Below are positions 1-64,000 of a stretch of DNA of 64,000 nucleotides, piece by piece. The notes under the pieces are model-generated. The model was given only the letters and a program-made list of their open reading frames with translations, had not been told where the DNA came from and ran no database searches. This stretch comes from Ketogulonicigenium robustum (lineage in GTDB: Bacteria > Pseudomonadota > Alphaproteobacteria > Rhodobacterales > Rhodobacteraceae), in NCBI RefSeq assembly GCF_002117445.1, contig NZ_CP019937.1, forward strand, positions 621,501 to 685,500. The letters run 5' to 3'. Each line of letters opens with the position of its first letter. Within the stretch, counting starts at the first letter, position 1. Made by a program: the position numbers and the translations under genes.

Positions 1-442
1 GACCAGCGCGATCAACCTCAGCCCGCGCTACGATTACCCCGAACAGGGCGGCCCCGTCATGGTCGGCTATAACGCATCGTCCAGCCTGCAACTGCGCGTG
101 CGTGCGCTGGACACGCTGGGGTCGGTGCTGGATAGTGTGGTCGCCGATGGTGCCAATCAGGTCACCGGCGTTTCGTTCGATGTGCAGGATTCCAGCGCCG
201 CTGTTGACGAGGCGCGCCGCAATGCCGTTGCCGACGCCGTCGCCCGCGCCACGCTATATGCCGATGCGGCTGGCGTGACCTTGGGCACGCTGCAAACGCT
301 GAACGAATACGGTAACACCCCGCGCCCCATGCCCATGCCCGAGGCGCGCATGATGGCTATGGCCGCCGATGCGGTCCCCGTCGCGGCGGGCGAGCTGTCG
401 ATTTCGGTCTCGGTCACCATGGTGTATGAAATCGAGAACTGA
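1..442 (+). CDS. SIMPL domain (DUF541) protein, 5' end missing
   Basis: The reading frame is open from the first bases of the window and stops at TGA 440-442, so only about the last 146 residues are present. The visible part has the alternating hydrophobic pattern of SIMPL/DUF541 proteins: a segment around 'SLQLRVRALDTLGSVLD', an Ala-rich helix (DEARRNAVADAVARATLYAD) and a closing beta strand 'ISVSVTMVYEI'. Family members are usually exported, of about 230-240 residues, and of poorly defined, often stress-linked function; the signal peptide would lie outside the window. A Met/Pro-rich loop (PRPMPMPEARMMAMA) precedes the final strand. Family assignment is by motif resemblance; no function is inferred. 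Confidence 0.75.
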   Translation, partial: TSAINLSPRYDYPEQGGPVMVGYNASSSLQLRVRALDTLGSVLDSVVADGANQVTGVSFDVQDSSAAVDEARRNAVADAVARATLYADAAGVTLGTLQTLNEYGNTPRPMPMPEARMMAMAADAVPVAAGELSISVSVTMVYEIEN

Positions 443-465
443 TCCCGGTCAGTGCGGGTTGTGGA

Positions 466-1968
466 TCAGCGGATCCACAACCCCTCGGCCTTGATGCGCT
501 GGCGGTAGCGCTGCTCGTTTCTAGGCGGCTTGTTCTTGTCGAACAGCGCCAGAACCTTGGCGCCTTGGTTCTGGAACACCATCTTGTCGAACGCGGGATA
601 GGTTTTCAGCACGTCGCGGATGGCATCGTCTTTCACGATCCCCTCGAACGCTGCAATAGTCGCCGCATCTTCACGTGCATAAAGCAGGGGCAGGGTGCGA
701 TAGTGGCAGGTGAGCGCGCCGTCGAACCCGTCCATCGCGGGGCCGGGGCGCCCGCCGCCCAGCTTGGCGATGACCAGCGGCAGCGCGACCTGATCCAACC
801 ACGGGTGCAGCGGCTGGATGACAAGCTCCTCGGGGGCATTGTCGCGGATGCCGCAGGCATATTCGCGGAAATAGGCCTCGAACGCGGCGGGGTCGCTGCC
901 GGTAAACCAGCCCGCGTTGAAATAGAGGTAGCGTTCCCAATATTCGTCAGGCTCGCTCAGGTCCAAGGTCGGATCGAAGGGGATGTCGAACTTGTCGTAA
1001 AGCGATTTCCAGATGGCAGTGTAGCCCGGCCAGTACACTTCCTCGACCGGCCATGTCCCCTCGCGCCGCATCGAGGCGGTGGGGCGCGAGAAATCGATTT
1101 GCGCGGTTGATATGTCGCCCAAAATCAGCGTGTCGGTATCGAAAAAGATGAAATTTTCGCCGGCGGGCAGGGCGGACAGCGCCTCAATCTTGTTGCCATA
1201 GGGGTAGCTTTGGCCGAAATCCCGGTTGGTGAACGGTACGATGCGCGCGCCATATGTGTCTGCCAAAATGGCGCGGATCTGCGGGCTGATGCGTGGATCG
1301 CTGTCCCAATGTGACGAAGGCTGCGGCTCGGCTACGATGAAGGCACCGGTGAAATTCGGCGCGTTGCGGCGCAGCGAGGCCGCGAAGACCAGCGCCTCGA
1401 ATTGAAGACGACCGGCCTGCGCGACGATCATAATGTTGAACGGCGCGGGTTTGGCCGCAGCGCGCGGCTTGCTCGCCGGCTTGGCGGCTACCTTTGTCGG
1501 CGCGTTGGGCGTGGTGGCCTTGGCTGTCGCACTTTTGCCCGCCGTCGTTTTGGGAGTAGTGGTTTTAGTGGTCGCGGGCTTTTTGGTGGCAGGCTTTTTC
1601 GGCACAATCGCCGCCTCGGGCGCAACGGGTGCTTTGCGCAGGGTGCGCTTTGCTGGTTCGGTCGTTGTCTGTTCGGCCTTCGCGGCTGCTAAGACGGGCT
1701 GATCCGCGGCGGCTTGGTTAATGACGGGCTGGTCGGGGGTAGGTTGGTTGAGGGTGGTCTCTGCTGCGGCTGCTGCTTCTGGTGCTTCGGTTTTAGGTTT
1801 CTTCAAGGCACGCTCCGCTTGTCGCTGGGCTTTACGATCGGCGCGCTGCTGCTGGTTTACAGCTTTGCGCTGGGCGATTGCCGCCTGTTTCTGGGCTTTG
1901 GTCGCCGGATCACCCACCGGATCGCCTGCTGGGCTGGCCTTTTCATCGGTCTTGTTCGAACGTGTCAT
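466..1968 (-). CDS. glycosyltransferase-like protein with long Ala/Lys/Thr/Pro-rich N-terminal tail
   Basis: The protein has 500 residues from an ATG at 1968, preceded by an AGGA-like site. A frame extension to 2166 would overlap the upstream araC-type gene, so I reject it. Residues 1-175 are low complexity, rich in Ala, Lys, Thr and Pro with repeated KPAT/KTTTPK-type units, resembling histone H1-like bacterial tails. From about residue 177 a globular domain starts ('FNIMIVAQAG') and contains 'FFDTDTLIL' at 275-283, a DxD-type metal/nucleotide-sugar motif typical of GT-A glycosyltransferases. Aromatic-rich segments follow (DEYWERYLYFNAGWF). Enzyme class is inferred from the DTD motif and fold-like pattern only; donor and acceptor are unknown. 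The tail may bind nucleic acid or anionic polymer. Confidence 0.6.
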   Translation of the reverse strand: MTRSNKTDEKASPAGDPVGDPATKAQKQAAIAQRKAVNQQQRADRKAQRQAERALKKPKTEAPEAAAAAETTLNQPTPDQPVINQAAADQPVLAAAKAEQTTTEPAKRTLRKAPVAPEAAIVPKKPATKKPATTKTTTPKTTAGKSATAKATTPNAPTKVAAKPASKPRAAAKPAPFNIMIVAQAGRLQFEALVFAASLRRNAPNFTGAFIVAEPQPSSHWDSDPRISPQIRAILADTYGARIVPFTNRDFGQSYPYGNKIEALSALPAGENFIFFDTDTLILGDISTAQIDFSRPTASMRREGTWPVEEVYWPGYTAIWKSLYDKFDIPFDPTLDLSEPDEYWERYLYFNAGWFTGSDPAAFEAYFREYACGIRDNAPEELVIQPLHPWLDQVALPLVIAKLGGGRPGPAMDGFDGALTCHYRTLPLLYAREDAATIAAFEGIVKDDAIRDVLKTYPAFDKMVFQNQGAKVLALFDKNKPPRNEQRYRQRIKAEGLWIR

Positions 1969-2042
1969 TGCCTGATCCTGTTGCGACTGCCGCACCCAAA
2001 GGATTAGCGGCGTCGCACCAGCCTGGCAAGATTCGTTTGCCT

Positions 2043-3035
2043 TCAAACGGTTGCTGGCTGGGTTGCCTGCCACTGCACAATCGCTTGTGCGCGCGCATCC
2101 GACGGGGCGGTGCCGAACGCCCGCCGGAACTGGCTGGTGAACCATGATGCATCGTTGAAACCGCATTCCAGTGCCAATTTGCTGATGGGAACGCTACGGC
2201 GTTCTGGGTCTACGATCATCGCATGCACCCGTGCCAGCTTGCGCGCATTCACGTAATCGGTAAAGGACACTTTGTCTTTGGCGAACAACGACCGCAGATA
2301 CCGCGCCGAAATACCGTTGAGTGTGGCAATTCGCTCGGCGCTCAGCAGGGGATCGATCAGGTGTTCTTCGATCTTGGCCTTGATGGCCGCAAGCCGACGG
2401 CGCGCTTCCAACCCCGCGTTTTGCGCGGCGAGGCCCATCTGTTCGGCGCTTGTGTTGCAGGCCGCTGCGAACAGCTGCCGCAGCTTGATTTCAAATGCGG
2501 CGCTGTCGACTGGCATGCCCTGATCTGCCAAGCGGTGCAGGCTGCGCGCATGGTGCAAAACCTCTGCCCATTGCGGGGAGAAAGGCAACCTTTGCCGCAG
2601 CAGGGGCGTTGTCGCGGGTGCCAGTTCCAACAGTTTTTGCCACGGGGTCGAGATATACATGATGTGTACGCCGGGGGCATGGTAGTGCACAGTGCCCGGC
2701 CTTTGCATCGGGTCAAGATAGATCCAGCCCGGTGCGCCACGCACATCGGGGCCGGCCCCTTGGTTGATCGTGTATTCACCGCCAAGGCAGATGTGTGCCA
2801 TCACGTCGTCAGGCATCTGCGTGCCCATCGGCAAAGATCGATGGTAAGTCGCTGGGCTGTGCCAAATTTTTGAAACAAGGCTGCCACCCGGTAACTGGGT
2901 GATGCGCGCGCGCGACGTTAACGGCGGGCTGGATTTGTCCAGCGTGGGTCCCCCCATGGGGACGACCAGCTTTTCAAAGGCCGCCGCGCGTTGGCTTTTG
3001 GCAATGCGCGACGTGTCGATGTTGTGTTCCCGCAA
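2043..3035 (-). CDS. AraC family transcriptional regulator
   Basis: The protein has 330 residues. The C-terminal ~95 residues carry the two helix-turn-helix units of AraC/XylS proteins: 'SAERIATLNGISARYLRSLF' for the first and 'ISKLALECGFNDASWFTSQFRRAFGTAPS' for the second, which is the family's best-conserved stretch. The N-terminal ~210 residues resemble the AraC_binding_2 cupin-like ligand domain found in FeaR-type activators ('WHSPATYHRSLP', 'WIYLDPMQRPGTVHYHAPGVHIMYIS'). The start is a TTG at 3035 with a G-rich stretch upstream; no nearby in-frame ATG fits better. Gnd ends 108 bp upstream in the same direction. The ligand and targets cannot be read from sequence. Confidence 0.85.
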   Translation of the reverse strand: MREHNIDTSRIAKSQRAAAFEKLVVPMGGPTLDKSSPPLTSRARITQLPGGSLVSKIWHSPATYHRSLPMGTQMPDDVMAHICLGGEYTINQGAGPDVRGAPGWIYLDPMQRPGTVHYHAPGVHIMYISTPWQKLLELAPATTPLLRQRLPFSPQWAEVLHHARSLHRLADQGMPVDSAAFEIKLRQLFAAACNTSAEQMGLAAQNAGLEARRRLAAIKAKIEEHLIDPLLSAERIATLNGISARYLRSLFAKDKVSFTDYVNARKLARVHAMIVDPERRSVPISKLALECGFNDASWFTSQFRRAFGTAPSDARAQAIVQWQATQPATV

Positions 3036-3142
3036 ATCCGTTGTCCCCCCACCCCGGCGCGTTGTGGCAACAGCAGATAAAAAAACGACTTAAAAGGCAA
3101 GCTTCTTATCTTATTGGAGACAGGGGAACGGATCGCTAAAGA

Positions 3143-4573
3143 TTAGGCCTCGGGCCAGATGTGGTGGAACACACCCTCGCGGTCGAGGCGGCGGAATGTG
3201 TGCGCACCAAAGAAGTCGCGCTGCCCCTGGATCAGGTTGGCGGCGCCGCGACCGCGACGCAGATCGTCGAAGTAGGCCAGAGCCGACGACAGGGCAGGCA
3301 CCGGAACGCCCGCAGCGGCGGCCTTGGCGACGACCTTGCGCAGGGCCACTTGGCCCAGCTTGACGCGTTCGGCAAAGGCGGGCACCAGTAGCAGGTTCTG
3401 CACACTTGCGCCGCCTTCATAGGCTTGCATGATGTCTTGCAGCAGCACCGAGCGGATGATGCAGCCGGCGCGCCAGATGCGGGCAATCTCGCCCATGGGC
3501 AGATTCCAGCCAAACTCCTCGGATGCGGCGGCCAGCACCGTATAGCCCTGCGCGTAGGCCACGATCTTGGCGGTCTCCAGCGCGGATTCTAGCTCGGCGA
3601 TATCGGCGGGGGCGGTGCCGAAAATGGCCGCATCAATCCCCAGATCGCCGTAAACCTCGGCTGCGGCCAGGCGCAGATGACGTGCGGACGAGATACAGCG
3701 GGCGGCGACAGCGGCTTCCAGCGCCGTCGCGCCGATGCCCAATTTTTGCGCCTCGATCACCGACCAGCGGCCAGTGCCTTTTTGGCCTGCCTCGTCAACG
3801 ATCAGGTCGACCAGCGGCTTGCCGGTTTCGGTGTCGACTTCCTTCAGGACGGTCGCGGTAATCTCGACAAGGTAGGACGACAGGCCGCGCGTGTTCCAAT
3901 CGGCGAAAACGTCGCCGATCTGGCCGGCAGGCAGGCCCGAGCCGTCGCGCAGGATGGCGTAAATCTCGGCGATCATCTGCATGTCGGCATATTCGATGCC
4001 GTTGTGGATGGTCTTAACGAAGTGGCCCGCACCATCGGTGCCCAGCCAGTCGATGCAGGGGCTACCGTCGTATTTCGCTGCGATCGGCTCCAGCAAGGGT
4101 TTCAGGCGTTTGAACGCCTCGGCCGAGCCGCCAACCATGATCGACGGGCCATGGCGCGCACCGGATTCGCCGCCCGACACGCCCATGCCGACAAAGTGCA
4201 GGCCGGTGCCGTCATACAATGCATTGCGGCGGCGGGTGTCGTTGAAGTCGGCGTTGCCGGCGTCGATGATGATGTCGCCGTCTTCCAGCAGGGGCTGCAG
4301 TTGGGCCAACTGCTCGTCCACGGCGCTGCCCGCGCTGAGCATCAGCACGATCACGCGCGGGGTGGCAAGGCTGGCCACAAAATCCTGCAGCGTTTCCGAA
4401 GGGTGCAGACGCTCAGCCAGATCGGGGTTTTCGGCCTTCAGTCGCGTCGCTTTTTCATGCGTGCGGTTATAGAGGCCGACATCGAACCCGCCGTTATCGG
4501 CAAAGTTCAGCGCCAGCATCGCGCCCATCACACCAAGACCCAAGACCCCAAGGTCTGCCTTCTTCGTCTGCAT
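3143..4573 (-). CDS. gnd: 6-phosphogluconate dehydrogenase, decarboxylating
   Basis: This enzyme oxidises and decarboxylates 6-phosphogluconate to ribulose 5-phosphate with NADP+ in the oxidative pentose phosphate pathway, in the cytosol. The 476 residues match the usual ~470. Visible are the Rossmann glycine motif 'LGLGVMGAML' (11-20), the substrate loop 'GVSGGESGARHGPSIM' (131-146), and the catalytic block 'KTIHNGIEY' with Lys187, His190, Asn191 and Glu194. The C-terminal all-alpha domain with 'QRDFFGAHTFRR' is complete. It starts at ATG 4573 after AGGAGGATATTGA-type sequence. It stands alone between the GTPase genes and the AraC regulator, all on the minus strand. Confidence 0.97.
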   Translation of the reverse strand: MQTKKADLGVLGLGVMGAMLALNFADNGGFDVGLYNRTHEKATRLKAENPDLAERLHPSETLQDFVASLATPRVIVLMLSAGSAVDEQLAQLQPLLEDGDIIIDAGNADFNDTRRRNALYDGTGLHFVGMGVSGGESGARHGPSIMVGGSAEAFKRLKPLLEPIAAKYDGSPCIDWLGTDGAGHFVKTIHNGIEYADMQMIAEIYAILRDGSGLPAGQIGDVFADWNTRGLSSYLVEITATVLKEVDTETGKPLVDLIVDEAGQKGTGRWSVIEAQKLGIGATALEAAVAARCISSARHLRLAAAEVYGDLGIDAAIFGTAPADIAELESALETAKIVAYAQGYTVLAAASEEFGWNLPMGEIARIWRAGCIIRSVLLQDIMQAYEGGASVQNLLLVPAFAERVKLGQVALRKVVAKAAAAGVPVPALSSALAYFDDLRRGRGAANLIQGQRDFFGAHTFRRLDREGVFHHIWPEA

Positions 4574-4676
4574 TCAATATCCTCCTGCGCGGGGTTGGGC
4601 CTAGCTATATCCAAAATGGACGACTTTTCCAACCGCGCCTTTGGTTAGCGCGATCCAACGCCGACGGCCAGCCGAT

Positions 4677-6293
4677 TTATTCGGGCGGCTTGCCTGTATC
4701 GTCGGGCGGGGGCAGCAGGGCGGGTCCGTCGGTCTTGCTGTCTTTTTTGCCGCGCCCAAAGCCTAGGCGTTCCAGCCCCAGCTTCGTACCCAGCCCCAGC
4801 CCTGCGCCGATGCCGTGCACCGCGCGGCCGATTTCCTGCCGGATCGCGCCGCCTTGGGGCGTCAGACGCACGCGGTTACGCTGCACCATCAACCCCTCGA
4901 TCACGTTGGCCGCAAGGACCTGATGCAGCGTTTCGATGTTCCACTGCGGCGCGGTGCTGCGGACGGGAATGGGCAGCGGCAGCGGCGCGCCGACCGCGTC
5001 TGATAGTTCGTCACCGATGGTGCGCATGGCGGTAGATATCGCGGCGACCGCTTCGGGCGGCAGGGCGACTGCGGTATCGGCGGGCAACAGCGCGTCGACC
5101 CAAGCCGCGACAGGGATCAACGGCGGGCGGCGGCGGGCCTTGTTTTCGTCCAAGGCGGCGAACCAGTCGCGCAGCGCGGCCACGTCCGGCGCGCGCGCGG
5201 GGCGGTTTGCCTTCAGCACCCAAACAACGATGTCGGCTTGAAGCAGGTGGTCGCGGGCGATCTGGCGGGCACGCTCGCTGCCATCCAGACCGGCCAGATC
5301 CAGCAGCGTTGCGGGCACACCGCCCAGCATGGTGGTATAGGCCGTGGCACCGGGGGTGGTGGGCGGCATATCGGTCTCGGCGCGGTTTTCACCCAGCAGT
5401 GCGTTGATGAGCGTCGATTTTCCGGCGCTGACCTGCCCCGCAAAAACCACGCGCAGCGGGGTGTCGGGGCTGGCGATGCGGCTTTCGTCCAGTGCGGCGT
5501 CCTCGCGGCGCAGTTTCAGCAGCTCGGCATCCGAGAATCGCAGATGCCCCGAATACAAGTCGACGGCGGCTTTGGCGACCTCTTGCAACAACACGGTTTG
5601 AACCAGCGATATCGCCTCGCTCGTCAGCATGTTCTGGTGGCCGCCTGCGGCGGCACGGTCGATTTCCTGAATGACGGCCAAGGGCGGGTTGCGCAGCAGG
5701 CGCACCACGCGCCACGCGTTTTGCCCCACATTCCACAGCGCCTGCGCGCGGTCGCGGTTGCGCCACAGCCAGATGATCGATTTCAACGACAAGCTATCGC
5801 TAAAGGGGATGTGCCGCCGCAGGTCGGCTCGAAAGCGCGACGAGACCCGCTCGGTCAGCAAAAGGGCCTCGGGCAGCGTAAAATCCAGCGCGGATTTGCC
5901 TTTTTCACCCGAATGCGCGGCGACGGTTGCAATGACGTCAAACGCCAGTGGCTGCAGGTCTTCCCACGCGGTCGAGGCGCCAAGGCGGGTGGCGATCACC
6001 TCGAGCGCGGCATCATAGGCTTTTTGCGCGCGATCGTCCCATTCGGGGTTGGGCGCGACGCCTGTATCGGCCAGCGCCGCTTTGGCAGTGCGGGCGCGGC
6101 GCGGCCAGCGGCGGATGATCAGCGCGATCAGCGACAGCGCCGCAGAAATTCCGGCGAAATACAGCAGCCAGCCGTGGTCGAACAACCAAAAGAACCCCAG
6201 CACCATTGCTGCGGCCATGGGAATGGCGACCGCACCAATGGCGGCGAGGCGCTCGACACGCAGCAGCCAGCCACGAATAGGGCTACGGCTCAT
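4677..6293 (-). CDS. membrane-anchored P-loop GTPase (first of a coupled pair by position, second transcribed)
   Basis: The protein has 538 residues. Two hydrophobic helices near residues 17-37 and 41-60 anchor the N-terminus, followed by a mostly helical region of ~220 residues. A G domain then shows Walker A 'GQVSAGKS' (286-293), a Thr-rich switch I (PPTTPGATAYTTML) and switch II 'DLAGLDGSE' (332-340). A classical NKxD is not evident; 'VLKANRP' or 'AAWVDALLP' may occupy that place. The C-terminus is charged and Pro-rich. It belongs broadly to the TrmE-Era-EngA-like GTPases (MMR_HSR1). Its ATG overlaps the TGA of the upstream GTPase gene by 4 bp (6290-6293), so translation is probably coupled. 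Biological role is unknown. Confidence 0.75.
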   Translation of the reverse strand: MSRSPIRGWLLRVERLAAIGAVAIPMAAAMVLGFFWLFDHGWLLYFAGISAALSLIALIIRRWPRRARTAKAALADTGVAPNPEWDDRAQKAYDAALEVIATRLGASTAWEDLQPLAFDVIATVAAHSGEKGKSALDFTLPEALLLTERVSSRFRADLRRHIPFSDSLSLKSIIWLWRNRDRAQALWNVGQNAWRVVRLLRNPPLAVIQEIDRAAAGGHQNMLTSEAISLVQTVLLQEVAKAAVDLYSGHLRFSDAELLKLRREDAALDESRIASPDTPLRVVFAGQVSAGKSTLINALLGENRAETDMPPTTPGATAYTTMLGGVPATLLDLAGLDGSERARQIARDHLLQADIVVWVLKANRPARAPDVAALRDWFAALDENKARRRPPLIPVAAWVDALLPADTAVALPPEAVAAISTAMRTIGDELSDAVGAPLPLPIPVRSTAPQWNIETLHQVLAANVIEGLMVQRNRVRLTPQGGAIRQEIGRAVHGIGAGLGLGTKLGLERLGFGRGKKDSKTDGPALLPPPDDTGKPPE

Positions 6294-7336
6294 TTATGAT
6301 CCTTGGGCTGGCGGCGCAGGGCGTCGGCATAGACCGTCCGCAGCGCCTCGGGAGAGGGGGTGGCGCCGTTCATGTGGTGGAACAGAAAGTAGGCAGCCGC
6401 GCGGCCCAAGGCGTAAGTTGTCGCAAAGCTGACAGTGCCGGATGCGGCTGCGACAACGGTTTGGCCGTAGACAGGTATGAATTTGCCCAATTGGCGCAGC
6501 CCGAACAGCGCGGCATAGCGCGCGGCGGTTCCCGCGCCCAGCGCGATGAAAAACCGCATCAGCAAGGCGCGCGACCACTTGGCCCCATATTCGGTGCCCA
6601 GCCAGTTCATCATCGCCAGCTGCGTCCCCGGCACCGAAAGGGCGCCGACGGCCGGAATAATGTCGCTGGTGCCGGCGACGCCTGCGAAGGTCAGAATGCG
6701 CGGGCGCAGCAGCGCGAACTGCGCGGCTTCGGCGTCAGCCGCGCTAGATTTGGCAAGGATGTCTGCTACCTCGGGCAGCAGGGCCGACAGTTTGTCGACC
6801 AAGGTGTTCAGCCCCTCGGCGGTGTACCCGCCCACGGGCAGTTGCGACAGTTCCAGATAGGGCAGGGCGCGGCCGACGGCTTCTTCGTAATCCTGCCGCG
6901 TCAGCGCGATTGCACGGGCGCGGGCGCCGTCTTCTACCAGATCGCCGCCTGTCAGCACCAGCAACACAGGCGATTTGCGTCCGACGCGGCGCAGCACATC
7001 CAGCACCTCGCCCTGAACAGGGTCGTCCAGCCGCGCGACGGCGACAATCATATGCGCGCTGCCCGCCAAAACGGCGACGTCATCGGCGGGGTCGTAGCCG
7101 ACCTCGCCCAAGCCGCGCGTGTCCATGAACCGCATGACCGGCGCATCGGGCGGAAAGTCTAGCGCGCGCGACGTTTTGGTGCAGCTTTGAAACCCGTTGC
7201 CGATGGCCACGTCGCTAAGGCCCGTCAGACTGGCGATCAGGCTGCTTTTGCCGGCGCCGGTTTTGCCCAGCAGCCACAGCGTTGGCACGGGGGCGATCTG
7301 GGGCAGATCGGCGGCGTTTTTCTTGCGGTCGGCCAT
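6290..7336 (-). CDS. GTPase with C-terminal hydrophobic region, coupled to the next GTPase gene
   Basis: The protein has 348 residues from ATG 7336, chosen because an AAAGGGTG site lies just upstream; a 32-residue extension to 7432 lacks this support. Walker A is 'GKTGAGKS' (24-31), switch II is 'DTRGLGE' (72-78), and 'TGGD' (129-132) stands where NKxD is expected. The C-terminal third has hydrophobic helices ('LMRFFIALGAGTAARYAALFG', then 'TVVAAASGTVSFATTYALG'), reminiscent of DUF697/YcjF-type partners. It is the first gene of a two-gene unit with the 538-residue GTPase, with a 4-bp ATGA overlap. The resemblance to YcjX/YcjF-like or Era-like proteins is an inference; the function is unknown. 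Confidence 0.75.
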   Translation of the reverse strand: MADRKKNAADLPQIAPVPTLWLLGKTGAGKSSLIASLTGLSDVAIGNGFQSCTKTSRALDFPPDAPVMRFMDTRGLGEVGYDPADDVAVLAGSAHMIVAVARLDDPVQGEVLDVLRRVGRKSPVLLVLTGGDLVEDGARARAIALTRQDYEEAVGRALPYLELSQLPVGGYTAEGLNTLVDKLSALLPEVADILAKSSAADAEAAQFALLRPRILTFAGVAGTSDIIPAVGALSVPGTQLAMMNWLGTEYGAKWSRALLMRFFIALGAGTAARYAALFGLRQLGKFIPVYGQTVVAAASGTVSFATTYALGRAAAYFLFHHMNGATPSPEALRTVYADALRRQPKDHK

Positions 7337-7630
7337 GATACACCCTTTCACTTGCGGGCCGCCTAGGGCGGCGGCACAGCTAGAAGATAGGCGCTTCTGC
7401 CCCGCCTTCAATGAAAAAACACAGGGAATCACCTGCGGCGCGCCATCCCGTGGGGGCTGGGTATAACCTGCGGCGGCCTGTGCATAACCCTAGGGGAATC
7501 CCCCGCGAACGCAAAATCTTGTGGATATGATTGTGGCTTCTACAAGTTGCGCTTGCCCCGCCCGCACCGCGTCTGACCTTATCATCACAACACCGCCGCC
7601 CCTGATGAAACACTCGCTGCCCGAGGCCCT
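7337..7630. other. divergent intergenic region (294 bp)
   Basis: This stretch separates the minus-strand GTPase unit from the plus-strand ybjN-like gene, so it should hold both promoters; I see no convincing -35/-10 pair. It contains a short GC hairpin at 7358-7372 (GCCGCC, 3-nt loop, GGCGGC) and two near-matches to the DnaA box TGTGGATAA at 7479-7487 and 7520-7528. No credible coding frame is visible. Confidence 0.5.
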
Positions 7631-8122
7631 ATGCCCGTATCCGCCCACCACATATCGCACCCGATCGATCTGGTCGAAGACATCGCCCAGCACCACGCAT
7701 GGGAATTTGATCGCATCACGCGTGACGACATCGCCATGGTGGTCGAGGGGCTGTGGCGGTCCTACACCATCACCCTGTCATGGAGCCCCGAGGACGAGGC
7801 TCTGCGCCTGTTCTGTACGTTTGAAATGGAACCGCCGCCCGCGCGCCTGCCCGCGCTTTACGAGGTTCTGAACCTGATCAACGACCGGTGCTGGGCGGGG
7901 TCGTTCAGTTGGTGGACCGACCACCAGATGATGGCGTTCAAATATGCGCTGTTTTTGGCCGGCGGCCAGCAGCCCTGCACCGCACAGATCGACATGATGA
8001 TCGCCACCGCCATCAGCAACGCCGAGCGGTATTTCCCTGCGCTGCAAATGGCGACATGGGGCGAACTGGCCCCTGCCGAGGCCCTGCGCACCGCCATCAC
8101 CGAGGTGCACGGTCACGCCTGA
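7631..8122 (+). CDS. YbjN domain-containing protein
   Basis: The 163-residue protein has the fold pattern of YbjN/type III secretion chaperone-like proteins: 'YTITLSWSPEDEALRLFCTFEME', then a helix 'LPALYEVLNLINDRCWAGSFSWW', a strand 'MAFKYALFLAGG' and a long C-terminal helix ending in 'RYFPALQMATWG'. In this family the domain is thought to act as a sensor or chaperone-like module; its role in alphaproteobacteria is not established. It lies 68 bp upstream of proC in the same direction, an arrangement I recall as common in Rhodobacterales. The ATG at 7631 follows CCGAGGCCCT, a modest ribosome binding site. Confidence 0.8.
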   Translation: MPVSAHHISHPIDLVEDIAQHHAWEFDRITRDDIAMVVEGLWRSYTITLSWSPEDEALRLFCTFEMEPPPARLPALYEVLNLINDRCWAGSFSWWTDHQMMAFKYALFLAGGQQPCTAQIDMMIATAISNAERYFPALQMATWGELAPAEALRTAITEVHGHA

Positions 8123-8190
8123 CCTTTAGTGCTGGTGCAGGTTCACCCTTGGCGCTAGCCTTCGGCAAAAGACTTTAGCCGGGGGTTGAA

Positions 8191-9009
8191 ATGATTGATG
8201 ATTCCGTTCGCGATAAGGGCCTCGTGCTGCTGGGATGCGGTAAGATGGGCTCGGCCATGTTGGCGGGCTGGCTGGCGGGCGGTCTGCCAGCAACGTCGGT
8301 GTGGGTGAACGACCCCCACCCGTCGGATTGGCTGCTGGGGACGGGGGTTCACGTGAATCAACCGCTGCCCGCTCATCCCGCCGTGGTGCTGATCGCCGTA
8401 AAGCCGCAGCAGATGGCCGATGCGCTGCCTACCCTGCAGGCGCTGGGTAACGGCGATACGCTTTTCCTGTCGATCGCCGCAGGCATCACCATCGGGCGGT
8501 ATCAAGACATTTTGGGCGCGCAAACCCCCATCGTGCGCGCCATGCCAAACACGCCCGCAGCTATCGGGCAGGGCATCACCGCGCTGATCGGAAATGCCAA
8601 TGTCACCGCGACGCAGCTGGAAACGGCCGAAGGGCTGCTGCAGGCCGTGGGCCAGACCGTGCGGCTGGAGACGGAAGACCAGATCGATGCCGTGACCGCG
8701 CTGTCGGGCGGCGGGCCAGCCTATGTCTTCCACCTCATCGAAACGCTGGCCGCCGCGGGCGAGGCGGTGGGCCTGCCGCCCGATATGGCGATGACGCTGG
8801 CCAAGGTGACGGTGGCAGGGTCGGGTCAGCTGGCCATCCAGTCGCCCGAAACACCCACGCAACTGCGCATCAACGTGACCTCGCCCAAGGGCACGACGCT
8901 GGCTGCGCTGAATGTGCTGATGGACGAAGAAAGCGGATTCCCCGCGCTGGTGCCCAAAGCCATCAAGGCCGCACGCGACCGTTCGGCCGAATTGGCATCG
9001 GGGGCGTAA
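8191..9009 (+). CDS. proC: pyrroline-5-carboxylate reductase
   Basis: ProC reduces 1-pyrroline-5-carboxylate to L-proline with NAD(P)H, the last step of proline synthesis. The 272 residues match the family. The N-terminal dinucleotide motif is 'LLGCGKMGSAML', the region 'VRAMPNTPAAIGQGITAL' is diagnostic, and the C-terminal signature is 'ALSGGGPAYVFHLIE' followed by 'NVTSPKGTTLAALNVL'. ATG 8191 follows GGGGGTTGAA. The stop at 9007-9009 lies immediately before the tRNA-binding protein gene, so proC, csaA-like and the dehydrogenase gene probably form one transcript. Confidence 0.96.
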   Translation: MIDDSVRDKGLVLLGCGKMGSAMLAGWLAGGLPATSVWVNDPHPSDWLLGTGVHVNQPLPAHPAVVLIAVKPQQMADALPTLQALGNGDTLFLSIAAGITIGRYQDILGAQTPIVRAMPNTPAAIGQGITALIGNANVTATQLETAEGLLQAVGQTVRLETEDQIDAVTALSGGGPAYVFHLIETLAAAGEAVGLPPDMAMTLAKVTVAGSGQLAIQSPETPTQLRINVTSPKGTTLAALNVLMDEESGFPALVPKAIKAARDRSAELASGA

Positions 9010-9012
9010 GTG

Positions 9013-9345
9013 ATGGCGGATTATGACGATTTTCAGAAGCTCGACATTCGCGTCGGCCGCGTGACCCGCGCCGAACCTTACCCCGAGGCCCGCAAACCCG
9101 CGATCAAACTGTGGGTCGATTTCGGCGGCGAGATTGGCGAGAAGCGATCCTCGGCCCAAGTCACGGTGCACTACACGCCCGAGGCATTGGTCGGTAAACA
9201 GGTGCTGGGCGTGGTCAACTTCCCCCCGCGCCAGATCGGCAAATTCGTGTCCGAGGTTCTGATTTTGGGCCTGCCCGACACCGATGGCGCTGTGGTGCTG
9301 GTCACGCCTGACGTGCCGGTGCCCGAGGGGGGGCGGCTGCATTGA
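9013..9345 (+). CDS. csaA: CsaA-like tRNA-binding domain protein
   Basis: This small OB-fold protein (110 residues from ATG 9013; a GTG at 9010 is an alternative) matches CsaA and the C-terminal tRNA-binding domain of MetRS: 'DFQKLDIRVGRVTRAEPYPEARKPAIKLWVDFG' at the N-terminus and 'KQVLGVVNFPPRQIGKFVSEVLILG' in the middle. CsaA proteins bind tRNA and have been proposed as export-related chaperones; the physiological role remains unclear. It is sandwiched with almost no spacing between proC and the 2-hydroxyacid dehydrogenase gene, whose TTG start overlaps its stop. Confidence 0.88.
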   Translation: MADYDDFQKLDIRVGRVTRAEPYPEARKPAIKLWVDFGGEIGEKRSSAQVTVHYTPEALVGKQVLGVVNFPPRQIGKFVSEVLILGLPDTDGAVVLVTPDVPVPEGGRLH

Positions 9346-10304
9346 AACTGTTCATATCCCGCCTGATGCCCGACCCCATTCTGGCCCGCGCCCAGAAAGA
9401 CTACGCCGTCACCCTGCGCCCCGAAGCCGTCCGCCCGCTGAGCGAGGACGAGATGGTCGACGCGCTGACCACGCATGATGCGCTGCTGGTCACGCTGGGC
9501 GACAGGTTTACTGCCGAAGTATTCCAGCGTGCGTTGGCGGCTGGGGGCGGCAAGATCCGCGCGCGGCTAATAGCGAACTTTGGCGTAGGCTTTAACCACA
9601 TCGACGCCGACGCGGCGCGCGCCGCAGGTGTCGAGGTGACGAACACCCCCGGCGCCGTCACCGATTCCACCGCCGACATCGCCCTGACGCTGATCCTGAT
9701 GACCTGCCGCCGCGCGGCCGAGGGTGAGCGTCTGGCGCGTTCAGGTCAGTGGCAAGGCTGGGGGCCGGTCGAGATGCTGGGCCAGCATGTGACGGGAAAG
9801 ACGCTGGGCGTCGTCGGTTTTGGCCGCATCGGGCAGGCGATTGCGCAGCGCTGCCTTTATGGTTTTGGCATGGATGTGATTTATTACAATCGCTCGGCCA
9901 AGGATGCAGGGTTTCCTGCCGAAAAGGTCGATGATCTGCACGACCTGATGGCGCGGGCCGATATCGTGGTGACGGCGGTTCCGGGCGGGAATACGAATAT
10001 CGTCGATGGCCCCGCGCTTGCGGCGATGAAGTCGACCGGCGTGATCGTCAACATCGCGCGCGGTGATGTGGTCGAACAAGATGCGTTAATCGATGTGTTG
10101 CAGCGCGCGGCCATTGCGGGCGCGGGCTTGGATGTATACCGCGACGAGCCTGCCGTTCCCGCCGCCCTGCGGGCGCTGGACAACGTTGTGCTGCTGCCGC
10201 ATTTGGGCACATCCACATTGGAAGTGCGGCTGAACATGGGCAACATGGCGCTGGACAATATCGACGCGGTCGCCGCGGGTCAGGTGCCGCCCAACCGCGT
10301 TTAG
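9342..10304 (+). CDS. D-2-hydroxyacid dehydrogenase (glyoxylate/hydroxypyruvate reductase type)
   Basis: The 320-residue protein belongs to the D-isomer-specific 2-hydroxyacid dehydrogenases. It shows 'NFGVGFNHIDADAARAAGVEVTNTPGAVTDSTAD' (catalytic Arg/Glu region context), the NAD(P) motif 'GKTLGVVGFGRIGQAIAQR', 'VNIARGDVVEQDALIDVL', and the catalytic His in 'LLPHLGTST'. The pattern fits D-glycerate dehydrogenase/glyoxylate reductase; substrate specificity is inferred. The start is TTG at 9342, overlapping the csaA stop by 4 bp. The stop TAG (10302-10304) overlaps the stop of the convergent tdk gene (TAA, 10303-10301), leaving no intergenic space. Confidence 0.88.
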   Translation: MKLFISRLMPDPILARAQKDYAVTLRPEAVRPLSEDEMVDALTTHDALLVTLGDRFTAEVFQRALAAGGGKIRARLIANFGVGFNHIDADAARAAGVEVTNTPGAVTDSTADIALTLILMTCRRAAEGERLARSGQWQGWGPVEMLGQHVTGKTLGVVGFGRIGQAIAQRCLYGFGMDVIYYNRSAKDAGFPAEKVDDLHDLMARADIVVTAVPGGNTNIVDGPALAAMKSTGVIVNIARGDVVEQDALIDVLQRAAIAGAGLDVYRDEPAVPAALRALDNVVLLPHLGTSTLEVRLNMGNMALDNIDAVAAGQVPPNRV

Positions 10305-10891
10305 TTGGGTAGCACCTCGCCCATAGCTTCACGCCAGTGACGGCGGCAGAGCGAGACATAAGTTTCGTTCCCGCCGATCACCACCTGATCGCCATCGTGG
10401 GCGACTTGACCATCAGGCCCCTGGCGCACCACCATGGTGGCCTTTTTGCCGCAAAAACAGATCGTGCGGACTTCACGCATCTCGTCCGATAGGGCCAGCA
10501 GCGTCGCCGAGCCGGGGAACAGCTCGCCCCGAAAATCCACCCGCAGGCCAAAGCACATAACAGGCACGCGCAGGTCATCGACAGCGCGGGCCAGTTGCCA
10601 CACCTGATCGGGCGACAGGAACTGCGCCTCGTCCACCAGCACGCAGGCGATGGGGCCATCGGCCATGCGCTGGGCGATGCGGGCGAACAGGTCGTCGTCG
10701 GGCAGGTAGGTATCGGCATCGGCGCCGATTCCGATGCGGCTTTCGATGCGCCCGACCCCCGCGCGATTGTCGAAGGCGGCTGTCAGCAAATAGGTCTGCA
10801 TTCCACGTTCGTTATAGTTGTAGGCCGCCTGCAGCAGGACAGTCGATTTGCCCGCATTCATGGTCGAGTAGTTGAAGTAGAGCTTTGCCAT
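10301..10891 (-). CDS. tdk: thymidine kinase
   Basis: Tdk phosphorylates thymidine to dTMP in the salvage pathway. The 196-residue type II enzyme shows the P-loop 'STMNAGKSTVLLQ', the 'CVLVDEAQFL' Walker B/catalytic glutamate block, and two zinc-ligand pairs, 'CFCGKK' and a late 'SLCRRH'. The 'TYVSLCRRHW' region near the C-terminus fits the thymidine-binding lasso. The gene is the last of a minus-strand run (proS, lolE, lolD, cytochrome c, tdk); its ATG overlaps the stop of the cytochrome gene by 1 bp, indicating translational coupling. Confidence 0.96.
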   Translation of the reverse strand: MAKLYFNYSTMNAGKSTVLLQAAYNYNERGMQTYLLTAAFDNRAGVGRIESRIGIGADADTYLPDDDLFARIAQRMADGPIACVLVDEAQFLSPDQVWQLARAVDDLRVPVMCFGLRVDFRGELFPGSATLLALSDEMREVRTICFCGKKATMVVRQGPDGQVAHDGDQVVIGGNETYVSLCRRHWREAMGEVLPN

Positions 10892-11301
10892 TATTTCTGT
10901 AGCGAGAAGACATAGGTTCCCAGCGCCAACAGGCCCGCAGGCACAGGGATCGACGCGCCGTCGCGTTCGATCAACACCGGCTCGCCCAGATCACCCTCGC
11001 CAAAGGCGGGCATCGCGCCATTGTGGCCGCCTTGGCCAAAACCGTCGATGGTCGACAGCACGCTGTTCCACGGGAAGTTGCCGCCGTTGCGGGCGCTGAT
11101 CGTGGTCAGGTCGCTGGCGGGCGGGGTCAGGTTCAACCCCATCGCGACCGACCCAGTCGCATCGCGGCCATGGCACGAGGCGCAGTTCGCCATAAACATT
11201 TGCGCGCCGTCGAATTCGCGCTCGGTGCTGAAAATCGCGCAAGCGGTGATCAGCGGCAGGCAGACGATGGCCGCGATCAGCGGAATACGGGTTGTGGTCA
11301 T
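10891..11301 (-). CDS. small cytochrome c lipoprotein
   Basis: The 136-residue precursor starts with a signal peptide ending in the lipobox 'LITAC' (Cys21), so it is probably lipid-anchored facing the periplasm. A single haem c site 'CASCH' lies at about residues 40-44, and 'GHNGAMPAFGEGDL' supplies the likely distal Met ligand. The rest is the short helix pattern of class I cytochromes c. Its ATG overlaps the lolD stop by 4 bp (11298-11301), and its stop overlaps the tdk start. Being coupled to a lipoprotein-release ATPase is suggestive because it is itself a lipoprotein. Electron donor and acceptor are unknown. Confidence 0.88.
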   Translation of the reverse strand: MTTTRIPLIAAIVCLPLITACAIFSTEREFDGAQMFMANCASCHGRDATGSVAMGLNLTPPASDLTTISARNGGNFPWNSVLSTIDGFGQGGHNGAMPAFGEGDLGEPVLIERDGASIPVPAGLLALGTYVFSLQK

Positions 11302-12005
11302 GGCTGGGCACCCCCTTGTGGTGTGGCTTCGATCAGGCGCCCCGCGTCCAGACGCAGGATTCGGTCCATGCGGGCGGCCAAGTCTAGATTATGCGTCGCG
11401 ATCAACGCGCCAAGCCCTGTTTCACGTGCCAGCGCGATCAGCGTGGAAAAAACCTGATCCGAGGTTGCAGGGTCAAGGTTGCCGGTTGGCTCATCTGCCA
11501 GCAGCAGGCGCGGGCTGTTGGCCATGGCGCGGCAAAAGGCGACGCGTTGCTGCTCGCCCCCCGACAGGGCGGCAGGGCGATGGCTGGCGCGGTGGGCAAT
11601 GCCGACGCGGTCCAGCAGGCTGGCGGCGCGCGCGGCAGCGTCTTTTTCGCTGGTGCCATTGGCCAGTTGCGGCAGGATGATGTTTTCGGCGGCCGAAAAC
11701 TCGGGCAGCAAATGGTGGAACTGATAGACGAAGCCGATGCTGGTGCGCCGCGCGGCGGTGCGGCGGCGGTCGTTCGCGCCGGTCATATCGGTGCCGTCGA
11801 TGCCGATTTTGCCGGTATCGGCGCTGTCGAGCAACCCCGCGATGTGCAGCAGGGTTGATTTGCCCGCGCCAGATGGCGCAACCAGCGCCACAACCTCGCC
11901 CGCGCGCAGCGTCAGGTCGATACCGCGCAGAACCGGCACGGCGTCGGCGCGGCCTTTGGCATAGGTTTTTTCGATCCCATGCAGGGACAGGACGATGTCA
12001 TTCAT
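11298..12005 (-). CDS. lolD: lipoprotein-releasing system ATP-binding protein LolD
   Basis: LolD powers extraction of outer-membrane lipoproteins from the inner membrane by LolCE. The 235 residues contain Walker A 'APSGAGKST', the Q-loop region 'YQFHHLLPEFSAAENI' (the 'HHLLPEF' stretch is typical of LolD/MacB ATPases), the signature 'LSGGEQQR' and Walker B 'LLLADEPTG'. It overlaps the permease gene by 8 bp at its start and the cytochrome gene by 4 bp at its end, so expression is tightly coupled. The C-terminal Arg/Ala/Gly tail is unremarkable. Confidence 0.93.
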   Translation of the reverse strand: MNDIVLSLHGIEKTYAKGRADAVPVLRGIDLTLRAGEVVALVAPSGAGKSTLLHIAGLLDSADTGKIGIDGTDMTGANDRRRTAARRTSIGFVYQFHHLLPEFSAAENIILPQLANGTSEKDAAARAASLLDRVGIAHRASHRPAALSGGEQQRVAFCRAMANSPRLLLADEPTGNLDPATSDQVFSTLIALARETGLGALIATHNLDLAARMDRILRLDAGRLIEATPQGGAQP

Positions 12006-13284
12006 AGCGCAGCGCCTCGATCGGGTTCATGCGGGCCGCACGACGGGCGGGGAAGATGGTGACGATCCAGCTAAGGCCCAGCGACAGTCCCATGGCCGAC
12101 AGGATGCTGCCAGCCTCGAGCTTGGCGGGCAGGTGGTAGATACCGCGGATTGACGGGTCCCAGACCCCGCCGCCCGAGACATAGTTCACCACGCTGAAAA
12201 TCGGGTCGATATAAATGGCAAACAGGCTGCCTAGCATAATCCCCAGCGCCGTGCCGATGGTGCCGATGGATGCCCCGCAGATGAAAAAGACCCGCAGAAC
12301 AGACCCTTCGGTCAGCCCCATTGTGCGCAAAATGCCGATGTCGCGTCCCTTGTTTTTCACCAGCATTACAAGGCCCGAGATAATGTTCATGGCGGCGATC
12401 AGCACCAGTATCGACAGCAGCACGAACATCACGTTGTCCTCGACCGTCAGGGCGCGCAGGTAGGCACCTGCGCTGTCTTTCCATGTCCACGGCATTGCGC
12501 GGGGGCCTGCGGCTTCCATCAGGGCGGGGACGATCGCGTCGACGTCTTCGGGGTCGGCGACCATCACCTCGATCTCGTCCACGACGCCGTCGCGGTTGAG
12601 GAAGCGCTGGGCTTCGGCCAGCGGCATATACAGGCGGACGCGGTCGATGTCGTAGCGGCCTGCGGTGAAAACATAGGTGACGGTATAGGCGTTCGCGCGC
12701 GGCACGGTGCCCATAGGCGTGCGCGCGCCGTTTGGGGATGTGATGCGGATGGTGTCCCCGACTTGCACGCCCAGCGTCCGCGCCACGCCCGAACCAATCG
12801 CGACGCCGCCTTCGAAATCGTCCAGCGTGCCTTGCGATTCCTCGGGGTGGGCGACGCGGGGGATGGTTGCTAGATCGGCGGCGGAAATGCCGTAGATGTC
12901 GACGGGCGCGTTATAGCTGCCTGCCGTCGCCAGCGCGGTGGCGCGCACCAAGGGTGCCGCGCGGGTGACGCCCGGCACGGCGGCCACATCAGCGGCCATC
13001 TGCGTGTAATCGGAAATGGTGCGACTGCTGACGCCGTTTTTGTCTGTCAGCGGATATTGCATCAGTGTGACGTGGGCGTTCGACCCCAGCATGGTATCCA
13101 CGAATTCCTCGCGGAAACCGGCGCGGATCGACAGAGTGGCTACCAGCGCGAACACCGCCAGCGTAATGCCGATCAGGCTGATCCATGTCATGACCGAAAC
13201 GCCGCCTTCGGCGCGGCGGGCGCGCAGGTAGCGCCAAGCGATCATCCATTCGAAACGGGCGAAGGGCGGGGTGGATCTGGCCAT
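11998..13284 (-). CDS. lolE: lipoprotein-releasing ABC transporter permease LolC/E
   Basis: The permease has 428 residues: an N-terminal membrane helix ('VMTWISLIGITLAVFALVATLSI'), a periplasmic MacB-like domain of about 220 residues, and a C-terminal FtsX domain with three helices ('FVLLSILVLIAAMNIISGLVML', 'VFFICGASIGTIGTALGIMLG', 'AMGLSLGLSWIVTIFPARRAARMNPIEALRYE'). The conserved end 'NPIEALRYE' is characteristic. One permease gene is present, as in many alphaproteobacteria where a single LolC/E homologue may form the dimer. It precedes lolD with an 8-bp overlap and follows proS by 48 bp containing a strong hairpin. Confidence 0.92.
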   Translation of the reverse strand: MARSTPPFARFEWMIAWRYLRARRAEGGVSVMTWISLIGITLAVFALVATLSIRAGFREEFVDTMLGSNAHVTLMQYPLTDKNGVSSRTISDYTQMAADVAAVPGVTRAAPLVRATALATAGSYNAPVDIYGISAADLATIPRVAHPEESQGTLDDFEGGVAIGSGVARTLGVQVGDTIRITSPNGARTPMGTVPRANAYTVTYVFTAGRYDIDRVRLYMPLAEAQRFLNRDGVVDEIEVMVADPEDVDAIVPALMEAAGPRAMPWTWKDSAGAYLRALTVEDNVMFVLLSILVLIAAMNIISGLVMLVKNKGRDIGILRTMGLTEGSVLRVFFICGASIGTIGTALGIMLGSLFAIYIDPIFSVVNYVSGGGVWDPSIRGIYHLPAKLEAGSILSAMGLSLGLSWIVTIFPARRAARMNPIEALRYE

Positions 13285-13302
13285 GACGCGCCTTTAAGTC
13301 TT

Positions 13303-13326
13303 GGGGCGCCCCCGAAGGGGCACCCC
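13303..13326 (-). terminator. GC hairpin between proS and lolE
   Basis: A 10-bp stem (GGGGTGCCCC with GGGGCGCCCC on the minus strand, one G-U wobble) closes a TTCG tetraloop, an exceptionally stable RNA hairpin. There is no T tract after it, so it may be a processing or mRNA-stability element, or a partial terminator, within the proS-lol transcript. Confidence 0.5.
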
Positions 13327-13332
13327 TGTTGA

Positions 13333-14670
13333 TCAGATGTTGGCGTAGATTGCCGCGATGCGGGCGATGGCGTCCGCGGGGGTCATTTCCTCGGACACAC
13401 CGGTGCGGCGGCTGGTCAGTTCGACCACGCCGTTTTTCAGCCCCCGTGGGCCGACGGTGATGCGCCACGGCAGACCGATCAGATCCATGGTGGCGAATTT
13501 GCCGCCCGCACGTTCGTCGCGGTCGTCATACAGCGGGTCAAGGCCAAGGGCGATCAGGCTGTCGTGGATGTTTTCGCATGCAGCGTCTGCTTCGGCGTCG
13601 CCTTGCTTCAGGTTCACGATGCCGACGTGGAAGGGCGTAACGCCCTCGGGCCAGATGATGCCCTTGTCGTCGTGGTTCGCCTCGATCAGCGCGCCAATCA
13701 GGCGGCTGACGCCGATGCCGTGGCTGCCCATTTCGACGGGGACTTGCGTGCCTTCGGCGGTTTGGACTGTCGCGCCCATCGGCTCGGAATATTTGGTGCC
13801 GAAGTAGAATATCTGGCCGACTTCAATGCCGCGGCCCACCTTGCGGCGCTCCTCGGGGATCTGGTCGAACAGGGCGGCGTCATGCGTCTCGTCGGTGCGG
13901 GCGTAAAGGGTGGTGAACTCGCGGCAGATCTCGGCAACCTCGTCGCGGTTGTCGAAGTTTACTTTGCGATCACCCAGCTTCAGATCGGTGACGGCCTCGT
14001 CGTAGAAAACCTCGGATTCGCCGGTGTTGGCCAGCACCAGGAATTCATGCGTGTCATCGCCGCCGATCGGGCCGCTGTCGGCGCGCATCGGAATGGCGGT
14101 CAGGCCCATACGCTCGAAGGTGCGCAGGTAGGTGACCATGTGGCGGTTATAGGCGTGCAGCGCATCTTCCTTGGTCAGGTCGAAGTTGTATCCGTCTTTC
14201 ATCAGGAACTCGCGGCCGCGCATGACGCCGAAACGGGGGCGCAGCTCGTCACGGAATTTCCACTGGATGTGATACAGCGTCAGCGGCAGGTCTTTGTAGC
14301 TGCGGACATAGGTGCGGAAGATGTCGGTGATCATCTCCTCGTTCGTGGGGCCGTACAGCATGTCACGCTCGTGACGGTCTTTGATGCGCAGCATTTCGGC
14401 GCCGTAATCGTCATAGCGGCCGCTTTCGCGCCACAGGTCTGCCGATTGCAGTGTCGGCATCAGAAGGGGGATATGGCCCGCGCGCTGCTGTTCCTCGTGG
14501 ACGATCTTCTCCAGGCGCGCCAGCACCTTATAGCCCAGCGGTAGCCAAGCATAGATGCCGGCCGACTCTTGCTTGATCATGCCCGCGCGCAACATGTAGC
14601 GATGGCTGACGATCTGCGCCTCGGCGGGGTTTTCTTTCAGAACGGGCAGGAAATAACGGCTGAGGCGCAT
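13333..14670 (-). CDS. proS: prolyl-tRNA synthetase (short alphaproteobacterial type)
   Basis: ProS attaches proline to tRNA-Pro. At 445 residues it is the short bacterial form: motif 1-3 class II catalytic core ('[22 protein letters not shown]', '[26 protein letters not shown]', '[17 protein letters not shown]') plus the anticodon-binding domain ('FHVGIVNL', '[26 protein letters not shown]'), without the ~180-residue YbaK-like editing insertion of E. coli ProS. This is normal for alphaproteobacteria, where editing is done in trans. The ATG at 14670 follows GGACGCCTTGC. It is the first gene of the minus-strand run to tdk. Confidence 0.96.
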
Positions 14671-14822
14671 GCAAGGCGTCCTTGGGCAGGTGATTACAAC
14701 TTAACAGCAGGTGATAGGCGGTTGGGCGGATACAGGCAAGGGCGCGTTGGCCGCACTTGCGCGTTGGGCGAAGCTGGGTCACTACTGGCGGAATTGATCC
14801 TACGTATTGGCAGGGGGTTTTG

Positions 14823-15884
14823 GTGCAGAAACAAGCGATTTACTGGCTTTTGGCAACGGTGGTTTTCATCGCCTTGCTGTATACGGTCAGCGGTGTGCTG
14901 TTGCCGTTCGTGTTGGGGGCCGCCATCGCCTACCTGCTGGACCCAGTGGCCGATAAAATGGAACGTTGGGGCCTCAGCCGTGTCTGGGCGGTGTCCATCA
15001 TTTCGCTGGTGGCGCTGCTGGTGGTGGTGATCGCGATTCTGATCATCGTGCCGATGCTGATCAACCAGGCCCTGCAGCTCGTCAATTCGATGCCGCGCTT
15101 TGCCGAGCAGTTCATCAACTGGGCGCGCGAAGCATTCCCCGAGCTTTCTGACGAACAAAGTACCATGCGCCAGACGCTGAACCAGACGCTGACCAACATT
15201 GCGAATGCCATTCAGGCCCGCGGCGGCGAGGTGATCGGCAGCGTCGTCGGCAGCGCCATGAGCGTTGTTTCCATCGCGATGGTCATGTTTGTGGCGCCGG
15301 TGGTGGCATTCTATCTGCTGCTGGACTGGGACCGGATGGTAAGCCACGTCGACGAGTTGATCCCGCCGCGCAACCGCACTGTCGTCCGCCAGATTTTTTC
15401 CGATATCGACCACACCCTTTCGGCTTTCATTCGCGGGCAGGGTTTGGTTTGCGTCATCTTGGGGGCGTTCTATGCCGTCACGCTGATGCTGGCGGGGCTG
15501 AATTTCGGGATGGTGATTGGCTTTGGCGCGGGCATGGTATCGTTCATTCCCTACGTCGGCACCCTTGTGGGTGGCGTGGCTGCGATTGGCCTTGGGCTCT
15601 ATCAGTTCTGGGGCGATTGGCTGCATGTCGGCCTGATCATCGCCATCTTTCTGATCGGCCAATTCCTGGAAGGGAATGTGCTGGTGCCGAAGTTGATGGG
15701 CGGTTCGGTCGGGTTGCATCCGGTGTGGCTGATCTTTGCGATTTCGGTTTTCGGCGCGCTGTTCGGGTTCGTCGGCATGCTGGTGGCGGTTCCCGTGGCG
15801 GCGGTTTTGGGTGTTCTGATCCGCTTCACCTTGCAGAAATACAAAGAAGGGCCCATGTATCGTGGCCCATCAGATACCGTTTGA
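14823..15884 (+). CDS. AI-2E family transporter / PerM-type permease
   Basis: The 353-residue integral membrane protein is taken from GTG 14823, which has AGGGGG about 10 bp upstream; a TTG at 14757 would add 22 polar residues. It has a hydrophobic N-terminal hairpin ('LLATVVFIALLYTVSGVLLPFVLGAAIAYLLDP', where the PF/AYLLDP motif is typical of the family), a central soluble stretch, and a C-terminal helix bundle with 'PYVGTLVGG' and 'GQFLEGNVLVPKLMGGSVGLHPVWLI', a strong family signature. Members export diverse solutes (AI-2 by TqsA, Na+ in some). The substrate here is unknown. It is 13 bp upstream of hdaA. Confidence 0.87.
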   Translation: MQKQAIYWLLATVVFIALLYTVSGVLLPFVLGAAIAYLLDPVADKMERWGLSRVWAVSIISLVALLVVVIAILIIVPMLINQALQLVNSMPRFAEQFINWAREAFPELSDEQSTMRQTLNQTLTNIANAIQARGGEVIGSVVGSAMSVVSIAMVMFVAPVVAFYLLLDWDRMVSHVDELIPPRNRTVVRQIFSDIDHTLSAFIRGQGLVCVILGAFYAVTLMLAGLNFGMVIGFGAGMVSFIPYVGTLVGGVAAIGLGLYQFWGDWLHVGLIIAIFLIGQFLEGNVLVPKLMGGSVGLHPVWLIFAISVFGALFGFVGMLVAVPVAAVLGVLIRFTLQKYKEGPMYRGPSDTV

Positions 15885-15897
15885 TCCGAAGGACGAC

Positions 15898-16569
15898 ATG
15901 CCCCAGCAACTGAGCTTCGATTTGCCGGTGCGCCCGTCGCTGGCGGCGGGCGACTATGTCGTCTCCGAGGCGAACGAGGCCGCTTATGTCATGGTGTGCG
16001 AGCAGGCCTGGCCTGTTGGCAAGATGGCTCTGATCGGCGCGCCGGGCGCGGGCAAGACCCATTTGGCACGCGTGTGGCAGGCCCAGATGGGCGGCCATAT
16101 CTGGCAAGCGGGCGGCTTGGACGCGGGTGGCGGCTTGCCGCCCGACGGGGCTAATCTGGTGATCGAGGATATGGAGCGGCTGCCGCGCAGCGCCGAGGAA
16201 TACGTCTTCCACGTGCACAACCATATTCTGAACACCGGCGGCCAACTGCTGGTCACATCCGACCGCGGCCCGGGCGATTGGGCGATTCGTCTGCCCGATC
16301 TGGCTAGCCGCATGCAGGCGATGCCCGCAGTATCCATCGGCGATCCGGATGAATGGCTGATGACGGCCGTTCTGGCCAAGCTTTTCGCCGACCGCCAGTT
16401 GGTGCCGACGCCCGATGTCATTCCGTTTCTGGTCTCGAAGTTACCGCGTTCACTTGCGATTGCAGCCGATGTTGTGGCGCAGATGGATGCTGCGGCACTG
16501 GCACACCGGCGGCCCCTGAACCGCCCGTTGGCGCGGCAGGTGCTGGACAATCGGGCCGTGCACGGATGA
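15898..16569 (+). CDS. hdaA: DnaA-related regulator HdaA
   Basis: HdaA is the alphaproteobacterial Hda homologue that, with the beta clamp, promotes DnaA-ATP hydrolysis and restrains re-initiation. The 223-residue product is taken from ATG 15898 after AAGGACGAC. The N-terminal 'QLSFDLP' matches a beta-clamp-binding motif. The AAA+ part has Walker A 'GAPGAGKTHL' and Walker B-like 'NLVIEDMERL'; 'LASRMQAM' resembles the arginine-finger region of DnaA/Hda. It lies between the AI-2E permease and ppk, the order I expect in Rhodobacterales. Confidence 0.88.
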   Translation: MPQQLSFDLPVRPSLAAGDYVVSEANEAAYVMVCEQAWPVGKMALIGAPGAGKTHLARVWQAQMGGHIWQAGGLDAGGGLPPDGANLVIEDMERLPRSAEEYVFHVHNHILNTGGQLLVTSDRGPGDWAIRLPDLASRMQAMPAVSIGDPDEWLMTAVLAKLFADRQLVPTPDVIPFLVSKLPRSLAIAADVVAQMDAAALAHRRPLNRPLARQVLDNRAVHG

Positions 16570-16582
16570 AACTGGGCAAAAC

Positions 16583-16600
16583 GCGTCATCAAGCCGTCAT
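16583..16600 (+). promoter_or_regulatory. putative Pho box before ppk
   Basis: Two direct repeats GCGTCAT and CCGTCAT are separated by 4 bp, so the GTCAT cores are 11 bp apart. This is the geometry of a PhoB box (CTGTCAT-N4-CTGTCAT), matching the consensus at 5 of 7 and 6 of 7 positions. It lies in the 54-bp gap between hdaA and ppk, and ppk is a known Pho regulon member in several bacteria. The assignment is a pattern match by eye. Confidence 0.4.
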
Positions 16601-16623
16601 GTCGATGTGACACCAGCGGGGCG

Positions 16624-18864
16624 ATGGTTAAACAACAGGTCGCTATGAACACCCCCACCGCGCACGTCACGCCCCCGTCCGAAACTACAGCGCCCAATGC
16701 GGCAGATTTTCTGGCGTCGCCCTTTCCGGCTGCGGTGGCCGATGATGCCGACCTGACCGGCCCCGCGCGGTTCTATAACCGCGAACTTAGCTGGTTGGCG
16801 TTCAACACTCGCGTCTTGGAAGAGGCTGAGAATCGCCGCGTGCCCCTGCTGGAACGCCTGCGGTTTTTGTCGATTTCGGGCACGAATCTGGATGAATTCT
16901 ATACGGTGCGCGTGGCTGGCCTGCGCGAATTGGCGCGCGCGGGCAACACGACCCCCGCATTGGACGGGCTGACACCAGCCGAGCAGCTGTCGCGCATCAA
17001 CGATCGCGCGCGCGAGCTGATGAAGCGGCAAGAACGGGTCTTCGTCAGCCTGCGCGATGAATTGGCCGAAAACCGCGTCACGCTGCTCAGCCGGAACGAC
17101 CTGACCGAGACCGACTTGGCCGCGCTCGAGGATATTTTCCTCAATCAGGTGTTTCCGGTGCTGTCGCCGCTGGCCATCGACCCCGCACACCCGTTTCCGT
17201 TCATCCCGAACGAGGGGTTTGCGCTGGCCTTGCAACTGGAACGCCGCGCCGACAAGCGCGCGCTGCGGGTGCTGCTGCCGGTGCCGCAGCAGGTCGGGCG
17301 ATTCGTGCGGCTGCCCTCGGCGGCGGGCGAGGATCGCTTTTTGCTGCTCGAAGAACTGCTGCAGTTGCATATAGACCGCTTGTTCCCCGGCCATCGCATT
17401 GGGGGCGCCTGTGCGTTCCGCGTGTTGCGCGACAGCGACATCGAGGTCGAGGAAGAAGCCGAAGATCTGGTGCGCGAGTTTGAAACCGCGCTGAAGCGCC
17501 GCCGCCGCGGCGAGGTGGTGCGGCTGGAAATCTCGGCCGATGCGCCTGCGGGCCTGCGCCGCATGATCACGCGCGAGCTGCTGGTTCATGACGAAGAGAT
17601 TTTCGAAATCGCTGGCCACATCGACATCGGCCGGCTGAAGGAAATGGTCATCGACACGCGGCCCGACCTGCTGTGGCCGACCTTTACGCCGCGCGTGCCC
17701 GAACGCGTGACCGACTATGACGGCGACATGTTTGCGGCGATCCGGCAAAAAGACATGCTGCTGCACCACCCCTACGAGACGTTCGATATGGTGGTGCGGT
17801 TCTTGCAGCAGGCCGCGCGTGACCCCGATGTGGTGGCCATTCGCCAAACGCTTTACCGCACCTCGCGCAATTCGCCCATCGTCGAGGCGCTGTGCGTCGC
17901 CGCCGAGGAAGGCAAGTCCGTCACCGCGCTGGTTGAGCTGAAGGCCCGCTTTGACGAGGCCGCGAACATCCTGCAATCGCGCCGGTTGGAGATGTCGGGC
18001 GCGCATGTGGTCTATGGCTTCACCAACTACAAAACCCACGCCAAGATGTCCGTCGTCGTGCGGCGCGAGGGCGACCGGCTGGTGACCTACAGCCACTTCG
18101 GCACGGGGAACTACCACCCGATCACCGCGCGCATCTATACCGACCTGTCGCTGTTTACCTGCGACGCAAAGCTGGGCCGCGATGCGACCAAAGTCTTCAA
18201 CTATATCAGCGGTTACGCGCAGCCGGATGGCTTGGAAAACTTGGCTATTTCGCCGCTGACGCTGAAGCCGCGCCTGCTGGAAATGATCGCCGCCGAGGCT
18301 GACCATGCCCGCGCGGGGCGTCCCGCCGAAATTTGGGCCAAGATGAATTCCTTAACCGAGGAGGACGTGATCGACGCCCTCTATGCCGCCAGCCAAGCGG
18401 GGGTAAAGATCAGTCTGGTCGTGCGGGGGATTTGCAGCCTGCGCCCCGGTATTATCGGGCTGTCGGAAAATATTCGCGTGAAATCCATCGTCGGGCGCTT
18501 TTTGGAACACAGCCGTATCGTCTGCTTCGGTAACGGGCGGGGGCTGCCGTCGCAAAAGGCGCGCGTGTTCATCAGCTCGGCCGACTGGATGGACCGCAAC
18601 CTGACCCGCCGCGTCGAGACGCTGGTCGAGGCGGTGAACCCCACGGTCAAGGCGCAGATCGTCGACCAGATCATGGCGGCGAATCTGGCCGATGTGGCGC
18701 AAAGCTGGGTCGGCGATGCCAGTGGCGACTTCCACCGTCCCATCCCGCCCGATGGTGTGTTCGCCTTTAGCTGCCACCGGTTCTTCATGGAAAATCCGTC
18801 GCTTTCGGGGCGTGGTTCCGCCGGTGCAGCCGACGTTCCGCAGTTGACCCACGGCCACGACTAA
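16624..18864 (+). CDS. ppk: polyphosphate kinase 1
   Basis: PPK1 reversibly polymerises the gamma phosphate of ATP into polyphosphate. The 746-residue protein shows the N-terminal helical domain ('[20 protein letters not shown]'), the head domain, and the two phospholipase D-like catalytic domains: '[27 protein letters not shown]' contains the autophosphorylated His, and '[18 protein letters not shown]' supplies the second catalytic His. '[11 protein letters not shown]'-like sequence is present as '[11 protein letters not shown]'. Starts at ATG 16624 and 16645 are both possible. It is followed by ppx 62 bp downstream and preceded by a Pho-box-like repeat. Confidence 0.97.
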
Positions 18865-18883
18865 GGGATAGCTAGGCCCCAAG

Positions 18884-18903
18884 GGGGGTGCGCCCGCACC
18901 CCC
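18884..18903 (+). terminator. GC hairpin between ppk and ppx
   Basis: A perfect 9-bp stem (GGGGGTGCG with CGCACCCCC) closes a 2-base CC gap. No T tract follows. It could reduce read-through from ppk into ppx or protect the ppk message; the two genes are otherwise likely to be cotranscribed. Confidence 0.4.
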
Positions 18904-18926
18904 GCGCAAGAGCATGAGGGGCTTCG

Positions 18927-20495
18927 ATGGGTAAGATCGCAACCGCTACCGGCGCATGGCTTCCGTTTGATCAACGGCTGTTTGACGAAACCGCCGTGCC
19001 GCAGGGTGGCGATCAGGGGTTGCGGCGTGTCGGGGTTGTCGATGTGGGGTCGAACTCGATCCGGTTGGTGGTGTTCGATGGTGCCGCCCGCAGCCCCGCC
19101 TATTTCTACAACGAAAAGGTTATGTGCGCGCTGGGCGAGGGGCTGTCGCAGACAGGCCGCCTCAGCCCCAAGGGGCGCGCACGGGCCTTGGCCGCGCTGT
19201 CGCGCTTTGCGGCGCTGGCGCGCGGCATGGGGATCGAGCTATCCGCCGTAGCGACCGCCGCCGTGCGCGAGGCCGAAGACGGCCCCGAATTTTGCGCCGA
19301 AGTTCTGCGCGACACCGGCATCGAGCTGCACGTGATTCCCGGCGAGGAGGAAGCCCGCCTGTCGGCACAGGGCGTTTTGCTGGGCTGGCCGCGCAGCTAC
19401 GGGTTGGTCTGCGATATTGGCGGCTCTTCGATGGAGCTGGCCGATCTGGCTGACGGCAAGATCGGCGATCGCGTCACGTCCCCGCTGGGGCCGCTGAAAC
19501 TGCGCGAGGTATCCGGCGGGCAGGCGGGCTTGGATGCCTATATCGCGCGCGAGATCAAGCTGCTGCACGGCATGATGCACGATGAGACCGCAATGCGCCT
19601 GTTTCTGGTCGGCGGGTCGTGGCGGGCCATCGCACGGATCGATATGGACCGGCGCGACTACCCCCTGACGATCGTGCATGAATACCGCATGACCGCTGAG
19701 TCTGTCGCCGCCACACGTGCCTATATCGCCAAAAGCAATCTGGATGATCTGCGCAGCCGCTGCGATATTTCCGAAGACCGTATGGCGCTGGTGCCGCTGG
19801 CTATTCAGGTGCTTGATGCGCTCTGCCGCGTGTTCAAGCCCAAAGACATTGCCATCTCGTCCTACGGCATCCGCGAGGGGATGCTTTACGAACAGATGAC
19901 CCCCGCCCTGCGCGAGAGCGACCCGCTGATCGCTGCTGCCCGCCATTCGGAAATACAGAACGCGCGCCTGCCGGGCTTTGGCGATGTGCTGTATGATTTC
20001 GTCATGCCCCTGTTCCCCGATGTTGACTGGCAGCGCCAGCGCATCATCCGCGCCGCATGCTTGCTGCACGATGTCAGCTGGCGCGCTCACCCCGATTTTC
20101 GCGCCGAAGTCTGCTTTGAAAACGCCACACGCGCCAACTTGGGCGGGCTGAAGCACGAGGAGCGGATTTTCATGGGGATGGCGCTGATGGCACGCTATTC
20201 CAGCAAAAAGCAGAAGCGCTTTGCCGATGTGTTTGCCCTGCTGCCCGAGGCCGAGCAGAAACAGGCCGGTATTTTGGGGCGCGCCATGCGATTGGGCGCC
20301 ATGCTGTGGCTGGGGGCGCATGATGCACCCGGCAAACTCATCTGGCGGCCCGAACATGACGGCGAAAAGTCCGAGGTGCTGTTGATGCTGGAACGCCGCG
20401 CCGCGCCGCTGTTTGGGGAAGTGGCGCAAGCGCGCCTTAAAAATCTGGCGAACGCGATGGGCGCGCGCCATGCGGTTGCGTTCAGCGACGACTGA
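18927..20495 (+). CDS. ppx: exopolyphosphatase / Ppx-GppA phosphatase
   Basis: Ppx removes terminal phosphates from polyphosphate, opposing the upstream PPK. The 522-residue protein has the ASKHA ATPase-like fold with 'GVVDVGSNSIRLVVFDG' (phosphate 1 loop), 'VATAAVREAEDGPEF' and 'GLVCDIGGSSMELADL' (phosphate 2 loop). The C-terminal half has an HD-like helical region ('RIIRAACLLHDVSWRAHPDF'). The ATG follows GAGGGG. The TGA stop directly abuts the stop codon of the convergent usp gene, the junction forming a 12-bp palindrome at 20494-20505. Confidence 0.93.
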   Translation: MGKIATATGAWLPFDQRLFDETAVPQGGDQGLRRVGVVDVGSNSIRLVVFDGAARSPAYFYNEKVMCALGEGLSQTGRLSPKGRARALAALSRFAALARGMGIELSAVATAAVREAEDGPEFCAEVLRDTGIELHVIPGEEEARLSAQGVLLGWPRSYGLVCDIGGSSMELADLADGKIGDRVTSPLGPLKLREVSGGQAGLDAYIAREIKLLHGMMHDETAMRLFLVGGSWRAIARIDMDRRDYPLTIVHEYRMTAESVAATRAYIAKSNLDDLRSRCDISEDRMALVPLAIQVLDALCRVFKPKDIAISSYGIREGMLYEQMTPALRESDPLIAAARHSEIQNARLPGFGDVLYDFVMPLFPDVDWQRQRIIRAACLLHDVSWRAHPDFRAEVCFENATRANLGGLKHEERIFMGMALMARYSSKKQKRFADVFALLPEAEQKQAGILGRAMRLGAMLWLGAHDAPGKLIWRPEHDGEKSEVLLMLERRAAPLFGEVAQARLKNLANAMGARHAVAFSDD

Positions 20496-20951
20496 TCAGC
20501 TGATCTTTTCCAGCTGTTCCTTGGTCATATCGCCGGGCACCAAAGTGACGGGCACGGGCAGCACACCGGCTTGCCGCATCAGCGCGGTGATGATGGGGCC
20601 AGGGCCCTTGTTGTCGCTGCTTGCCCCCAAGACCAATACGCCGATTTCGGGGTCTTCGCGGATCTGGTTCAGGATCTCGGTGACGCTGTCACCCTCGCGG
20701 ATGACCAGCTCGGGGTTAATGTTCTGGCGATCGCGCATCCATTTGGCGAAAACCTCAAAATGCACTTCGATCCGCTCGCGCGCCTCGGCACGCATCAGCT
20801 CGGCAACGCCGATCCACTGGCCGAATTCTTCGGGGGAGATCACCGACAGCACCTGCACGCCGCCGCCGGTTTTTGCCGCACGCATGGCGGCAAAACGGAT
20901 GGCGTTCAGGCATTCGCGCGTCTCGTCCAACACAACTAGGGATTTGCGCAT
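20496..20951 (-). CDS. universal stress protein (UspA family)
   Basis: The 151-residue protein starts at ATG 20951 with a strong GGAGGA site upstream; an 11-residue extension is rejected. The alpha/beta Usp fold is seen in 'MRKSLVVLDETRECLNAIRFAAMRAAKTGGGVQVLSVI' at the N-terminus and 'DPEIGVLVLGASSDNKGPGPIITALM' at the C-terminus. The final loop only loosely matches the G-2x-G-9x-G(S/T) ATP motif, so nucleotide binding is uncertain. It is a single gene, convergent with ppx. Confidence 0.88.
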   Translation of the reverse strand: MRKSLVVLDETRECLNAIRFAAMRAAKTGGGVQVLSVISPEEFGQWIGVAELMRAEARERIEVHFEVFAKWMRDRQNINPELVIREGDSVTEILNQIREDPEIGVLVLGASSDNKGPGPIITALMRQAGVLPVPVTLVPGDMTKEQLEKIS

Positions 20952-21010
20952 GGGGGTCCTCCGGCAATTCGGCACATGTTTCACCCATCAACGGGCAGCG
21001 CGCAAGCGCT

Positions 21011-22144
21011 TTAGCGCCCGCGCAGGCTGCGGCGCAGCACGCGCGTGGCAAATTGCGCCAGCAGGCCGCCCAGCAGCGCGGCCCACTGGCCCGCCATCAA
21101 CAAAAGGCCGGTAATCAGGCCGATCACATTGTCGGATAGCCGCGCGGCGATGCGGAACACGCGCGATTTTCCCAACACTTCGAATGTGCGGGGCGCATCC
21201 TTGCCGACAGCGTCGGTAACGCGGGCGATGCGCGCCATATCGCCCGCGTCATCGACATACCCCAGCAGGCGGATGCCGTCAGCGACAGATGTTCGGCCCA
21301 CGACCTGCCCGAAATCGCCCGCCATGCGGCCCAGCGGGGCAAGGCGCGCGGTATCGACGACGGAAGATAGGGGCGCGCGCGCCAGCGCCAGATCATCAAG
21401 GCGCGACCAGTTGATCGGGATGTCTGCCGCATCGCGCAGGGTGCGCAGCAGCGCGGGGGGCAGGCGGCCCATTTTCTTGGCGATTTTCAGCGCGCCTGCG
21501 CCCGCCTTGATTAGATAACTGCTGCCGCCCGTCACCAGAACCAGCGCTGTCGCGCCCAAGCCGACCGTCGCCAAAGCGACGTCCAGCCGGTCAACCTCGC
21601 GGCCCTGCAGCGCGGCAAGGCCCGCGTCGCTGAGCACGAAAACATCGTCGACGGGGGTCAGGATAACCGGTCCCTTGCACCACAGGGTCTGGCTGATCGA
21701 CTGGCAGTTATCGAACGAAAAGGCACAGGCCACACAATCGCCCGCGCGCGTCAGCGGGTTGTCCAGCCGTGCGACCATGTCGTCATAGGCGGCGCGGGTG
21801 GCTGCGGGCAGGGCGATGCCGCGCGCGGCCGCCAGCGCGACCAGCGCATCGGCCATTTCGCGGTCGCTTGTCGCCACGGCACTGTCGATCAGCGCGGCAA
21901 GGTGGTCGGGTGTTGCGGCTTGGTTGACGGCGCGGGTCAGGCTGGCGTGTAGCTGCGCGGCGGTCTGCTGCGCGGCGATTTCAGCGAACGGCATCGCTTT
22001 CAGCAATTGCAACGTTTGGCTAGAGGTGAATAGGGCAAGCGCTGCCAGCAGCACATAATGGCCGACCCGCCCGCCCGTGCCCAGCCAGCTGCGCCGACGG
22101 GGCGCGGGCTGGTGGGCCAAATGGGGCGGGCGGGGCGCTGTCAA
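21011..22144 (-). CDS. conserved hypothetical membrane protein with four clustered cysteines
   Basis: I do not recognise a named family. The 377-residue product would start with TTG at 22144, immediately after the trpS stop; a later start is possible. Hydrophobic segments lie near residues 30-48, 188-205 and 340-366. Between the first two is a soluble region with Cys137, Cys140, Cys147 and Cys156 ('CVACAFSFDNCQS' then 'WCKGP'), which topology suggests is periplasmic and could hold disulfides or a metal. The C-terminal half is rich in Ala/Arg/Leu helices. It is coupled to trpS by zero spacing, but no functional link is evident. Confidence 0.7.
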   Translation of the reverse strand: MTAPRPPHLAHQPAPRRRSWLGTGGRVGHYVLLAALALFTSSQTLQLLKAMPFAEIAAQQTAAQLHASLTRAVNQAATPDHLAALIDSAVATSDREMADALVALAAARGIALPAATRAAYDDMVARLDNPLTRAGDCVACAFSFDNCQSISQTLWCKGPVILTPVDDVFVLSDAGLAALQGREVDRLDVALATVGLGATALVLVTGGSSYLIKAGAGALKIAKKMGRLPPALLRTLRDAADIPINWSRLDDLALARAPLSSVVDTARLAPLGRMAGDFGQVVGRTSVADGIRLLGYVDDAGDMARIARVTDAVGKDAPRTFEVLGKSRVFRIAARLSDNVIGLITGLLLMAGQWAALLGGLLAQFATRVLRRSLRGR

Positions 22145-23158
22145 TTAGCGCACGAACCCGACGATGTCATAGGTGCGGGCCAAGATCGGGTCGGCAATCT
22201 CGCGGGCGCGTTCTGCACCGCGGGCCAAGATGCGGTCGATCTCGCCGCGCTCATTCATCAGGCGCTTCATCTCGGTCGAGATGGGGGCCAACTTGTCGAC
22301 GGCCAGATCGGCCAGCGCGGGCTTGAACTTGCCCCAACCCTCGCCGCCATATTCGGCCAGCACCTGATCGACGGTAAGATCGGCAAGTCCGGCGTAGATG
22401 TTCACAAGGTTCTTGGCCTCGGGGCGGCTTTCCAAACCTGCGGCGGTTTCGGGCAGGGCCTCCATATCGGACCGCGCCTTTTTGAACTTCTTCGCGATGG
22501 CGTCGGCATCATCCAGCATGTTGATGCGTTCCATGTCGGATTCGCCCGACTTCGACATCTTCTTGGTGCCGTCGCGTAGGTTCATGATGCGCATGGCGGG
22601 CCCCTCGATCACGGGGATGGTTTCGGGGAAGAAGTCGACGCCGTAGTCGTGGTTGAACTTGTTCGCGATGTCGCGCGTCAATTCAACGTGTTGCTTTTGG
22701 TCTTCGCCCACGGGCACGTGGGTCGCGTGATACAGCAAGATGTCCGCCGCCATCAGCGAGGGGTAGGCATAAAGGCCCAGCGACTGCTTTTCAGCGCTGC
22801 TGCCCGCCTTTTCCTTGAACTGTGTCATGCGGTTCATCCAGCCGACACGGGCGACGCAGTTAAAGATCCAGCCCAGTTCGGTATGGGCGGGAACGCGGCA
22901 TTGGTTGAACAGGATCGACTTTTCAGGGTCGATGCCAGCCGCAAGGTAGCCTGCGGTGACCTCATAGGTTGCTTGGCGCAGATCAGCAGGGTCTTGCCAG
23001 ACCGTGATCGCGTGCAAGTCTGCAATGCAATACAATGTGGTCTCAAACTCGCCCTGGTTCTGCGTCTGGACGAACCGCTTGATAGCGCCCAGATAGTTGC
23101 CAAGGGTCAGACCACCCGAGGGCTTGATGCCCGAGAACACGCGTTTCGCGAAAGTCAT
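22145..23158 (-). CDS. trpS: tryptophanyl-tRNA synthetase
   Basis: TrpS charges tRNA-Trp. The 337 residues are typical. The class I HIGH equivalent is in '[19 protein letters not shown]', the Trp-binding segment in '[34 protein letters not shown]', and the KMSKS loop is 'KKMSKS'. The start is ATG 23158. A good candidate promoter (TTGACG, 17 bp, TAAGCC) lies on the minus strand at 23192-23220. The membrane protein gene follows without a gap. Confidence 0.97.
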
Positions 23159-23191
23159 GGTGATTGTCCCGCTGGATTAACAGTACGTTTG

Positions 23192-23220
23192 GGCTTACCC
23201 ATGCGGCAAAACTACGTCAA
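23192..23220 (-). promoter_or_regulatory. candidate sigma-70 promoter of trpS
   Basis: On the minus strand TTGACG (23220-23215) and TAAGCC (23197-23192) are separated by 17 bp, 34 bp before the trpS start. The -35 is near-consensus, while the -10 is weak, as is common in Rhodobacterales. Confidence 0.4.
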
Positions 23221-23229
23221 GGATCGGTC

Positions 23230-23925
23230 ATGCGACAACCCAGCCCCTTCAAGCCCGAAAGTGCCGTCAACCCGTTGCCGCCGGTGGTGGTCGCCCTGTT
23301 TTTGATCTTGCTGGGGGTCGAGCTGGCCCTGTCGCTGGCGGATGTGGGGCTGTTTGGCGGGCAGGCGCGCGCGTCATGGCGCAGCCAAGCCATGATGGAA
23401 TACGGCTTTTTCCCGCCCATGCTGGACTATGTCATGCATGGCGGCTTCGACCCGATGGTGCTGAAAAACTTCGTCACCTATGCTTTTGTGAACGTCTCGA
23501 CGCTGGGATCGGTGTTTAGCATCGTGCTGCTGGTGGCGCTGGGTAAGTTTGTGGGCGAGGCGTTCAGCCAATGGGCGCTGACGGCGATTTTGCTGGTGTC
23601 GGCCATCGGCGGCGCCGTGATGTTCGGGATTTTTGCGCCTGATCGCGCGGTGTTGATCGGCTTCTACCCCGCGGCCTACGGCTTGATCGGCGCCTATACC
23701 TACATCCTGTGGCTTAGCTATGCGCAGGGCGATATGCGCCGCCTGCAGGCCTTCCGCCTGATCGGTGTGCTGATGTTGTTGCAACTGGCCTATGGGCTGA
23801 TTTTCGGCGCGCATCCGGCGTGGATTGCCGAGCTGTCGGGCTTTATCTTTGGCGGGCTGATTTCGGTTGTCGTCGCCCCCGGCGGCGTGCAACGCCTGCG
23901 CCGCCGCCTGCAACAGCGCCGCTAG
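23230..23925 (+). CDS. rhomboid-like membrane protein lacking catalytic residues
   Basis: The 231-residue protein starts at ATG 23230 after AAGGATCG. It has about six membrane helices. The general rhomboid layout is visible: 'FVTYAFVNVSTLGSVFSIVLLVALGKFVGEAF' resembles the 'THxFLHxxxxHLxxNMxxLxxFG' region, but without its His residues. Where an active protease has GxSG, this protein has 'FYPAAYGLIGAY', with no serine. Where the catalytic His precedes GG in the last helix, it has 'AELSGFIFGG'. It is therefore probably a non-proteolytic rhomboid-family protein (iRhom/derlin-like logic). The stop abuts that of the convergent gene inside an 18-bp palindrome. Confidence 0.65.
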   Translation: MRQPSPFKPESAVNPLPPVVVALFLILLGVELALSLADVGLFGGQARASWRSQAMMEYGFFPPMLDYVMHGGFDPMVLKNFVTYAFVNVSTLGSVFSIVLLVALGKFVGEAFSQWALTAILLVSAIGGAVMFGIFAPDRAVLIGFYPAAYGLIGAYTYILWLSYAQGDMRRLQAFRLIGVLMLLQLAYGLIFGAHPAWIAELSGFIFGGLISVVVAPGGVQRLRRRLQQRR

Positions 23926-23934
23926 CTAGCGGCG
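23917..23934. repeat. perfect 18-bp palindrome holding two convergent stop codons
   Basis: CGCCGCTAGCTAGCGGCG is perfectly self-complementary. TAG of the rhomboid-like gene (23923-23925) and TAG of the minus-strand gene (23928-23926) sit back to back at its centre. There is no loop or T tract, so a terminator role is uncertain. Confidence 0.6.
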
Positions 23935-24687
23935 TTGCCATTGGCGGAAGACCTCGGACGCACCCCAGCCCGCCACCAGCGCCAGCACAAGCGACAGCAG
24001 CCCGTAAAAAATGGGCTGCTCGTGCGCGGTGGTGTAAAGCCAGCGTTCAATTCCCACCTTGTGCACGTCGATAGGCGTTTCCTGCGTGTCGATCACCCGG
24101 CCGCCGCGCAACAGAAAGATGCGCGCGCGGTAATCGCCTTCGGTCAGGTTCGCGGGCAGGGCGATGCGGGTGCGGAAAAGGGTCTCCTCCTCCAGCGCGA
24201 CATCGCCTTCCAAGGTGCGATACATCCCTTCGGATTCGCGGATGCGAATCAGCGCGGCAGAAAAGTCATCGGCATCATCCGACGGCACGCCGGTCGCATA
24301 AACGGCGCGAGGCACGGTGATTGCGTAAATTTCGTCCACCAAAGGTGGCAGAATATGGGCCAGCGGCGCGGTGGAGGCAGCGGCATAGAACGAGGGCGCC
24401 AGATTGATCCGCTCGCGCTGCGCATTGACCCAGATCCCGAAAACGCGGTCGCGCTTGCGCACCATCACGGGCGTCAGCGGGCCGGACACTGTTACGATTA
24501 CCTCTAGGGGGCCGTCGGCATCTGGGGGCGGGGCGTCGCGTTTGACGGCCCCGAAAATCAGAATATCATCACCATCAAAGCGCGCGGTGATACCCACGCT
24601 TTCGGCGGAAAGGCCCAGCACGATTTCCTCGGCCCGCGCGGGCAGGGCGATCAGGATGAAAAGGGCCAGCAGATACCGCACCATCAC
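23926..24687 (-). CDS. TIGR02186 family exported/membrane protein
   Basis: The 253-residue precursor has an N-terminal signal ('YLLALFILIALPARAEE'), an extracytoplasmic beta-rich domain beginning 'IVLGLSAESVGITARFDGDDILIFGAVKR', and a C-terminal membrane anchor ('FYGLLSLVLALVAGWGASEVF') with a short basic tail. This matches the TIGR02186 family, which is regularly encoded beside TauE/SafE transporters in alphaproteobacteria. Here its ATG overlaps the stop of the TauE/SafE gene by 4 bp. It may modulate that transporter; the biochemical role is not known. Confidence 0.8.
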   Translation of the reverse strand: MMVRYLLALFILIALPARAEEIVLGLSAESVGITARFDGDDILIFGAVKRDAPPPDADGPLEVIVTVSGPLTPVMVRKRDRVFGIWVNAQRERINLAPSFYAAASTAPLAHILPPLVDEIYAITVPRAVYATGVPSDDADDFSAALIRIRESEGMYRTLEGDVALEEETLFRTRIALPANLTEGDYRARIFLLRGGRVIDTQETPIDVHKVGIERWLYTTAHEQPIFYGLLSLVLALVAGWGASEVFRQWQRR

Positions 24688-25598
24688 CGCCCCCTGACAA
24701 CTTCAAGCGAGTAAAGCTCGCGCGGTTCAAGCACCAGCCCCAGCGCCAGTTGCAACGCGACCAGCAGCACCAGCAGCGCCATTAGAATACGCAGCTGTTC
24801 GGCCCGCAGGCGCATACCAATACGGGTGCCGATCTGCGCGCCGACAACCCCGCCCAAAATCAGCATCAATGCCAGCGCCATATCGACGCTGTAGCTGGTG
24901 GTGGCGTGCAACATGGTTGTGAAGGCAGTGACGAAGATGATCTGGAACAGCGATGTGCCCACCACCACTTTGGTCGGCATGCCCAGCAGGTAGATCATGG
25001 CGGGCACCATGATGAACCCACCGCCGACGCCCATGATCCCCGACAAAACGCCAACGCCCGTGCCCACCAGCGCCGGCGGTATGACCGAGATATAGAGTCC
25101 CGAGACGCGGAATTTCATCTTCAGCGGCAGGCTGTGCACCCAGTTATGGCGTTTGCGCGGCGGGACGACGCCGCTGCGGGTGCGCAGCAGGGCGCGGGTG
25201 CTTTCGATGAACATCATCGTGCCGACCGTGCCCAGCAATACAACGTAAGACAGGCTGATCAGCAGGTCGATCTGGCCCATGCTGCGCATCCAGTTGAAGA
25301 TCCACACCCCGATGGCGGCACCGAAAAGGCCGCCCACCATCAGCACTGTGCCCATGCGCAGATCGACATTCCGGCGCCGTAAATGTGCGAACAGCCCCGA
25401 AATGGACGACGCTACGATTTGGTTGGTTGCAGTCGCCACCGCGACGGTCGAGGGGATGCCCGAGAAAATCAACAGCGGCGTGATCAGAAACCCGCCGCCC
25501 ACGCCAAACATGCCCGACAGGATGCCGACGATCCAGCCAAGCCCAAAAATCCAGAGGGCATCAACCGAGACTTCGGCTATGGGCAGGTAGATCGGCAT
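24684..25598 (-). CDS. TauE/SafE family anion exporter
   Basis: The 304-residue polytopic protein has about eight membrane helices and the two internal repeats of TauE/SafE: 'FGLGWIVGILSGMFGVGGGFLITPLLIFSGIPSTVAVATA' and 'GTGVGVLSGIMGVGGGFIMVPAMIYLLGMPTKVVVGTS'. The duplicated GxxSG-x-GVGGGF motifs are diagnostic. Family members export sulfite, sulfoacetate or related organosulfur anions; the substrate here is unassigned. It forms a coupled pair with the downstream TIGR02186 gene. Confidence 0.9.
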   Translation of the reverse strand: MPIYLPIAEVSVDALWIFGLGWIVGILSGMFGVGGGFLITPLLIFSGIPSTVAVATATNQIVASSISGLFAHLRRRNVDLRMGTVLMVGGLFGAAIGVWIFNWMRSMGQIDLLISLSYVVLLGTVGTMMFIESTRALLRTRSGVVPPRKRHNWVHSLPLKMKFRVSGLYISVIPPALVGTGVGVLSGIMGVGGGFIMVPAMIYLLGMPTKVVVGTSLFQIIFVTAFTTMLHATTSYSVDMALALMLILGGVVGAQIGTRIGMRLRAEQLRILMALLVLLVALQLALGLVLEPRELYSLEVVRGR

Positions 25599-25668
25599 CG
25601 CGGCCCGGATGAAAAAGGGAACTTTCCCAAGTCAAATCATCCCTTACCGCGAAAGGGAAGGGTGCAAT

Positions 25669-26472
25669 TCAGGAAAGTGAACGCAAGTAGCTGCGAAGAA
25701 CCATTTCCAGTTTCGCAGCGCCGATCGGGGCCATGGCTTTGGTCTGCGCATGGCTGAGGGATTCATCGCTGAGGCCCGCGCCCATATTTGTGATGGTCGA
25801 GATGGCCGCGACCTTGAGGCCCAGAAAGCGCGCGAGAATCACCTCGGGCACGGTGGACATGCCCACTGCATCGGCCCCCAGTGCGCGGATGGCGCGAATC
25901 TCGGCCGGCGTTTCAAAGCTGGGGCCGGAAAACCATGCATAGACCCCTTGGGCCATCGCCACATCGGCGCTGGCCGCAGCATTCAGCAAGGCGCGGCGCA
26001 AAGCGGGGTCATAGGCATCGGTCATGGGCACGAAACGGGCGTCGCTTTCCTCGCCAATCAGCGGATTCAGCCCCGAGAAATTGATGTGGTCGGTGATCAA
26101 CATAATGTCGCCCGTCGGCACATCGGCGCGCAGCGAACCGGCGGCGTTGGTGGCGATGACTGTATCTGCCCCTAGGGCCTGCAGCACGGCCAGCGGCAGG
26201 CGCATTACATTTGCATCGCCCTGTTCGTAATAATGGCTGCGCCCGCCGAATATGGCGACGCGCTGCCCCTCAAGATTGCCGATGACCAACTGTTTGTCGT
26301 GGCCGCTGACATTGCCGACGGGAAAGCCCGGCAGGTCGCTGTAGGGGATGGAAACCCCCTCGACCGCCCCTGTCAGATGGCCCAGCCCCGAGCCGAGGAT
26401 GATCCCGAGGCGTACGGGGGCATCCCCCGCGCGCGCTTGGATGATGTGGGCGAGGTCAACGCTCTTTGACAT
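25669..26472 (-). CDS. punA: purine-nucleoside phosphorylase (trimeric PNP-I type)
   Basis: PNP cleaves inosine and guanosine with phosphate into base and ribose 1-phosphate. The 267-residue product is taken from ATG 26472; the longer frame would extend deep into the permease gene. Motifs are 'GIILGSGLGHL' (phosphate loop), 'FGGRSHYYEQGDANVM' with the phosphate-binding His, 'VIATNAAGSLRADV', and 'VGMSTVPEVILARFLGLKVAAISTITNMGAGL' (purine pocket with Glu and Asn). It overlaps the end of the permease gene by 17 bp and is the last gene of the nucleoside importer operon, so imported nucleosides would be split at once. Confidence 0.93.
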   Translation of the reverse strand: MSKSVDLAHIIQARAGDAPVRLGIILGSGLGHLTGAVEGVSIPYSDLPGFPVGNVSGHDKQLVIGNLEGQRVAIFGGRSHYYEQGDANVMRLPLAVLQALGADTVIATNAAGSLRADVPTGDIMLITDHINFSGLNPLIGEESDARFVPMTDAYDPALRRALLNAAASADVAMAQGVYAWFSGPSFETPAEIRAIRALGADAVGMSTVPEVILARFLGLKVAAISTITNMGAGLSDESLSHAQTKAMAPIGAAKLEMVLRSYLRSLS

Positions 26473-27424
26473 AGGGGATGCCGCCTGCACGCGGGCCGAT
26501 GGCTTTGCCGACGAAGCCCGCAAGGATGATGACCGTCAAAATATAGGGCAGGGCATCCATGAATTGGCCGGGGATGCGGAAGCCCATGATGTCGACGCTT
26601 TGGTAGCGGATCGCTGCAGCTTGCAGCACGCCGAACAACAGGCAGGCCCACATGGCTTGCCAGGGGCGCCATTTTGCAAAAATCAGCGCGGCCAGCGCGA
26701 TATAACCGCGGTTCGCGGTCATGTCCTTCACGAAGCCTGCGGCGGGAACGGCGGTTGCCAGTTGTGCGCCTGCCATGGCGCACAGCACCGCACAGATGCC
26801 GACTGCGGCATAGCGCAGCTTCACAACCGAAATGCCAGCGGTGTCCACAGCGGCGGGGTTTTCACCCACGGCACGCAGGCGCAGGCCGAAGCGCGTGCGG
26901 TACAGTAGCCACCACGTCAGCGGCACCGCGACAAAGGCCGCATACGTCAGGATCGAGTGGCCCGACAGCACGCGGGAATAGAAGGGGCCGATGTAATCGA
27001 TACCCTTGATCTGGTCGACAAAAGGCAGCTGAAGACGGCTGAATCGTGCATCGCCCTGTAGTTGCGGGGTGCGCCCGCCCTGGCCAAACCACGCGTTCGC
27101 CAGCATCACCGTCATGCCCGCCGCCAGGAAGTTAATTGCAACCCCCGAGATCAGCTGATTGCCGCGGAAGGTAATGGCCGCCAACCCGTGGATGCCCGAC
27201 ATGATCAGCGTGGCGATAATCGCCATGCCAAGGCCCGCCCACGCGTTACCGGTATAATAGGCAAAGGCGGCGGCAATACAGGCCGAGAGCAGCATCTTGC
27301 CTTCCAGCCCGATGTCGAACACGCCTGCGCGCTCGGAATAAAGACCGGCCAGACAGGCCAGCAGCAGCGGTGTCGCGATCCGGATAGTGCTTTCCAGAAT
27401 CAGCATGATGTCCATGTAGGTCAT
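26456..27424 (-). CDS. BMP-type nucleoside ABC transporter permease 2
   Basis: The 322-residue inner-membrane permease has about nine helices and belongs to the branched-chain/ribose-type permease family (BPD_transp_2). 'VFDIGLEGKMLLSACIAAAFAYYTG' matches the 'FNIGxEGQmlxGA' loop of this group, and 'RLRAVGENPAAVDTAGISVVKLRYAAVGICAVLCAMAGAQL' is the conserved EAA-like coupling segment. It follows permease 1 by 3 bp and overlaps punA. With the other genes it forms a nucleoside (YufNOPQ/NupABC-like) importer. Confidence 0.9.
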   Translation of the reverse strand: MTYMDIMLILESTIRIATPLLLACLAGLYSERAGVFDIGLEGKMLLSACIAAAFAYYTGNAWAGLGMAIIATLIMSGIHGLAAITFRGNQLISGVAINFLAAGMTVMLANAWFGQGGRTPQLQGDARFSRLQLPFVDQIKGIDYIGPFYSRVLSGHSILTYAAFVAVPLTWWLLYRTRFGLRLRAVGENPAAVDTAGISVVKLRYAAVGICAVLCAMAGAQLATAVPAAGFVKDMTANRGYIALAALIFAKWRPWQAMWACLLFGVLQAAAIRYQSVDIMGFRIPGQFMDALPYILTVIILAGFVGKAIGPRAGGIPYVKER

Positions 27425-27427
27425 GAT

Positions 27428-28543
27428 TTACTCCGCCGCCTTTGCCGCTTTGCCTTGACGCAGGCTGATGAAGAACTTCTCGACGGGCATGCGAACCATG
27501 CTGTCCAGCGCGCCGGTGAACAGGATCACAAGGGCCTGAATGACCACCACCAACTCGCGCGGGATGCGCAGCGTTTGGTCTTGGCTGAGGGACATCCCCC
27601 CTTGATACAGAACCCCGAACAGCAGCGCGGCCAGAAAAATCCCGATCGGGTGGTTGCGGCCCATCAGGGCCACGGCGATCCCGATAAAGCCCGCACCTTC
27701 GACCGAGCCAAGGATGAGGCGTTCAGCCTCGCCCTGCACGTTGTTCAGTGCCATCATGCCAGCCAATCCGCCCGAGATCGCCATGGTGATCATGATGATC
27801 TTGAAAGGGCTGATGCCCGCATATTTCGCGGCAGGTTCCGACTTGCCGAGCGAGCGCATCTCGTAACCCAGCCGCGTGTGCCAGATCAGCACCCAAACGG
27901 CGACGCAGGCCAAAATCGCCACAACGAACGAGAAGTTCGCCATCGCCCCGCGCGAGAATGCGATGCCAAACGGCGCCAGCATGTCGTGGAAGTTCGGCAG
28001 ATGCGTTGTCGCCGGGAAGGTGGCCGACGCAGGCTCCATCCCGCCGGGGGCTTTTAGGGGGCCGACCAGCAGATAGTTCAGCAGCGCAAAGGCGATCTGG
28101 TTGAACATGATCGTGGTGATGACGATATGGCTGCCGCGCTTGGCTTGCAGATAGGCGGGCACGAGCGCCCAAAGCGCGCCCGCCGCCGCAGCCCCCGCGA
28201 TGGAACAAATCAGCGCCAGCGACCAGTGCGGAAACGGGATCATCAGGCAAACGATGGCAACCCCAAGGCCACCGAGCATGGCCTGACCCTCACCCCCGAT
28301 ATTGAACAGGCCCGCATGTGCTGCGACGGCTACGGCAAGACCGGTAAAGATGAAGTTAGTAGCGTAATACAGTGTGTTGCCAAAGTTATATTGGCTTCCC
28401 AATGCGCCATGCACCATGATTTTCAACGCGGCAATGGGGTTCGATCCCAACGCCAGAATGACGATTCCGGAAATGATGGCAGCCAGCAGCAGCGAGATCA
28501 GCGGGATCAGCACCACATCGGCCCATTTGGGCATCTTTTCCAT
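27428..28543 (-). CDS. BMP-type nucleoside ABC transporter permease 1
   Basis: The 371-residue permease has about ten helices. 'LFNIGGEGQAMLGGLGVAIVCL' is the family's GxEGQ loop, and 'MRSLGKSEPAAKYAGISPFKIIMITMAISGGLAGMMALNNVQG' is the cytoplasmic coupling segment. It partners permease 2 in a heterodimeric channel, with the ATPase encoded 1 bp upstream. Length and motifs match the larger permease of nucleoside importers with BMP-type binding proteins. Confidence 0.9.
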   Translation of the reverse strand: MEKMPKWADVVLIPLISLLLAAIISGIVILALGSNPIAALKIMVHGALGSQYNFGNTLYYATNFIFTGLAVAVAAHAGLFNIGGEGQAMLGGLGVAIVCLMIPFPHWSLALICSIAGAAAAGALWALVPAYLQAKRGSHIVITTIMFNQIAFALLNYLLVGPLKAPGGMEPASATFPATTHLPNFHDMLAPFGIAFSRGAMANFSFVVAILACVAVWVLIWHTRLGYEMRSLGKSEPAAKYAGISPFKIIMITMAISGGLAGMMALNNVQGEAERLILGSVEGAGFIGIAVALMGRNHPIGIFLAALLFGVLYQGGMSLSQDQTLRIPRELVVVIQALVILFTGALDSMVRMPVEKFFISLRQGKAAKAAE

Positions 28544-28544
28544 G

Positions 28545-30092
28545 TTAAGCGGCCTCCCCGGCGGTCATACCGGCCATCAGCAGGCCCAGTTCGTTTTCGT
28601 TTGTGGTTGCACTGTCACGCTCGCCCATCATCTGGCCGTCGAACATGACGGCGATGCGGTCGGACAGCGACATGATCTCGTCCAGCTCGACCGAGACAAG
28701 CAGCACGGCCTTGCCCTTGTCGCGCAGCGCGACGACTTGCTGGTGGATGAACTCGATGGCGCCGATGTCGACGCCGCGCGTCGGCTGGCCGATCAGCAGT
28801 ACATCGGGATTCCGCTCGATCTCGCGGGCGATGACCAGCTTTTGCTGGTTGCCGCCCGAAAAGTTCCGCGCTTCCAGCATCTTGTTCGGCGGGCGCACGT
28901 CGTATTGCGCCATTTTCGCGTCGCAATCGGCCATGATGGCGGCGTTATCCATCAAGATCGCGTTCTTTTGGAAACGTGCGTCATCTTGATAGCCAAAGGC
29001 CACGTTTTCCCACGCGCGGAAATCCAGAATCAGCCCCTCGCGGTGGCGATCTTCGGGGACGTGCGCGATGCCGTCGGCGCGGCGGGTTTTGCCGTTCGAT
29101 TTGGTGCCGGTAATATCCAAATCACGCCCGTTGACGCGCAGCGTGCCGCTGGCGGCGGCGCGATACCCGCCCAGCACTTCCAATAGTTCGGACTGCCCGT
29201 TGCCCGCGATGCCTGCAATGCCGACAATCTCTCCAGCATGGACGGTCAGGCTCAGGTCTTTGACGCGGTGGACACCCTTTGAATCATAGACGTTGAGGTT
29301 TTCAATCTCGAGCAGCGGGGCACCCGGTTGCGCGGGCGTTTTTTCGACGCGCAGCAGCACCTTGCGGCCGACCATCAACTCGGCCAGCTCGGTCGGGTTG
29401 GTCTGCGCGGTCTGCACGGTCGTGACCATCTCGCCACGACGCATGACGGAAACCTCGTCCGTGATTTCCATGATCTCGCGCAGCTTGTGCGTGATCAGGA
29501 TGACGGTTTTCCCCTCGCGGCGCAGGTTCGCCAGAATGCGGAACAGGTGGTCGGCCTCGGCGGGGGTCAGCACGCCGGTGGGCTCGTCCAGAATCAGGAT
29601 CTCGGCCTTGCGATAAAGGGCCTTCAGAATTTCGACGCGCTGCTGCATGCCCACGCCGATATCTTCGACGACCGCATCGGGGTCGACCTGCAATTCGTAT
29701 TCACGCGACAGATCGATCAGCTGCTTGCGCGCCTTGGCCAGCGATGGCCGCAGGAATAGCCCGTCTTCTGCGCCCAGAATGACGTTTTCGAGGACGGTGA
29801 AATTTTCAACCAGTTTGAAGTGCTGGAACACCATGCCGATGCCGGCCGAAATGGCGGCTTGGCTGTCGTTGATGTCAACGGGTTTGCCGTTGATCAGAAT
29901 CTGGCCGGAATCGGCCCTGTAAAATCCGTACAAAATCGACATCAGCGTCGATTTTCCCGCCCCGTTCTCGCCAATGATGCCGTGAATGGTTCCGGGCATC
30001 ACCTTGATCGAAATGTCGCGGTTAGCGTGAACCGGCCCGAATGATTTCGAGATGCCCTGCAACTCGATGGCAGGCGGAAGAGGAACGCTCAT
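28545..30092 (-). CDS. BMP-type nucleoside ABC transporter ATP-binding protein (double ABC)
   Basis: The 515-residue protein is taken from ATG 30092 with GGAA upstream; a 56-residue extension reads through the upstream hairpin and is rejected. It contains two ABC domains. The first has 'GENGAGKST', 'GVGMQQRVEIL' (degenerate signature) and 'ILILDEPTGVLTP'. The second has a modified P-loop 'GIAGNGQSELLEVLGG', signature 'NFSGGNQQKLVIARE' and 'VLLIGQPTRGVDIG', where Gln replaces the Walker B glutamate, as is usual in this sugar/nucleoside group. It is the energy unit of the importer. Confidence 0.93.
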   Translation of the reverse strand: MSVPLPPAIELQGISKSFGPVHANRDISIKVMPGTIHGIIGENGAGKSTLMSILYGFYRADSGQILINGKPVDINDSQAAISAGIGMVFQHFKLVENFTVLENVILGAEDGLFLRPSLAKARKQLIDLSREYELQVDPDAVVEDIGVGMQQRVEILKALYRKAEILILDEPTGVLTPAEADHLFRILANLRREGKTVILITHKLREIMEITDEVSVMRRGEMVTTVQTAQTNPTELAELMVGRKVLLRVEKTPAQPGAPLLEIENLNVYDSKGVHRVKDLSLTVHAGEIVGIAGIAGNGQSELLEVLGGYRAAASGTLRVNGRDLDITGTKSNGKTRRADGIAHVPEDRHREGLILDFRAWENVAFGYQDDARFQKNAILMDNAAIMADCDAKMAQYDVRPPNKMLEARNFSGGNQQKLVIAREIERNPDVLLIGQPTRGVDIGAIEFIHQQVVALRDKGKAVLLVSVELDEIMSLSDRIAVMFDGQMMGERDSATTNENELGLLMAGMTAGEAA

Positions 30093-30121
30093 GCAGGTAT
30101 TCCATGGCTTTGTAAAAGGAA

Positions 30122-30153
30122 CCCCGGCCGCACCGTTGCGCGGCGGGCCGGGG
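30122..30153 (-). terminator. attenuator-like hairpin after the BMP binding-protein gene
   Basis: On the minus strand an 8-bp GC stem (CCCCGGCC with GGCCGGGG, 16-nt loop) is followed by TTCCTTTT. It lies between the binding-protein gene and the ATPase gene. Such hairpins often let the binding protein be made in excess over the membrane subunits by partial termination or 3' end protection. Confidence 0.6.
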
Positions 30154-30171
30154 CAAAGGCGCGTGGCCCGA

Positions 30172-31170
30172 TTAGAACGACAGAACCGGGCAGGTTTCGT
30201 CGCTGTTGTAGTTGTGCACGGCAATCTCGCCCGAGATGATCCGGGCCGAAGCAGCTTCAACGGCGGCCAGCATTTCCGGGGTCAGCAGGTCGGCGTTGTA
30301 TTCGTCTTGGGCAAAGCCCACGCCGCCCGAGGCCAGATCCATCACGACCAGACCGGTTTCGATGTCGGCGCCTGACATGAAGGATTCGTAAACCGCATTG
30401 TCGACGCGCTTCAGCATCGAGGTCAGCATGTGGCCAGGGTGCAGGTAGTTTTGGTTGCTGTCGACGCCAATGCCGTAGATTTCGCTATCGGCCGCAGTTT
30501 GCAGCGCGCCAAGGCCCGCGCCGCCAGCGGCAGCGTAGATCACGTCCGACCCTTGGCCGATTTGTGCCATGGCCAGTTCGGTCGCTTTGGGCGAATCAGC
30601 CCAAGCTGCGGGCGTGGTGCCGACCATGTTCGAGATGACGTTGACGCTGGGGTTCGCAGCCTTGGCACCTTGGGCGTAGCCGCAGGCAAAGTTGCGGATC
30701 AGCGGAATGTCCATGCCGCCGACGAAGCTGACGGTGCCGGTTTCCGATTTCAGCGCGGCCAGCATGCCGACAAGGAACGACCCTTGCTCTTCCGCGAACA
30801 GGATCGAGCGGACGTTCGGCGCGTCGACGACGCCGTCGATGATCACAAATTTGGTGTCGGGGTAATCGGGGGCAACTTCCGCCAGCGGGGTTGCGTTCGA
30901 GAAACCGGCCATGACGATGGGGTTATAGCCCGCTTCGGCAAAGTTGCGGATCGCTTGGCTGCGCTGCGCGTCGGACGACAGCTCGACCTCGGCAAAGCTG
31001 TTGCCGGTCTCGTTCGCCCATGCGGTCGCGCCGTTGAACGAGCTTTCGTTGAAGGATTTGTCGAACTTGCCGCCGAGGTCATAGATAACAGCGGGGCCAT
31101 CGGCCAATGCGGCACCAGCGGTCAGCGCGAGGGTGGCGCTGGCGCAAAGGAACAGGGACTTCACGTTCAT
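30172..31170 (-). CDS. BMP family nucleoside-binding protein of ABC importer
   Basis: The 332-residue precursor is taken from ATG 31170 with GGGAG upstream. A signal peptide is clear ('MNVKSLFLCASATLALTAGAALA'), cleaving before DGPAV, with no lipobox, so it is a soluble periplasmic protein. 'VIYDLGGKFDKSFNESSFNGA' is the hallmark of the BMP/PnrA/TmpC family, and 'FLVGMLAALKSETGTVSFVGGMDIPLIRNFACGYAQGAK' and 'DVIYAAAGGAGLGALQTA' follow in the usual order. PnrA proteins bind purine nucleosides. PNP at the end of the operon supports that substrate here. Confidence 0.93.
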   Translation of the reverse strand: MNVKSLFLCASATLALTAGAALADGPAVIYDLGGKFDKSFNESSFNGATAWANETGNSFAEVELSSDAQRSQAIRNFAEAGYNPIVMAGFSNATPLAEVAPDYPDTKFVIIDGVVDAPNVRSILFAEEQGSFLVGMLAALKSETGTVSFVGGMDIPLIRNFACGYAQGAKAANPSVNVISNMVGTTPAAWADSPKATELAMAQIGQGSDVIYAAAGGAGLGALQTAADSEIYGIGVDSNQNYLHPGHMLTSMLKRVDNAVYESFMSGADIETGLVVMDLASGGVGFAQDEYNADLLTPEMLAAVEAASARIISGEIAVHNYNSDETCPVLSF

Positions 31171-31233
31171 TTCATTCTCCCGGTTGGCTGGGGGCGTGCG
31201 TTCCGACCCCCGATCGTTTTTGATCTGCCCATG

Positions 31234-31262
31234 ATCATGTCGGATTCGCACCCATCCGCCAA
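31234..31262 (-). promoter_or_regulatory. candidate promoter of the nucleoside importer operon
   Basis: On the minus strand TTGGCG (31262-31257) and CATGAT (31239-31234) are 17 bp apart, about 64 bp before the binding-protein start. This is a weak pattern match. The 161-bp region between this operon and rimI holds no gene. Confidence 0.3.
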
Positions 31263-31331
31263 GACTTCAACAACGGATTCACGGCGTCAGATCGCTAATT
31301 TCGATTAAACGCCAGCCGTTTCGGCATTTTT

Positions 31332-31775
31332 TTATTGATCGGTCGAGTTTTTGCCCGATTCCATGTCCAGCCCCATCACAATCGCGTCGACCTGCGTGCC
31401 GTCGGTCAGGTGATAGTAGCCGCGCCTGCGCCCGATCTGCGCAAAGCTCGCGCGCGAATAAAGGGCTTGGGCCGCATCGTTGGTCACCGCAACTTCGAGG
31501 AAGACTTGCGCTACGCCGCGCAGGGCGAGCGAAGCCAGAAATTCCCGCAGATTGCGGGCCGCCAGCCCTTGGCGCTGGGCGGCGGGCGCTGTGGCGATAG
31601 TGAGGATCTCGGCCTCGTCCGCGACGATGCGGGCCAGCAAAAAGCTGCGCGCATCGCCGACCAGCGTGACGCCGGTCTGCTGCAGCAACGCTGCAAATTC
31701 AGCCTCGCTCCACGGGCGCTGCTGGGTGAAGGCCTGCGCGTGGGTGGCGGCGAGTTCTGCGGGCGAGGGAGGCAT
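31332..31775 (-). CDS. rimI: ribosomal-protein-alanine N-acetyltransferase (RimI-like)
   Basis: The 147-residue GNAT acetyltransferase has the acetyl-CoA loop in 'ATAPAAQRQGLAARNLREFLASL' (R/Q-x-x-G-x-A pattern) and the C-terminal 'FLEVAVTNDAAQALYSRASFAQIGRRRGYY', the RimI signature (E-V-x-x-x-N-x-x-A-x-x-L-Y). RimI acetylates the N-terminus of S18 or other proteins. It lies 6 bp after tsaB, and the tsaB-rimI association is widespread, supporting the call. Confidence 0.88.
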   Translation of the reverse strand: MPPSPAELAATHAQAFTQQRPWSEAEFAALLQQTGVTLVGDARSFLLARIVADEAEILTIATAPAAQRQGLAARNLREFLASLALRGVAQVFLEVAVTNDAAQALYSRASFAQIGRRRGYYHLTDGTQVDAIVMGLDMESGKNSTDQ

Positions 31776-31781
31776 AGGGGA

Positions 31782-32354
31782 TTAGGGAAGAATCTGGGGG
31801 GCAGGGTCGCGCGGCGGGGCGGCGTCGGCTGCGCGGACATAGACCGGCGCCGGGCGCGGCTGCGGCTGGCCCGCGCGCGCCGCACCAATGCGGGCGATGG
31901 CGGCGACGAGATCTGCGGGCGCTGGTGGCTCGGCGGGGGGCTTTTCGGGGTCGAAAACCTCGGGCGCGGCGGCGGTGCCATCAGCATCAAAGTGCTGGCG
32001 ATAGGCTTGGCCGCGGCTGCCGGGCAGGGTGATGGTTGCGGGCAGGGTTGCGCCTTGTGCCAGCACGTCGAATTGACTGACTCCTATCGCGGGCACGCCC
32101 AAGCCCAGTGCCAACCCACGCGCGGCGGCCACGCCAATGCGGATACCGGTGAAATTGCCCGGGCCGGTGCCGACCGCGATGCCACGCAAATCAGCCATTT
32201 CATGGCCGCTTTCGGCGATCAGCGTGGCGATCATCGGCATGAGCCGTTCGGCCTGACCTTTGGCCATTGTTTCGACGCGGGTGGTGAGTGTGCCGTCATC
32301 GGACAGCAAAGCGGCCGCGCAATGCGCGGCCGATGTATCTATCGCCAAAATCAT
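31782..32354 (-). CDS. tsaB: tRNA N6-threonylcarbamoyladenosine biosynthesis protein TsaB
   Basis: TsaB partners TsaD and TsaE in forming t6A37 on ANN-decoding tRNAs. The 190-residue protein begins 'MILAIDTSAAHCAAALLSDDG', the ASKHA phosphate motif of the family, followed by 'HEMADLRGIAVGTGPGNFTGIRIGVAAARGLALG', its most diagnostic block. The C-terminus is Ala/Pro-rich and short of the usual 220-230 residues. It sits between nfuA (3 bp) and rimI (6 bp) in one minus-strand operon. Confidence 0.92.
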   Translation of the reverse strand: MILAIDTSAAHCAAALLSDDGTLTTRVETMAKGQAERLMPMIATLIAESGHEMADLRGIAVGTGPGNFTGIRIGVAAARGLALGLGVPAIGVSQFDVLAQGATLPATITLPGSRGQAYRQHFDADGTAAAPEVFDPEKPPAEPPAPADLVAAIARIGAARAGQPQPRPAPVYVRAADAAPPRDPAPQILP

Positions 32355-32357
32355 CGA

Positions 32358-32915
32358 TCAGGCCGCAACAGGGCGCACTTCCAGCACTTCGGGGATGTAG
32401 TGGCGCAGCAAATTCTCGATCCCCATTTTCAACGTCAGCGTCGACGAGGGGCAGCCCGCGCACGAGCCTTGCATATAGAGGTAGACGATACCGCGGTCGA
32501 AACCGTGGAACGTGATGTCGCCGCCGTCTTGGGCGACTGCCGGGCGCACGCGCGTATCCAGCAATTCCTTGATCTGTTCGACGATTGCGCCATCTTCGCC
32601 GTCGTGCGCGCGGTGGGCGCTGACGGTTTCGCCTTCCATCACGGGCAGGCCCGACTGGAAGTGTTCCATGATCGCGCCCAGAACGGCAGGCTTCAGGTGC
32701 GCCCATTCAAGGTCGTCGGCCTTGGTCACGGTGATGAAATCATACCCGAGGAAAACGCCGTTCACACCCTCGACCGCGAAAAGACGCTGCGCCAGCGGCG
32801 ATGCGGTGGCGGTCTCGACCGACGGAAAGTCGGCGGTGCCCAGTTCCAGCACTTGCTGGCCCGGAAGAAACTTCAATGTGGCGGGGTTCGGGGTCGATTC
32901 GGTCTGGATGAACAT
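32358..32915 (-). CDS. nfuA: NifU family Fe-S carrier protein (NfuA/NFU1-like)
   Basis: The 185-residue protein carries Fe-S clusters to client apoproteins. The N-terminal Nfu_N domain begins 'MFIQTESTPNPATLKFLPGQ', identical in style to mitochondrial NFU1. The C-terminal NifU domain contains 'GDITFHGFDRGIVYLYMQGSCAGCPSS', whose CxxC binds the cluster. It leads an operon with tsaB and rimI. A strong promoter (TTGACC, 18 bp, CATAAT) lies at 32944-32973, and an Irr-box-like palindrome sits at 32983-32997, implying iron-dependent control. Confidence 0.94.
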   Translation of the reverse strand: MFIQTESTPNPATLKFLPGQQVLELGTADFPSVETATASPLAQRLFAVEGVNGVFLGYDFITVTKADDLEWAHLKPAVLGAIMEHFQSGLPVMEGETVSAHRAHDGEDGAIVEQIKELLDTRVRPAVAQDGGDITFHGFDRGIVYLYMQGSCAGCPSSTLTLKMGIENLLRHYIPEVLEVRPVAA

Positions 32916-32943
32916 GGCGGCACCCTTTCTCGTTCAAGGCTTG

Positions 32944-32973
32944 ATTATGCCGCAAAACCACACTCGCGGTCAA
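32944..32973 (-). promoter_or_regulatory. sigma-70 promoter of nfuA
   Basis: On the minus strand TTGACC (32973-32968) and CATAAT (32949-32944) are separated by 18 bp, with the nfuA ATG about 28 bp further. It is among the best sigma-70 matches I noticed in the window. Confidence 0.6.
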
Positions 32974-32982
32974 GGTCGTTTA

Positions 32983-32997
32983 TTAGAATGATTCTAA
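32983..32997. promoter_or_regulatory. putative Irr box upstream of nfuA
   Basis: TTAGAATGATTCTAA is a perfect 7-1-7 palindrome and fits TTAGAA-N3-TTCTAA, the iron control element recognised by Irr in alphaproteobacteria. It ends about 10 bp upstream of the nfuA -35 hexamer, a position compatible with activation or modulation by Irr when iron or haem is low. The downstream gene encodes a Fe-S carrier, which fits that regulon. The factor identity is inferred from motif and context. Confidence 0.6.
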
Positions 32998-33023
32998 AAT
33001 ATACTGTAATATAGAAATGCTTC

Positions 33024-33050
33024 GGGCCAGCCCCCGAATGGGGCCGGCCC
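33024..33050 (-). terminator. terminator of the small exported protein gene
   Basis: On the minus strand an 11-bp stem (GGGCCGGCCCC with GGGGCTGGCCC, one G-U wobble) closes a 5-nt loop, 24 bp after the stop of the gene at 33074. The following sequence is AT-rich (GCATTTCTATATT) but has no clean T tract. Confidence 0.55.
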
Positions 33051-33073
33051 GTGCACATGCGATGGATTGACGC

Positions 33074-33415
33074 TTAGTTCAGCTCGATCAGCTTGCTGTC
33101 GACAACGTCACCGTTGATTTTTAGTTGAGCGATCAGGTCGCTGGCGGGAACCTTGGTGCTGATCAGGCGGATGTCAGCGGTGGCACCAGCGCCAACTTCT
33201 TGGCTCGAGACCAGTTGGCCCAGCTCGCCACCGTTCGAAGTGTAGACTTCCAGCGTAGCGGGGCTGCTGGCGTTGACGACATCAAAAGTCAGGCCTTTGC
33301 CCGGTTCGATTTTGTCGGCGGTTTGGAAGAAACCACCGGGTTGGGCGGCGATCGAAGCGGTACCGACAACAGCGGCAAGAACAGTGGCGGTAGCAAGGGT
33401 AAACACGTTTTTCAT
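33074..33415 (-). CDS. small exported protein of unknown function
   Basis: The 113-residue precursor starts at ATG 33415 with AAGGA about 10 bp upstream. It has a signal peptide 'MKNVFTLATATVLAAVVGTASIAAQ' cleaving near Ala24, and a mature part of ~90 residues that looks all-beta ('LTFDVVNASSPATLEVYTSNGGELGQLVS', 'ATADIRLISTKVPASDLIAQLKINGDVVDS'). No cysteine, lipobox or membrane helix is present, so it should be periplasmic or secreted. I do not recognise the family. It has its own terminator-like hairpin, and a TATTAT box at 33471-33466 about 50 bp upstream, so it is probably monocistronic. Confidence 0.75.
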   Translation of the reverse strand: MKNVFTLATATVLAAVVGTASIAAQPGGFFQTADKIEPGKGLTFDVVNASSPATLEVYTSNGGELGQLVSSQEVGAGATADIRLISTKVPASDLIAQLKINGDVVDSKLIELN

Positions 33416-33797
33416 TTTTCTAATCCTTTGATCCGCATGGGGCATTGCCCAACAGTACGGTGTTTATAATATGACGGCTGGATGGTCGTTTTGGTGAAGC
33501 ACCGCATCCTGTCGTCGTTGTGTGAACCGTACTTGTAGCCACCAAAAGAAATGTTCCAGATCCGCGCTGTTCACAAAAAATGGCTGAATTTGTGATCGGC
33601 TTTGCCCCTTGAAAAATCGCAAAACGCTATATTCGGCGCGGAAGTTGCCGGTTTCAAAGAGAAACTTGGGGTTTGAAATGCACTTGGCCCCCGAAATTTG
33701 TTCTTTTTTCGCCACAAAAAACGGCACATCACAGATTTGTGAATGTACCGTTTTTACATTTCTTTACGTATTACAGGGAGTTAACCGCTGGTAACCC
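33416..33797. other. 382-bp non-coding region, AT-richer than its surroundings, with inverted repeats
   Basis: It carries the upstream region of the small exported protein gene at its left end (TATTAT on the minus strand at 33471-33466). Further right are three inverted repeats: TCACAAA/TTTGTGA (33571-33595), TTTCAAA/TTTGAAA (33652-33678), and a long imperfect hairpin (33717-33755). A minus-strand frame of 87 codons at 33464-33727 has no ribosome binding site or recognisable motif, and I do not call it. The region could encode a small RNA or bind regulators. Confidence 0.55.
33717..33755. terminator. imperfect hairpin with A/T-rich flanks, possible bidirectional terminator
   Basis: AAAAACGG (33717-33724) pairs with CCGTTTTT (33748-33755). 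Inside, ACAT pairs with ATGT and CACA with TGTG around a GATT loop, with one mismatch and one bulged A. A runs on the left and T runs on the right give it terminator character on both strands. It lies 43 bp beyond the stop of the zincin-like gene, so it may terminate that transcript. Confidence 0.5.
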
Positions 33798-34190
33798 TTA
33801 GTGCCACCATTGGTCTATCGACGCGATATCGTCGTCCGACCACCCGAAATGGTGGGCAAATTCGTGAATCGTCACGTGACTGACCAGTTCTGCAATGGTG
33901 ACATTGCCGCGTTCTGCCCATTCGTCCAGAATGGGGCGGCGGAACAGCCAGACGGTATCGGGCCCGCGCGGAACATCCCAGTTCGATTTCTCGGTCAGGG
34001 GGATCCCGTCATAAAGGCCCGTCAGGTCGAACGGCTCCAGCTCCATCTCTTCCAATATCTCATCGGTTGCGAATTCGGCGACGCAGATGGCAACGGCCAG
34101 CGCGCGCTCGCGGAAGGGCAGGGGGAAATTCGCCACCGTTTCGCGGGCCAGTTCTTCTATTTCGTCAATCGAGGGGGCAATATGATCCAT
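33798..34190 (-). CDS. metallopeptidase family (zincin-like) protein
   Basis: The 130-residue protein, from ATG 34190, belongs to the minimal zincin family often annotated as 'metallopeptidase family protein' (DUF1025-like). The C-terminal motif 'HVTIHEFAHHFGWSDDDI' contains HEFAH (109-113) plus the downstream Gly and Asp of an HExxHxxGxxD zinc site. 'LYDGIPLTEKSNWDVPRGPDTVWLFRRPILDEW' is the typical central block. No signal peptide is present. The natural substrate is unknown. It is divergent from gltX, 90 bp apart. Confidence 0.85.
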   Translation of the reverse strand: MDHIAPSIDEIEELARETVANFPLPFRERALAVAICVAEFATDEILEEMELEPFDLTGLYDGIPLTEKSNWDVPRGPDTVWLFRRPILDEWAERGNVTIAELVSHVTIHEFAHHFGWSDDDIASIDQWWH

Positions 34191-34280
34191 GCTGTTTATA
34201 TGGACAAAAGCGCGCCGCTGTGAAAGAGGCTGGCCTATCGGTGGCAGCAGTTTTGCCGCGCTGACCAAGGATGATTTGCG

Positions 34281-35609
34281 ATGACCACGACCCGTTTCGC
34301 CCCCTCGCCGACCGGCTGGATTCACATTGGCAACCTGCGGGCTGCTCTGTTCAACTATGCTATCGCGCGACAGCAGGGCGGAAAGTTTGTCCTGCGCATC
34401 GACGACACCGACCTAGAGCGGTCGAAGGAAGAATATGTCGAGGGGATCAAGGCAGACCTGACATGGCTGGGCTTGAACTGGGACCAAGAGGAACGTCAGT
34501 CCGCCCGTTTCGACCGTTATGCCGCCGCACGCGACCAGTTGATCGCTGAAGGCCGTATTTACGAATGCTTTGAGACGCCGGTCGAGCTGGACCTGAAGCG
34601 CAAGAAACAACTGAACATGGGCAAGCCGCCGGTCTACGACCGCGCTGCGCTGCTGTTGTCGGACGATGAAAAGAATACGCTGCGTGCCGAGCGCGGATCG
34701 CACTGGCGGTTCAAGCTGGATCACACGCGGATCGAATGGAACGACGGCATTTTGGGCCAGATTTCGATAGATGCGGCCTCGGTGTCCGACCCGGTGATCA
34801 TCAAGAACGATGGTCAATGGCTGTATACGTTCGCCTCGGTGGTGGACGATATGGATATGGGCATGACCGATATCGTGCGCGGGTCCGACCACGTGACGAA
34901 CACGGCTACCCAAATCCAGATGTTCGAGGCGCTGGGCGGTGCGGTGCCGCGCTTTGCCCACCATTCGCTGCTGACCGGCCCGCAGGGCGAGGGGCTGTCC
35001 AAGCGTTTCGGGGCCCTGTCGCTGCGCGATTTGCGTGCCAAAGGGCTGGAACCTTTGGCTGTGCTCAGCCTGATGGCGCGTCTGGGGTCGTCCGATCCGG
35101 TCGAGCTGCGGGATTCGGTTGACGAGATCGTCGCGAACTTCCGCGTTGAAAGCTTTGGCGCTGCCCCGACGAAGTTCGACGAGAACGACCTGTGGCCGCT
35201 GACCGCCAAAGTGCTGGCCGCGATGCCGTATGAAAAAGTCGCCGATGATGTAGCCGCTGCTGGCGTTCCCGCCGCGATCGCGCCGCAATTCTGGGCGGTG
35301 ATCCGCGAAAACATTGCCACCCGCGCCGACATCGCCCCGTGGTGGCAGGTGTTCGCCGCAGGCGACAAGGGCAGCGTGGCCGAGGAAGACCAAGACTTCA
35401 TCCGCGCAGCGTTGGAGTTGTTGCCAGCGGCCCCCTATGGTGCGGATGCGTGGTCAGAATGGCTGTCGGCTGTCAAAACCCAGTCGGGCCGCAAGGGTAA
35501 AGGCCTGTTCATGCCGCTGCGCAAGGCGCTGACCGGCGCGGAACACGGCCCCGAGATGGCCGATATTCTGCCGCTGTTTCAAGTGAAGCCCGCGCCGCAA
35601 GGGATCTAA
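34281..35609 (+). CDS. gltX: glutamyl-tRNA synthetase
   Basis: GltX charges tRNA-Glu. The 442-residue class I synthetase shows 'TTTRFAPSPTGWIHIGNLRAALFNY' (HIGH motif as HIGN), 'LRIDDTDLERSKEEYVEGI', and the KMSKS-type loop 'GEGLSKRFGALSLRDL'. Many alphaproteobacteria carry two GltX paralogues, one of which may be specialised for other tRNAs or for tRNA-Gln mischarging; at 442 residues this is the shorter kind. Two hairpins follow, the second a classical terminator. Confidence 0.95.
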   Translation: MTTTRFAPSPTGWIHIGNLRAALFNYAIARQQGGKFVLRIDDTDLERSKEEYVEGIKADLTWLGLNWDQEERQSARFDRYAAARDQLIAEGRIYECFETPVELDLKRKKQLNMGKPPVYDRAALLLSDDEKNTLRAERGSHWRFKLDHTRIEWNDGILGQISIDAASVSDPVIIKNDGQWLYTFASVVDDMDMGMTDIVRGSDHVTNTATQIQMFEALGGAVPRFAHHSLLTGPQGEGLSKRFGALSLRDLRAKGLEPLAVLSLMARLGSSDPVELRDSVDEIVANFRVESFGAAPTKFDENDLWPLTAKVLAAMPYEKVADDVAAAGVPAAIAPQFWAVIRENIATRADIAPWWQVFAAGDKGSVAEEDQDFIRAALELLPAAPYGADAWSEWLSAVKTQSGRKGKGLFMPLRKALTGAEHGPEMADILPLFQVKPAPQGI

Positions 35610-35617
35610 AAGAATTC

Positions 35618-35637
35618 CCCCACCTTTCGGGGTGGGG
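35618..35637 (+). terminator. hairpin after gltX
   Basis: CCCCACC (35618-35624) pairs with GGTGGGG (35631-35637) around TTTCGG, only 9 bp after the gltX stop. It has no T tract and probably adds to the stronger terminator 10 bp downstream. Confidence 0.45.
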
Positions 35638-35646
35638 TGCCAAAAG

Positions 35647-35674
35647 AAAAGGGCGGGGAAATCCCCGCCCTTTT
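35647..35674. terminator. bidirectional Rho-independent terminator between gltX and cspA
   Basis: A perfect 12-bp stem (AAAAGGGCGGGG with CCCCGCCCTTTT, AAAT loop) has A runs on one side and T runs on the other, so it can terminate both convergent genes. It is the clearest intrinsic terminator in the window. Confidence 0.85.
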
Positions 35675-35694
35675 CCATTTGAAATCCGACTGGA

Positions 35695-35901
35695 TTACAG
35701 CAGCGACAGGTTCACTGCCGACTCGCGGCCGTCACGGCTGCTTTCGATGTCGAAGCTGACTTTTTGGTTGTCTTTCAGACCTTCAAGGCCCGAACGCTGA
35801 ACAGCCGAAATGTGGACGAAAACGTCCTTGGTGCTGCCTTCGGGGGCAATGAAACCATAGCCCTTGGTGGTGTTGAACCATTTCACGGTGCCGGTAGCCA
35901 T
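35695..35901 (-). CDS. cspA: cold shock domain protein (CspA family)
   Basis: The 68-residue single-stranded nucleic acid-binding protein has RNP1 'KGYGFIAPE' and RNP2 'VFVHISAV', and begins 'MATGTVKWFNTTKGYGFI'. It acts as an RNA chaperone. The upstream leader is long: a candidate promoter at 36022-36051 would give a 5' UTR of about 110 nt, resembling thermoregulated csp leaders. It shares the bidirectional terminator with gltX. Confidence 0.96.
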   Translation of the reverse strand: MATGTVKWFNTTKGYGFIAPEGSTKDVFVHISAVQRSGLEGLKDNQKVSFDIESSRDGRESAVNLSLL

Positions 35902-36021
35902 CGTGAGAACTCCTCGTAGAATTCCGCTCGCGGAAGTGCAGCGGACCGGCTTGTCAGCGCTAGTCGAAGCAGCTGGGCCCGGCAGGGAGTCAGATGGTCG
36001 ATAGAGATAACTCGCACTGTC

Positions 36022-36051
36022 ATATTAATCAGGTCAGTTGCTTTCAGGCAA
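36022..36051 (-). promoter_or_regulatory. candidate promoter of cspA
   Basis: On the minus strand TTGCCT (36051-36046) and TAATAT (36027-36022) are 18 bp apart. Transcription from here would give a 5' UTR of roughly 110 nt before the cspA ATG. Confidence 0.45.
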
Positions 36052-36123
36052 GAAAAAGGATTTCCTCTATTCGCATTTTCAAATGAAATGCGCGTTCTGC
36101 GACATTGCTGCCACCTGCCACAG

Positions 36124-36152
36124 TTGCCCTTTTGCGCGCGTGGCCCTATGTG
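36124..36152 (+). promoter_or_regulatory. candidate promoter of ettA
   Basis: TTGCCC (36124-36129) and TATGTG (36147-36152) are 17 bp apart, about 47 bp before the ettA ATG, which itself follows an AAGAGG ribosome binding site. Confidence 0.4.
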
Positions 36153-36198
36153 ATGACGCTGACATCCCATCAGTCATCTAAGCTTCAAGAGGTTCGAC

Positions 36199-37854
36199 AT
36201 GGCCAGTTACCAGTTCGTTTACCACATGGACGGCGTGTCCAAAGCCTATCCCGGCGGCAAAAAGGTGTTCGAGAACATCCGCCTTAACTTTCTGCCGGGC
36301 GTAAAAATCGGTGTGGTCGGTGTGAACGGCGCGGGTAAATCCTCGCTGCTGCGCATTATGGCCGGCGTCGACAAGGATTTCACCGGCGAGGCGTGGTCCG
36401 CCGAAGGGGCCAAGGTTGGCTACCTCTCGCAAGAGCCTGACCTTGACCCGACGCTGAACGTGCGCGGCAACGTCATGGAAGGTGTCAAGGCCAAGCAGGA
36501 AAAGCTGGATCGTTATAACGAACTGGCGATGAACTACTCGGACGATACCGCCGAGGAAATGGCCCGTCTGCAAGACGAGATCGACGCAGAAAACCTGTGG
36601 GATCTGGATACGCAGGTGTCCATCGCGATGGAAGCTTTGCGCTGTCCGCCAGATGATGCCGACGTTGACACCCTGTCGGGTGGTGAACGCCGCCGCGTTG
36701 CCCTGTGCAAGCTGCTGCTGGAAGCCCCCGACATGCTGCTGCTTGACGAGCCGACCAACCACTTGGACGCTGAAACCATCGCGTGGCTGCAAAACCACCT
36801 GATGAGCTACAAGGGTACGATTCTGGTCGTCACCCACGACCGCTACTTCCTGGACAACATCACCAGCTGGATCCTTGAACTGGATCGCGGCCGCGGTATT
36901 CCCTACGAGGGCAGCTACTCCAGCTGGCTGGACCAAAAGGCCAAGCGCCTGCTACAGGAAGTGCGCGAAGACAAGACCCGTCAAGAAACGCTGGCGCGCG
37001 AGCTGGAGTGGATCCGTCAGGGTGCCAAGGCCCGTCAGGCCAAGCAAAAGGCGCGTATCAATGCTTATAACGAAATGGCCCAACAGTCCGAGCGCGAGCG
37101 GATTACCAAGGCTCAGATCGTCATTCCGAACGGCCCGCGCCTTGGCAGCAAGGTGATCGAGGTCGAGGGGCTGAAGAAAGCCATGGGCGACAAGCTGCTG
37201 GTCGAAGACCTGTCGTTCAGCCTGCCGCCGGGCGCTATCGTCGGTGTGATCGGCCCGAACGGCGCTGGTAAGACCACGTTGTTCCGCATGCTGACCGGCC
37301 AAGAACAACCCGACGAGGGTTCGGTAAGCTTCGGCGATACTGTCAAACTGTCGTATGTCGATCAGTCGCGCGGCGCGCTCGACCCCGATAAGACCATCTG
37401 GGAAGAAATCTCGGGCGGTGCGGAACTGACCGTTTTGGGCGATGCGACCATCAGCAGCCGCGTTTACTGTGGCGCGTTCAACTTTAAGGGCACCGACCAA
37501 CAGAAGAAGGTCGGCATCCTGTCGGGTGGTGAACGTAACCGCGTGCACATGGCCAAGCTGTTGAAAGAAGGCGGAAACGTTCTTCTGCTTGACGAACCGA
37601 CCAACGACCTTGACGTGGAAACGCTGCGCGCCTTGGAAGATGCGCTGGTGGACTTTGCCGGTTGCGCCGTGGTCATCAGCCACGACCGCTTCTTCCTTGA
37701 CCGGATTTGTACCCACATTCTGGCGTTCGAGGGCGACGCCCACGTCGAATGGTTCGAAGGCAACTTCGAGGACTACGAAGAAGACAAAAAGCGCCGTCTG
37801 GGCGTCGACGCGCTGGAGCCGAAGCGTCCCAAGTTCAAGAAGTTCGTGCGCTAA
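36199..37854 (+). CDS. ettA: energy-dependent translational throttle protein EttA (ABC-F)
   Basis: EttA is an ABC-F ATPase that binds the ribosomal E site and gates the first elongation steps according to the ATP/ADP ratio. The 551 residues contain two ABC domains: 'GVNGAGKSSLLR' with 'LSGGERRRVALCKLLLEAPDMLLLDEPTNHLD', and 'GPNGAGKTTLFR' with 'LSGGERNRVHMAKLLKEGGNVLLLDEPTNDLD'. The linker has many Arg/Lys/Gln residues ('WIRQGAKARQAKQKARINAYNEM'), typical of the P-site interaction motif. Codon use is clean and unexceptional. nadD begins 3 bp after the stop. Confidence 0.96.
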   Translation: MASYQFVYHMDGVSKAYPGGKKVFENIRLNFLPGVKIGVVGVNGAGKSSLLRIMAGVDKDFTGEAWSAEGAKVGYLSQEPDLDPTLNVRGNVMEGVKAKQEKLDRYNELAMNYSDDTAEEMARLQDEIDAENLWDLDTQVSIAMEALRCPPDDADVDTLSGGERRRVALCKLLLEAPDMLLLDEPTNHLDAETIAWLQNHLMSYKGTILVVTHDRYFLDNITSWILELDRGRGIPYEGSYSSWLDQKAKRLLQEVREDKTRQETLARELEWIRQGAKARQAKQKARINAYNEMAQQSERERITKAQIVIPNGPRLGSKVIEVEGLKKAMGDKLLVEDLSFSLPPGAIVGVIGPNGAGKTTLFRMLTGQEQPDEGSVSFGDTVKLSYVDQSRGALDPDKTIWEEISGGAELTVLGDATISSRVYCGAFNFKGTDQQKKVGILSGGERNRVHMAKLLKEGGNVLLLDEPTNDLDVETLRALEDALVDFAGCAVVISHDRFFLDRICTHILAFEGDAHVEWFEGNFEDYEEDKKRRLGVDALEPKRPKFKKFVR

Positions 37855-37857
37855 TCC

Positions 37858-38463
37858 ATGGCGGGTGGCCCCTTGATCCTTCCGCCTGCCGGGCGTGGTC
37901 AGATCGTGGGGTTGCTGGGCGGGTCGTTCGATCCGCCCCACTTGGGCCATGTGGCCATCACCAAACAAGCCATGGCGCGGTTCGGATTGGATCGCGTCTG
38001 GTGGCTGGTCAGCCCCGGCAATCCGCTGAAACCGAACGGCCCGGCTAGTATGGCCCGCCGCGTGGCCGCCGCCCGCGCGATGATGACGCATCCGCGCGTC
38101 AGCGTGACCGACATCGAGGCGCGCCTGCACACCCGCTACACCGCCGATACGCTGGCCGCGCTGCAGCGCTTGCGGCCCGATTTACGGTTCGTATGGCTGA
38201 TGGGCTCGGATAATCTGGCGCAATTCCATCGCTGGCAAAACTGGCGCGGGATCATGGACAGTGTGCCGATTGGCGTTTTGGCCCGGCCGGGCAGTGGGCT
38301 AGGCGGGCAATTGTCACCTGCTGCCCGCGCCTATGCCGGGGCGCGGCTGACTGAAACGCAAAGTCACCTCTTGGGGCGCAAGGCCGCCCCAGCGTGGGCT
38401 TTCGCGCATATTCCGCTGAACGGGCTGTCATCAACGGCCATTCGTGCCAAAGGGGGCTGGTGA
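37858..38463 (+). CDS. nadD: nicotinate-nucleotide adenylyltransferase
   Basis: NadD adenylates nicotinate mononucleotide to deamido-NAD. The 201-residue protein has '[21 protein letters not shown]' with the GxFxPxHxGH nucleotidyltransferase motif, '[13 protein letters not shown]', '[19 protein letters not shown]' and the C-terminal '[10 protein letters not shown]'-like segment written here as '[13 protein letters not shown]' (ISSTxIR motif). The stop overlaps the start of dacB by 1 bp, so ettA, nadD and dacB are probably transcribed together. Confidence 0.95.
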
Positions 38464-39932
38464 TGGTTTCACGCCGCGGGGTTCTGACGGGGCTGCTTGC
38501 GACATTGGCGGCACCCGCACTGGGGCAGGTGCCATTCCCGCCATCGCGCCCGACATTCGTGCCCGCTGCGCTGCGGGTTTCGCCCGCGCAGATGCTGGCC
38601 GAGGCTCGGTTGGGGGATGGTGTCGGCTATCTGGTTGCGCGGTTGTCCGATGGCCAAATCATCGAATCGCGCGCAGCCGACCTGACCTTGCCGCCGGCCA
38701 GCACGGCCAAGGTTGTGACTGCGGCCTACGCCTTGGGCCATCTTGGGCCCGATTATCGTTTCGACACATTGGTGCTGGGCCAGGGCGCGATCCAAGATGG
38801 CGTTTTGCAGGGCGATCTGATGCTGGCGGGTGGAGGCGATCCTGTATTGGATACGGCTAATCTCGTGGGCTTGGTGGGGCAGCTAAAAGCGGCAGGCCTG
38901 CGCCGTGTGGCGGGGGCGTTTTCTTATTTCGATGCGGCGCTGCCTGCGATTGCGGAAATCGACCCCGGCGCACAAACGCCGCAAGCGGCCTATAATGCCG
39001 CAATCTCTGGCCTGAACCTGAACTTTAACCGTGTGCATTTTCAGTGGACACGCGTGCAAGGGGAATGGCAGCTGAAAATGGACGCGCGCGGCGGCGGGGT
39101 CGAACCGGCTGTTTCGATGGTGCAGATGGCTTTGGCCACGCGCGGCGCGCCTATTTTCACGCACGCCACCGATGGCGTGGTCGAGCGATGGACCGTTGCC
39201 CGCGAGGCGCTGGGCAATGGCGGCTCGCGCTGGCTGCCGGTGCGTAACCCCGGCCTTTATGCGGCGGATGTGTTCCGCACGCTGTGCGCGGCGCAGGGTA
39301 TCGCACTGCCCGCGCCCCAGCGCGCAACGACGTTGCTGGCCGGCAATGTGCTGGCCCATCATCAAAGCCCAGAACTGCTGATTATCTTACGCGATATGCT
39401 GGCCTATTCCACCAACCTGACTGCCGAGGTGGTCGGGCTGACGGCCAGCCTGCGGGCGGGCGGGGCGGTAAGCAGCCTTGCGCAATCCGCGCAGCGCATG
39501 GCCGCATGGATCGCCGCCACCCACGGCGCGCAGATGGTGCTGGTGGACCATTCCGGCCTTGGCGGCGCGGCGCGTGTCTCGCCCGCGCAGATGGTGGCTT
39601 TCTTGCGCAGCGTTGCAGGCGGCCCGCTGCGCGGCATTTTGAAACCGTTCGATCTGCAGGATGCGGCTGGCGACAAGCTGATGGGCGCCCAGCCACAGGT
39701 GGCGACCAAAACCGGCACACTGAACTTCGTCAGTTGCCTTGTCGGCTACATCGACCCGCTGGATGCGGAAGATGTGGTCTTTGCAATCTTGTCCGGTGAC
39801 ATCCCCGCGCGCGAGGCTACGCTGCAAACCCCCGAGGAAATTCCCCCGGGGTCGCGCGCATGGAATACCCGCGCGCGTCGCCTGCAGCAGCAGCTCGTCC
39901 AACGCTGGGGTGCTATTCAGAGCACCATGTAA
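38463..39932 (+). CDS. dacB: D-alanyl-D-alanine carboxypeptidase/endopeptidase (PBP4 family)
   Basis: DacB trims or cleaves peptidoglycan cross-links in the periplasm. The 489-residue precursor begins '[21 protein letters not shown]', a signal with twin arginines. The serine peptidase S13 motifs are all present: SxxK in 'LPPASTAKVVTAAYALG', SxN in 'MLAYSTNLTAEV', and KTG in 'VATKTGTLNFVS'. The start at ATG 38463 overlaps the nadD TGA; a longer frame from 38394 is embedded in nadD and rejected. The 3' end overlaps the convergent TerB-like gene by 16 bp. Confidence 0.94.
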   Translation: MVSRRGVLTGLLATLAAPALGQVPFPPSRPTFVPAALRVSPAQMLAEARLGDGVGYLVARLSDGQIIESRAADLTLPPASTAKVVTAAYALGHLGPDYRFDTLVLGQGAIQDGVLQGDLMLAGGGDPVLDTANLVGLVGQLKAAGLRRVAGAFSYFDAALPAIAEIDPGAQTPQAAYNAAISGLNLNFNRVHFQWTRVQGEWQLKMDARGGGVEPAVSMVQMALATRGAPIFTHATDGVVERWTVAREALGNGGSRWLPVRNPGLYAADVFRTLCAAQGIALPAPQRATTLLAGNVLAHHQSPELLIILRDMLAYSTNLTAEVVGLTASLRAGGAVSSLAQSAQRMAAWIAATHGAQMVLVDHSGLGGAARVSPAQMVAFLRSVAGGPLRGILKPFDLQDAAGDKLMGAQPQVATKTGTLNFVSCLVGYIDPLDAEDVVFAILSGDIPAREATLQTPEEIPPGSRAWNTRARRLQQQLVQRWGAIQSTM

Positions 39933-40336
39933 CGCGCCCGCGCGCCGCGTTCGATGGCAGCGGCGTGCAGGCGGTCCAGTTCAAACTCGTCTCGAATTTC
40001 TTCCAGCATACGTGCCTCGGGGCCGGTGATTTGCCCATCGGCGGCGGCCACGTCGCAGGCCATCGCATAGGCGGTCTCGAAAAGCTTTTCGGGCAGCGCA
40101 TCGCGGATCAGGCCGAACAGGGCATCCAGCCCGTCCTCTTGATCCAGCAGGTCGAACACAGTGCGCGCGACCAGCGCCAGATGGTCGGAATCATAATTTG
40201 CGAAAATCGGCATCGTGTTCACGATGGTGGTGATCTGCACCAGTTCCGACGTGCGGATGTTTTCATCTGCCGCCGAGACACTGATCATGACCGCAACCAG
40301 CGCATCTTGCGGGCTGAGCGAGGGGATGTCCTGCAT
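39917..40336 (-). CDS. TerB family tellurite resistance-like protein
   Basis: The 139-residue all-helical protein matches the TerB fold: 'SPQDALVAVMISVSAADENIRTSELVQITTIVNTMPIF' and 'ETAYAMACDVAAADGQITGPEARMLEEIRDEFELD' are two repeats each with an Asp/Glu-rich, metal-binding-like 'AADxxI' loop. TerB-like proteins occur in tellurite and stress contexts and may bind divalent metal near membranes. There is no ter operon here, so the role is open. It is convergent with dacB, overlapping by 16 bp. Confidence 0.82.
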   Translation of the reverse strand: MQDIPSLSPQDALVAVMISVSAADENIRTSELVQITTIVNTMPIFANYDSDHLALVARTVFDLLDQEDGLDALFGLIRDALPEKLFETAYAMACDVAAADGQITGPEARMLEEIRDEFELDRLHAAAIERGARARYMVL

Positions 40337-40401
40337 TGGGCTTCTCCGGATATTTTTGCCATCCTAGCTGCGGATTTGATCGCCGCACAGATGCGACTTT
40401 G

Positions 40402-40430
40402 TTGACGCTGCGCCCGCAAGTCCCTAATTG
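40402..40430 (+). promoter_or_regulatory. candidate promoter of lysK
   Basis: TTGACG (40402-40407) and TAATTG (40425-40430) are 17 bp apart, about 35 bp before the lysK start. The -35 is strong and the -10 degenerate. Confidence 0.4.
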
Positions 40431-40465
40431 GGGGCGCTACGGCCAATTCCGGCCCAAGATGATGG

Positions 40466-42055
40466 ATGAAAGAGATGTCTGAACTGCGCGACGTTGCGAT
40501 GCAAAGCAAGGCCTGGCCCTTTGAAGAAGCGCGCGCGCTGCTCAAACGTTATGAAAAAGCGCCGCCTGAAAAGGGCTATGTCCTGTTTGAAACGGGCTAT
40601 GGCCCGTCGGGTCTGCCGCACTTGGGCACCTTTGGCGAAGTGCTGCGCACGACCATGATCCGCCGCGCGTTCGAGAAAATCTCGGATATTCCGACGCGTC
40701 TGATCTGCTTCTCGGATGACTTGGACGGGATGCGCAAGGTGCCCGAAAACGTGCCGAACCAAGAGATGCTGTATGCGAATATTCAAAAGCCGCTGACCTC
40801 GGTGCCCGACCCGTTTGGCGAGTACGACAGCTTTGGCGCGCATAACAACGCGATGCTGCGCCGTTTTCTTGATACGTTCGGGTTCCAGTACGATTTCTAT
40901 TCGGCCACCGAATTCTATGGTTCGGGCCAGTTCGACGCGATCTTGCGAGCGGTTGTGGATAACTATGACGCGATCATGGCTATCATGCTGAAATCGCTGC
41001 GCGAAGAACGTCAACAGACCTATTCCGCCTTTTTGCCGATTCACCCCGAAACCGGCCGCGTTCTGTACGTGCCGATGAAAGAGGTGAACAAGGAAAACTA
41101 CACGATCACTTTTGACGATGAAGATGGCCGCGAATGGACGCTACCTGTCACCGGCGGCAATGTGAAATTGCAATGGAAGCCCGACTTCGGCGCCCGCTGG
41201 GCCGCGCTGGGCGTCGATTTTGAGATGTACGGCAAGGATCACGCGACCAACACGCCCATCTATGACGGTATCTGCCGCACGCTGGGGGGCCGCGCGCCGA
41301 ACCACTTCACTTACGAGCTGTTCTTGGACGAGCAGGGCCAGAAGATTTCGAAGTCGAAGGGCAACGGCCTGACGATCGACGAATGGCTGCATTACGCATC
41401 CACCGAAAGCCTTGCCTATTTCATGTATCAAAAGCCCAAAACCGCCAAGCGGATGCATTTTGACGTGATCCCGAAGGCGGTCGATGAATACCATCAGCAA
41501 CTGCGGGCCTATGCCACGCAAGACCTGACGGCGCAGCTGAACAACCCCGTCTACCATATCCACAACGGCGATGTGCCCGCATCGGATATGCTGATCCCGT
41601 TCGCGATGCTGCTGAACCTTGCCTCGGTGTCCAGCGCCGAAAGCAAAGAGACGCTATGGGGCTTCATCGCGCGGTATGTGCCCGACGCCAGCCCGGCCAC
41701 CAACCCCGGCATGGATGCCGCCGCCGAATTCGCGGTGCGCTATTACAATGACAAGGTGAAGCCGCACAAAGTCTTCCGTCTGCCGACGGATGCCGAACGT
41801 GCCGCCATGGAAGACCTGCTGGCCGAACTGCGCGTGTGGCAAGGCGGTGCGGATGCCGAGGAATTGCAAAATCTGGTCTTCGCCATCGGCAACAAGCACG
41901 CATTCCAGCCGCTGCGCGATTGGTTCAAGGCGCTGTATGAAGTGCTGCTGGGCGCATCCGAAGGGCCGCGCTTTGGCGGGTTCATTGCGCTTTACGGTGT
42001 CGATGAAACCATTGCGCTGCTCGAGCGCGCCTTGGCGGGCGAGCTTGTAGCCTAA
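40466..42055 (+). CDS. lysK: lysyl-tRNA synthetase, class I
   Basis: This is the archaeal-type class I LysRS, used by most alphaproteobacteria in place of class II LysS. The 529 residues show the HIGH-like '[17 protein letters not shown]', the KMSKS loop '[17 protein letters not shown]', and '[20 protein letters not shown]'. A second in-frame ATG at 40475 (MSELRD) is also a plausible start. It is followed by a perfect 10-bp-stem hairpin and then the beta-helix gene. Confidence 0.96.
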
Positions 42056-42063
42056 ACCCATCA

Positions 42064-42092
42064 GACAACGCGCGGTGCTGCTGCGCGTTGTC
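42064..42092 (+). terminator. hairpin after lysK
   Basis: GACAACGCGC (42064-42073) pairs perfectly with GCGCGTTGTC (42083-42092) around a 9-nt loop, 8 bp after the lysK stop. No T tract follows. Confidence 0.55.
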
Positions 42093-42140
42093 AACCTCGC
42101 TTGCCTAAAGCCTTGTCCGAACCGGAAAAAGGGGCAAGCG

Positions 42141-44429
42141 ATGAACAAGGCAATCACGGACGGGCTGGTTTTGATGCCGGCCAGCTTTGCGGCGGGGCTG
42201 GCGAATTGGTCACGGGGCGATGGCACGCCGGGGTCGGCCACATATGCGACGGGCGGGGCGGGCACGCTGGTGCCAGCCGACCAAGACTTTGGCGCCGCGC
42301 TCGAGCTGCAAAAAACCGCAGCGACGCAGAAAATCCGTTACATGACCGCGACGCCGCTGCTGCCGGGGCTGTATTTGCGCATCACCGCGCGGGTCAAGGC
42401 TGTTGCGGGCGCGCTGCCCGCCGTGCAGATCGCGGGCTATCCGACGAACGGGTCGGGCGCGGCGATCACGGGGCTGACGGTGGTCGGGGCGGCCAAACAG
42501 CTGACGACCTATGGCGAGGTGGTCGAGGTCTCGGCCGTTGTCGCCACCGGCCAGCGCGCTGGCGTCAATATGGTCTGGCGTAACGCGGCCTATGGGTATT
42601 TCGGTATCAACTTTACCGGCCCCAATGGCGGCCTGCTGCGCGTTGATGATATCGAGATTGAGGACATCACCCATGCCTTCCTGCGCGATATGATGGCGCA
42701 GGTCGATGTGCGCGACTATGGCGCGGTCGGCAATGGCGTGGCCGATGATTCCGCTGCGTTTCTGGCCGCCGATGCCGCCGCCGCAGGGCGCGAGATTCTG
42801 GCGCCGGCGGGCACCTATTTTCTGGATCAGGACGTGACCTTGCTGGCGCGCACCAAGTTCGAGGGCCGCGTGATCGTGCCCGACAACCGCCGTTTTATCC
42901 TGCAGGGCAACTTCAACCTGAACGCCTATATCGAGGCCTTCGGCGACGAGGAACAGGCCTTCCGCAAGGGCTGGCAGGCGCTGCTGAACAATGCCGACCA
43001 CGAGGGGTTCGACCTGTGCGGGCGCCGTATCACCCTGACGCGCCCGTTGGATATGCAGGCCTGCGACCCTGGCCGGACGACCTTTGCGCAGCGCCGCGTG
43101 ATCCGCAACGGCCAGTTCCAACCCGACGAAAGCCCCCTGTGGGACGCGCAAACCGTTACCGCGCAGGCGACCTATACCGCCGCAAACAGCACACGGTTGA
43201 CCGGCGTCAGCGGGATCGGCGCGATTCAGCGCGGCAGTTTGGTCACAGGCACCGGTGTCGGCCGCGAGGTTTATGTGACCGATGTAGACGTGGCGAACAA
43301 CACGCTCACCCTCTCGGCCGAATTGTATGACGCCGAAGGCACCCAAACGTTCACCTTCACGCGGTTCAAATATCTGCTGGATTTCTCGGGCTATACGACG
43401 CTGAGCCAAGTCATTCTGGCGGATGTCGATTTTCAGTGCCAAGGCCGCGCCAGCGGGGTGATGCTGGCGCGCGGCGGCACTGCATTCCACATCCGCGACT
43501 GCTTCTTCACTCGCCCCAAAGACCGCGGCGTCACCTCGATCGGGCGGGGCTGTCAGGGGTTGCAAATCGACCGCTGCCAGTTCCTCTCGAACGAGCAAGA
43601 CCTGCCGGTGACTAGCCGCGTGTCTATCGGCTTCAACACCAATGCGAACGATGTAAAGCTGCGCAACACCCGCGCCGTGATGTTCCGCCATTTCGGCGTT
43701 CTGGCGGGGTCGGGTAATATCGTCATGGGGAACCACTTCTTCGCGGGTGATTCCGAAGGGACGGGCGTGCGTTATGCGGGGCTGGTCATCACTATGCCGA
43801 ACCCGCGCATGACGATTATGGGCAACTACATCGACAACAACTCGTTGGAATGGACGAATGAGCATTCATCCAGCCCGGCGCTGGGCGTGCAGTTCAGTTT
43901 TGGCGGATTGACGATTTCGGGCAACAACTTCACCGCTGGCAATGTCGCGCCGTGGTTCAGCTGGATTGTCATCAAGCCATATGGGGCGGGTCACTATATT
44001 CAGGGCCTGACCGTCACCGATAACGTCTTCCGCACCATCGCTGGCACGGTCGAGCGGGCCGAGCGTGTCGACACCACCTTCGCTGATTTGGACTTTGGCC
44101 GTGTGCGCAACGTGCTGTTCACCGGAAACGTCTTCAACGCCGTCACGAACGAGGCGCGCAACCCGCTGAACGTCAGCTTTACCCAAGGGGGCGCCAGCCG
44201 AACATGGGTGCTGGATGGGGGCGCGAACCTGCCCTTTGGCGGGCGGCTGCGCACAGTGGAATCGGTCGTGGCGATGGGCGGCTTGACCACAGGCTCGGGC
44301 GGGGCGGTCTACGAGAACCCCTCGGTCGAGGTCGAGTTCGGCGACAGCCGCAGGCAAGCGCGGCTAACCTTCGGCACGGCGTGCCGTGGCACGGTGCGCT
44401 GCATGGTGCGCATGGATAACCCGAACTAA
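42141..44429 (+). CDS. large right-handed beta-helix protein (pectate-lyase superfamily type)
   Basis: The 762-residue product starts at ATG 42141 with AAGGGG upstream. Residues 1-180 look like a beta-sandwich, carbohydrate-binding-like module ('LQKTAATQKIRYMTATPLLPGLYLRITARVKA'). At 190-203 is 'VRDYGAVGNGVADD', the entry motif of Pectate_lyase_3/GH28-like beta-helices, followed by 'ILAPAGTYFLDQDVTL' and Asn/Gly-rich rungs ('MGNYIDNNSLEW', 'ISGNNFTAGNVAP', 'VTDNVFRTI', 'FTGNVFNAV'). There is no signal peptide. This architecture occurs in phage tail spikes, gene-transfer-agent spikes and polysaccharide lyases. No catalytic residues can be assigned by eye. It stands alone between lysK and ureD with its own terminator-like hairpin. 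Confidence 0.7.
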   Translation: MNKAITDGLVLMPASFAAGLANWSRGDGTPGSATYATGGAGTLVPADQDFGAALELQKTAATQKIRYMTATPLLPGLYLRITARVKAVAGALPAVQIAGYPTNGSGAAITGLTVVGAAKQLTTYGEVVEVSAVVATGQRAGVNMVWRNAAYGYFGINFTGPNGGLLRVDDIEIEDITHAFLRDMMAQVDVRDYGAVGNGVADDSAAFLAADAAAAGREILAPAGTYFLDQDVTLLARTKFEGRVIVPDNRRFILQGNFNLNAYIEAFGDEEQAFRKGWQALLNNADHEGFDLCGRRITLTRPLDMQACDPGRTTFAQRRVIRNGQFQPDESPLWDAQTVTAQATYTAANSTRLTGVSGIGAIQRGSLVTGTGVGREVYVTDVDVANNTLTLSAELYDAEGTQTFTFTRFKYLLDFSGYTTLSQVILADVDFQCQGRASGVMLARGGTAFHIRDCFFTRPKDRGVTSIGRGCQGLQIDRCQFLSNEQDLPVTSRVSIGFNTNANDVKLRNTRAVMFRHFGVLAGSGNIVMGNHFFAGDSEGTGVRYAGLVITMPNPRMTIMGNYIDNNSLEWTNEHSSSPALGVQFSFGGLTISGNNFTAGNVAPWFSWIVIKPYGAGHYIQGLTVTDNVFRTIAGTVERAERVDTTFADLDFGRVRNVLFTGNVFNAVTNEARNPLNVSFTQGGASRTWVLDGGANLPFGGRLRTVESVVAMGGLTTGSGGAVYENPSVEVEFGDSRRQARLTFGTACRGTVRCMVRMDNPN

Positions 44430-44437
44430 GGCGGATC

Positions 44438-44460
44438 AGGGCGGCCCGATGGGTCGCCCT
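44438..44460 (+). terminator. hairpin after the beta-helix gene
   Basis: AGGGCGGCCC (44438-44447) pairs with GGGTCGCCCT (44451-44460), one G-U wobble, 3-nt loop, 8 bp after the stop. It is followed by TGCTGCATTT, a weak T-rich tail. It separates the gene from the urease operon. Confidence 0.6.
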
Positions 44461-44524
44461 TGCTGCATTTAGGGGGCTGGCGCGCAGCGCAGGGCTGCCA
44501 TACCTTGGGCGAAAACAACAGGGT

Positions 44525-45352
44525 ATGCAGTTGACGACGCCAGCCTCACCCCCCCGCCAGCCCCGATCCGAGGGGCAGCTGGTCATCACCGCCAAATACG
44601 ATGGCGGTCGCGCGCGCTTGGGCGATCTGCGCCAGCAGGGGTCATTTCGTGCGCTGTTTCCCCATGGCGCGCGTGATGACGTGTTGGCGATCATGCTTAA
44701 CACCTCGGGCGGGATTACGGGGGGCGATCGGTTCGATACCACCGCCATTGCCGATGCCGGTGCCGCGCTGACCCTGTCGACCCAAGCGGCCGAGCGCGCC
44801 TACCGCATCGCAGGCGACGAACCCGGCAGCGTGACGGTGCAATTGCGCGCCGCAGAAAACGCCGTTCTGCACTGGCTGCCGCAGGAAACCATCTTGTTCG
44901 ACGGCGCGGGCCTGCACCGCACGCTGGACATCGACATGCACCCTACCGCCCGCGTCGTCATGTGCGAGCCGCTGATTTTGGGCCGCCGCGCGATGGGCGA
45001 GCGTGTCGGTACCGCCCGCCTGCACGACCGCTGGTCGGTGCGACGCGGCGGGACGCTGGTGTTTCTGGACGCGCTGCATCTGGATGGCCCGGTACAGGAT
45101 ATGGCCGACCAGATCGGCGTTGCCGACGGGGCAGGGGCGATGGCGCAGGTGATGCTGGCCGCGCCTGATGCAGATGCTGAACTTTTACGCATTCGCGCGC
45201 TTTTGCCCCCCACGGCAGGGGCCAGCCTTGTGCGCGACGGTCTTTTGTTTATCCGTATTCTGGCCGAAGATGGGTTTACGCTGCGCCGCAGCCTGATCCC
45301 GATTCTGGAAATTCTGACGCGCGCGCCCCTGCCAAGAACTTGGAGCCTCTGA
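44525..45352 (+). CDS. ureD: urease accessory protein UreD
   Basis: UreD binds apo-urease and recruits UreF/UreG for nickel insertion. The 275-residue protein shows the family blocks '[10 protein letters not shown]', '[20 protein letters not shown]', '[14 protein letters not shown]', '[45 protein letters not shown]' and a C-terminal Arg/Pro-rich end. It is the first gene of ureDABCEFG, and ureA starts 1 bp after its stop. Confidence 0.94.
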
Positions 45353-45353
45353 C

Positions 45354-45656
45354 ATGCAACTGACCCCCCGTGAAAAGGACAAGCTGCTGATTTCCATGGC
45401 GGCCGAGGTCGCCCGTCGCCGCCTTGCGCGCGGGGTCAAGCTGAACCATCCCGAGGCGATTGCCTTGATCACCGATTTCGTCGTCGAGGGGGCCCGCGAT
45501 GGCCGATCGGTCGCCGACCTGATGCAGGCGGGCGCCCATGTCATCACGCGCGCCCAATGCATGGAAGGGATCGCCGAGATGATCCACGACGTGCAGGTCG
45601 AAGCGACCTTCCCCGACGGAACCAAGCTGGTCACCGTCCACAATCCCATTCGCTAA
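45354..45656 (+). CDS. ureA: urease subunit gamma
   Basis: The 100-residue gamma subunit is complete: '[40 protein letters not shown]' and '[30 protein letters not shown]' are the typical ends. It assembles with UreB and UreC into the trimeric urease in the cytosol. ureB starts 9 bp downstream. Confidence 0.97.
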
Positions 45657-45665
45657 GGGGCCGCT

Positions 45666-45971
45666 ATGATACCCGGAGAGATCTTTCCCGCCGACGGCGA
45701 TCTGACCTTGAACGCCGACCGCGAGGCGATCACGATGATGGTCGCAAACACGGGCGATCGCCCGATCCAGGTCGGCAGCCACTACCATTTCGCCGAGACG
45801 AACCCCGCGCTGGATTTCGACCGCGCCGCCGCGCGCGGGATGCGTCTTGATATTGCCGCAGGCACCGCCGTTCGGTTCGAGCCGGGCCAGCGCCGTGATG
45901 TGCGCCTGATCCCGCTGTCGGGCGCACGCATTGTGCATGGGTTCCGCGCCGAAGTCGCCGGTCCACTTTAA
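45666..45971 (+). CDS. ureB: urease subunit beta
   Basis: The 101-residue beta subunit contains '[16 protein letters not shown]', '[47 protein letters not shown]' and '[23 protein letters not shown]', all highly conserved in urease beta. It starts at ATG 45666 after AAGGGGCC. ureC follows 12 bp downstream. Confidence 0.97.
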
Positions 45972-45983
45972 GGGGGTTGTCAG

Positions 45984-47693
45984 ATGTCCACCAAAATCGC
46001 GCGCGCGGATTACGCGGCAATGTATGGCCCCACCACGGGCGACAAGATGCGTCTGGCCGATACCGAACTGGTGATCGAGGTTGAACGCGACCTGACCACC
46101 TATGGCGAGGAAGTGAAGTTCGGCGGCGGCAAGGTCATCCGCGACGGCATGGGCCAAAGCCAAGTCACCCGTGCGGGCGGCGCGGTTGATACCGTCATCA
46201 CCAACGCGCTGATCATAGACCACACCGGCATCTACAAGGCCGACGTCGGCCTGCGCGACGGGCGCATCCACAAGATCGGCAAGGCCGGCAACCCCGATAC
46301 GCAACCGGGCGTCGATATCATCATCGGCCCCGGCACCGAGGCGATCGCCGGCGAGGGGCGCATCCTGACGGCGGGCGGCATCGACAGCCACATCCACTTT
46401 ATCGCGCCCCAGCAGATCGAGGATGCGCTGCATTCGGGCCTGACCACCATGATCGGCGGCGGCACCGGCCCCGCGCACGGCACGCTGGCCACTACCTGCA
46501 CCCCCGGCCCGTGGCACATCGGGCGGATGCTGCAAGCTGCCGATGCCTTCCCGATGAACATGATGTTCGCGGGCAAGGGCAACGCCAGCCTGCCCGCCGC
46601 GCTTGAGGAACAGATCCTTGCGGGGGCCGCCTGCCTGAAGCTGCACGAAGACTGGGGCACGACCCCCTCGGCCATCGACACCTGCATGACCGTCGCCGAC
46701 GCGATGGATGTGCAGGTGATGATCCACACCGACACGCTGAACGAATCGGGCTTTGTGGAACACACGCTGAAGGCCATGGCGGGCCGCACCATTCACGCCT
46801 TCCACACCGAAGGCGCGGGCGGCGGCCACGCCCCCGACATCATCAAAATCTGCGGCGAGGATTACGTCCTACCCGCCTCGACCAACCCGACGCGTCCGTT
46901 CACGCAGAACACGCTGGAAGAACACTTGGATATGTTGATGGTGTGTCACCACCTCGACAAATCCATCCCCGAGGACGTCGCCTTCGCCGAAAGCCGCATC
47001 CGCCGCGAGACGATTGCTGCCGAAGACATCCTGCACGATATGGGGGCGTTTTCGATCATCGCATCCGACAGTCAGGCGATGGGCCGCGTGGGCGAGGTGA
47101 TCATCCGCACGTGGCAGACCGCGCACAAGATGAAGGTGCAGCGCGGCCGTCTGCCCGATGAAACGGGCGAGAACGACAACTTCCGCGTCCGTCGCTATAT
47201 CGCCAAATACACGATCAACCCCGCCATCGCCCACGGCATCAGCCACGAAACGGGTAGTGTCGAGGAAGGCAAGCGCGCCGATCTGGTGCTGTGGAACCCT
47301 GCATTCTTCGGTGTGAAACCCGAGATGATCCTGATTGGTGGCAGCATCGTCGCGGCGCAAATGGGCGACCCGAACGCCTCGATCCCGACGCCGCAGCCGG
47401 TTTATACGCGCCCGATGTTTGGGGCGTTCGGCAAAGCGGTCGAAAACAACGCGGTGACTTTCGTGTCCGCCGCCGCCGCTGCTGGCGATCTGGGCCGCCA
47501 GCTGGGCCTTGGGAAAATGCTGCTGGGGGTTGTGAACACCCGCAACATCGGCAAGCGCGACCTGAAGCTGAACAGCGCGACCCCCAAGGTCGAAGTGAAC
47601 CCCGAAACATACGAAGTGCGCGCCGACGGTGTTTTGCTGACGTGCGAGCCTGCAAAATCGCTGCCGATGGCGCAACGCTACTTCCTGTTCTAA
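45984..47693 (+). CDS. ureC: urease subunit alpha (catalytic)
   Basis: UreC hydrolyses urea to ammonia and carbamate at a binuclear nickel centre. The 569 residues include the nickel-ligand His pair in '[14 protein letters not shown]', the carbamylated lysine in '[15 protein letters not shown]', further His ligands in '[17 protein letters not shown]' and '[19 protein letters not shown]', and the active-site flap with the catalytic His in '[22 protein letters not shown]'. The C-terminus ends 'AQRYFLF', as usual. All catalytic residues appear intact, so the enzyme should be functional when matured by UreDEFG. Confidence 0.98.
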
Positions 47694-47699
47694 GGCCTG

Positions 47700-48332
47700 A
47701 TGATGACCCTGCACGCCCATGATATCGCCCGCGCTACGTCCGAGGCTCCGGTCGATTTCGTCGAATTGACCTATGAAGAACGCCTGATCCGTCGCAAGCG
47801 GATCACCACGGCAAACGGCCTGTCGTTTGTGGTCGACCTGCCCGAAACCGTGGGGCTGGACGAAGGCGACGCCTTTGTGCTGGAGGATGGCCGCCACGTG
47901 GTCGTCATGGCCGCTGACGAGGATCTGATGGAAGTGCAGGGCGATTTGCACCGTTTGGCATGGCACATTGGCAACCGCCACGCGCCTTGCCAGATCGAGA
48001 TGGACCGTCTGGTCATCCGCGCTGACAAGGTGATGCGCGACATGCTGCTGGGCTTGGGCGCGGTGGTCAAAGACCTGCGCGAGCCCTTCCGCCCCGAAGG
48101 CGGCGCTTATGGGCATGGTCGCACCATGGGCCATTCGCACGGGAATCAGCCCCATGAACATGCCCACGATCACGCGCACGACCATGCCCACCACGACGGC
48201 CACGACCGCCTGCACACGCTGATGCAGGGTGATGCGCCCGCAGGGTCCGAGGATGGCCATCACCACCACGACCACACCCATGATGAGGTGCCGAACCTGC
48301 GCCCCCATCACCACCATGACCATAAACACTGA
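47700..48332 (+). CDS. ureE: urease nickel metallochaperone UreE with extended His-rich tail
   Basis: UreE delivers Ni2+ to the UreDFG-apourease complex. The first ~145 residues match the family ('LTYEERLIRRKRITTANGLSFVVDLPETVGLDEGDAFVLEDG', 'LAWHIGNRHAPCQIEMDRLVIRADKVMRDMLLGLGAVVKDL'). From about residue 137 to the end (210) lies a strikingly His/Asp-rich tail with many HxH/HDH repeats, probably a nickel reservoir. The last codons overlap the ureF start by 17 bp. No separate nickel transporter gene is visible in the window. Confidence 0.96.
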   Translation: MMTLHAHDIARATSEAPVDFVELTYEERLIRRKRITTANGLSFVVDLPETVGLDEGDAFVLEDGRHVVVMAADEDLMEVQGDLHRLAWHIGNRHAPCQIEMDRLVIRADKVMRDMLLGLGAVVKDLREPFRPEGGAYGHGRTMGHSHGNQPHEHAHDHAHDHAHHDGHDRLHTLMQGDAPAGSEDGHHHHDHTHDEVPNLRPHHHHDHKH

Positions 48333-48957
48333 AAGCCTGCTGACCCTATCGCAATGGCTGTCGCCAGCCTATCCGGTAGGGTCGTTCGTTTTTTCGCATG
48401 GGCTGGAACAGGCAATTGTCAGCGGTACTGTCACCGACAAAGACAGCTTGATCGCGTGGCTAGCGGCCGTGCTGGCACATGGCGCTGGGCGAAACGATTG
48501 CATCCTGATCGGCGCCGCATGGCGGGGGGGTGATCTGCCCCACACCATCGCCTGCGGCGAGGCGCTGCAGCCCAGCCGCGAACGTCTGCTAGAGGCCCGT
48601 ACCCAAGGGTTGGCCTTCGCCAAAATCACGCGTGATGTGCGCGGCTATGATCTGCCCGATACCGTGTTCCCCGTGGTGTTCGGGCGCGCTGCCGCACTGG
48701 CGGGCGCGCCGCTGGTGCCTGCTGCGCAGATGTATCTGCTGGCCTTTGTCACCAACCTTGTCCAAGCCGCGCAGCGCCTGATGCCGCTGGGCCAGACCCG
48801 CGCCCAGCAGGCGATCGAGGCGTTATCGCCGCTTTGTGCGCAAACGGCGCTGGAAAAAACCGCGCTGACATTGGATGATCTGGGCGGCTTTGCCCTTTCG
48901 GCCGACATCGCTGCGATGCGGCATGAAACTCTGCAGCCGCGCCTGTTCCGATCCTGA
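48316..48957 (+). CDS. ureF: urease accessory protein UreF
   Basis: UreF is part of the UreD-UreF-UreG activation complex. The 213-residue product begins at ATG 48316 inside the ureE tail; a longer frame from 48229 would be an out-of-frame read of the His repeats. '[27 protein letters not shown]' is the diagnostic UreF start and '[20 protein letters not shown]' a conserved late helix. The C-terminus '[18 protein letters not shown]' matches the segment that contacts UreG. Confidence 0.94.
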
Positions 48958-48968
48958 AAGGAAAGAAG

Positions 48969-49583
48969 ATGACGAATTCCCCGAACGGCCCGCTTAAGCT
49001 GGGCATTGGCGGCCCCGTGGGCGCGGGCAAAACCACCCTGACCGCTACCTTGGCCAAGCGGCTAAAGGACGAGCTGTCGCTGGCTGTCATCACCAACGAC
49101 ATCTACACCCAAGAGGATGCCGAGGCGCTGATGCGTCTGCAAATTCTGCCCGCTAGCCGCGTGATGGGCGTGGAAACCGGCGGCTGCCCGCATACCGCGA
49201 TCCGCGAGGATGCCTCGATCAATCTGGCCGCTGTCGCCGAAATGCGCACCCGCCACCCAGATCTGGATCTGGTGTTGATCGAAAGCGGTGGCGATAACCT
49301 GTCGGCAACGTTTTCGCCCGAACTGGCCGATGTCACCATCTATGTGATCGACGTGGCCGCGGGCGAGGAAATCCCCCGCAAGGGCGGCCCCGCCATCACG
49401 CGGTCGGATATTCTGATCATCAACAAAACCGACCTTGCCCCCTATGTCGGCGCATCATTGGATGTGATGGAACGCGACGCGACCCGCGTGCGGCAGGGCC
49501 GCCCGTTTGTCTTCACCAGCCTGCGCAAGGGCGAGGGGGTGGACGAGGTAATCCGCCTGCTGAAAGACATCGGTGGCCTGTGA
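48969..49583 (+). CDS. ureG: urease accessory GTPase UreG
   Basis: UreG is a SIMIBI-class GTPase that couples GTP hydrolysis to nickel insertion. The 204 residues show the P-loop '[21 protein letters not shown]', the metal-binding '[19 protein letters not shown]' (Cys-Pro-His), '[19 protein letters not shown]' and '[14 protein letters not shown]' (NKxD). Everything needed for function is present. Its stop overlaps the GTG start of the DgoK-like gene by 4 bp, extending the operon beyond urease. Confidence 0.97.
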
Positions 49584-50296
49584 CGGGCGCGTGGATTGCA
49601 CTTGACGGGCTGACCCGTCGCGGCTGGAAGATGCAGGGGGCCAGCGTCACCGGCACCTTCGCTTTGGATGCGGGGCTGCCCGATGGCGTGCCGGTTGTGG
49701 CCTGCGGCCTGTCCGGGCCGCTGCCCCGCGCGCTGCCCGCCAAACCGCTGGATGGGCTGGCGCTGCAAAACAACTGGGCGCTGGTGCCCGGCCTTGTGCA
49801 GCAAGACACCGGTGCCACCACGCTGGGCGAGGAGGCGCGCATCGCCGGTTGGCTGCGCGCGGCGGGCGACTGGGATGGCGCGATTTGTATTTGCCACGAC
49901 CGCACACTCTGGGCCCATGTCAGCGCGGGCGAGGTTGTGGGCCTGCGCGCCAGCCTGACCGGCCGCATCGCCGACCTGCTGGACGAGGGGCAGGCCCCAG
50001 CTGACATTGATATGGTCGCGTTCGATACCGCGGTGCAGGATGGCTACGCTCGGCCCGAACAACTGCTGGCGCGGCTGGAAGGGGCGGCAAGCGTTAGCGC
50101 CACGCACGGCCTGCTGATCGGCGCCGATCTGGCAGGGGCCAAGCGCTGGTGGCTGGGGCAAGATATTGTCGTCATCGGCCCGCGCGCGGATATTTATGCC
50201 CGCGCGTTGCAGGGTTTGGGGGCCGCGCCGCGCACCGCGCCTGACGCAGAGACAACCTTGGCGGGGCTGATCGCCGCCGCCGCGCGCAAGGGGTAG
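49580..50296 (+). CDS. short 2-dehydro-3-deoxygalactonokinase-like (DgoK family) protein
   Basis: The 238-residue protein starts with GTG overlapping the ureG stop. '[14 protein letters not shown]' resembles the N-terminal nucleotide loop of DgoK kinases, '[34 protein letters not shown]' corresponds to the family's 'LPGTHSKWVxVxxGxIxxFxTxMTGExFxxL' block, and '[12 protein letters not shown]' matches 'SGLLIGxEL'. Typical DgoK proteins are about 290-300 residues, so this is short and its GTHS motif has diverged to CHDR. It may have lost kinase activity or changed substrate. Linkage to urease is positional only. Confidence 0.6.
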
Positions 50297-50299
50297 ATT

Positions 50300-51208
50300 A
50301 TGGACCGTTTGGACGCCGACCGCTTGCTGGTTTCCGTCATCGACCTTGGCAGCTTCGCCCGCGCGGCCGAACGCCATAACGTCAGCCCGGGGCAGGCGTC
50401 CAAGGTGGTCTCGCGCCTCGAGTCTGACCTTGGCGTGCAACTGCTGACGCGCACCACGCGCGCCCTGTCGCTGACCGAGGCGGGCCAGACCTATGTCGAA
50501 CGCATCCGCCGCGTGATCGAGGAAATCGACGCCATCGAATCGACGCTGCGTTCGAGCACGGGGCGACCGTCGGGGCGGCTGCGTGTCACCGCGCCGCTGA
50601 CGTTCGGGGTCTCGACGCTGACGCCGATTCTGGTCGAATTTGCGCGCGCCTACCCCGAAATTGCGCTGGACGTCAGCTTTTCTGACCGTGTCACCAGCCT
50701 GGTGGACGAGGGGTTCGACGTCGCTGTGCGCATCGGCCATCCGGTCGACAGCAGCTTGATCGCGCGCAAGCTATGCGACATCCGCGTGGTGTTGGGCGCG
50801 GCGCCCGCCTATCTGGACCAGCACGGAACGCCCGCGCAGCCCTCGGCCTTGATCGGGCATGAATGTGTGATCGACGCGAATTTTTCGGACGCAACCCGTT
50901 GGCGGTTCAATACGCCGGACGGGCGGGTATCCGTGCCGGTGCAGGCGCGCATGACGCTGTCGAACGCCGAAAGCTGCGCCCGCGCGGCAGAACTGGGTAT
51001 GGGCATCGCCCGCGTGCCCAGCTTTGTGGCGGGGCCGTTGGTGCAGCGCGGCGCGCTGGTTCCGCTATTGACCGATCAAGAAGACGACCCGATAGGCCTT
51101 TTCACGGTTTTCCCCGCCGGTCGCCACCAGCCGCTGAAGCTGCGCAGCTTTGTCGAGTTTCTGGCCGGTCGTTTCCGTGGTCAGCCCGAGTGGGAGCGCG
51201 GCTGGTAA
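50300..51208 (+). CDS. LysR family transcriptional regulator
   Basis: The 302-residue regulator has an N-terminal winged HTH ('DADRLLVSVIDLGSFARAAERHNVSPGQASKVVSRLESDLGVQLLTRTTRALSLTEAG') and a LysR_substrate effector domain starting 'GRPSGRLRVTAPLTFGVSTLTPILVEFARAYPEIALDVSFSDR'. It resembles the LTTR subgroup that controls electrophile/quinone and oxidoreductase genes. It begins 3 bp after the DgoK-like gene and is followed, on the same strand, by the VOC and glutathionyl-hydroquinone reductase genes, which are its likely targets. Confidence 0.9.
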   Translation: MDRLDADRLLVSVIDLGSFARAAERHNVSPGQASKVVSRLESDLGVQLLTRTTRALSLTEAGQTYVERIRRVIEEIDAIESTLRSSTGRPSGRLRVTAPLTFGVSTLTPILVEFARAYPEIALDVSFSDRVTSLVDEGFDVAVRIGHPVDSSLIARKLCDIRVVLGAAPAYLDQHGTPAQPSALIGHECVIDANFSDATRWRFNTPDGRVSVPVQARMTLSNAESCARAAELGMGIARVPSFVAGPLVQRGALVPLLTDQEDDPIGLFTVFPAGRHQPLKLRSFVEFLAGRFRGQPEWERGW

Positions 51209-51212
51209 TTCG

Positions 51213-51268
51213 TTCCAATATGGAAACTTAATAGTCTCAATTGCATGACTTAATGCTTCTGATGCAAT
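51213..51268. promoter_or_regulatory. inverted repeats between the LysR gene and the VOC gene
   Basis: Two inverted repeats lie in this 142-bp gap: TTCCA-ATA-TGGAA at 51213-51225 and ATTGCAT (51240-51246) with ATGCAAT (51262-51268), 15 bp apart. The region is AT-richer than its neighbours. Either repeat could be the operator of the adjacent LysR regulator; the second lies about 80 bp before the VOC start. Confidence 0.4.
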
Positions 51269-51350
51269 AGTCTATCTGTCGTTCAACAGTTAACGCGGTC
51301 AGCCCCACCAGCCCTGACAAGGGATGGGGCCTCTAGCGAGGAACGACAGA

Positions 51351-52205
51351 ATGACGATTTCAAACCAAGCCCCAACCTTTGTCGGCGGGGTGACATTGAC
51401 GGTCAAGGATCTGCCCACAGTTGCAGATTATTACCGCACGCTGCTGAACCTCGAGACGCATTCCAGCGATGGTGCCGAGGTTGTTCTGGGCGCCGACACC
51501 CCGTTCTTGACCTTGCGCGGCGACAAGTCCGCCCAAAACGCCGGCCCACGCCAGTCGGGCCTGTTCCACACCGCTTTCTTGCTGCCACAGCGCGCCGATC
51601 TGGGGCGCTGGGTGATGCACGCCATCGACAAGCGCATTGCCGTCGGCGGCGCGTCCGACCACGGCGTGAGCGAGGCGATCTACCTGACTGACCCCGAAGG
51701 CAACGGGATCGAGATTTACACCGACCGCGCCCATGCCGACTGGCCCTCGCAATCCGATGGCAGCCTCGACATGTATACCGAGGCGCTCAACGTGCAGGAT
51801 CTGGTGCAAAGCGCCGGTAACAGCCGCTGGGCGGGCATCCCGCAGGGCAGCTATATCGGCCACGTCCATCTGCAAACGGCGATCTTGTCTGCCGCCGAAA
51901 ACTTCTACGCCAAAGCCTTGGGGTTCGAGGTGACGACCCGCTATCCGGGTGCGATTTTCTATGGCTCGGGCGGCTATCACCACCATTTGGCATCGAACAT
52001 CTGGAACAGCCGGAATTCGGCCCCCCGCACGGCCCACATGACCGGCCTGTCCGAGGTGCGCCTGCTGAACCAAACCCCCGCCGTTCAGGCCCAAATGGTT
52101 GCTGGTCTGCAAGCTGCCGGTGCCGAATTTGCCGAAACCGATGGTGCCATCCGCATCAGCGACCCCAGCAATACCCTGTTCGATATCCGCGTGAAGGAGG
52201 CCTAA
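51351..52205 (+). CDS. VOC family protein, catechol 2,3-dioxygenase-like (CatE type)
   Basis: The 284-residue protein starts at ATG 51351 with GAGGAA upstream. It has two vicinal-oxygen-chelate halves: 'GGVTLTVKDLPTVADYYRTLLNLE' and 'IGHVHLQTAILSAAENFYAKALGFEV'. Candidate metal ligands are His in 'LFHTAFLLPQ', 'GHVHLQ' and 'GGYHHHLASNIWNSR'; the usual terminal glutamate region reads 'SNTLFDIRV'. CatE-like enzymes cleave catechol rings and are induced by quinones in other bacteria. The partner gene for hydroquinone reduction starts 1 bp after its stop. Confidence 0.82.
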   Translation: MTISNQAPTFVGGVTLTVKDLPTVADYYRTLLNLETHSSDGAEVVLGADTPFLTLRGDKSAQNAGPRQSGLFHTAFLLPQRADLGRWVMHAIDKRIAVGGASDHGVSEAIYLTDPEGNGIEIYTDRAHADWPSQSDGSLDMYTEALNVQDLVQSAGNSRWAGIPQGSYIGHVHLQTAILSAAENFYAKALGFEVTTRYPGAIFYGSGGYHHHLASNIWNSRNSAPRTAHMTGLSEVRLLNQTPAVQAQMVAGLQAAGAEFAETDGAIRISDPSNTLFDIRVKEA

Positions 52206-52206
52206 G

Positions 52207-53169
52207 ATGTTGGTGAATGGCAAATGGGATGCCGATTGGCAGCCGGTGCAGGCGACCGATAAAAAGGGCGGCTTCGTGCGCCAGATCTCGGGCTTTCGCA
52301 ACTGGGTCACGGTTGACGGCAGCGCAGGCCCGACGGGCGAGGGCGGTTTTCAGGCCGAAGCTGGCCGCTATCACCTGTTCGTCGCGCTGATCTGCCCGTG
52401 GGCATCGCGCACGCTGATTGCGCGGGCGCTGAAGGGGCTGGAGGACGTGGTCACAGTCTCGATCGTCGAGCCCGAGCTGACGCGCGAGGGCTGGAAACTA
52501 TCGGACGCCGCTTTGGCTGACGTCGAAACAGCCCAAGGCGCGACCTATCTGCACCAGATTTATACTGCGACCGATCCGGTTTACACGGGTCGCGCGACCG
52601 TGCCCGTCCTGTGGGACCGCAAGACACGCCGCATCGTGAACAATGAATCGGCCGACATCGTGCGGATGTTCAACACGGGCTTTGGCGCGCTTGCGAAAAA
52701 CGACATCGACCTTTACCCCGCCGATATCGCGGCTGATATCGACGCGCTGAATGACTGGATCTACCCGCGCCTGAACAATGGCGTTTATTGCGCAGGCTTT
52801 GCCACCACGCAAGTCGCCTATGACGAAGCCTTTGCCGATGTTTTCACGGCGCTTGATGCGTTGGAAGATCGGCTGCTGGGCAAAGGCCCGTTCCTGTTCG
52901 GCGACCGCCTGACCGAAACCGACATCCGTGCCTTTGTCACTTTGGTGCGGTTCGATCTGGCCTACCACGGCCTGTTCAAAACCAACAAACGCGCGCTGAC
53001 CAGCTATCCGGCGCTTTCAGCTTATCTTGAGCGTGTTTTGCAGGTGCCGGGGGTTGCGGCAACCGTTAGCCCCGACCATATCAAGCGGGGATATTATTCG
53101 ATCAAAGCGCTTAATCCGAACGGCATCGTGCCTGATGGCCCCGATCTGCCGTGGATGCGCCTGTTGTAA
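52207..53169 (+). CDS. yqjG: glutathionyl-hydroquinone reductase (Xi-class GST)
   Basis: This enzyme reduces glutathionyl-hydroquinones to hydroquinones with glutathione. The 320 residues match the YqjG/ECM4 family: N-terminal 'GKWDADWQPVQATDKKGGFVRQISGFRNWV', the catalytic 'LICPWASRTLIARALKGLED' with the CPWA cysteine, 'YTGRATVPVLWDRKTRRIVNNESADIVRMFN', and 'GPFLFGDRLTETDIRAFVTLVRFD'. With the VOC dioxygenase it probably forms a two-gene quinone/catechol detoxification unit under the LysR regulator upstream. Confidence 0.93.
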   Translation: MLVNGKWDADWQPVQATDKKGGFVRQISGFRNWVTVDGSAGPTGEGGFQAEAGRYHLFVALICPWASRTLIARALKGLEDVVTVSIVEPELTREGWKLSDAALADVETAQGATYLHQIYTATDPVYTGRATVPVLWDRKTRRIVNNESADIVRMFNTGFGALAKNDIDLYPADIAADIDALNDWIYPRLNNGVYCAGFATTQVAYDEAFADVFTALDALEDRLLGKGPFLFGDRLTETDIRAFVTLVRFDLAYHGLFKTNKRALTSYPALSAYLERVLQVPGVAATVSPDHIKRGYYSIKALNPNGIVPDGPDLPWMRLL

Positions 53170-53228
53170 AGGCGCGCGCAGTCTTTTCTTGTACTTGGGG
53201 CGATTTGGCCCGATTTTTGTAACGTCCC

Positions 53229-53264
53229 GCCCGTGACGGCCTGTTCTCCAGACAGGCAACGGGC
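53229..53264 (+). terminator. bulged hairpin after the glutathionyl-hydroquinone reductase gene
   Basis: Outer arms GCCCGT (53229-53234) and ACGGGC (53259-53264) and inner arms GCCTGT (53239-53244) and ACAGGC (53252-53257) enclose the loop TCTCCAG. It lies 60 bp after the stop. There is no T tract, so it may be a processing site or a partial terminator. The same loop sequence recurs in the next hairpin. Confidence 0.45.
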
Positions 53265-53305
53265 ATCATATTCGCCCTTTCCATCCCTTGGGCGGACATG
53301 AGGAA

Positions 53306-53334
53306 AGGCCGCCCTGTCTCCAGCAGGGCGGCCT
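53306..53334 (-). terminator. hairpin terminator after the aminotransferase gene
   Basis: A perfect 11-bp stem (AGGCCGCCCTG with CAGGGCGGCCT) closes the loop TCTCCAG. On the minus strand it lies 7 bp after the aminotransferase stop and is followed by TTTCCTC. It could also stop plus-strand read-through. Confidence 0.65.
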
Positions 53335-53340
53335 GATGTT

Positions 53341-54708
53341 TTAGGCGACTTCTGCAAAAACCTTGTCGATGGCTTTTTCCAGCTTGCCGAACATCTCGTC
53401 CATCTGGGCGGGGGTGATGATGAACGGCGGGGCCAGCACGATGGATTGGCCAAGCGGGCGGCAGATCAGCCCTTGGTCGGTGCAGGCATTCGCGATGCGT
53501 TCCGATACCGACAGGCTGCTGTCAAAGGGGCGCTTGGTGTCTTTATCGGCTACGGCTTCCAGCGCGCCCATCAGGCCCTTGCCGCGCCATTCGCCAATGT
53601 TCGCCTTTTCGGCCAGATGGGCCATCCCGGCTTCGAACTGGGGCGTCAGCGCGCGGACGTTGTCCAGCAGGCCTTCGTTCAGGATCACGTCAATGGCCTT
53701 CAGCGCGATGGCGCAGCCGACGGGGTGGCCCGATGCGGTAAAGCCATGGGGGAATTCCTCGACCGCCTCGGACGCGTCTTGGATGCGCTGGGCCAATTCC
53801 GGCCCCAGAATGATAGCGCCCATCGGGAAGAAGCCCGCCGTGATGTTCTTGGACGAGATGATCGCATCAGGCTGGAAGTCATAGGTCTGGCAGCCCCAAA
53901 CCTCGCCTGTGCGGCCGAAACCGGTGATGACCTCGTCCGCGATGAACGGAATGCCGTATTTCTTCAAAATCGGCTGGACGGCTTGGAAGTAACCCTTGGA
54001 TGGCGGGATCGCGCCGCCCGCACCCATGACAGGTTCGGCAAAGAAACCGGCGATGGTCTCGGGGCCTTCGCGCAGGATCGTTTCTTCCAACTCGCGGGCA
54101 AGGCGGGCGGTGAACTGTTCCTCGGTCTCGTCCGCCGCGCCAAAACGCCAGTAGTGGGGGCAAGTCAGGTGGATGAAGCCGGGCAGGGGCAGGCCGAACG
54201 TTCCGACATAGGGCTTGCCCGTCATCGAGGCCGAGACCGCCGTCACCCCATGATACGCGTTCACCCGCGTCAGGATCTTGCGCCGCTCGGGCTGGCCTTC
54301 GTGGCGGAACATGAACCACAGCGCCTTGACCATCGTGTCATTCGCCTCGGATCCGGAGTTGGTGTAGAATACCTTGCCGCTGTCAAAGGGCGAGACCTCG
54401 ATCAGCTTTTCGGACAGCAGCACCGTCTGGTCGGAAATGCGGCCAAAGAATGCGTGGTAACCCGGAAAGCGGTCGTATTGCGCCTTGGCCGCGTCGATCA
54501 GGCCTTGGTGGTCAAACCCCGCAACCATATTCCACAGGCCCGAATTGGCATCCAGATAGCTGCGTCCAGCGGTGTCGTAGATATATGGGCCTTTGCCGTG
54601 CGTGACGACGACCGCGCCGCGGCTGTGGATCGTGGGCAGATCGGTAAAGCCGTAAAGGTTGTGGCTGTCGGCGCGTGCTTCCCAGCTGTTGGGGCTGTTC
54701 GTGGGCAT
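53341..54708 (-). CDS. class III PLP-dependent aminotransferase (omega-amino acid/amine:pyruvate type)
   Basis: The 455-residue aminotransferase transfers an omega or primary amino group to pyruvate or a similar acceptor. 'YTNSGSEANDTMVKALWF' is the phosphate-binding block, 'VNAYHGVTAVSASMTG' the aromatic ring stack, 'FFAEPVMGAGGAIPPSKGYF' and 'FIADEVITGFGRTG' give the conserved Glu and Asp, and 'DAIISSKNITAGFFPMGA' contains the Schiff-base lysine. This pattern matches beta-alanine/taurine/amine-pyruvate transaminases. It has a strong AAAGGAGG site. The substrate is not determined by sequence alone. Confidence 0.9.
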   Translation of the reverse strand: MPTNSPNSWEARADSHNLYGFTDLPTIHSRGAVVVTHGKGPYIYDTAGRSYLDANSGLWNMVAGFDHQGLIDAAKAQYDRFPGYHAFFGRISDQTVLLSEKLIEVSPFDSGKVFYTNSGSEANDTMVKALWFMFRHEGQPERRKILTRVNAYHGVTAVSASMTGKPYVGTFGLPLPGFIHLTCPHYWRFGAADETEEQFTARLARELEETILREGPETIAGFFAEPVMGAGGAIPPSKGYFQAVQPILKKYGIPFIADEVITGFGRTGEVWGCQTYDFQPDAIISSKNITAGFFPMGAIILGPELAQRIQDASEAVEEFPHGFTASGHPVGCAIALKAIDVILNEGLLDNVRALTPQFEAGMAHLAEKANIGEWRGKGLMGALEAVADKDTKRPFDSSLSVSERIANACTDQGLICRPLGQSIVLAPPFIITPAQMDEMFGKLEKAIDKVFAEVA

Positions 54709-54855
54709 GGATGACCTCCTTTTGGTTGGTTCCAGCCTAGATCGGCGGTGGGCCGCGTTTCAACACCCCAAAACAGCGGCGATGCGCGGTATTTGCTGGT
54801 CTGCCCCCCGAAAATCCCGCTACAAGCTGCCTATAGGCAGGCAGGAGGATTGCTG

Positions 54856-55869
54856 ATGCGCGTATTGGTAACAGGTGGTGCGGGCTATATCGGTAGCCAT
54901 ACTTTGGTCGAACTGGCCGCAATGGGGTATGAGGCCTGCGTGGTCGACAGCTATGCCAACAGCTCGCCCGTCGCGCTGGATCGCGTGCGCGAAATCACCA
55001 ACGGCCATATCGAGGCGCATGACGTCGACATTCGCGACACTGCCGCGCTGACCGCTGTGGCGACCGCGTTCAAGCCCGATGCCGTGATCCATTTTGCGGG
55101 CCTGAAAGCGGTGGGCGAAAGCCGCACGCGCCCCGTCGATTATTACGATGTGAACGTGGCTGGCACCCTGTCGCTGCTGCGCGCGATGGAGGCTGCGGGC
55201 TGCGGCAAGATCGTCTTTTCATCATCCGCCACGGTTTATGGCGAGCCGCAGTCCCTGCCGATGACCGAGGATCACCCGCTGGCCCCGACCAATGTCTACG
55301 GCGCGACCAAATTCACCGCCGAACAGGCCCTGACCGCGTGGGCCGAAGCCGCGCCCGGGCGCACCTCGATTTTGCTGCGGTATTTCAACCCTGTCGGCGC
55401 GCATGATTCGGGCCGTATCGGCGAAGACCCCAAGGGCATCCCGAACAACCTGATGCCGTTCTTGGCGCAGGTCGCCACCGGCCGCCGCGAGAAGCTGGCG
55501 ATTTTCGGCGATGATTATGCGACGATCGATGGCACCGGCGTGCGCGATTATATCCATGTGGTCGATCTGGCCCGTGCGCACGTCGCGGCGCTGAATTTCA
55601 ACCAAGACGGGGCCGAGGCCTTCAACATCGGCACCGGCACCGGCTATTCCGTCAAGGAAATGCTGGGCGCGTTCTCGGCCACGGTTGGCCGCGATTTGCC
55701 CGCCGAAATCCACCCCCGCCGCGCCGGTGACGTGGCCGAGATGCGCGCCGATGCCACCAAAGCGGCCAATGTGCTGGGCTGGACGGCCGAATTCGGCCTG
55801 AAGGATATGACGGATAGCGTGTGGAAATGGCAGTCGGCCAACCCGATGGGCTACGGCGACCAAGACTAA
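54856..55869 (+). CDS. galE: UDP-glucose 4-epimerase
   Basis: GalE interconverts UDP-glucose and UDP-galactose for surface polysaccharide synthesis. The 337-residue protein starts at ATG 54856 with GGAGGA upstream; a 36-codon extension is rejected. The SDR features are 'VLVTGGAGYIGSHTLVEL', 'DAVIHFAGLKAVGES', 'VFSSSATVYGEP' and catalytic Tyr/Lys in 'NVYGATKFTAEQAL'. 'NPVGAHDSGRIGEDPKGIPNNLMPFLAQVA' is a GalE-specific loop. It converges on recR with a 1-bp gap. Confidence 0.95.
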   Translation: MRVLVTGGAGYIGSHTLVELAAMGYEACVVDSYANSSPVALDRVREITNGHIEAHDVDIRDTAALTAVATAFKPDAVIHFAGLKAVGESRTRPVDYYDVNVAGTLSLLRAMEAAGCGKIVFSSSATVYGEPQSLPMTEDHPLAPTNVYGATKFTAEQALTAWAEAAPGRTSILLRYFNPVGAHDSGRIGEDPKGIPNNLMPFLAQVATGRREKLAIFGDDYATIDGTGVRDYIHVVDLARAHVAALNFNQDGAEAFNIGTGTGYSVKEMLGAFSATVGRDLPAEIHPRRAGDVAEMRADATKAANVLGWTAEFGLKDMTDSVWKWQSANPMGYGDQD

Positions 55870-55870
55870 C

Positions 55871-56461
55871 CTAAAGGGTGCGGCGCGCCTTTAGCGCCGC
55901 ACCAATCGTGCCTTCGTCCAGATAGTCCAGCTCGCCCCCAACAGGGACGCCTTGGGCCAGCGTTGTCACAGTGACGGCAGACAGGTGGTCGGCGATGTAA
56001 TGGGCGGTGGTCTGGCCATCAATCGTGGCCCCCAGCGCCAAGATCACCTCTTGCACGTTTTCGGTCGTCACGCGGTCAATCAGGCGGGGGATGCGCAGCT
56101 CATCAGGGCCGACGGCGTCAATGGGCGACAGCGTGCCGCCCAAGACATGATAGCGCCCCTTGAAGGCGCCCGTGCGTTCCATTGCCCACAGGTCGTCAAT
56201 GTCCTCAACCACGCAAATCTGGCCGTTTTGGCGGGCGACATCGGTGCAGATCGTGCAGAGATCGCCCGTGGTGAAGTTGCCGCAGTTCAGGCATTCACGC
56301 GCCGATTGTGCGACGGCCTGCATCGTATTGCCCAGCGGCACCATCAGCTGGCTGCGCTTTTTGATCAGATGCAACACCGCCCGCCGCGCAGAACGCGGCC
56401 CTAGGCCCGGAATGCGGGCCATCAACGCCATAAGGCGGGCGATGTCGCTATCGTCATCCAT
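55871..56461 (-). CDS. recR: recombination protein RecR
   Basis: RecR works with RecF/RecO to load RecA at gaps. The 196 residues show the N-terminal HhH region '[24 protein letters not shown]', a C4 zinc finger '[16 protein letters not shown]', the Toprim domain ('[28 protein letters not shown]') and '[16 protein letters not shown]' at the end. It follows ybaB by 3 bp in the conserved dnaX-ybaB-recR operon. Confidence 0.96.
55877..55903. terminator. strong hairpin overlapping the 3' end of recR
   Basis: GGTGCGGCGC (55877-55886) pairs perfectly with GCGCCGCACC (55894-55903), 7-nt loop. It lies inside the last codons of recR and just past the galE stop, so one palindrome may end both convergent transcripts; on the minus strand it is followed by CTTTAGG, on the plus strand there is no T tract. 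Confidence 0.5.
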
Positions 56462-56464
56462 GCC

Positions 56465-56809
56465 TTAGAAAGGCAGTTTGAAATCGGGCGGCAGGCCAAG
56501 GCCGTCGGCCATGCGGCGCGTCTCGGCGGCCGAGCGCTCTTGCGCGCGCGACTGACCATCGCGGATGGCGGCCAAGATCAGATCCTCGACCACTTCCTTT
56601 TCGCTGGCGACCAGAATTGACGGGTCGATCGACAGCGATTTGATCTCGCCCTTGGCGGTCACGTTGACGCGCACAAGGCCGGCACCCGACTGGCCTTCGA
56701 CCACGGTGTTTTCCAGTTCCTCTTGCAGGCGCGTCATTTTTTCCTGCATGTCTTGCGCGGTTTTCATCATCTTGGCCATATCGCCAAGACCGCCGAGGCC
56801 TTTGAACAT
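56465..56809 (-). CDS. ybaB: YbaB/EbfC family nucleoid-associated protein
   Basis: The 114-residue DNA-binding protein has the family core 'MMKTAQDMQEKMTRLQEELENTVVEGQSGAGLVRVNVTAKGEIKSLSIDPSIL' and 'VVEDLILAAIRDGQSRAQERSAAETRRMADGLGLPPDFKLPF'. The dnaX-ybaB-recR order is nearly universal. It starts 12 bp after dnaX. Confidence 0.95.
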   Translation of the reverse strand: MFKGLGGLGDMAKMMKTAQDMQEKMTRLQEELENTVVEGQSGAGLVRVNVTAKGEIKSLSIDPSILVASEKEVVEDLILAAIRDGQSRAQERSAAETRRMADGLGLPPDFKLPF

Positions 56810-56821
56810 GTTAACTTCCTT

Positions 56822-58573
56822 TTAGTCGTCTTCGAACGGGTCCCATTCATCCTCGACCTCGGGCAGGGCGTCCTGCGCGGCGGCTTGGGCTTTCTGGGCA
56901 ACGGGGGTGACTTTGATGCTGGCACCGGGAAAGGCCAGCAGGGCGGCGGCCACCAGCGGATGCTGGGCGGCGCGGTCCTTTAGCGCGTTGTCGGCACTGT
57001 CGCGGGCCTCGGTAATGGTCGGGGCGCCGCCTTCGTTGACGATGATGACGGCCCAGCGGGCGTGCGTCCAGTTTTGCAGGCGCTGGGCCAAGCGGCCAGC
57101 AAGGTCGGGGGCCGCGTTGGGCGTCGGTTGAAATTCGATCCGTCCGGGCTGATAGCGGGCGATGCGCATGTTGCCTTCGACCTCGACCAGAAGGCGCATG
57201 TCGCGCTGGGCACGGATCAGGCCGACGACCGAATCAAAAGTCGCATATTGGGCCAGATAATCGGGTTGGCCCGCCAGTTGCGCCACAGGGCCACGCGGGG
57301 CGGAATGCGTGGCCATCGGCACGCCGCGTGCCTCGACACTACCGGACGGCGCGGGGGCAGGGCGGTATCCGCCGCCGCCACCGCCACCATTGGGGGGCGG
57401 CACCGGCATATCGCGCAGGCGCTCGACCAGTTCGGCGGGGCTGGGCAGGTCGGCCACATGGGTCAGGCGGATGATGGCCATTTCGGCGGCCATCATGCTG
57501 TTTGGCGCGGTGCCGACTTCCTCGAGCGCTTTCAGCAGCATCTGCCACATGCGGGTCAGAACACGCATGGCAATGGCATCGGCCATTGTGGTGCCACGGC
57601 TACGCTCGTCGGGCGGGATAGTGGGGTCGTCGGCAGCCTCGGGGGTGACTTTGATGACGGAAATCCAGTGCGCGATTTCGGCCAGATCACGCAAGATCGC
57701 CATCGGGTCGGCGCCGTCGGCGTATTGGGCCGACAGCTCGGCCAGCGCACCCGCAGCATCGCCGCGCAGGACCATGTCGAACAGATCCAACACGCGGCCG
57801 CGATCGGCCAGCCCCAGCATCATCCGCACCTGATCGGCGGTCGTCCCATCTTCAAGCCCCGTGCCGTGGCTGATGGCTTGGTCGAGCAAGCTGGTCGCGT
57901 CGCGGGCCGACCCTTCGGCGGCGCGGGTGATCAGCGCAAGGGCGTCATCGGTGATCGTCGCGCTTTCGCTGGTGGCGATTTTGCGCAGCAGGGCCATCAT
58001 GACCTCGGGTTCGATCCGGCGCAGGTCGAAACGCTGGCAGCGCGACAGCACCGTGACAGGCACCTTGCGGATTTCGGTTGTCGCAAAGATGAACTTCACA
58101 TGCTCGGGCGGCTCTTCCAGCGTTTTCAGCAACGCGTTGAAGGCGCTGGTCGACAACATGTGCACTTCGTCGATGATATAGATTTTGTAGCGTGCCGAGG
58201 CCGCGCGATAGTGGACGCTGTCGATAATCTCGCGGATGTCGTTCACGCCGGTGCGGCTGGCGGCGTCCATCTCTAGCACGTCGACGTGGCGCCCCTCGGT
58301 AATGGCGACGCAATGCTCGCACACGCCGCAGGGTTCGGTTGTGGGCCCGCCGGTGCCATCGGGGCCGATGCAGTTCAGACCCTTAGCGATGATCCGCGCT
58401 GTGGTGGTTTTACCGGTGCCACGAATGCCCGTCATAATAAAGGCTTGCGCGATGCGCCCTGACGCAAAGGCGTTCTTCAGCGTGCGCACCATCGCGTCCT
58501 GCCCGACCAGGTCGGCGAAGGTTTCGGGGCGGTATTTGCGCGCTAGAACGCGATATGCGGTAGGGGCGTTCAT
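56822..58573 (-). CDS. dnaX: DNA polymerase III subunit gamma/tau
   Basis: DnaX is the clamp-loader ATPase. The 583 residues begin 'YRVLARKYRPETFADLVGQDAMVRTLKNAF'. Walker A is 'GIRGTGKTTTARI', the zinc cysteines lie in 'CIGPDGTGGPTTEPCGVCEHC', Walker B is 'IIDEVHMLST', and the sensor 1/SRC region reads 'TVLSRCQRFDLRRI'. The tau C-terminal domain includes a Gly-rich linker ('NGGGGGGGYRPAPAPSG'). I see no obvious slippery A or T run for programmed frameshifting. Confidence 0.96.
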   Translation of the reverse strand: MNAPTAYRVLARKYRPETFADLVGQDAMVRTLKNAFASGRIAQAFIMTGIRGTGKTTTARIIAKGLNCIGPDGTGGPTTEPCGVCEHCVAITEGRHVDVLEMDAASRTGVNDIREIIDSVHYRAASARYKIYIIDEVHMLSTSAFNALLKTLEEPPEHVKFIFATTEIRKVPVTVLSRCQRFDLRRIEPEVMMALLRKIATSESATITDDALALITRAAEGSARDATSLLDQAISHGTGLEDGTTADQVRMMLGLADRGRVLDLFDMVLRGDAAGALAELSAQYADGADPMAILRDLAEIAHWISVIKVTPEAADDPTIPPDERSRGTTMADAIAMRVLTRMWQMLLKALEEVGTAPNSMMAAEMAIIRLTHVADLPSPAELVERLRDMPVPPPNGGGGGGGYRPAPAPSGSVEARGVPMATHSAPRGPVAQLAGQPDYLAQYATFDSVVGLIRAQRDMRLLVEVEGNMRIARYQPGRIEFQPTPNAAPDLAGRLAQRLQNWTHARWAVIIVNEGGAPTITEARDSADNALKDRAAQHPLVAAALLAFPGASIKVTPVAQKAQAAAQDALPEVEDEWDPFEDD

Positions 58574-58634
58574 ATCCTGCTCCGGTTCGGGGACGGTTCA
58601 ACTTAACGCCCAGATGGTGGCGCGTAAACCATAG

Positions 58635-59162
58635 CTATGGGTTGGGCGGGGTATTATCAAAATCGCGCCGCATCAGGATTTCGTCATAGAGGCGGCCGTC
58701 CACCAGCAGCGCGCCGTGATCGCGTGCCCAAATGCGAAAGCCGTGGCGTTGGTAGAGCCGCAGCGCAGTCGCGTTGTCGGCCGCAACCGAGAGACGGATT
58801 TGCTGGCAGCGCGCGGCGCGGTTTGCAATCAGTGCTGCCATCAGCGCGTCTGCCGCGCCCTTGCCGCGGTGTTCTGGGCTGACGTAAATGCCCCAAATGG
58901 TGCTAATATGTGCGGTCTTTTGGCCAGTGTCGGCATAGACCCCGCCGATAGCGGCTAACGTGCCATCGCGCGTGAAAACGCCGTAGACGGTGCCGTTCGT
59001 CAGCCGCGCAGAAAAGAAATCGAGCTGCTGGCGTGATTCATAGGCGAAATCCGCGCCGAATGCGGTGGGGTGCGCGCGCAGGCCAGCCAAACGCAGGCGG
59101 CGAAAGGCCACCGCATCTGCGGCCACAAGTTGGCGCACCGATAGGCCCGCCTCGCGCATCAT
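58635..59162 (-). CDS. GNAT family N-acetyltransferase
   Basis: The 175-residue acetyltransferase starts at ATG 59162, whose ATGA overlaps the GFA gene stop by 4 bp; a TTG at 59171 is less likely. 'IWGIYVSPEHRGKGAADALMAALIANRA' is motif A with the acetyl-CoA loop R-G-K-G-A, followed by 'IRLSVAADNATALRLYQRHGFRIW' (motif B). Its substrate is unknown. It lies between the SRP RNA/GFA genes and dnaX. Confidence 0.87.
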   Translation of the reverse strand: MMREAGLSVRQLVAADAVAFRRLRLAGLRAHPTAFGADFAYESRQQLDFFSARLTNGTVYGVFTRDGTLAAIGGVYADTGQKTAHISTIWGIYVSPEHRGKGAADALMAALIANRAARCQQIRLSVAADNATALRLYQRHGFRIWARDHGALLVDGRLYDEILMRRDFDNTPPNP

Positions 59163-59584
59163 GTCTCGCAACGGCGGAAGATCAGCGTGCCGAATACGGG
59201 GTTGCGGTGGGGGTTGCCATCGCGCGGGTGATCCCGCCCGTTCAGCACCGGCACTTCCGACAGATCGAAGGGCGAATGCCCCGCAAGGCAGGCCAAATTC
59301 ACCCCGAATTCATTGGGGCGCGAGCGGCGCTGATGGTGGGTGTAGATGCCGCATGCGCTGCAGAAGTAATGCTTGGCTTGCTGCGTGTTGAACGTATAGC
59401 ACGACAGCGCGTCTTCGCCCTGCAAGATGGTGAATTCGTCCAGCCGGGTCGAGACAGCAACCGCACCGCGCATGGTGCAATAGCTGCAATTACAGCGCCT
59501 TGCGCTGGCAAGCCCGTCGCGCAAGTGCACACGAAAGCGCACCGCGCCGCAGTGGCACGATCCATCCAAACAAACATCAGTCAT
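59159..59584 (-). CDS. GFA family protein (glutathione-dependent formaldehyde-activating-like)
   Basis: The 141-residue zinc protein has the Mss4-like fold with 'DGSCHCGAVRFRV' (C-x-C), 'CNCSYCTMRGAVAV' (C-x-C-x-x-C) and 'HYFCSACGIYTHHQRRSRP' (C-x-x-C). These seven cysteines are the two zinc sites of GFA/CENP-V proteins. Most GFA members have no proven formaldehyde role; some accept other thiol adducts. It is coupled to the GNAT gene by 4 bp and starts 38 bp downstream of the SRP RNA. Confidence 0.88.
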   Translation of the reverse strand: MTDVCLDGSCHCGAVRFRVHLRDGLASARRCNCSYCTMRGAVAVSTRLDEFTILQGEDALSCYTFNTQQAKHYFCSACGIYTHHQRRSRPNEFGVNLACLAGHSPFDLSEVPVLNGRDHPRDGNPHRNPVFGTLIFRRCET

Positions 59585-59621
59585 GAGGGTTTTCCTGTAG
59601 CCGCTGGCGGCAGGGCAAAGG

Positions 59622-59716
59622 TGAGAGGCTGGACACGACCCAGACGGGAATCGTTACGGCTGCTTCCTTCCGGACCTGACCGGGTTGGCGAGGCGCCTGC
59701 CCGCGCCAACCTCTCA
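59622..59716 (-). ncRNA. ffs: signal recognition particle RNA, small bacterial type (4.5S RNA)
   Basis: On the minus strand the ~95-nt RNA contains the invariant SRP helix 8 sequence: GTCAGGTCC, then GGAAGGAAGCAGCC (symmetric loop and GGAA tetraloop). The ends TGAGAGG and CCTCTCA are complementary and close the hairpin, giving the limits 59716 to 59622. It forms the SRP with Ffh and targets membrane proteins to FtsY. In alphaproteobacteria ffs commonly lies just upstream of dnaX; here GFA and GNAT genes lie between them. Exact mature ends are inferred from the terminal helix. Confidence 0.93.
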
Positions 59717-59754
59717 GGCGGTGATATAGTCGCGCGCCAGCCGGTGCGCAAGGG

Positions 59755-60402
59755 TCAGATCAACCCTGCGGCCTTCGCACCTTCGGTCAAGTCGGGGGCG
59801 ACGATATTGGCCCATTTGCCGCTGGCGGGGTGGATGTCGGGGATCTGCACAGTAAACAGACCGGCGGTAAAGGCGGATTCGGCACCGGTTTCGGAATCCT
59901 CGAAAGCGACACATTCCACCGGCTTCAGGCCCAGACGGTCGGCGGCCAGCAAGTAGGGATCGGGCGCGGGTTTGGGGTTTTGCACATCGTCAACCGGCAC
60001 GATGACGTCGAAAAACCCCTCGAGCCCCGCTTTGGCCAGCTTTTCCAACGCCATCGTGCGATAGCTGGATGTGGCCAGCGCCAACAGGTAGCCTTTGTCT
60101 TTCAGCGTTTGCAGCAAGGCGGCAGCGCCCGGTTTGGTCGGCACGCCGTTGGCGCGTTGCTGGTCGATCCGTGCGCGCCACGCCAGCAGGAAATCGTCGG
60201 GGTCGACCTGCGCGGCCAGCGCGCGGTGCAAAATCGCGCGCCGCTCGATATCGTGGATGCCCGAGAGCGATTCGAACAGGGCCATGTCCCCCTCGACCCC
60301 CATGTCGGCCAGAACCGCCATGGCGGCGTGGTTGGCTTGGGCTTCGGTGTCGGTCAACGTTCCGTCTAGGTCAAAGACCACGCCCTTGAAGGCTTGTGTC
60401 AT
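59755..60402 (-). CDS. HAD superfamily phosphatase (beta-phosphoglucomutase-like subgroup)
   Basis: The 215-residue cytosolic hydrolase has 'VVFDLDGTLTDTEAQANHA' (motif 1, nucleophile Asp11), a helical cap, 'LALATSSYRTMALEKLAKAGLEGFF' (motif 2), 'NPKPAPDPYLLAADRLG' (motif 3 lysine) and 'CVAFEDSETGAESAFTAG' (motif 4). This is the GS/yqaB-YcjU type of sugar-phosphate phosphatases. Substrate unknown. It ends 38 bp upstream of the SRP RNA. Confidence 0.9.
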   Translation of the reverse strand: MTQAFKGVVFDLDGTLTDTEAQANHAAMAVLADMGVEGDMALFESLSGIHDIERRAILHRALAAQVDPDDFLLAWRARIDQQRANGVPTKPGAAALLQTLKDKGYLLALATSSYRTMALEKLAKAGLEGFFDVIVPVDDVQNPKPAPDPYLLAADRLGLKPVECVAFEDSETGAESAFTAGLFTVQIPDIHPASGKWANIVAPDLTEGAKAAGLI

Positions 60403-60442
60403 CGTCTGTTCCTTGTTTTTCGTCTTTCGAGGCGCGATTGAT

Positions 60443-61060
60443 TTAATGCTGGGGAAAGAATGCAGCCGGCGTTTTCATCGCGGGCAGGGCGGACATGCGG
60501 TCGATCCAACGGCGCATCTTATCGGTAGCGGCAACGCCGATTTCGTCAACCCATTGGACATAGCCCCAAATGGCGCAATCGCCGACGCCGGGCTGGTCGC
60601 CGTGAAAGAAAGGGGCCTCGCCCAGCAGCTTGTCGAAGTTCTGCCGGTCGACATCATAGCGCGCATGCAACCAATCGAGCGACCCCGCAGGAAAGCCCGC
60701 GCCGTTAACTTTTGCGGCATAGCGGATCTGGGGGAGGCACATGCCGATACGGTTGGCTTCCCATACGATCAACTCGCGTGCGCGGCGCTGCCCTGCGGCA
60801 CTTTCGCCGCCCAAGGTGCCGAAACGCGCGGCGATTTCCAGCAAAATCGCGCCCGATTGCACGTAAGGTGCATCGTCAATCAGCAGCAGCGGCACCTCGG
60901 CAAAGGGGCTGTTGGCCAGAAAGCGGGCGGGGCGCGTTTGCGGGTCGGCCCAGATGTCCACCAAGGTATTATCGTGGGCGATGCCCGCCAGATCCAGCGC
61001 AAGGGCGACCTTGCAGGCGTGGCCGGAATCGGGGTGACCGTAAAGGGTGATCTGTTGCAT
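60443..61060 (-). CDS. glutathione S-transferase family protein
   Basis: The 205-residue protein starts at ATG 61060. 'QQITLYGHPDSGHACKVALALDLAGI' is the thioredoxin-fold start with Ser/His near the GSH thiol, 'NSPFAEVPLLLIDDAPYVQSGAILLEIAARFG' carries the cis-Pro and GSH-binding 'QSGAI' motif, and an all-alpha C-terminal domain follows ('FFHGDQPGVGDCAIWGYVQWVDE'). Substrates are unknown. It diverges from the SRPBCC gene. Confidence 0.87.
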   Translation of the reverse strand: MQQITLYGHPDSGHACKVALALDLAGIAHDNTLVDIWADPQTRPARFLANSPFAEVPLLLIDDAPYVQSGAILLEIAARFGTLGGESAAGQRRARELIVWEANRIGMCLPQIRYAAKVNGAGFPAGSLDWLHARYDVDRQNFDKLLGEAPFFHGDQPGVGDCAIWGYVQWVDEIGVAATDKMRRWIDRMSALPAMKTPAAFFPQH

Positions 61061-61185
61061 GCCGCGTTGCCCACTGTGCACTGTTTGTTGTCACTTATCA
61101 TGCATTTATTACTGCGGTTGTGCTAGTCATCACGAATAGCTGAACTTTTCTGTAAATCGTTGCTGACCGGCCAGCGCAAATCAGT

Positions 61186-61205
61186 TAACCGATACCCAAC
61201 GGTTA
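61186..61205. repeat. inverted repeat before the SRPBCC gene
   Basis: TAACCG (61186-61191) and CGGTTA (61200-61205) are 8 bp apart, just before the ribosome binding site of the gene starting at 61221. It may be an operator or a leader hairpin covering initiation. Confidence 0.35.
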
Positions 61206-61220
61206 GGACGGGAGAAGGCC

Positions 61221-61682
61221 ATGCAGTTTGTAGTGAACGACCACGTCGCGGTCGGCCCGCAGACATTGTTTGATCATATTAGCGATGTGGCGCTGCTGGA
61301 ACAGATGGTCAAACGCGGTGGCGCCAGCATTCACCGCACCGATGGCGGCAGTGGTGCAACCGTGGGCGCCAGCTGGATGATCGGTGTGCCGTTTCGCGGC
61401 CGCACGCAAGATGTGTCGATGAAGCTGGTCGAGGTGCAGGCCCCGCGCCTGATGCGCATCGCATTCGCCTCGGGCGGGGTCGAGGGCGAGATTTCCTTGG
61501 TGCTGACGCCCGCCGAAGGTGCGGGCACCGATACCGTTTTTACCATGGAAATGGGGGCTAATTCGCTGATCGGGCGGCTGCTGCTGCAATCGCTAAAGCT
61601 GGCGCGCGGCACCATTTCGAACCGTATCCGCAAGCGGGTCGGCAACTATCTGCATCTGGCCGAGGCCCGCGCCCGCGCCTAA
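61221..61682 (+). CDS. SRPBCC family protein
   Basis: The 153-residue protein has the START/Bet v1-like pattern: 'MQFVVNDHVAVGPQTLFDHISDVALLEQMVKRGG' followed by a beta sheet ('GASWMIGVPFRGRTQDVSMKLVEVQAPRLMRIAFASGGVEGEISLVLTPAE') and a C-terminal helix ending 'RVGNYLHLAEARARA'. Such domains bind hydrophobic ligands; many alphaproteobacterial members are uncharacterised. The start is preceded by GGGAGAAGG. Confidence 0.82.
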   Translation: MQFVVNDHVAVGPQTLFDHISDVALLEQMVKRGGASIHRTDGGSGATVGASWMIGVPFRGRTQDVSMKLVEVQAPRLMRIAFASGGVEGEISLVLTPAEGAGTDTVFTMEMGANSLIGRLLLQSLKLARGTISNRIRKRVGNYLHLAEARARA

Positions 61683-61702
61683 GCGCGGGGCGCAAGCATC
61701 CC

Positions 61703-62551
61703 TCAGCTATTGCGGGTGGGGGATGCGGGGAAGACGCCCATCAGGGCCATTGTGTCGGTGAAATAATCCAGTTCCTCCAACGCCAACTGGACTGAACGAT
61801 CATCGGGGTGGCCCTCGATCTCGGCGTAGAACTGCGTTGCGGTGAAATGGCCGCCAACCATATAGCTTTCCAGCTTGGTCATGTTGACGCCGTTGGTGGC
61901 AAAGCCGCCCATGGCTTTGTAAAGCGCCGCCGGAATGTTGCGGACGCGGAAAATCAGGCTGGTCATCATCTTGCCCGCGCCGCGCCGCGCGTAGTCGGGC
62001 GTGCGCGACATGACCAGAAACCGCGTCGTGTTCAGGTCGTTATCCTCGACATGGCGGGCCAGCAGGTGCAGGCCGGTGATTTGGCCCGCAATTTCCGACG
62101 CCATCGCGGCAACCGACTTGTCGCCCAGCGCCGCCACGTCGCGGGCCGCGCCTGCGTTGTCGGACCATGCAACAGGGTTCAGTCCATTGTCGCGGATGAA
62201 ACTGCGCGCTTGGCCCAGCAGCACCGGCATCGCGCGCACATCGCGGATGTCGGCCAGCGTCGCGCCCGGAACGGCCAGCAGGTTCACGTGCACGCGAACG
62301 AACGCCTCGTCGATCACGTGCAGGCCGCTTTCGGGCAGCAATTGGTGCACGTCGGCCACGCGGCCGTAGGTCGAATTTTCGACCGGGATCATGCCTAGAT
62401 CGACCGCGCCGCTGCGCACGGCTTCGATCGCGTCTTCAAAGGTGGCAAAGGGGACGGGTTCAAATTCGGGGCGTGAATCGATGCAGGCTTGGTGGCTGTA
62501 AGCCCCGGGGGCGCCCTGATAGGCGATGCGGCCGCGCGTGGTCGTGGTCAT
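61703..62551 (-). CDS. pheA: prephenate dehydratase
   Basis: Monofunctional PheA converts prephenate to phenylpyruvate for phenylalanine synthesis. The 282 residues start at ATG 62551 with GGAGGA upstream. 'IAYQGAPGAYSHQACIDS' begins the periplasmic-binding-like PDT domain, 'LGMIPVENSTYGRVADVHQLL' is its second block, and 'DLNTTRFLVMSR' holds the catalytic TRF motif. The C-terminal ACT domain ('TSLIFRVRNIPAALYKAMGGFATNGVNMTKLESYMVGG', with an ESRP-like 'LESYM') should give Phe feedback inhibition. There is no chorismate mutase domain. Confidence 0.95.
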   Translation of the reverse strand: MTTTTRGRIAYQGAPGAYSHQACIDSRPEFEPVPFATFEDAIEAVRSGAVDLGMIPVENSTYGRVADVHQLLPESGLHVIDEAFVRVHVNLLAVPGATLADIRDVRAMPVLLGQARSFIRDNGLNPVAWSDNAGAARDVAALGDKSVAAMASEIAGQITGLHLLARHVEDNDLNTTRFLVMSRTPDYARRGAGKMMTSLIFRVRNIPAALYKAMGGFATNGVNMTKLESYMVGGHFTATQFYAEIEGHPDDRSVQLALEELDYFTDTMALMGVFPASPTRNS

Positions 62552-62651
62552 GTGTCCTCCTCTGCCCGCGTGGGGGCGGGTTGCAATGGCTGTATACCTT
62601 GCGCGCGGGTGTTTGAAGGGCGTAGATGCTGCCATGTAGCAAGGAGGCGAC

Positions 62652-63155
62652 ATGTTGGACTTTCGGCACTGGCGCGACATGGGGCTGGCGATACTCGCGG
62701 CCTTGGCCCTGTTTGGCGCTGTGCGCTATATCGCAGGCGCTGTCATGTCGGTAGGCTCGGTCCACGAGGAACAGGCCTATATCGTGCCGATCCCCGGTGC
62801 CGCGCCGCTGGTCGACCCGCTTGACCCCGCCGAATTTGCCCGCATTTACGAAGCAGCCGACCCCGCCCGCGGGGAAAGTCTGTGGCGGTCTTGCCGGATG
62901 TGCCATTCCCATGTGGCGGGCGAAAACAAGACGGGCCCCAGTCTGGCAGGCGTCGTCGGGCGGCCCGTGGATACGGTCGCAGGCTTTGCCTATTCGGGTG
63001 CGCTGGAACGTGTGGTATCGGTCTGGACGCCCGATCGCATCAACGCGCTGATCGCCAACCCGCGCCGCTTTGCGCCCGGCACGCTGATGACCTTTACCGG
63101 AATGCGTAATCCGCAGGATCGTGCCGATCTGATCGCCTTTCTGTCGCGGCAGTAA
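62652..63155 (+). CDS. membrane-anchored class I cytochrome c
   Basis: The 167-residue protein has an uncleaved N-terminal helix ('MGLAILAALALFGAVRYIAGAVM') and a periplasmic cytochrome domain with 'GESLWRSCRMCHSHVAGENKTGPSLAGVVGRPV' (haem site CRMCH) and 'RRFAPGTLMTFTGMRNPQDRADLIAFL', whose Met is the distal ligand. This matches cytochrome c552/CycM-type electron carriers linking bc1 complex to oxidases. The ribosome binding site AAGGAGG is strong. It diverges from pheA. Confidence 0.92.
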   Translation: MLDFRHWRDMGLAILAALALFGAVRYIAGAVMSVGSVHEEQAYIVPIPGAAPLVDPLDPAEFARIYEAADPARGESLWRSCRMCHSHVAGENKTGPSLAGVVGRPVDTVAGFAYSGALERVVSVWTPDRINALIANPRRFAPGTLMTFTGMRNPQDRADLIAFLSRQ

Positions 63156-63239
63156 CCTCAGTTCACGTATATTCAACTTGAAACCTGACGCTTCAGACCT
63201 TTAGCTGGTGAAAACAAATCGCTCAGCAGAGGTATCATC

Positions 63240-64000
63240 ATGCGCCAGCGCCCCCGTTCCGCCGCCAAAGCCATCGCACAGCGGCGCACCGACTGGCGCA
63301 GCATCGCATGGGCGGGCGCGCTGGGGGTTTTCGGGGCGGTGATTTTGGCGGGCGCGGTGAAGGCGCAAGACGCGCCGACGATTACCACGCATGGCTTCAC
63401 CACCTTTGGTGACCTGTCCGAGCTGAAATATCCGGCCGATTTCCAGCATCTGGATTACGTGAACCCCGATGCGCCCAAGGGCGGCACCATCTCGATTTGG
63501 GCGCAGGGCACGTTCGACAACTTCAATCCCTATTCGCGCGAGGGGCGGGCAGGCGCGCTGGCCAACATCGGCTATGAAAGCCTGCTGGAAACCACCGCCG
63601 ACACCGTAAGCGACGCCTATTGCCTGCTGTGCGCGACCATTGAATACCCCGAAAACCAAGATTGGGTGATCTTCCACATGCGGCCCGAGGCGCGCTTTTC
63701 CGACGGCACGCCGCTGACGGCGCATGATGTCGTCTTCAGCCACAACCTGCTGCTGGAACAGGGCCTGCCATCCTACGCCAGCGCGGTGGGCGAGGTGATC
63801 CTCACCGTCGAGGCGCTGGACGATTACACCGTGAAATTCACCTTCGCCCCCGATGCGCCTCGCAAAGGGCTGATCTTGCAAGCGGGCGCGGTGCCTGTCT
63901 TTTCGCAGGCGTGGTATGAAAGCAGCGGCGCGCGGCTGGACAAGATTCAGGTCGAGACCTCGCCAGGCTCGGGGCCGTATGTGCGCGACGATTTTAGCTA
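63240..64000 (+). CDS. peptide ABC transporter substrate-binding protein (family 5), 3' end missing
   Basis: The frame is open from ATG 63240 to the end of the window (253 codons and two bases), so the C-terminal more than half is missing. It follows AGAGG at the right spacing. A long basic N-region then 'WAGALGVFGAVILAGAVKAQ' forms a signal peptide cleaving near Ala-Gln. The mature part begins 'THGFTTFGDLSELKYPADFQHLDYVNPDAPKGGTISIWAQGTFDNFNPYS', a hallmark of YejA/family 5 solute-binding proteins, and 'FHMRPEARFSDGTPLTAHDVVFSHNLLLEQG' is the SBP_bac_5 signature. It likely begins a yejABEF-type operon. Confidence 0.93.
   Translation, partial: MRQRPRSAAKAIAQRRTDWRSIAWAGALGVFGAVILAGAVKAQDAPTITTHGFTTFGDLSELKYPADFQHLDYVNPDAPKGGTISIWAQGTFDNFNPYSREGRAGALANIGYESLLETTADTVSDAYCLLCATIEYPENQDWVIFHMRPEARFSDGTPLTAHDVVFSHNLLLEQGLPSYASAVGEVILTVEALDDYTVKFTFAPDAPRKGLILQAGAVPVFSQAWYESSGARLDKIQVETSPGSGPYVRDDFS

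Follow-up and report, generated by a model that had tools for sequence, protein, structure and literature searches.

Irr binds its DNA box when haem is lacking, and represses or activates according to the position of the box; direct activation is common (PMC7762939). In R. sphaeroides, the Irr regulon comprises mbfA, ccpA and the P3 promoter of isc-suf. The first two of these were the sites predicted for this species by Rodionov 2006 (PMC3413700), and iscR was added in PMC6956336. At ccpA the box precedes the start by ∼40 nt, and loss of irr raises expression 1.8-fold under low iron (PMC3413700). The suf P3 box, TTAGAAATATTCTAGA, which Irr binds, is found ∼50 nt ahead of the start, and iron depletion induces this promoter significantly only in the irr mutant (PMC6956336). 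Binding of the R. sphaeroides protein in vitro is weak (about 0.8 uM), and two predicted suf boxes were not bound. The gene nfuA falls outside both Rodionov 2006 sites and goes unnamed in the main texts consulted on Irr of R. sphaeroides.

The nfuA genes of E. coli and P. aeruginosa respond to iron and Fe-S status through another regulator, IscR, and a different site. IscR, whose action depends on its own Fe-S cluster, represses nfuA, and the P. aeruginosa gene rises when iron falls (PMC6084964). A matching promoter design is found in other Alphaproteobacteria, in promoters beside irr that carry the same box and, a few bases on, TTGAC; these drive rubrerythrin, not nfuA. The present analysis concerns a palindrome upstream of nfuA in Ketogulonicigenium robustum, within a stretch of 64,000 nucleotides (contig NZ_CP019937.1, positions 621,501 to 685,500), hereafter termed the window.

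The nfuA locus

The palindrome TTAGAATGATTCTAA is exact and is located upstream of a TTGACC-N18-CATAAT promoter on the minus strand, the only sigma-70-like site detected between positions 31200 and 33500 (Table 1). Both elements had been proposed in the original prediction and were confirmed; the distance between them, given there as about 10 bp, is 9 bp when measured to the -35 hexamer. The predicted transcription start would place the centre of the box near -53.

Table 1. Features of the nfuA locus (window coordinates)
Feature	Position	Strand	Basis or remark
rimI, ribosomal protein S18 acetyltransferase	31332..31775	-	TIGR01575; 6 bp after tsaB
tsaB, t6A synthesis subunit	31782..32354	-	TIGR03725; 3 bp after nfuA
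nfuA, Nfu-type Fe-S cluster carrier	32358..32915	-	Nfu_N and NifU domains
Predicted transcription start	32937	-	Inferred, ∼6-7 nt past the -10 hexamer
-10 hexamer CATAAT	32944..32949	-	Promoter search; CATAT in relatives
-35 hexamer TTGACC	32968..32973	-	Promoter search; TTGAC kept in relatives
Putative Irr box (ICE), TTAGAA-TGA-TTCTAA	32983..32997	.	Sequence, genome rank, conservation upstream of nfuA
17-bp form of the box, ATTAGAATGATTCTAAA	32982-32998
Strong hairpin, likely terminator	33021..33053	-	-32.6 kcal/mol, z -4.3; followed by GCATTTCTAT

The hairpin beyond the box probably ends the upstream gene and separates it from nfuA. A gene upstream of nfuA (33074-33445, minus strand) encodes a protein of 123 residues with a signal-peptide-like start and no match in Pfam or NCBIfam.

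The genes tsaB and rimI follow nfuA with hardly any intervening sequence; the rimI product scored 86.2 bits against its family model (cut-off 86.4). Among 77 nfuA loci, tsaB followed nfuA in 67, and in 76 rimI lay no more than 1.5 kb away. The preservation of this order supports a common nfuA-tsaB-rimI transcript, as originally predicted.

Rank of the site in the genome

In the window, the palindrome is the only match at up to two mismatches, where 0.23 would be expected. At least one match appeared in 21 of 100 shuffled versions, and this count, taken alone, is not decisive. The 2.7-Mb genome contains three sites within one mismatch of TTTAGAANNNTTCTAAA, located before mbfA, a gene for a small cysteine-containing protein, and nfuA. 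Allowing two mismatches added ahpC (492261) and iscR-suf (1026734), together with three random-looking sites. At three mismatches the search was at the level of noise (20 sites, versus 37 in the reversed control), and therefore only the top sites were interpreted.

A weight matrix was constructed from 22 mbfA promoter sites, all of them from other Rhodobacteraceae genomes. Outside the window, scoring covered the sites returned by the mismatch search, a list that may leave out true sites of lower score. Among the sites scored, the one before nfuA ranked first in the genome with 31.3 bits. It was followed by the organism's own mbfA (30.2), iscR-suf (25.7), ahpC (24.9), hemA (20.4) and the small-protein gene (18.7). 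The maximum was 18.3 bits in one simulated genome of the same size with the dinucleotide composition of the window, and the second-best site in the window scored 8.1. The nfuA box thus stands with those of mbfA, suf and hemA, as had been anticipated for a genuine Irr site.

Several of the other sites deserve description. The small protein (65 residues with several cysteines; L006:2202-2399, minus strand) has an Irr-like box ∼80 bp upstream (2482-2498), which by the mbfA matrix is hardly above chance; the protein lacks a Pfam or NCBIfam match and may be a small Fe-S protein. The Irr-like box of ahpC (L007:2262-2299) is located ∼18 bp upstream of the gene, most of which reads N in the sequence used. 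A weaker Irr-like box, TTTGGAACCATTCTTAT (L015:2281-2297), precedes hemA, the product of which was identified as 5-aminolevulinate synthase (655 bits).

Conservation of the box upstream of nfuA

Conservation was analyzed in 81 nfuA loci, comprising the window and 80 loci from the closest named genomes; the loci are related, and the counts below are consequently not independent. At up to three mismatches, the site was detected before nfuA in 54 of the 81, compared with ∼0.3 of 81 in composition shuffles, and when either C or T was allowed at position 14 the number rose to 58. The expectation that the palindrome would be conserved in relatives was thereby borne out. Nearly all of the boxes are located 69-86 bp before the nfuA start codon. 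Core positions of the box carry 1.7-2 bits of information, versus 0.02-0.39 bits in the 30 bp upstream. The box was also present in four further Rhodobacteraceae genomes and in the one relative from the same genus. For mbfA, which served as the control gene, 22 of 29 other loci had the same motif immediately ahead of the coding start (up to four mismatches).

The commonest form in relatives, TTTAGAAYNRTTCCAAA, has a C in the promoter-proximal half-site. In 43 of the 58 nfuA boxes (loci L016-L095) this half-site is TTCCAA, not TTCTAA, while the mbfA boxes mostly have TTCTAA; the nfuA version is perhaps a tuned, weaker half-site.

The distance from the box to TTGA is 3 bp in 24 of 44 loci of relatives and 2 bp in nine of 44, with a second group at 5 bp. 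In Ketogulonicigenium (the window and its genus relative, L097) it is 8-9 bp, and the box is 5-6 bp further from the -35 hexamer than in most relatives. This shift could weaken or change its effect in the genus.

Co-occurrence of irr and the box

Three genes of the Fur family were detected in the genome. The product of one passes the cut-offs of two NCBIfam equivalog models for Irr, TransRegIrrA (196 bits, cut-off 150) and FeRespRegIrr (191 bits, cut-off 170). The irr gene called for by the original prediction is thus present; it adjoins fabA, and its product carries the HPH haem motif described for the R. sphaeroides protein (PMC3413700). The other two, a Fur/Mur-like and a Zur-like protein, fall below the cut-offs of the Fur/Mur and Zur models. 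An IscR-type Rrf2 protein is also encoded.

Among the relatives, irr exceeded the cut-off in all 50 box-bearing genomes tested and in 18 of the 23 that lack the box (Fisher p = 0.002, with counts not corrected for phylogeny and some genomes being metagenome assemblies that are possibly incomplete). The retention of irr in most of the boxless relatives argues against Irr control, and indicates that the box is not essential to the control of nfuA.

Across the class, the combination of box and TTGAC was observed in 54 of 385 genomes, and irr was present in 53 of these 54 (243 irr-bearing genomes in the test, counted by hand; again without correction for phylogeny). Outside the family, the combination adjoins irr in 31 of the 40 loci read. 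The genes behind it are mostly those of rubrerythrin, otherwise of a catalase, a peroxiredoxin and other proteins, and the notion that the class-wide matches beside irr represent nfuA was rejected. In many alphaproteobacterial families these elements form a conserved irr-box-rubrerythrin unit, in which the box lies directly downstream of irr with TTGAC within a few bases (L098-L137).

None of 25 nfuA loci from outside the family had an upstream box within two mismatches, despite 24 of them coming from irr-bearing genomes. The box before nfuA is therefore not an old alphaproteobacterial trait; rather, control of nfuA by Irr looks like a change that occurred within the Rhodobacteraceae line.

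Probable control of nfuA by Irr

The presence of irr, the conservation of the palindrome and its rank in the genome support the reading of the site as an Irr box, and nfuA is probably under Irr control, whatever the sign of the effect. When haem or iron is short, Irr would bind the box, which lies a short distance ahead of the -35 hexamer, and change the transcription of nfuA, with damping at low iron; when haem is available, Irr would release the box and the nfuA promoter would run free. If binding occurs, we consider damping somewhat better than an even chance, activation appreciably less probable, and a lack of measurable effect improbable, judging by analogy with R. sphaeroides. The lean towards damping, to which not much weight is given, derives from the ccpA and suf P3 boxes of that species, which share the motif, lie similarly far upstream of the start and damp.

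The main alternative retains both the box and the regulator, with Irr acting as an activator that increases nfuA expression together with that of suf when iron is low. Such an arrangement would suit a box that is located upstream of the -35 hexamer at a nearly constant spacing in relatives, and some genes are known to be activated by Irr (PMC7762939); moreover, P. aeruginosa nfuA rises ∼3-fold on iron depletion, albeit through IscR (PMC6084964). Nevertheless, the -35 hexamer is strong, both of the measured R. sphaeroides boxes at a similar distance damp, and the shift in Ketogulonicigenium amounts to half a helical turn. Taken as a whole, activation appears rather unlikely.

It is much less probable that a regulator other than Irr, be it Fur/Mur, Zur, IscR or an unknown protein, uses the palindrome as its operator. 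The genome does encode candidates of the three named types, and IscR targets nfuA in E. coli and P. aeruginosa (PMC6084964), but the motif is identical to the one at mbfA in the same family, the R. sphaeroides version of which is bound in vitro by Irr, and across the class the pattern accompanies irr and adjoins it in many genomes. A chance palindrome devoid of function, for which the matches in about one fifth of the shuffles might speak, was rejected as highly improbable in view of the positional conservation across the family and the genome rank; a loss of function confined to this one species would still be compatible with these results.

Under the favoured reading, control of nfuA by Irr, tsaB and rimI would be carried along as passengers unless an internal promoter overrides Irr. 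For this part of the original prediction the support comes from the operon layout, with no other promoter found; TsaB and RimI levels, t6A or S18 acetylation might vary with iron. The full proposal, in which nfuA moved under Irr in Rhodobacteraceae, t6A synthesis (tsaB) and S18 acetylation (rimI) thereby became iron-responsive, and iron shortage tunes translation through the operon, is regarded as doubtful.

Significance

The nfuA gene would represent a sound new target of a known regulator, and not a novel type of system. In the open literature searched, no paper names nfuA as an Irr target, Rodionov 2006 and RegPrecise lying outside that search, and an earlier prediction for another Rhodobacterales genome is possible. 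Since IscR represses nfuA in E. coli and P. aeruginosa, the wiring of nfuA here would differ from theirs whatever the sign of the Irr effect: a lineage-specific change of regulator, with an Irr box in place of IscR control. The Irr of Rhodobacteraceae was previously thought to have few direct targets. A late step of Fe-S delivery, and possibly t6A synthesis, would now join the Irr-responsive genes in this abundant aquatic family, and nfuA and the two protein-synthesis genes behind it are probably tied to the iron supply of the cell.
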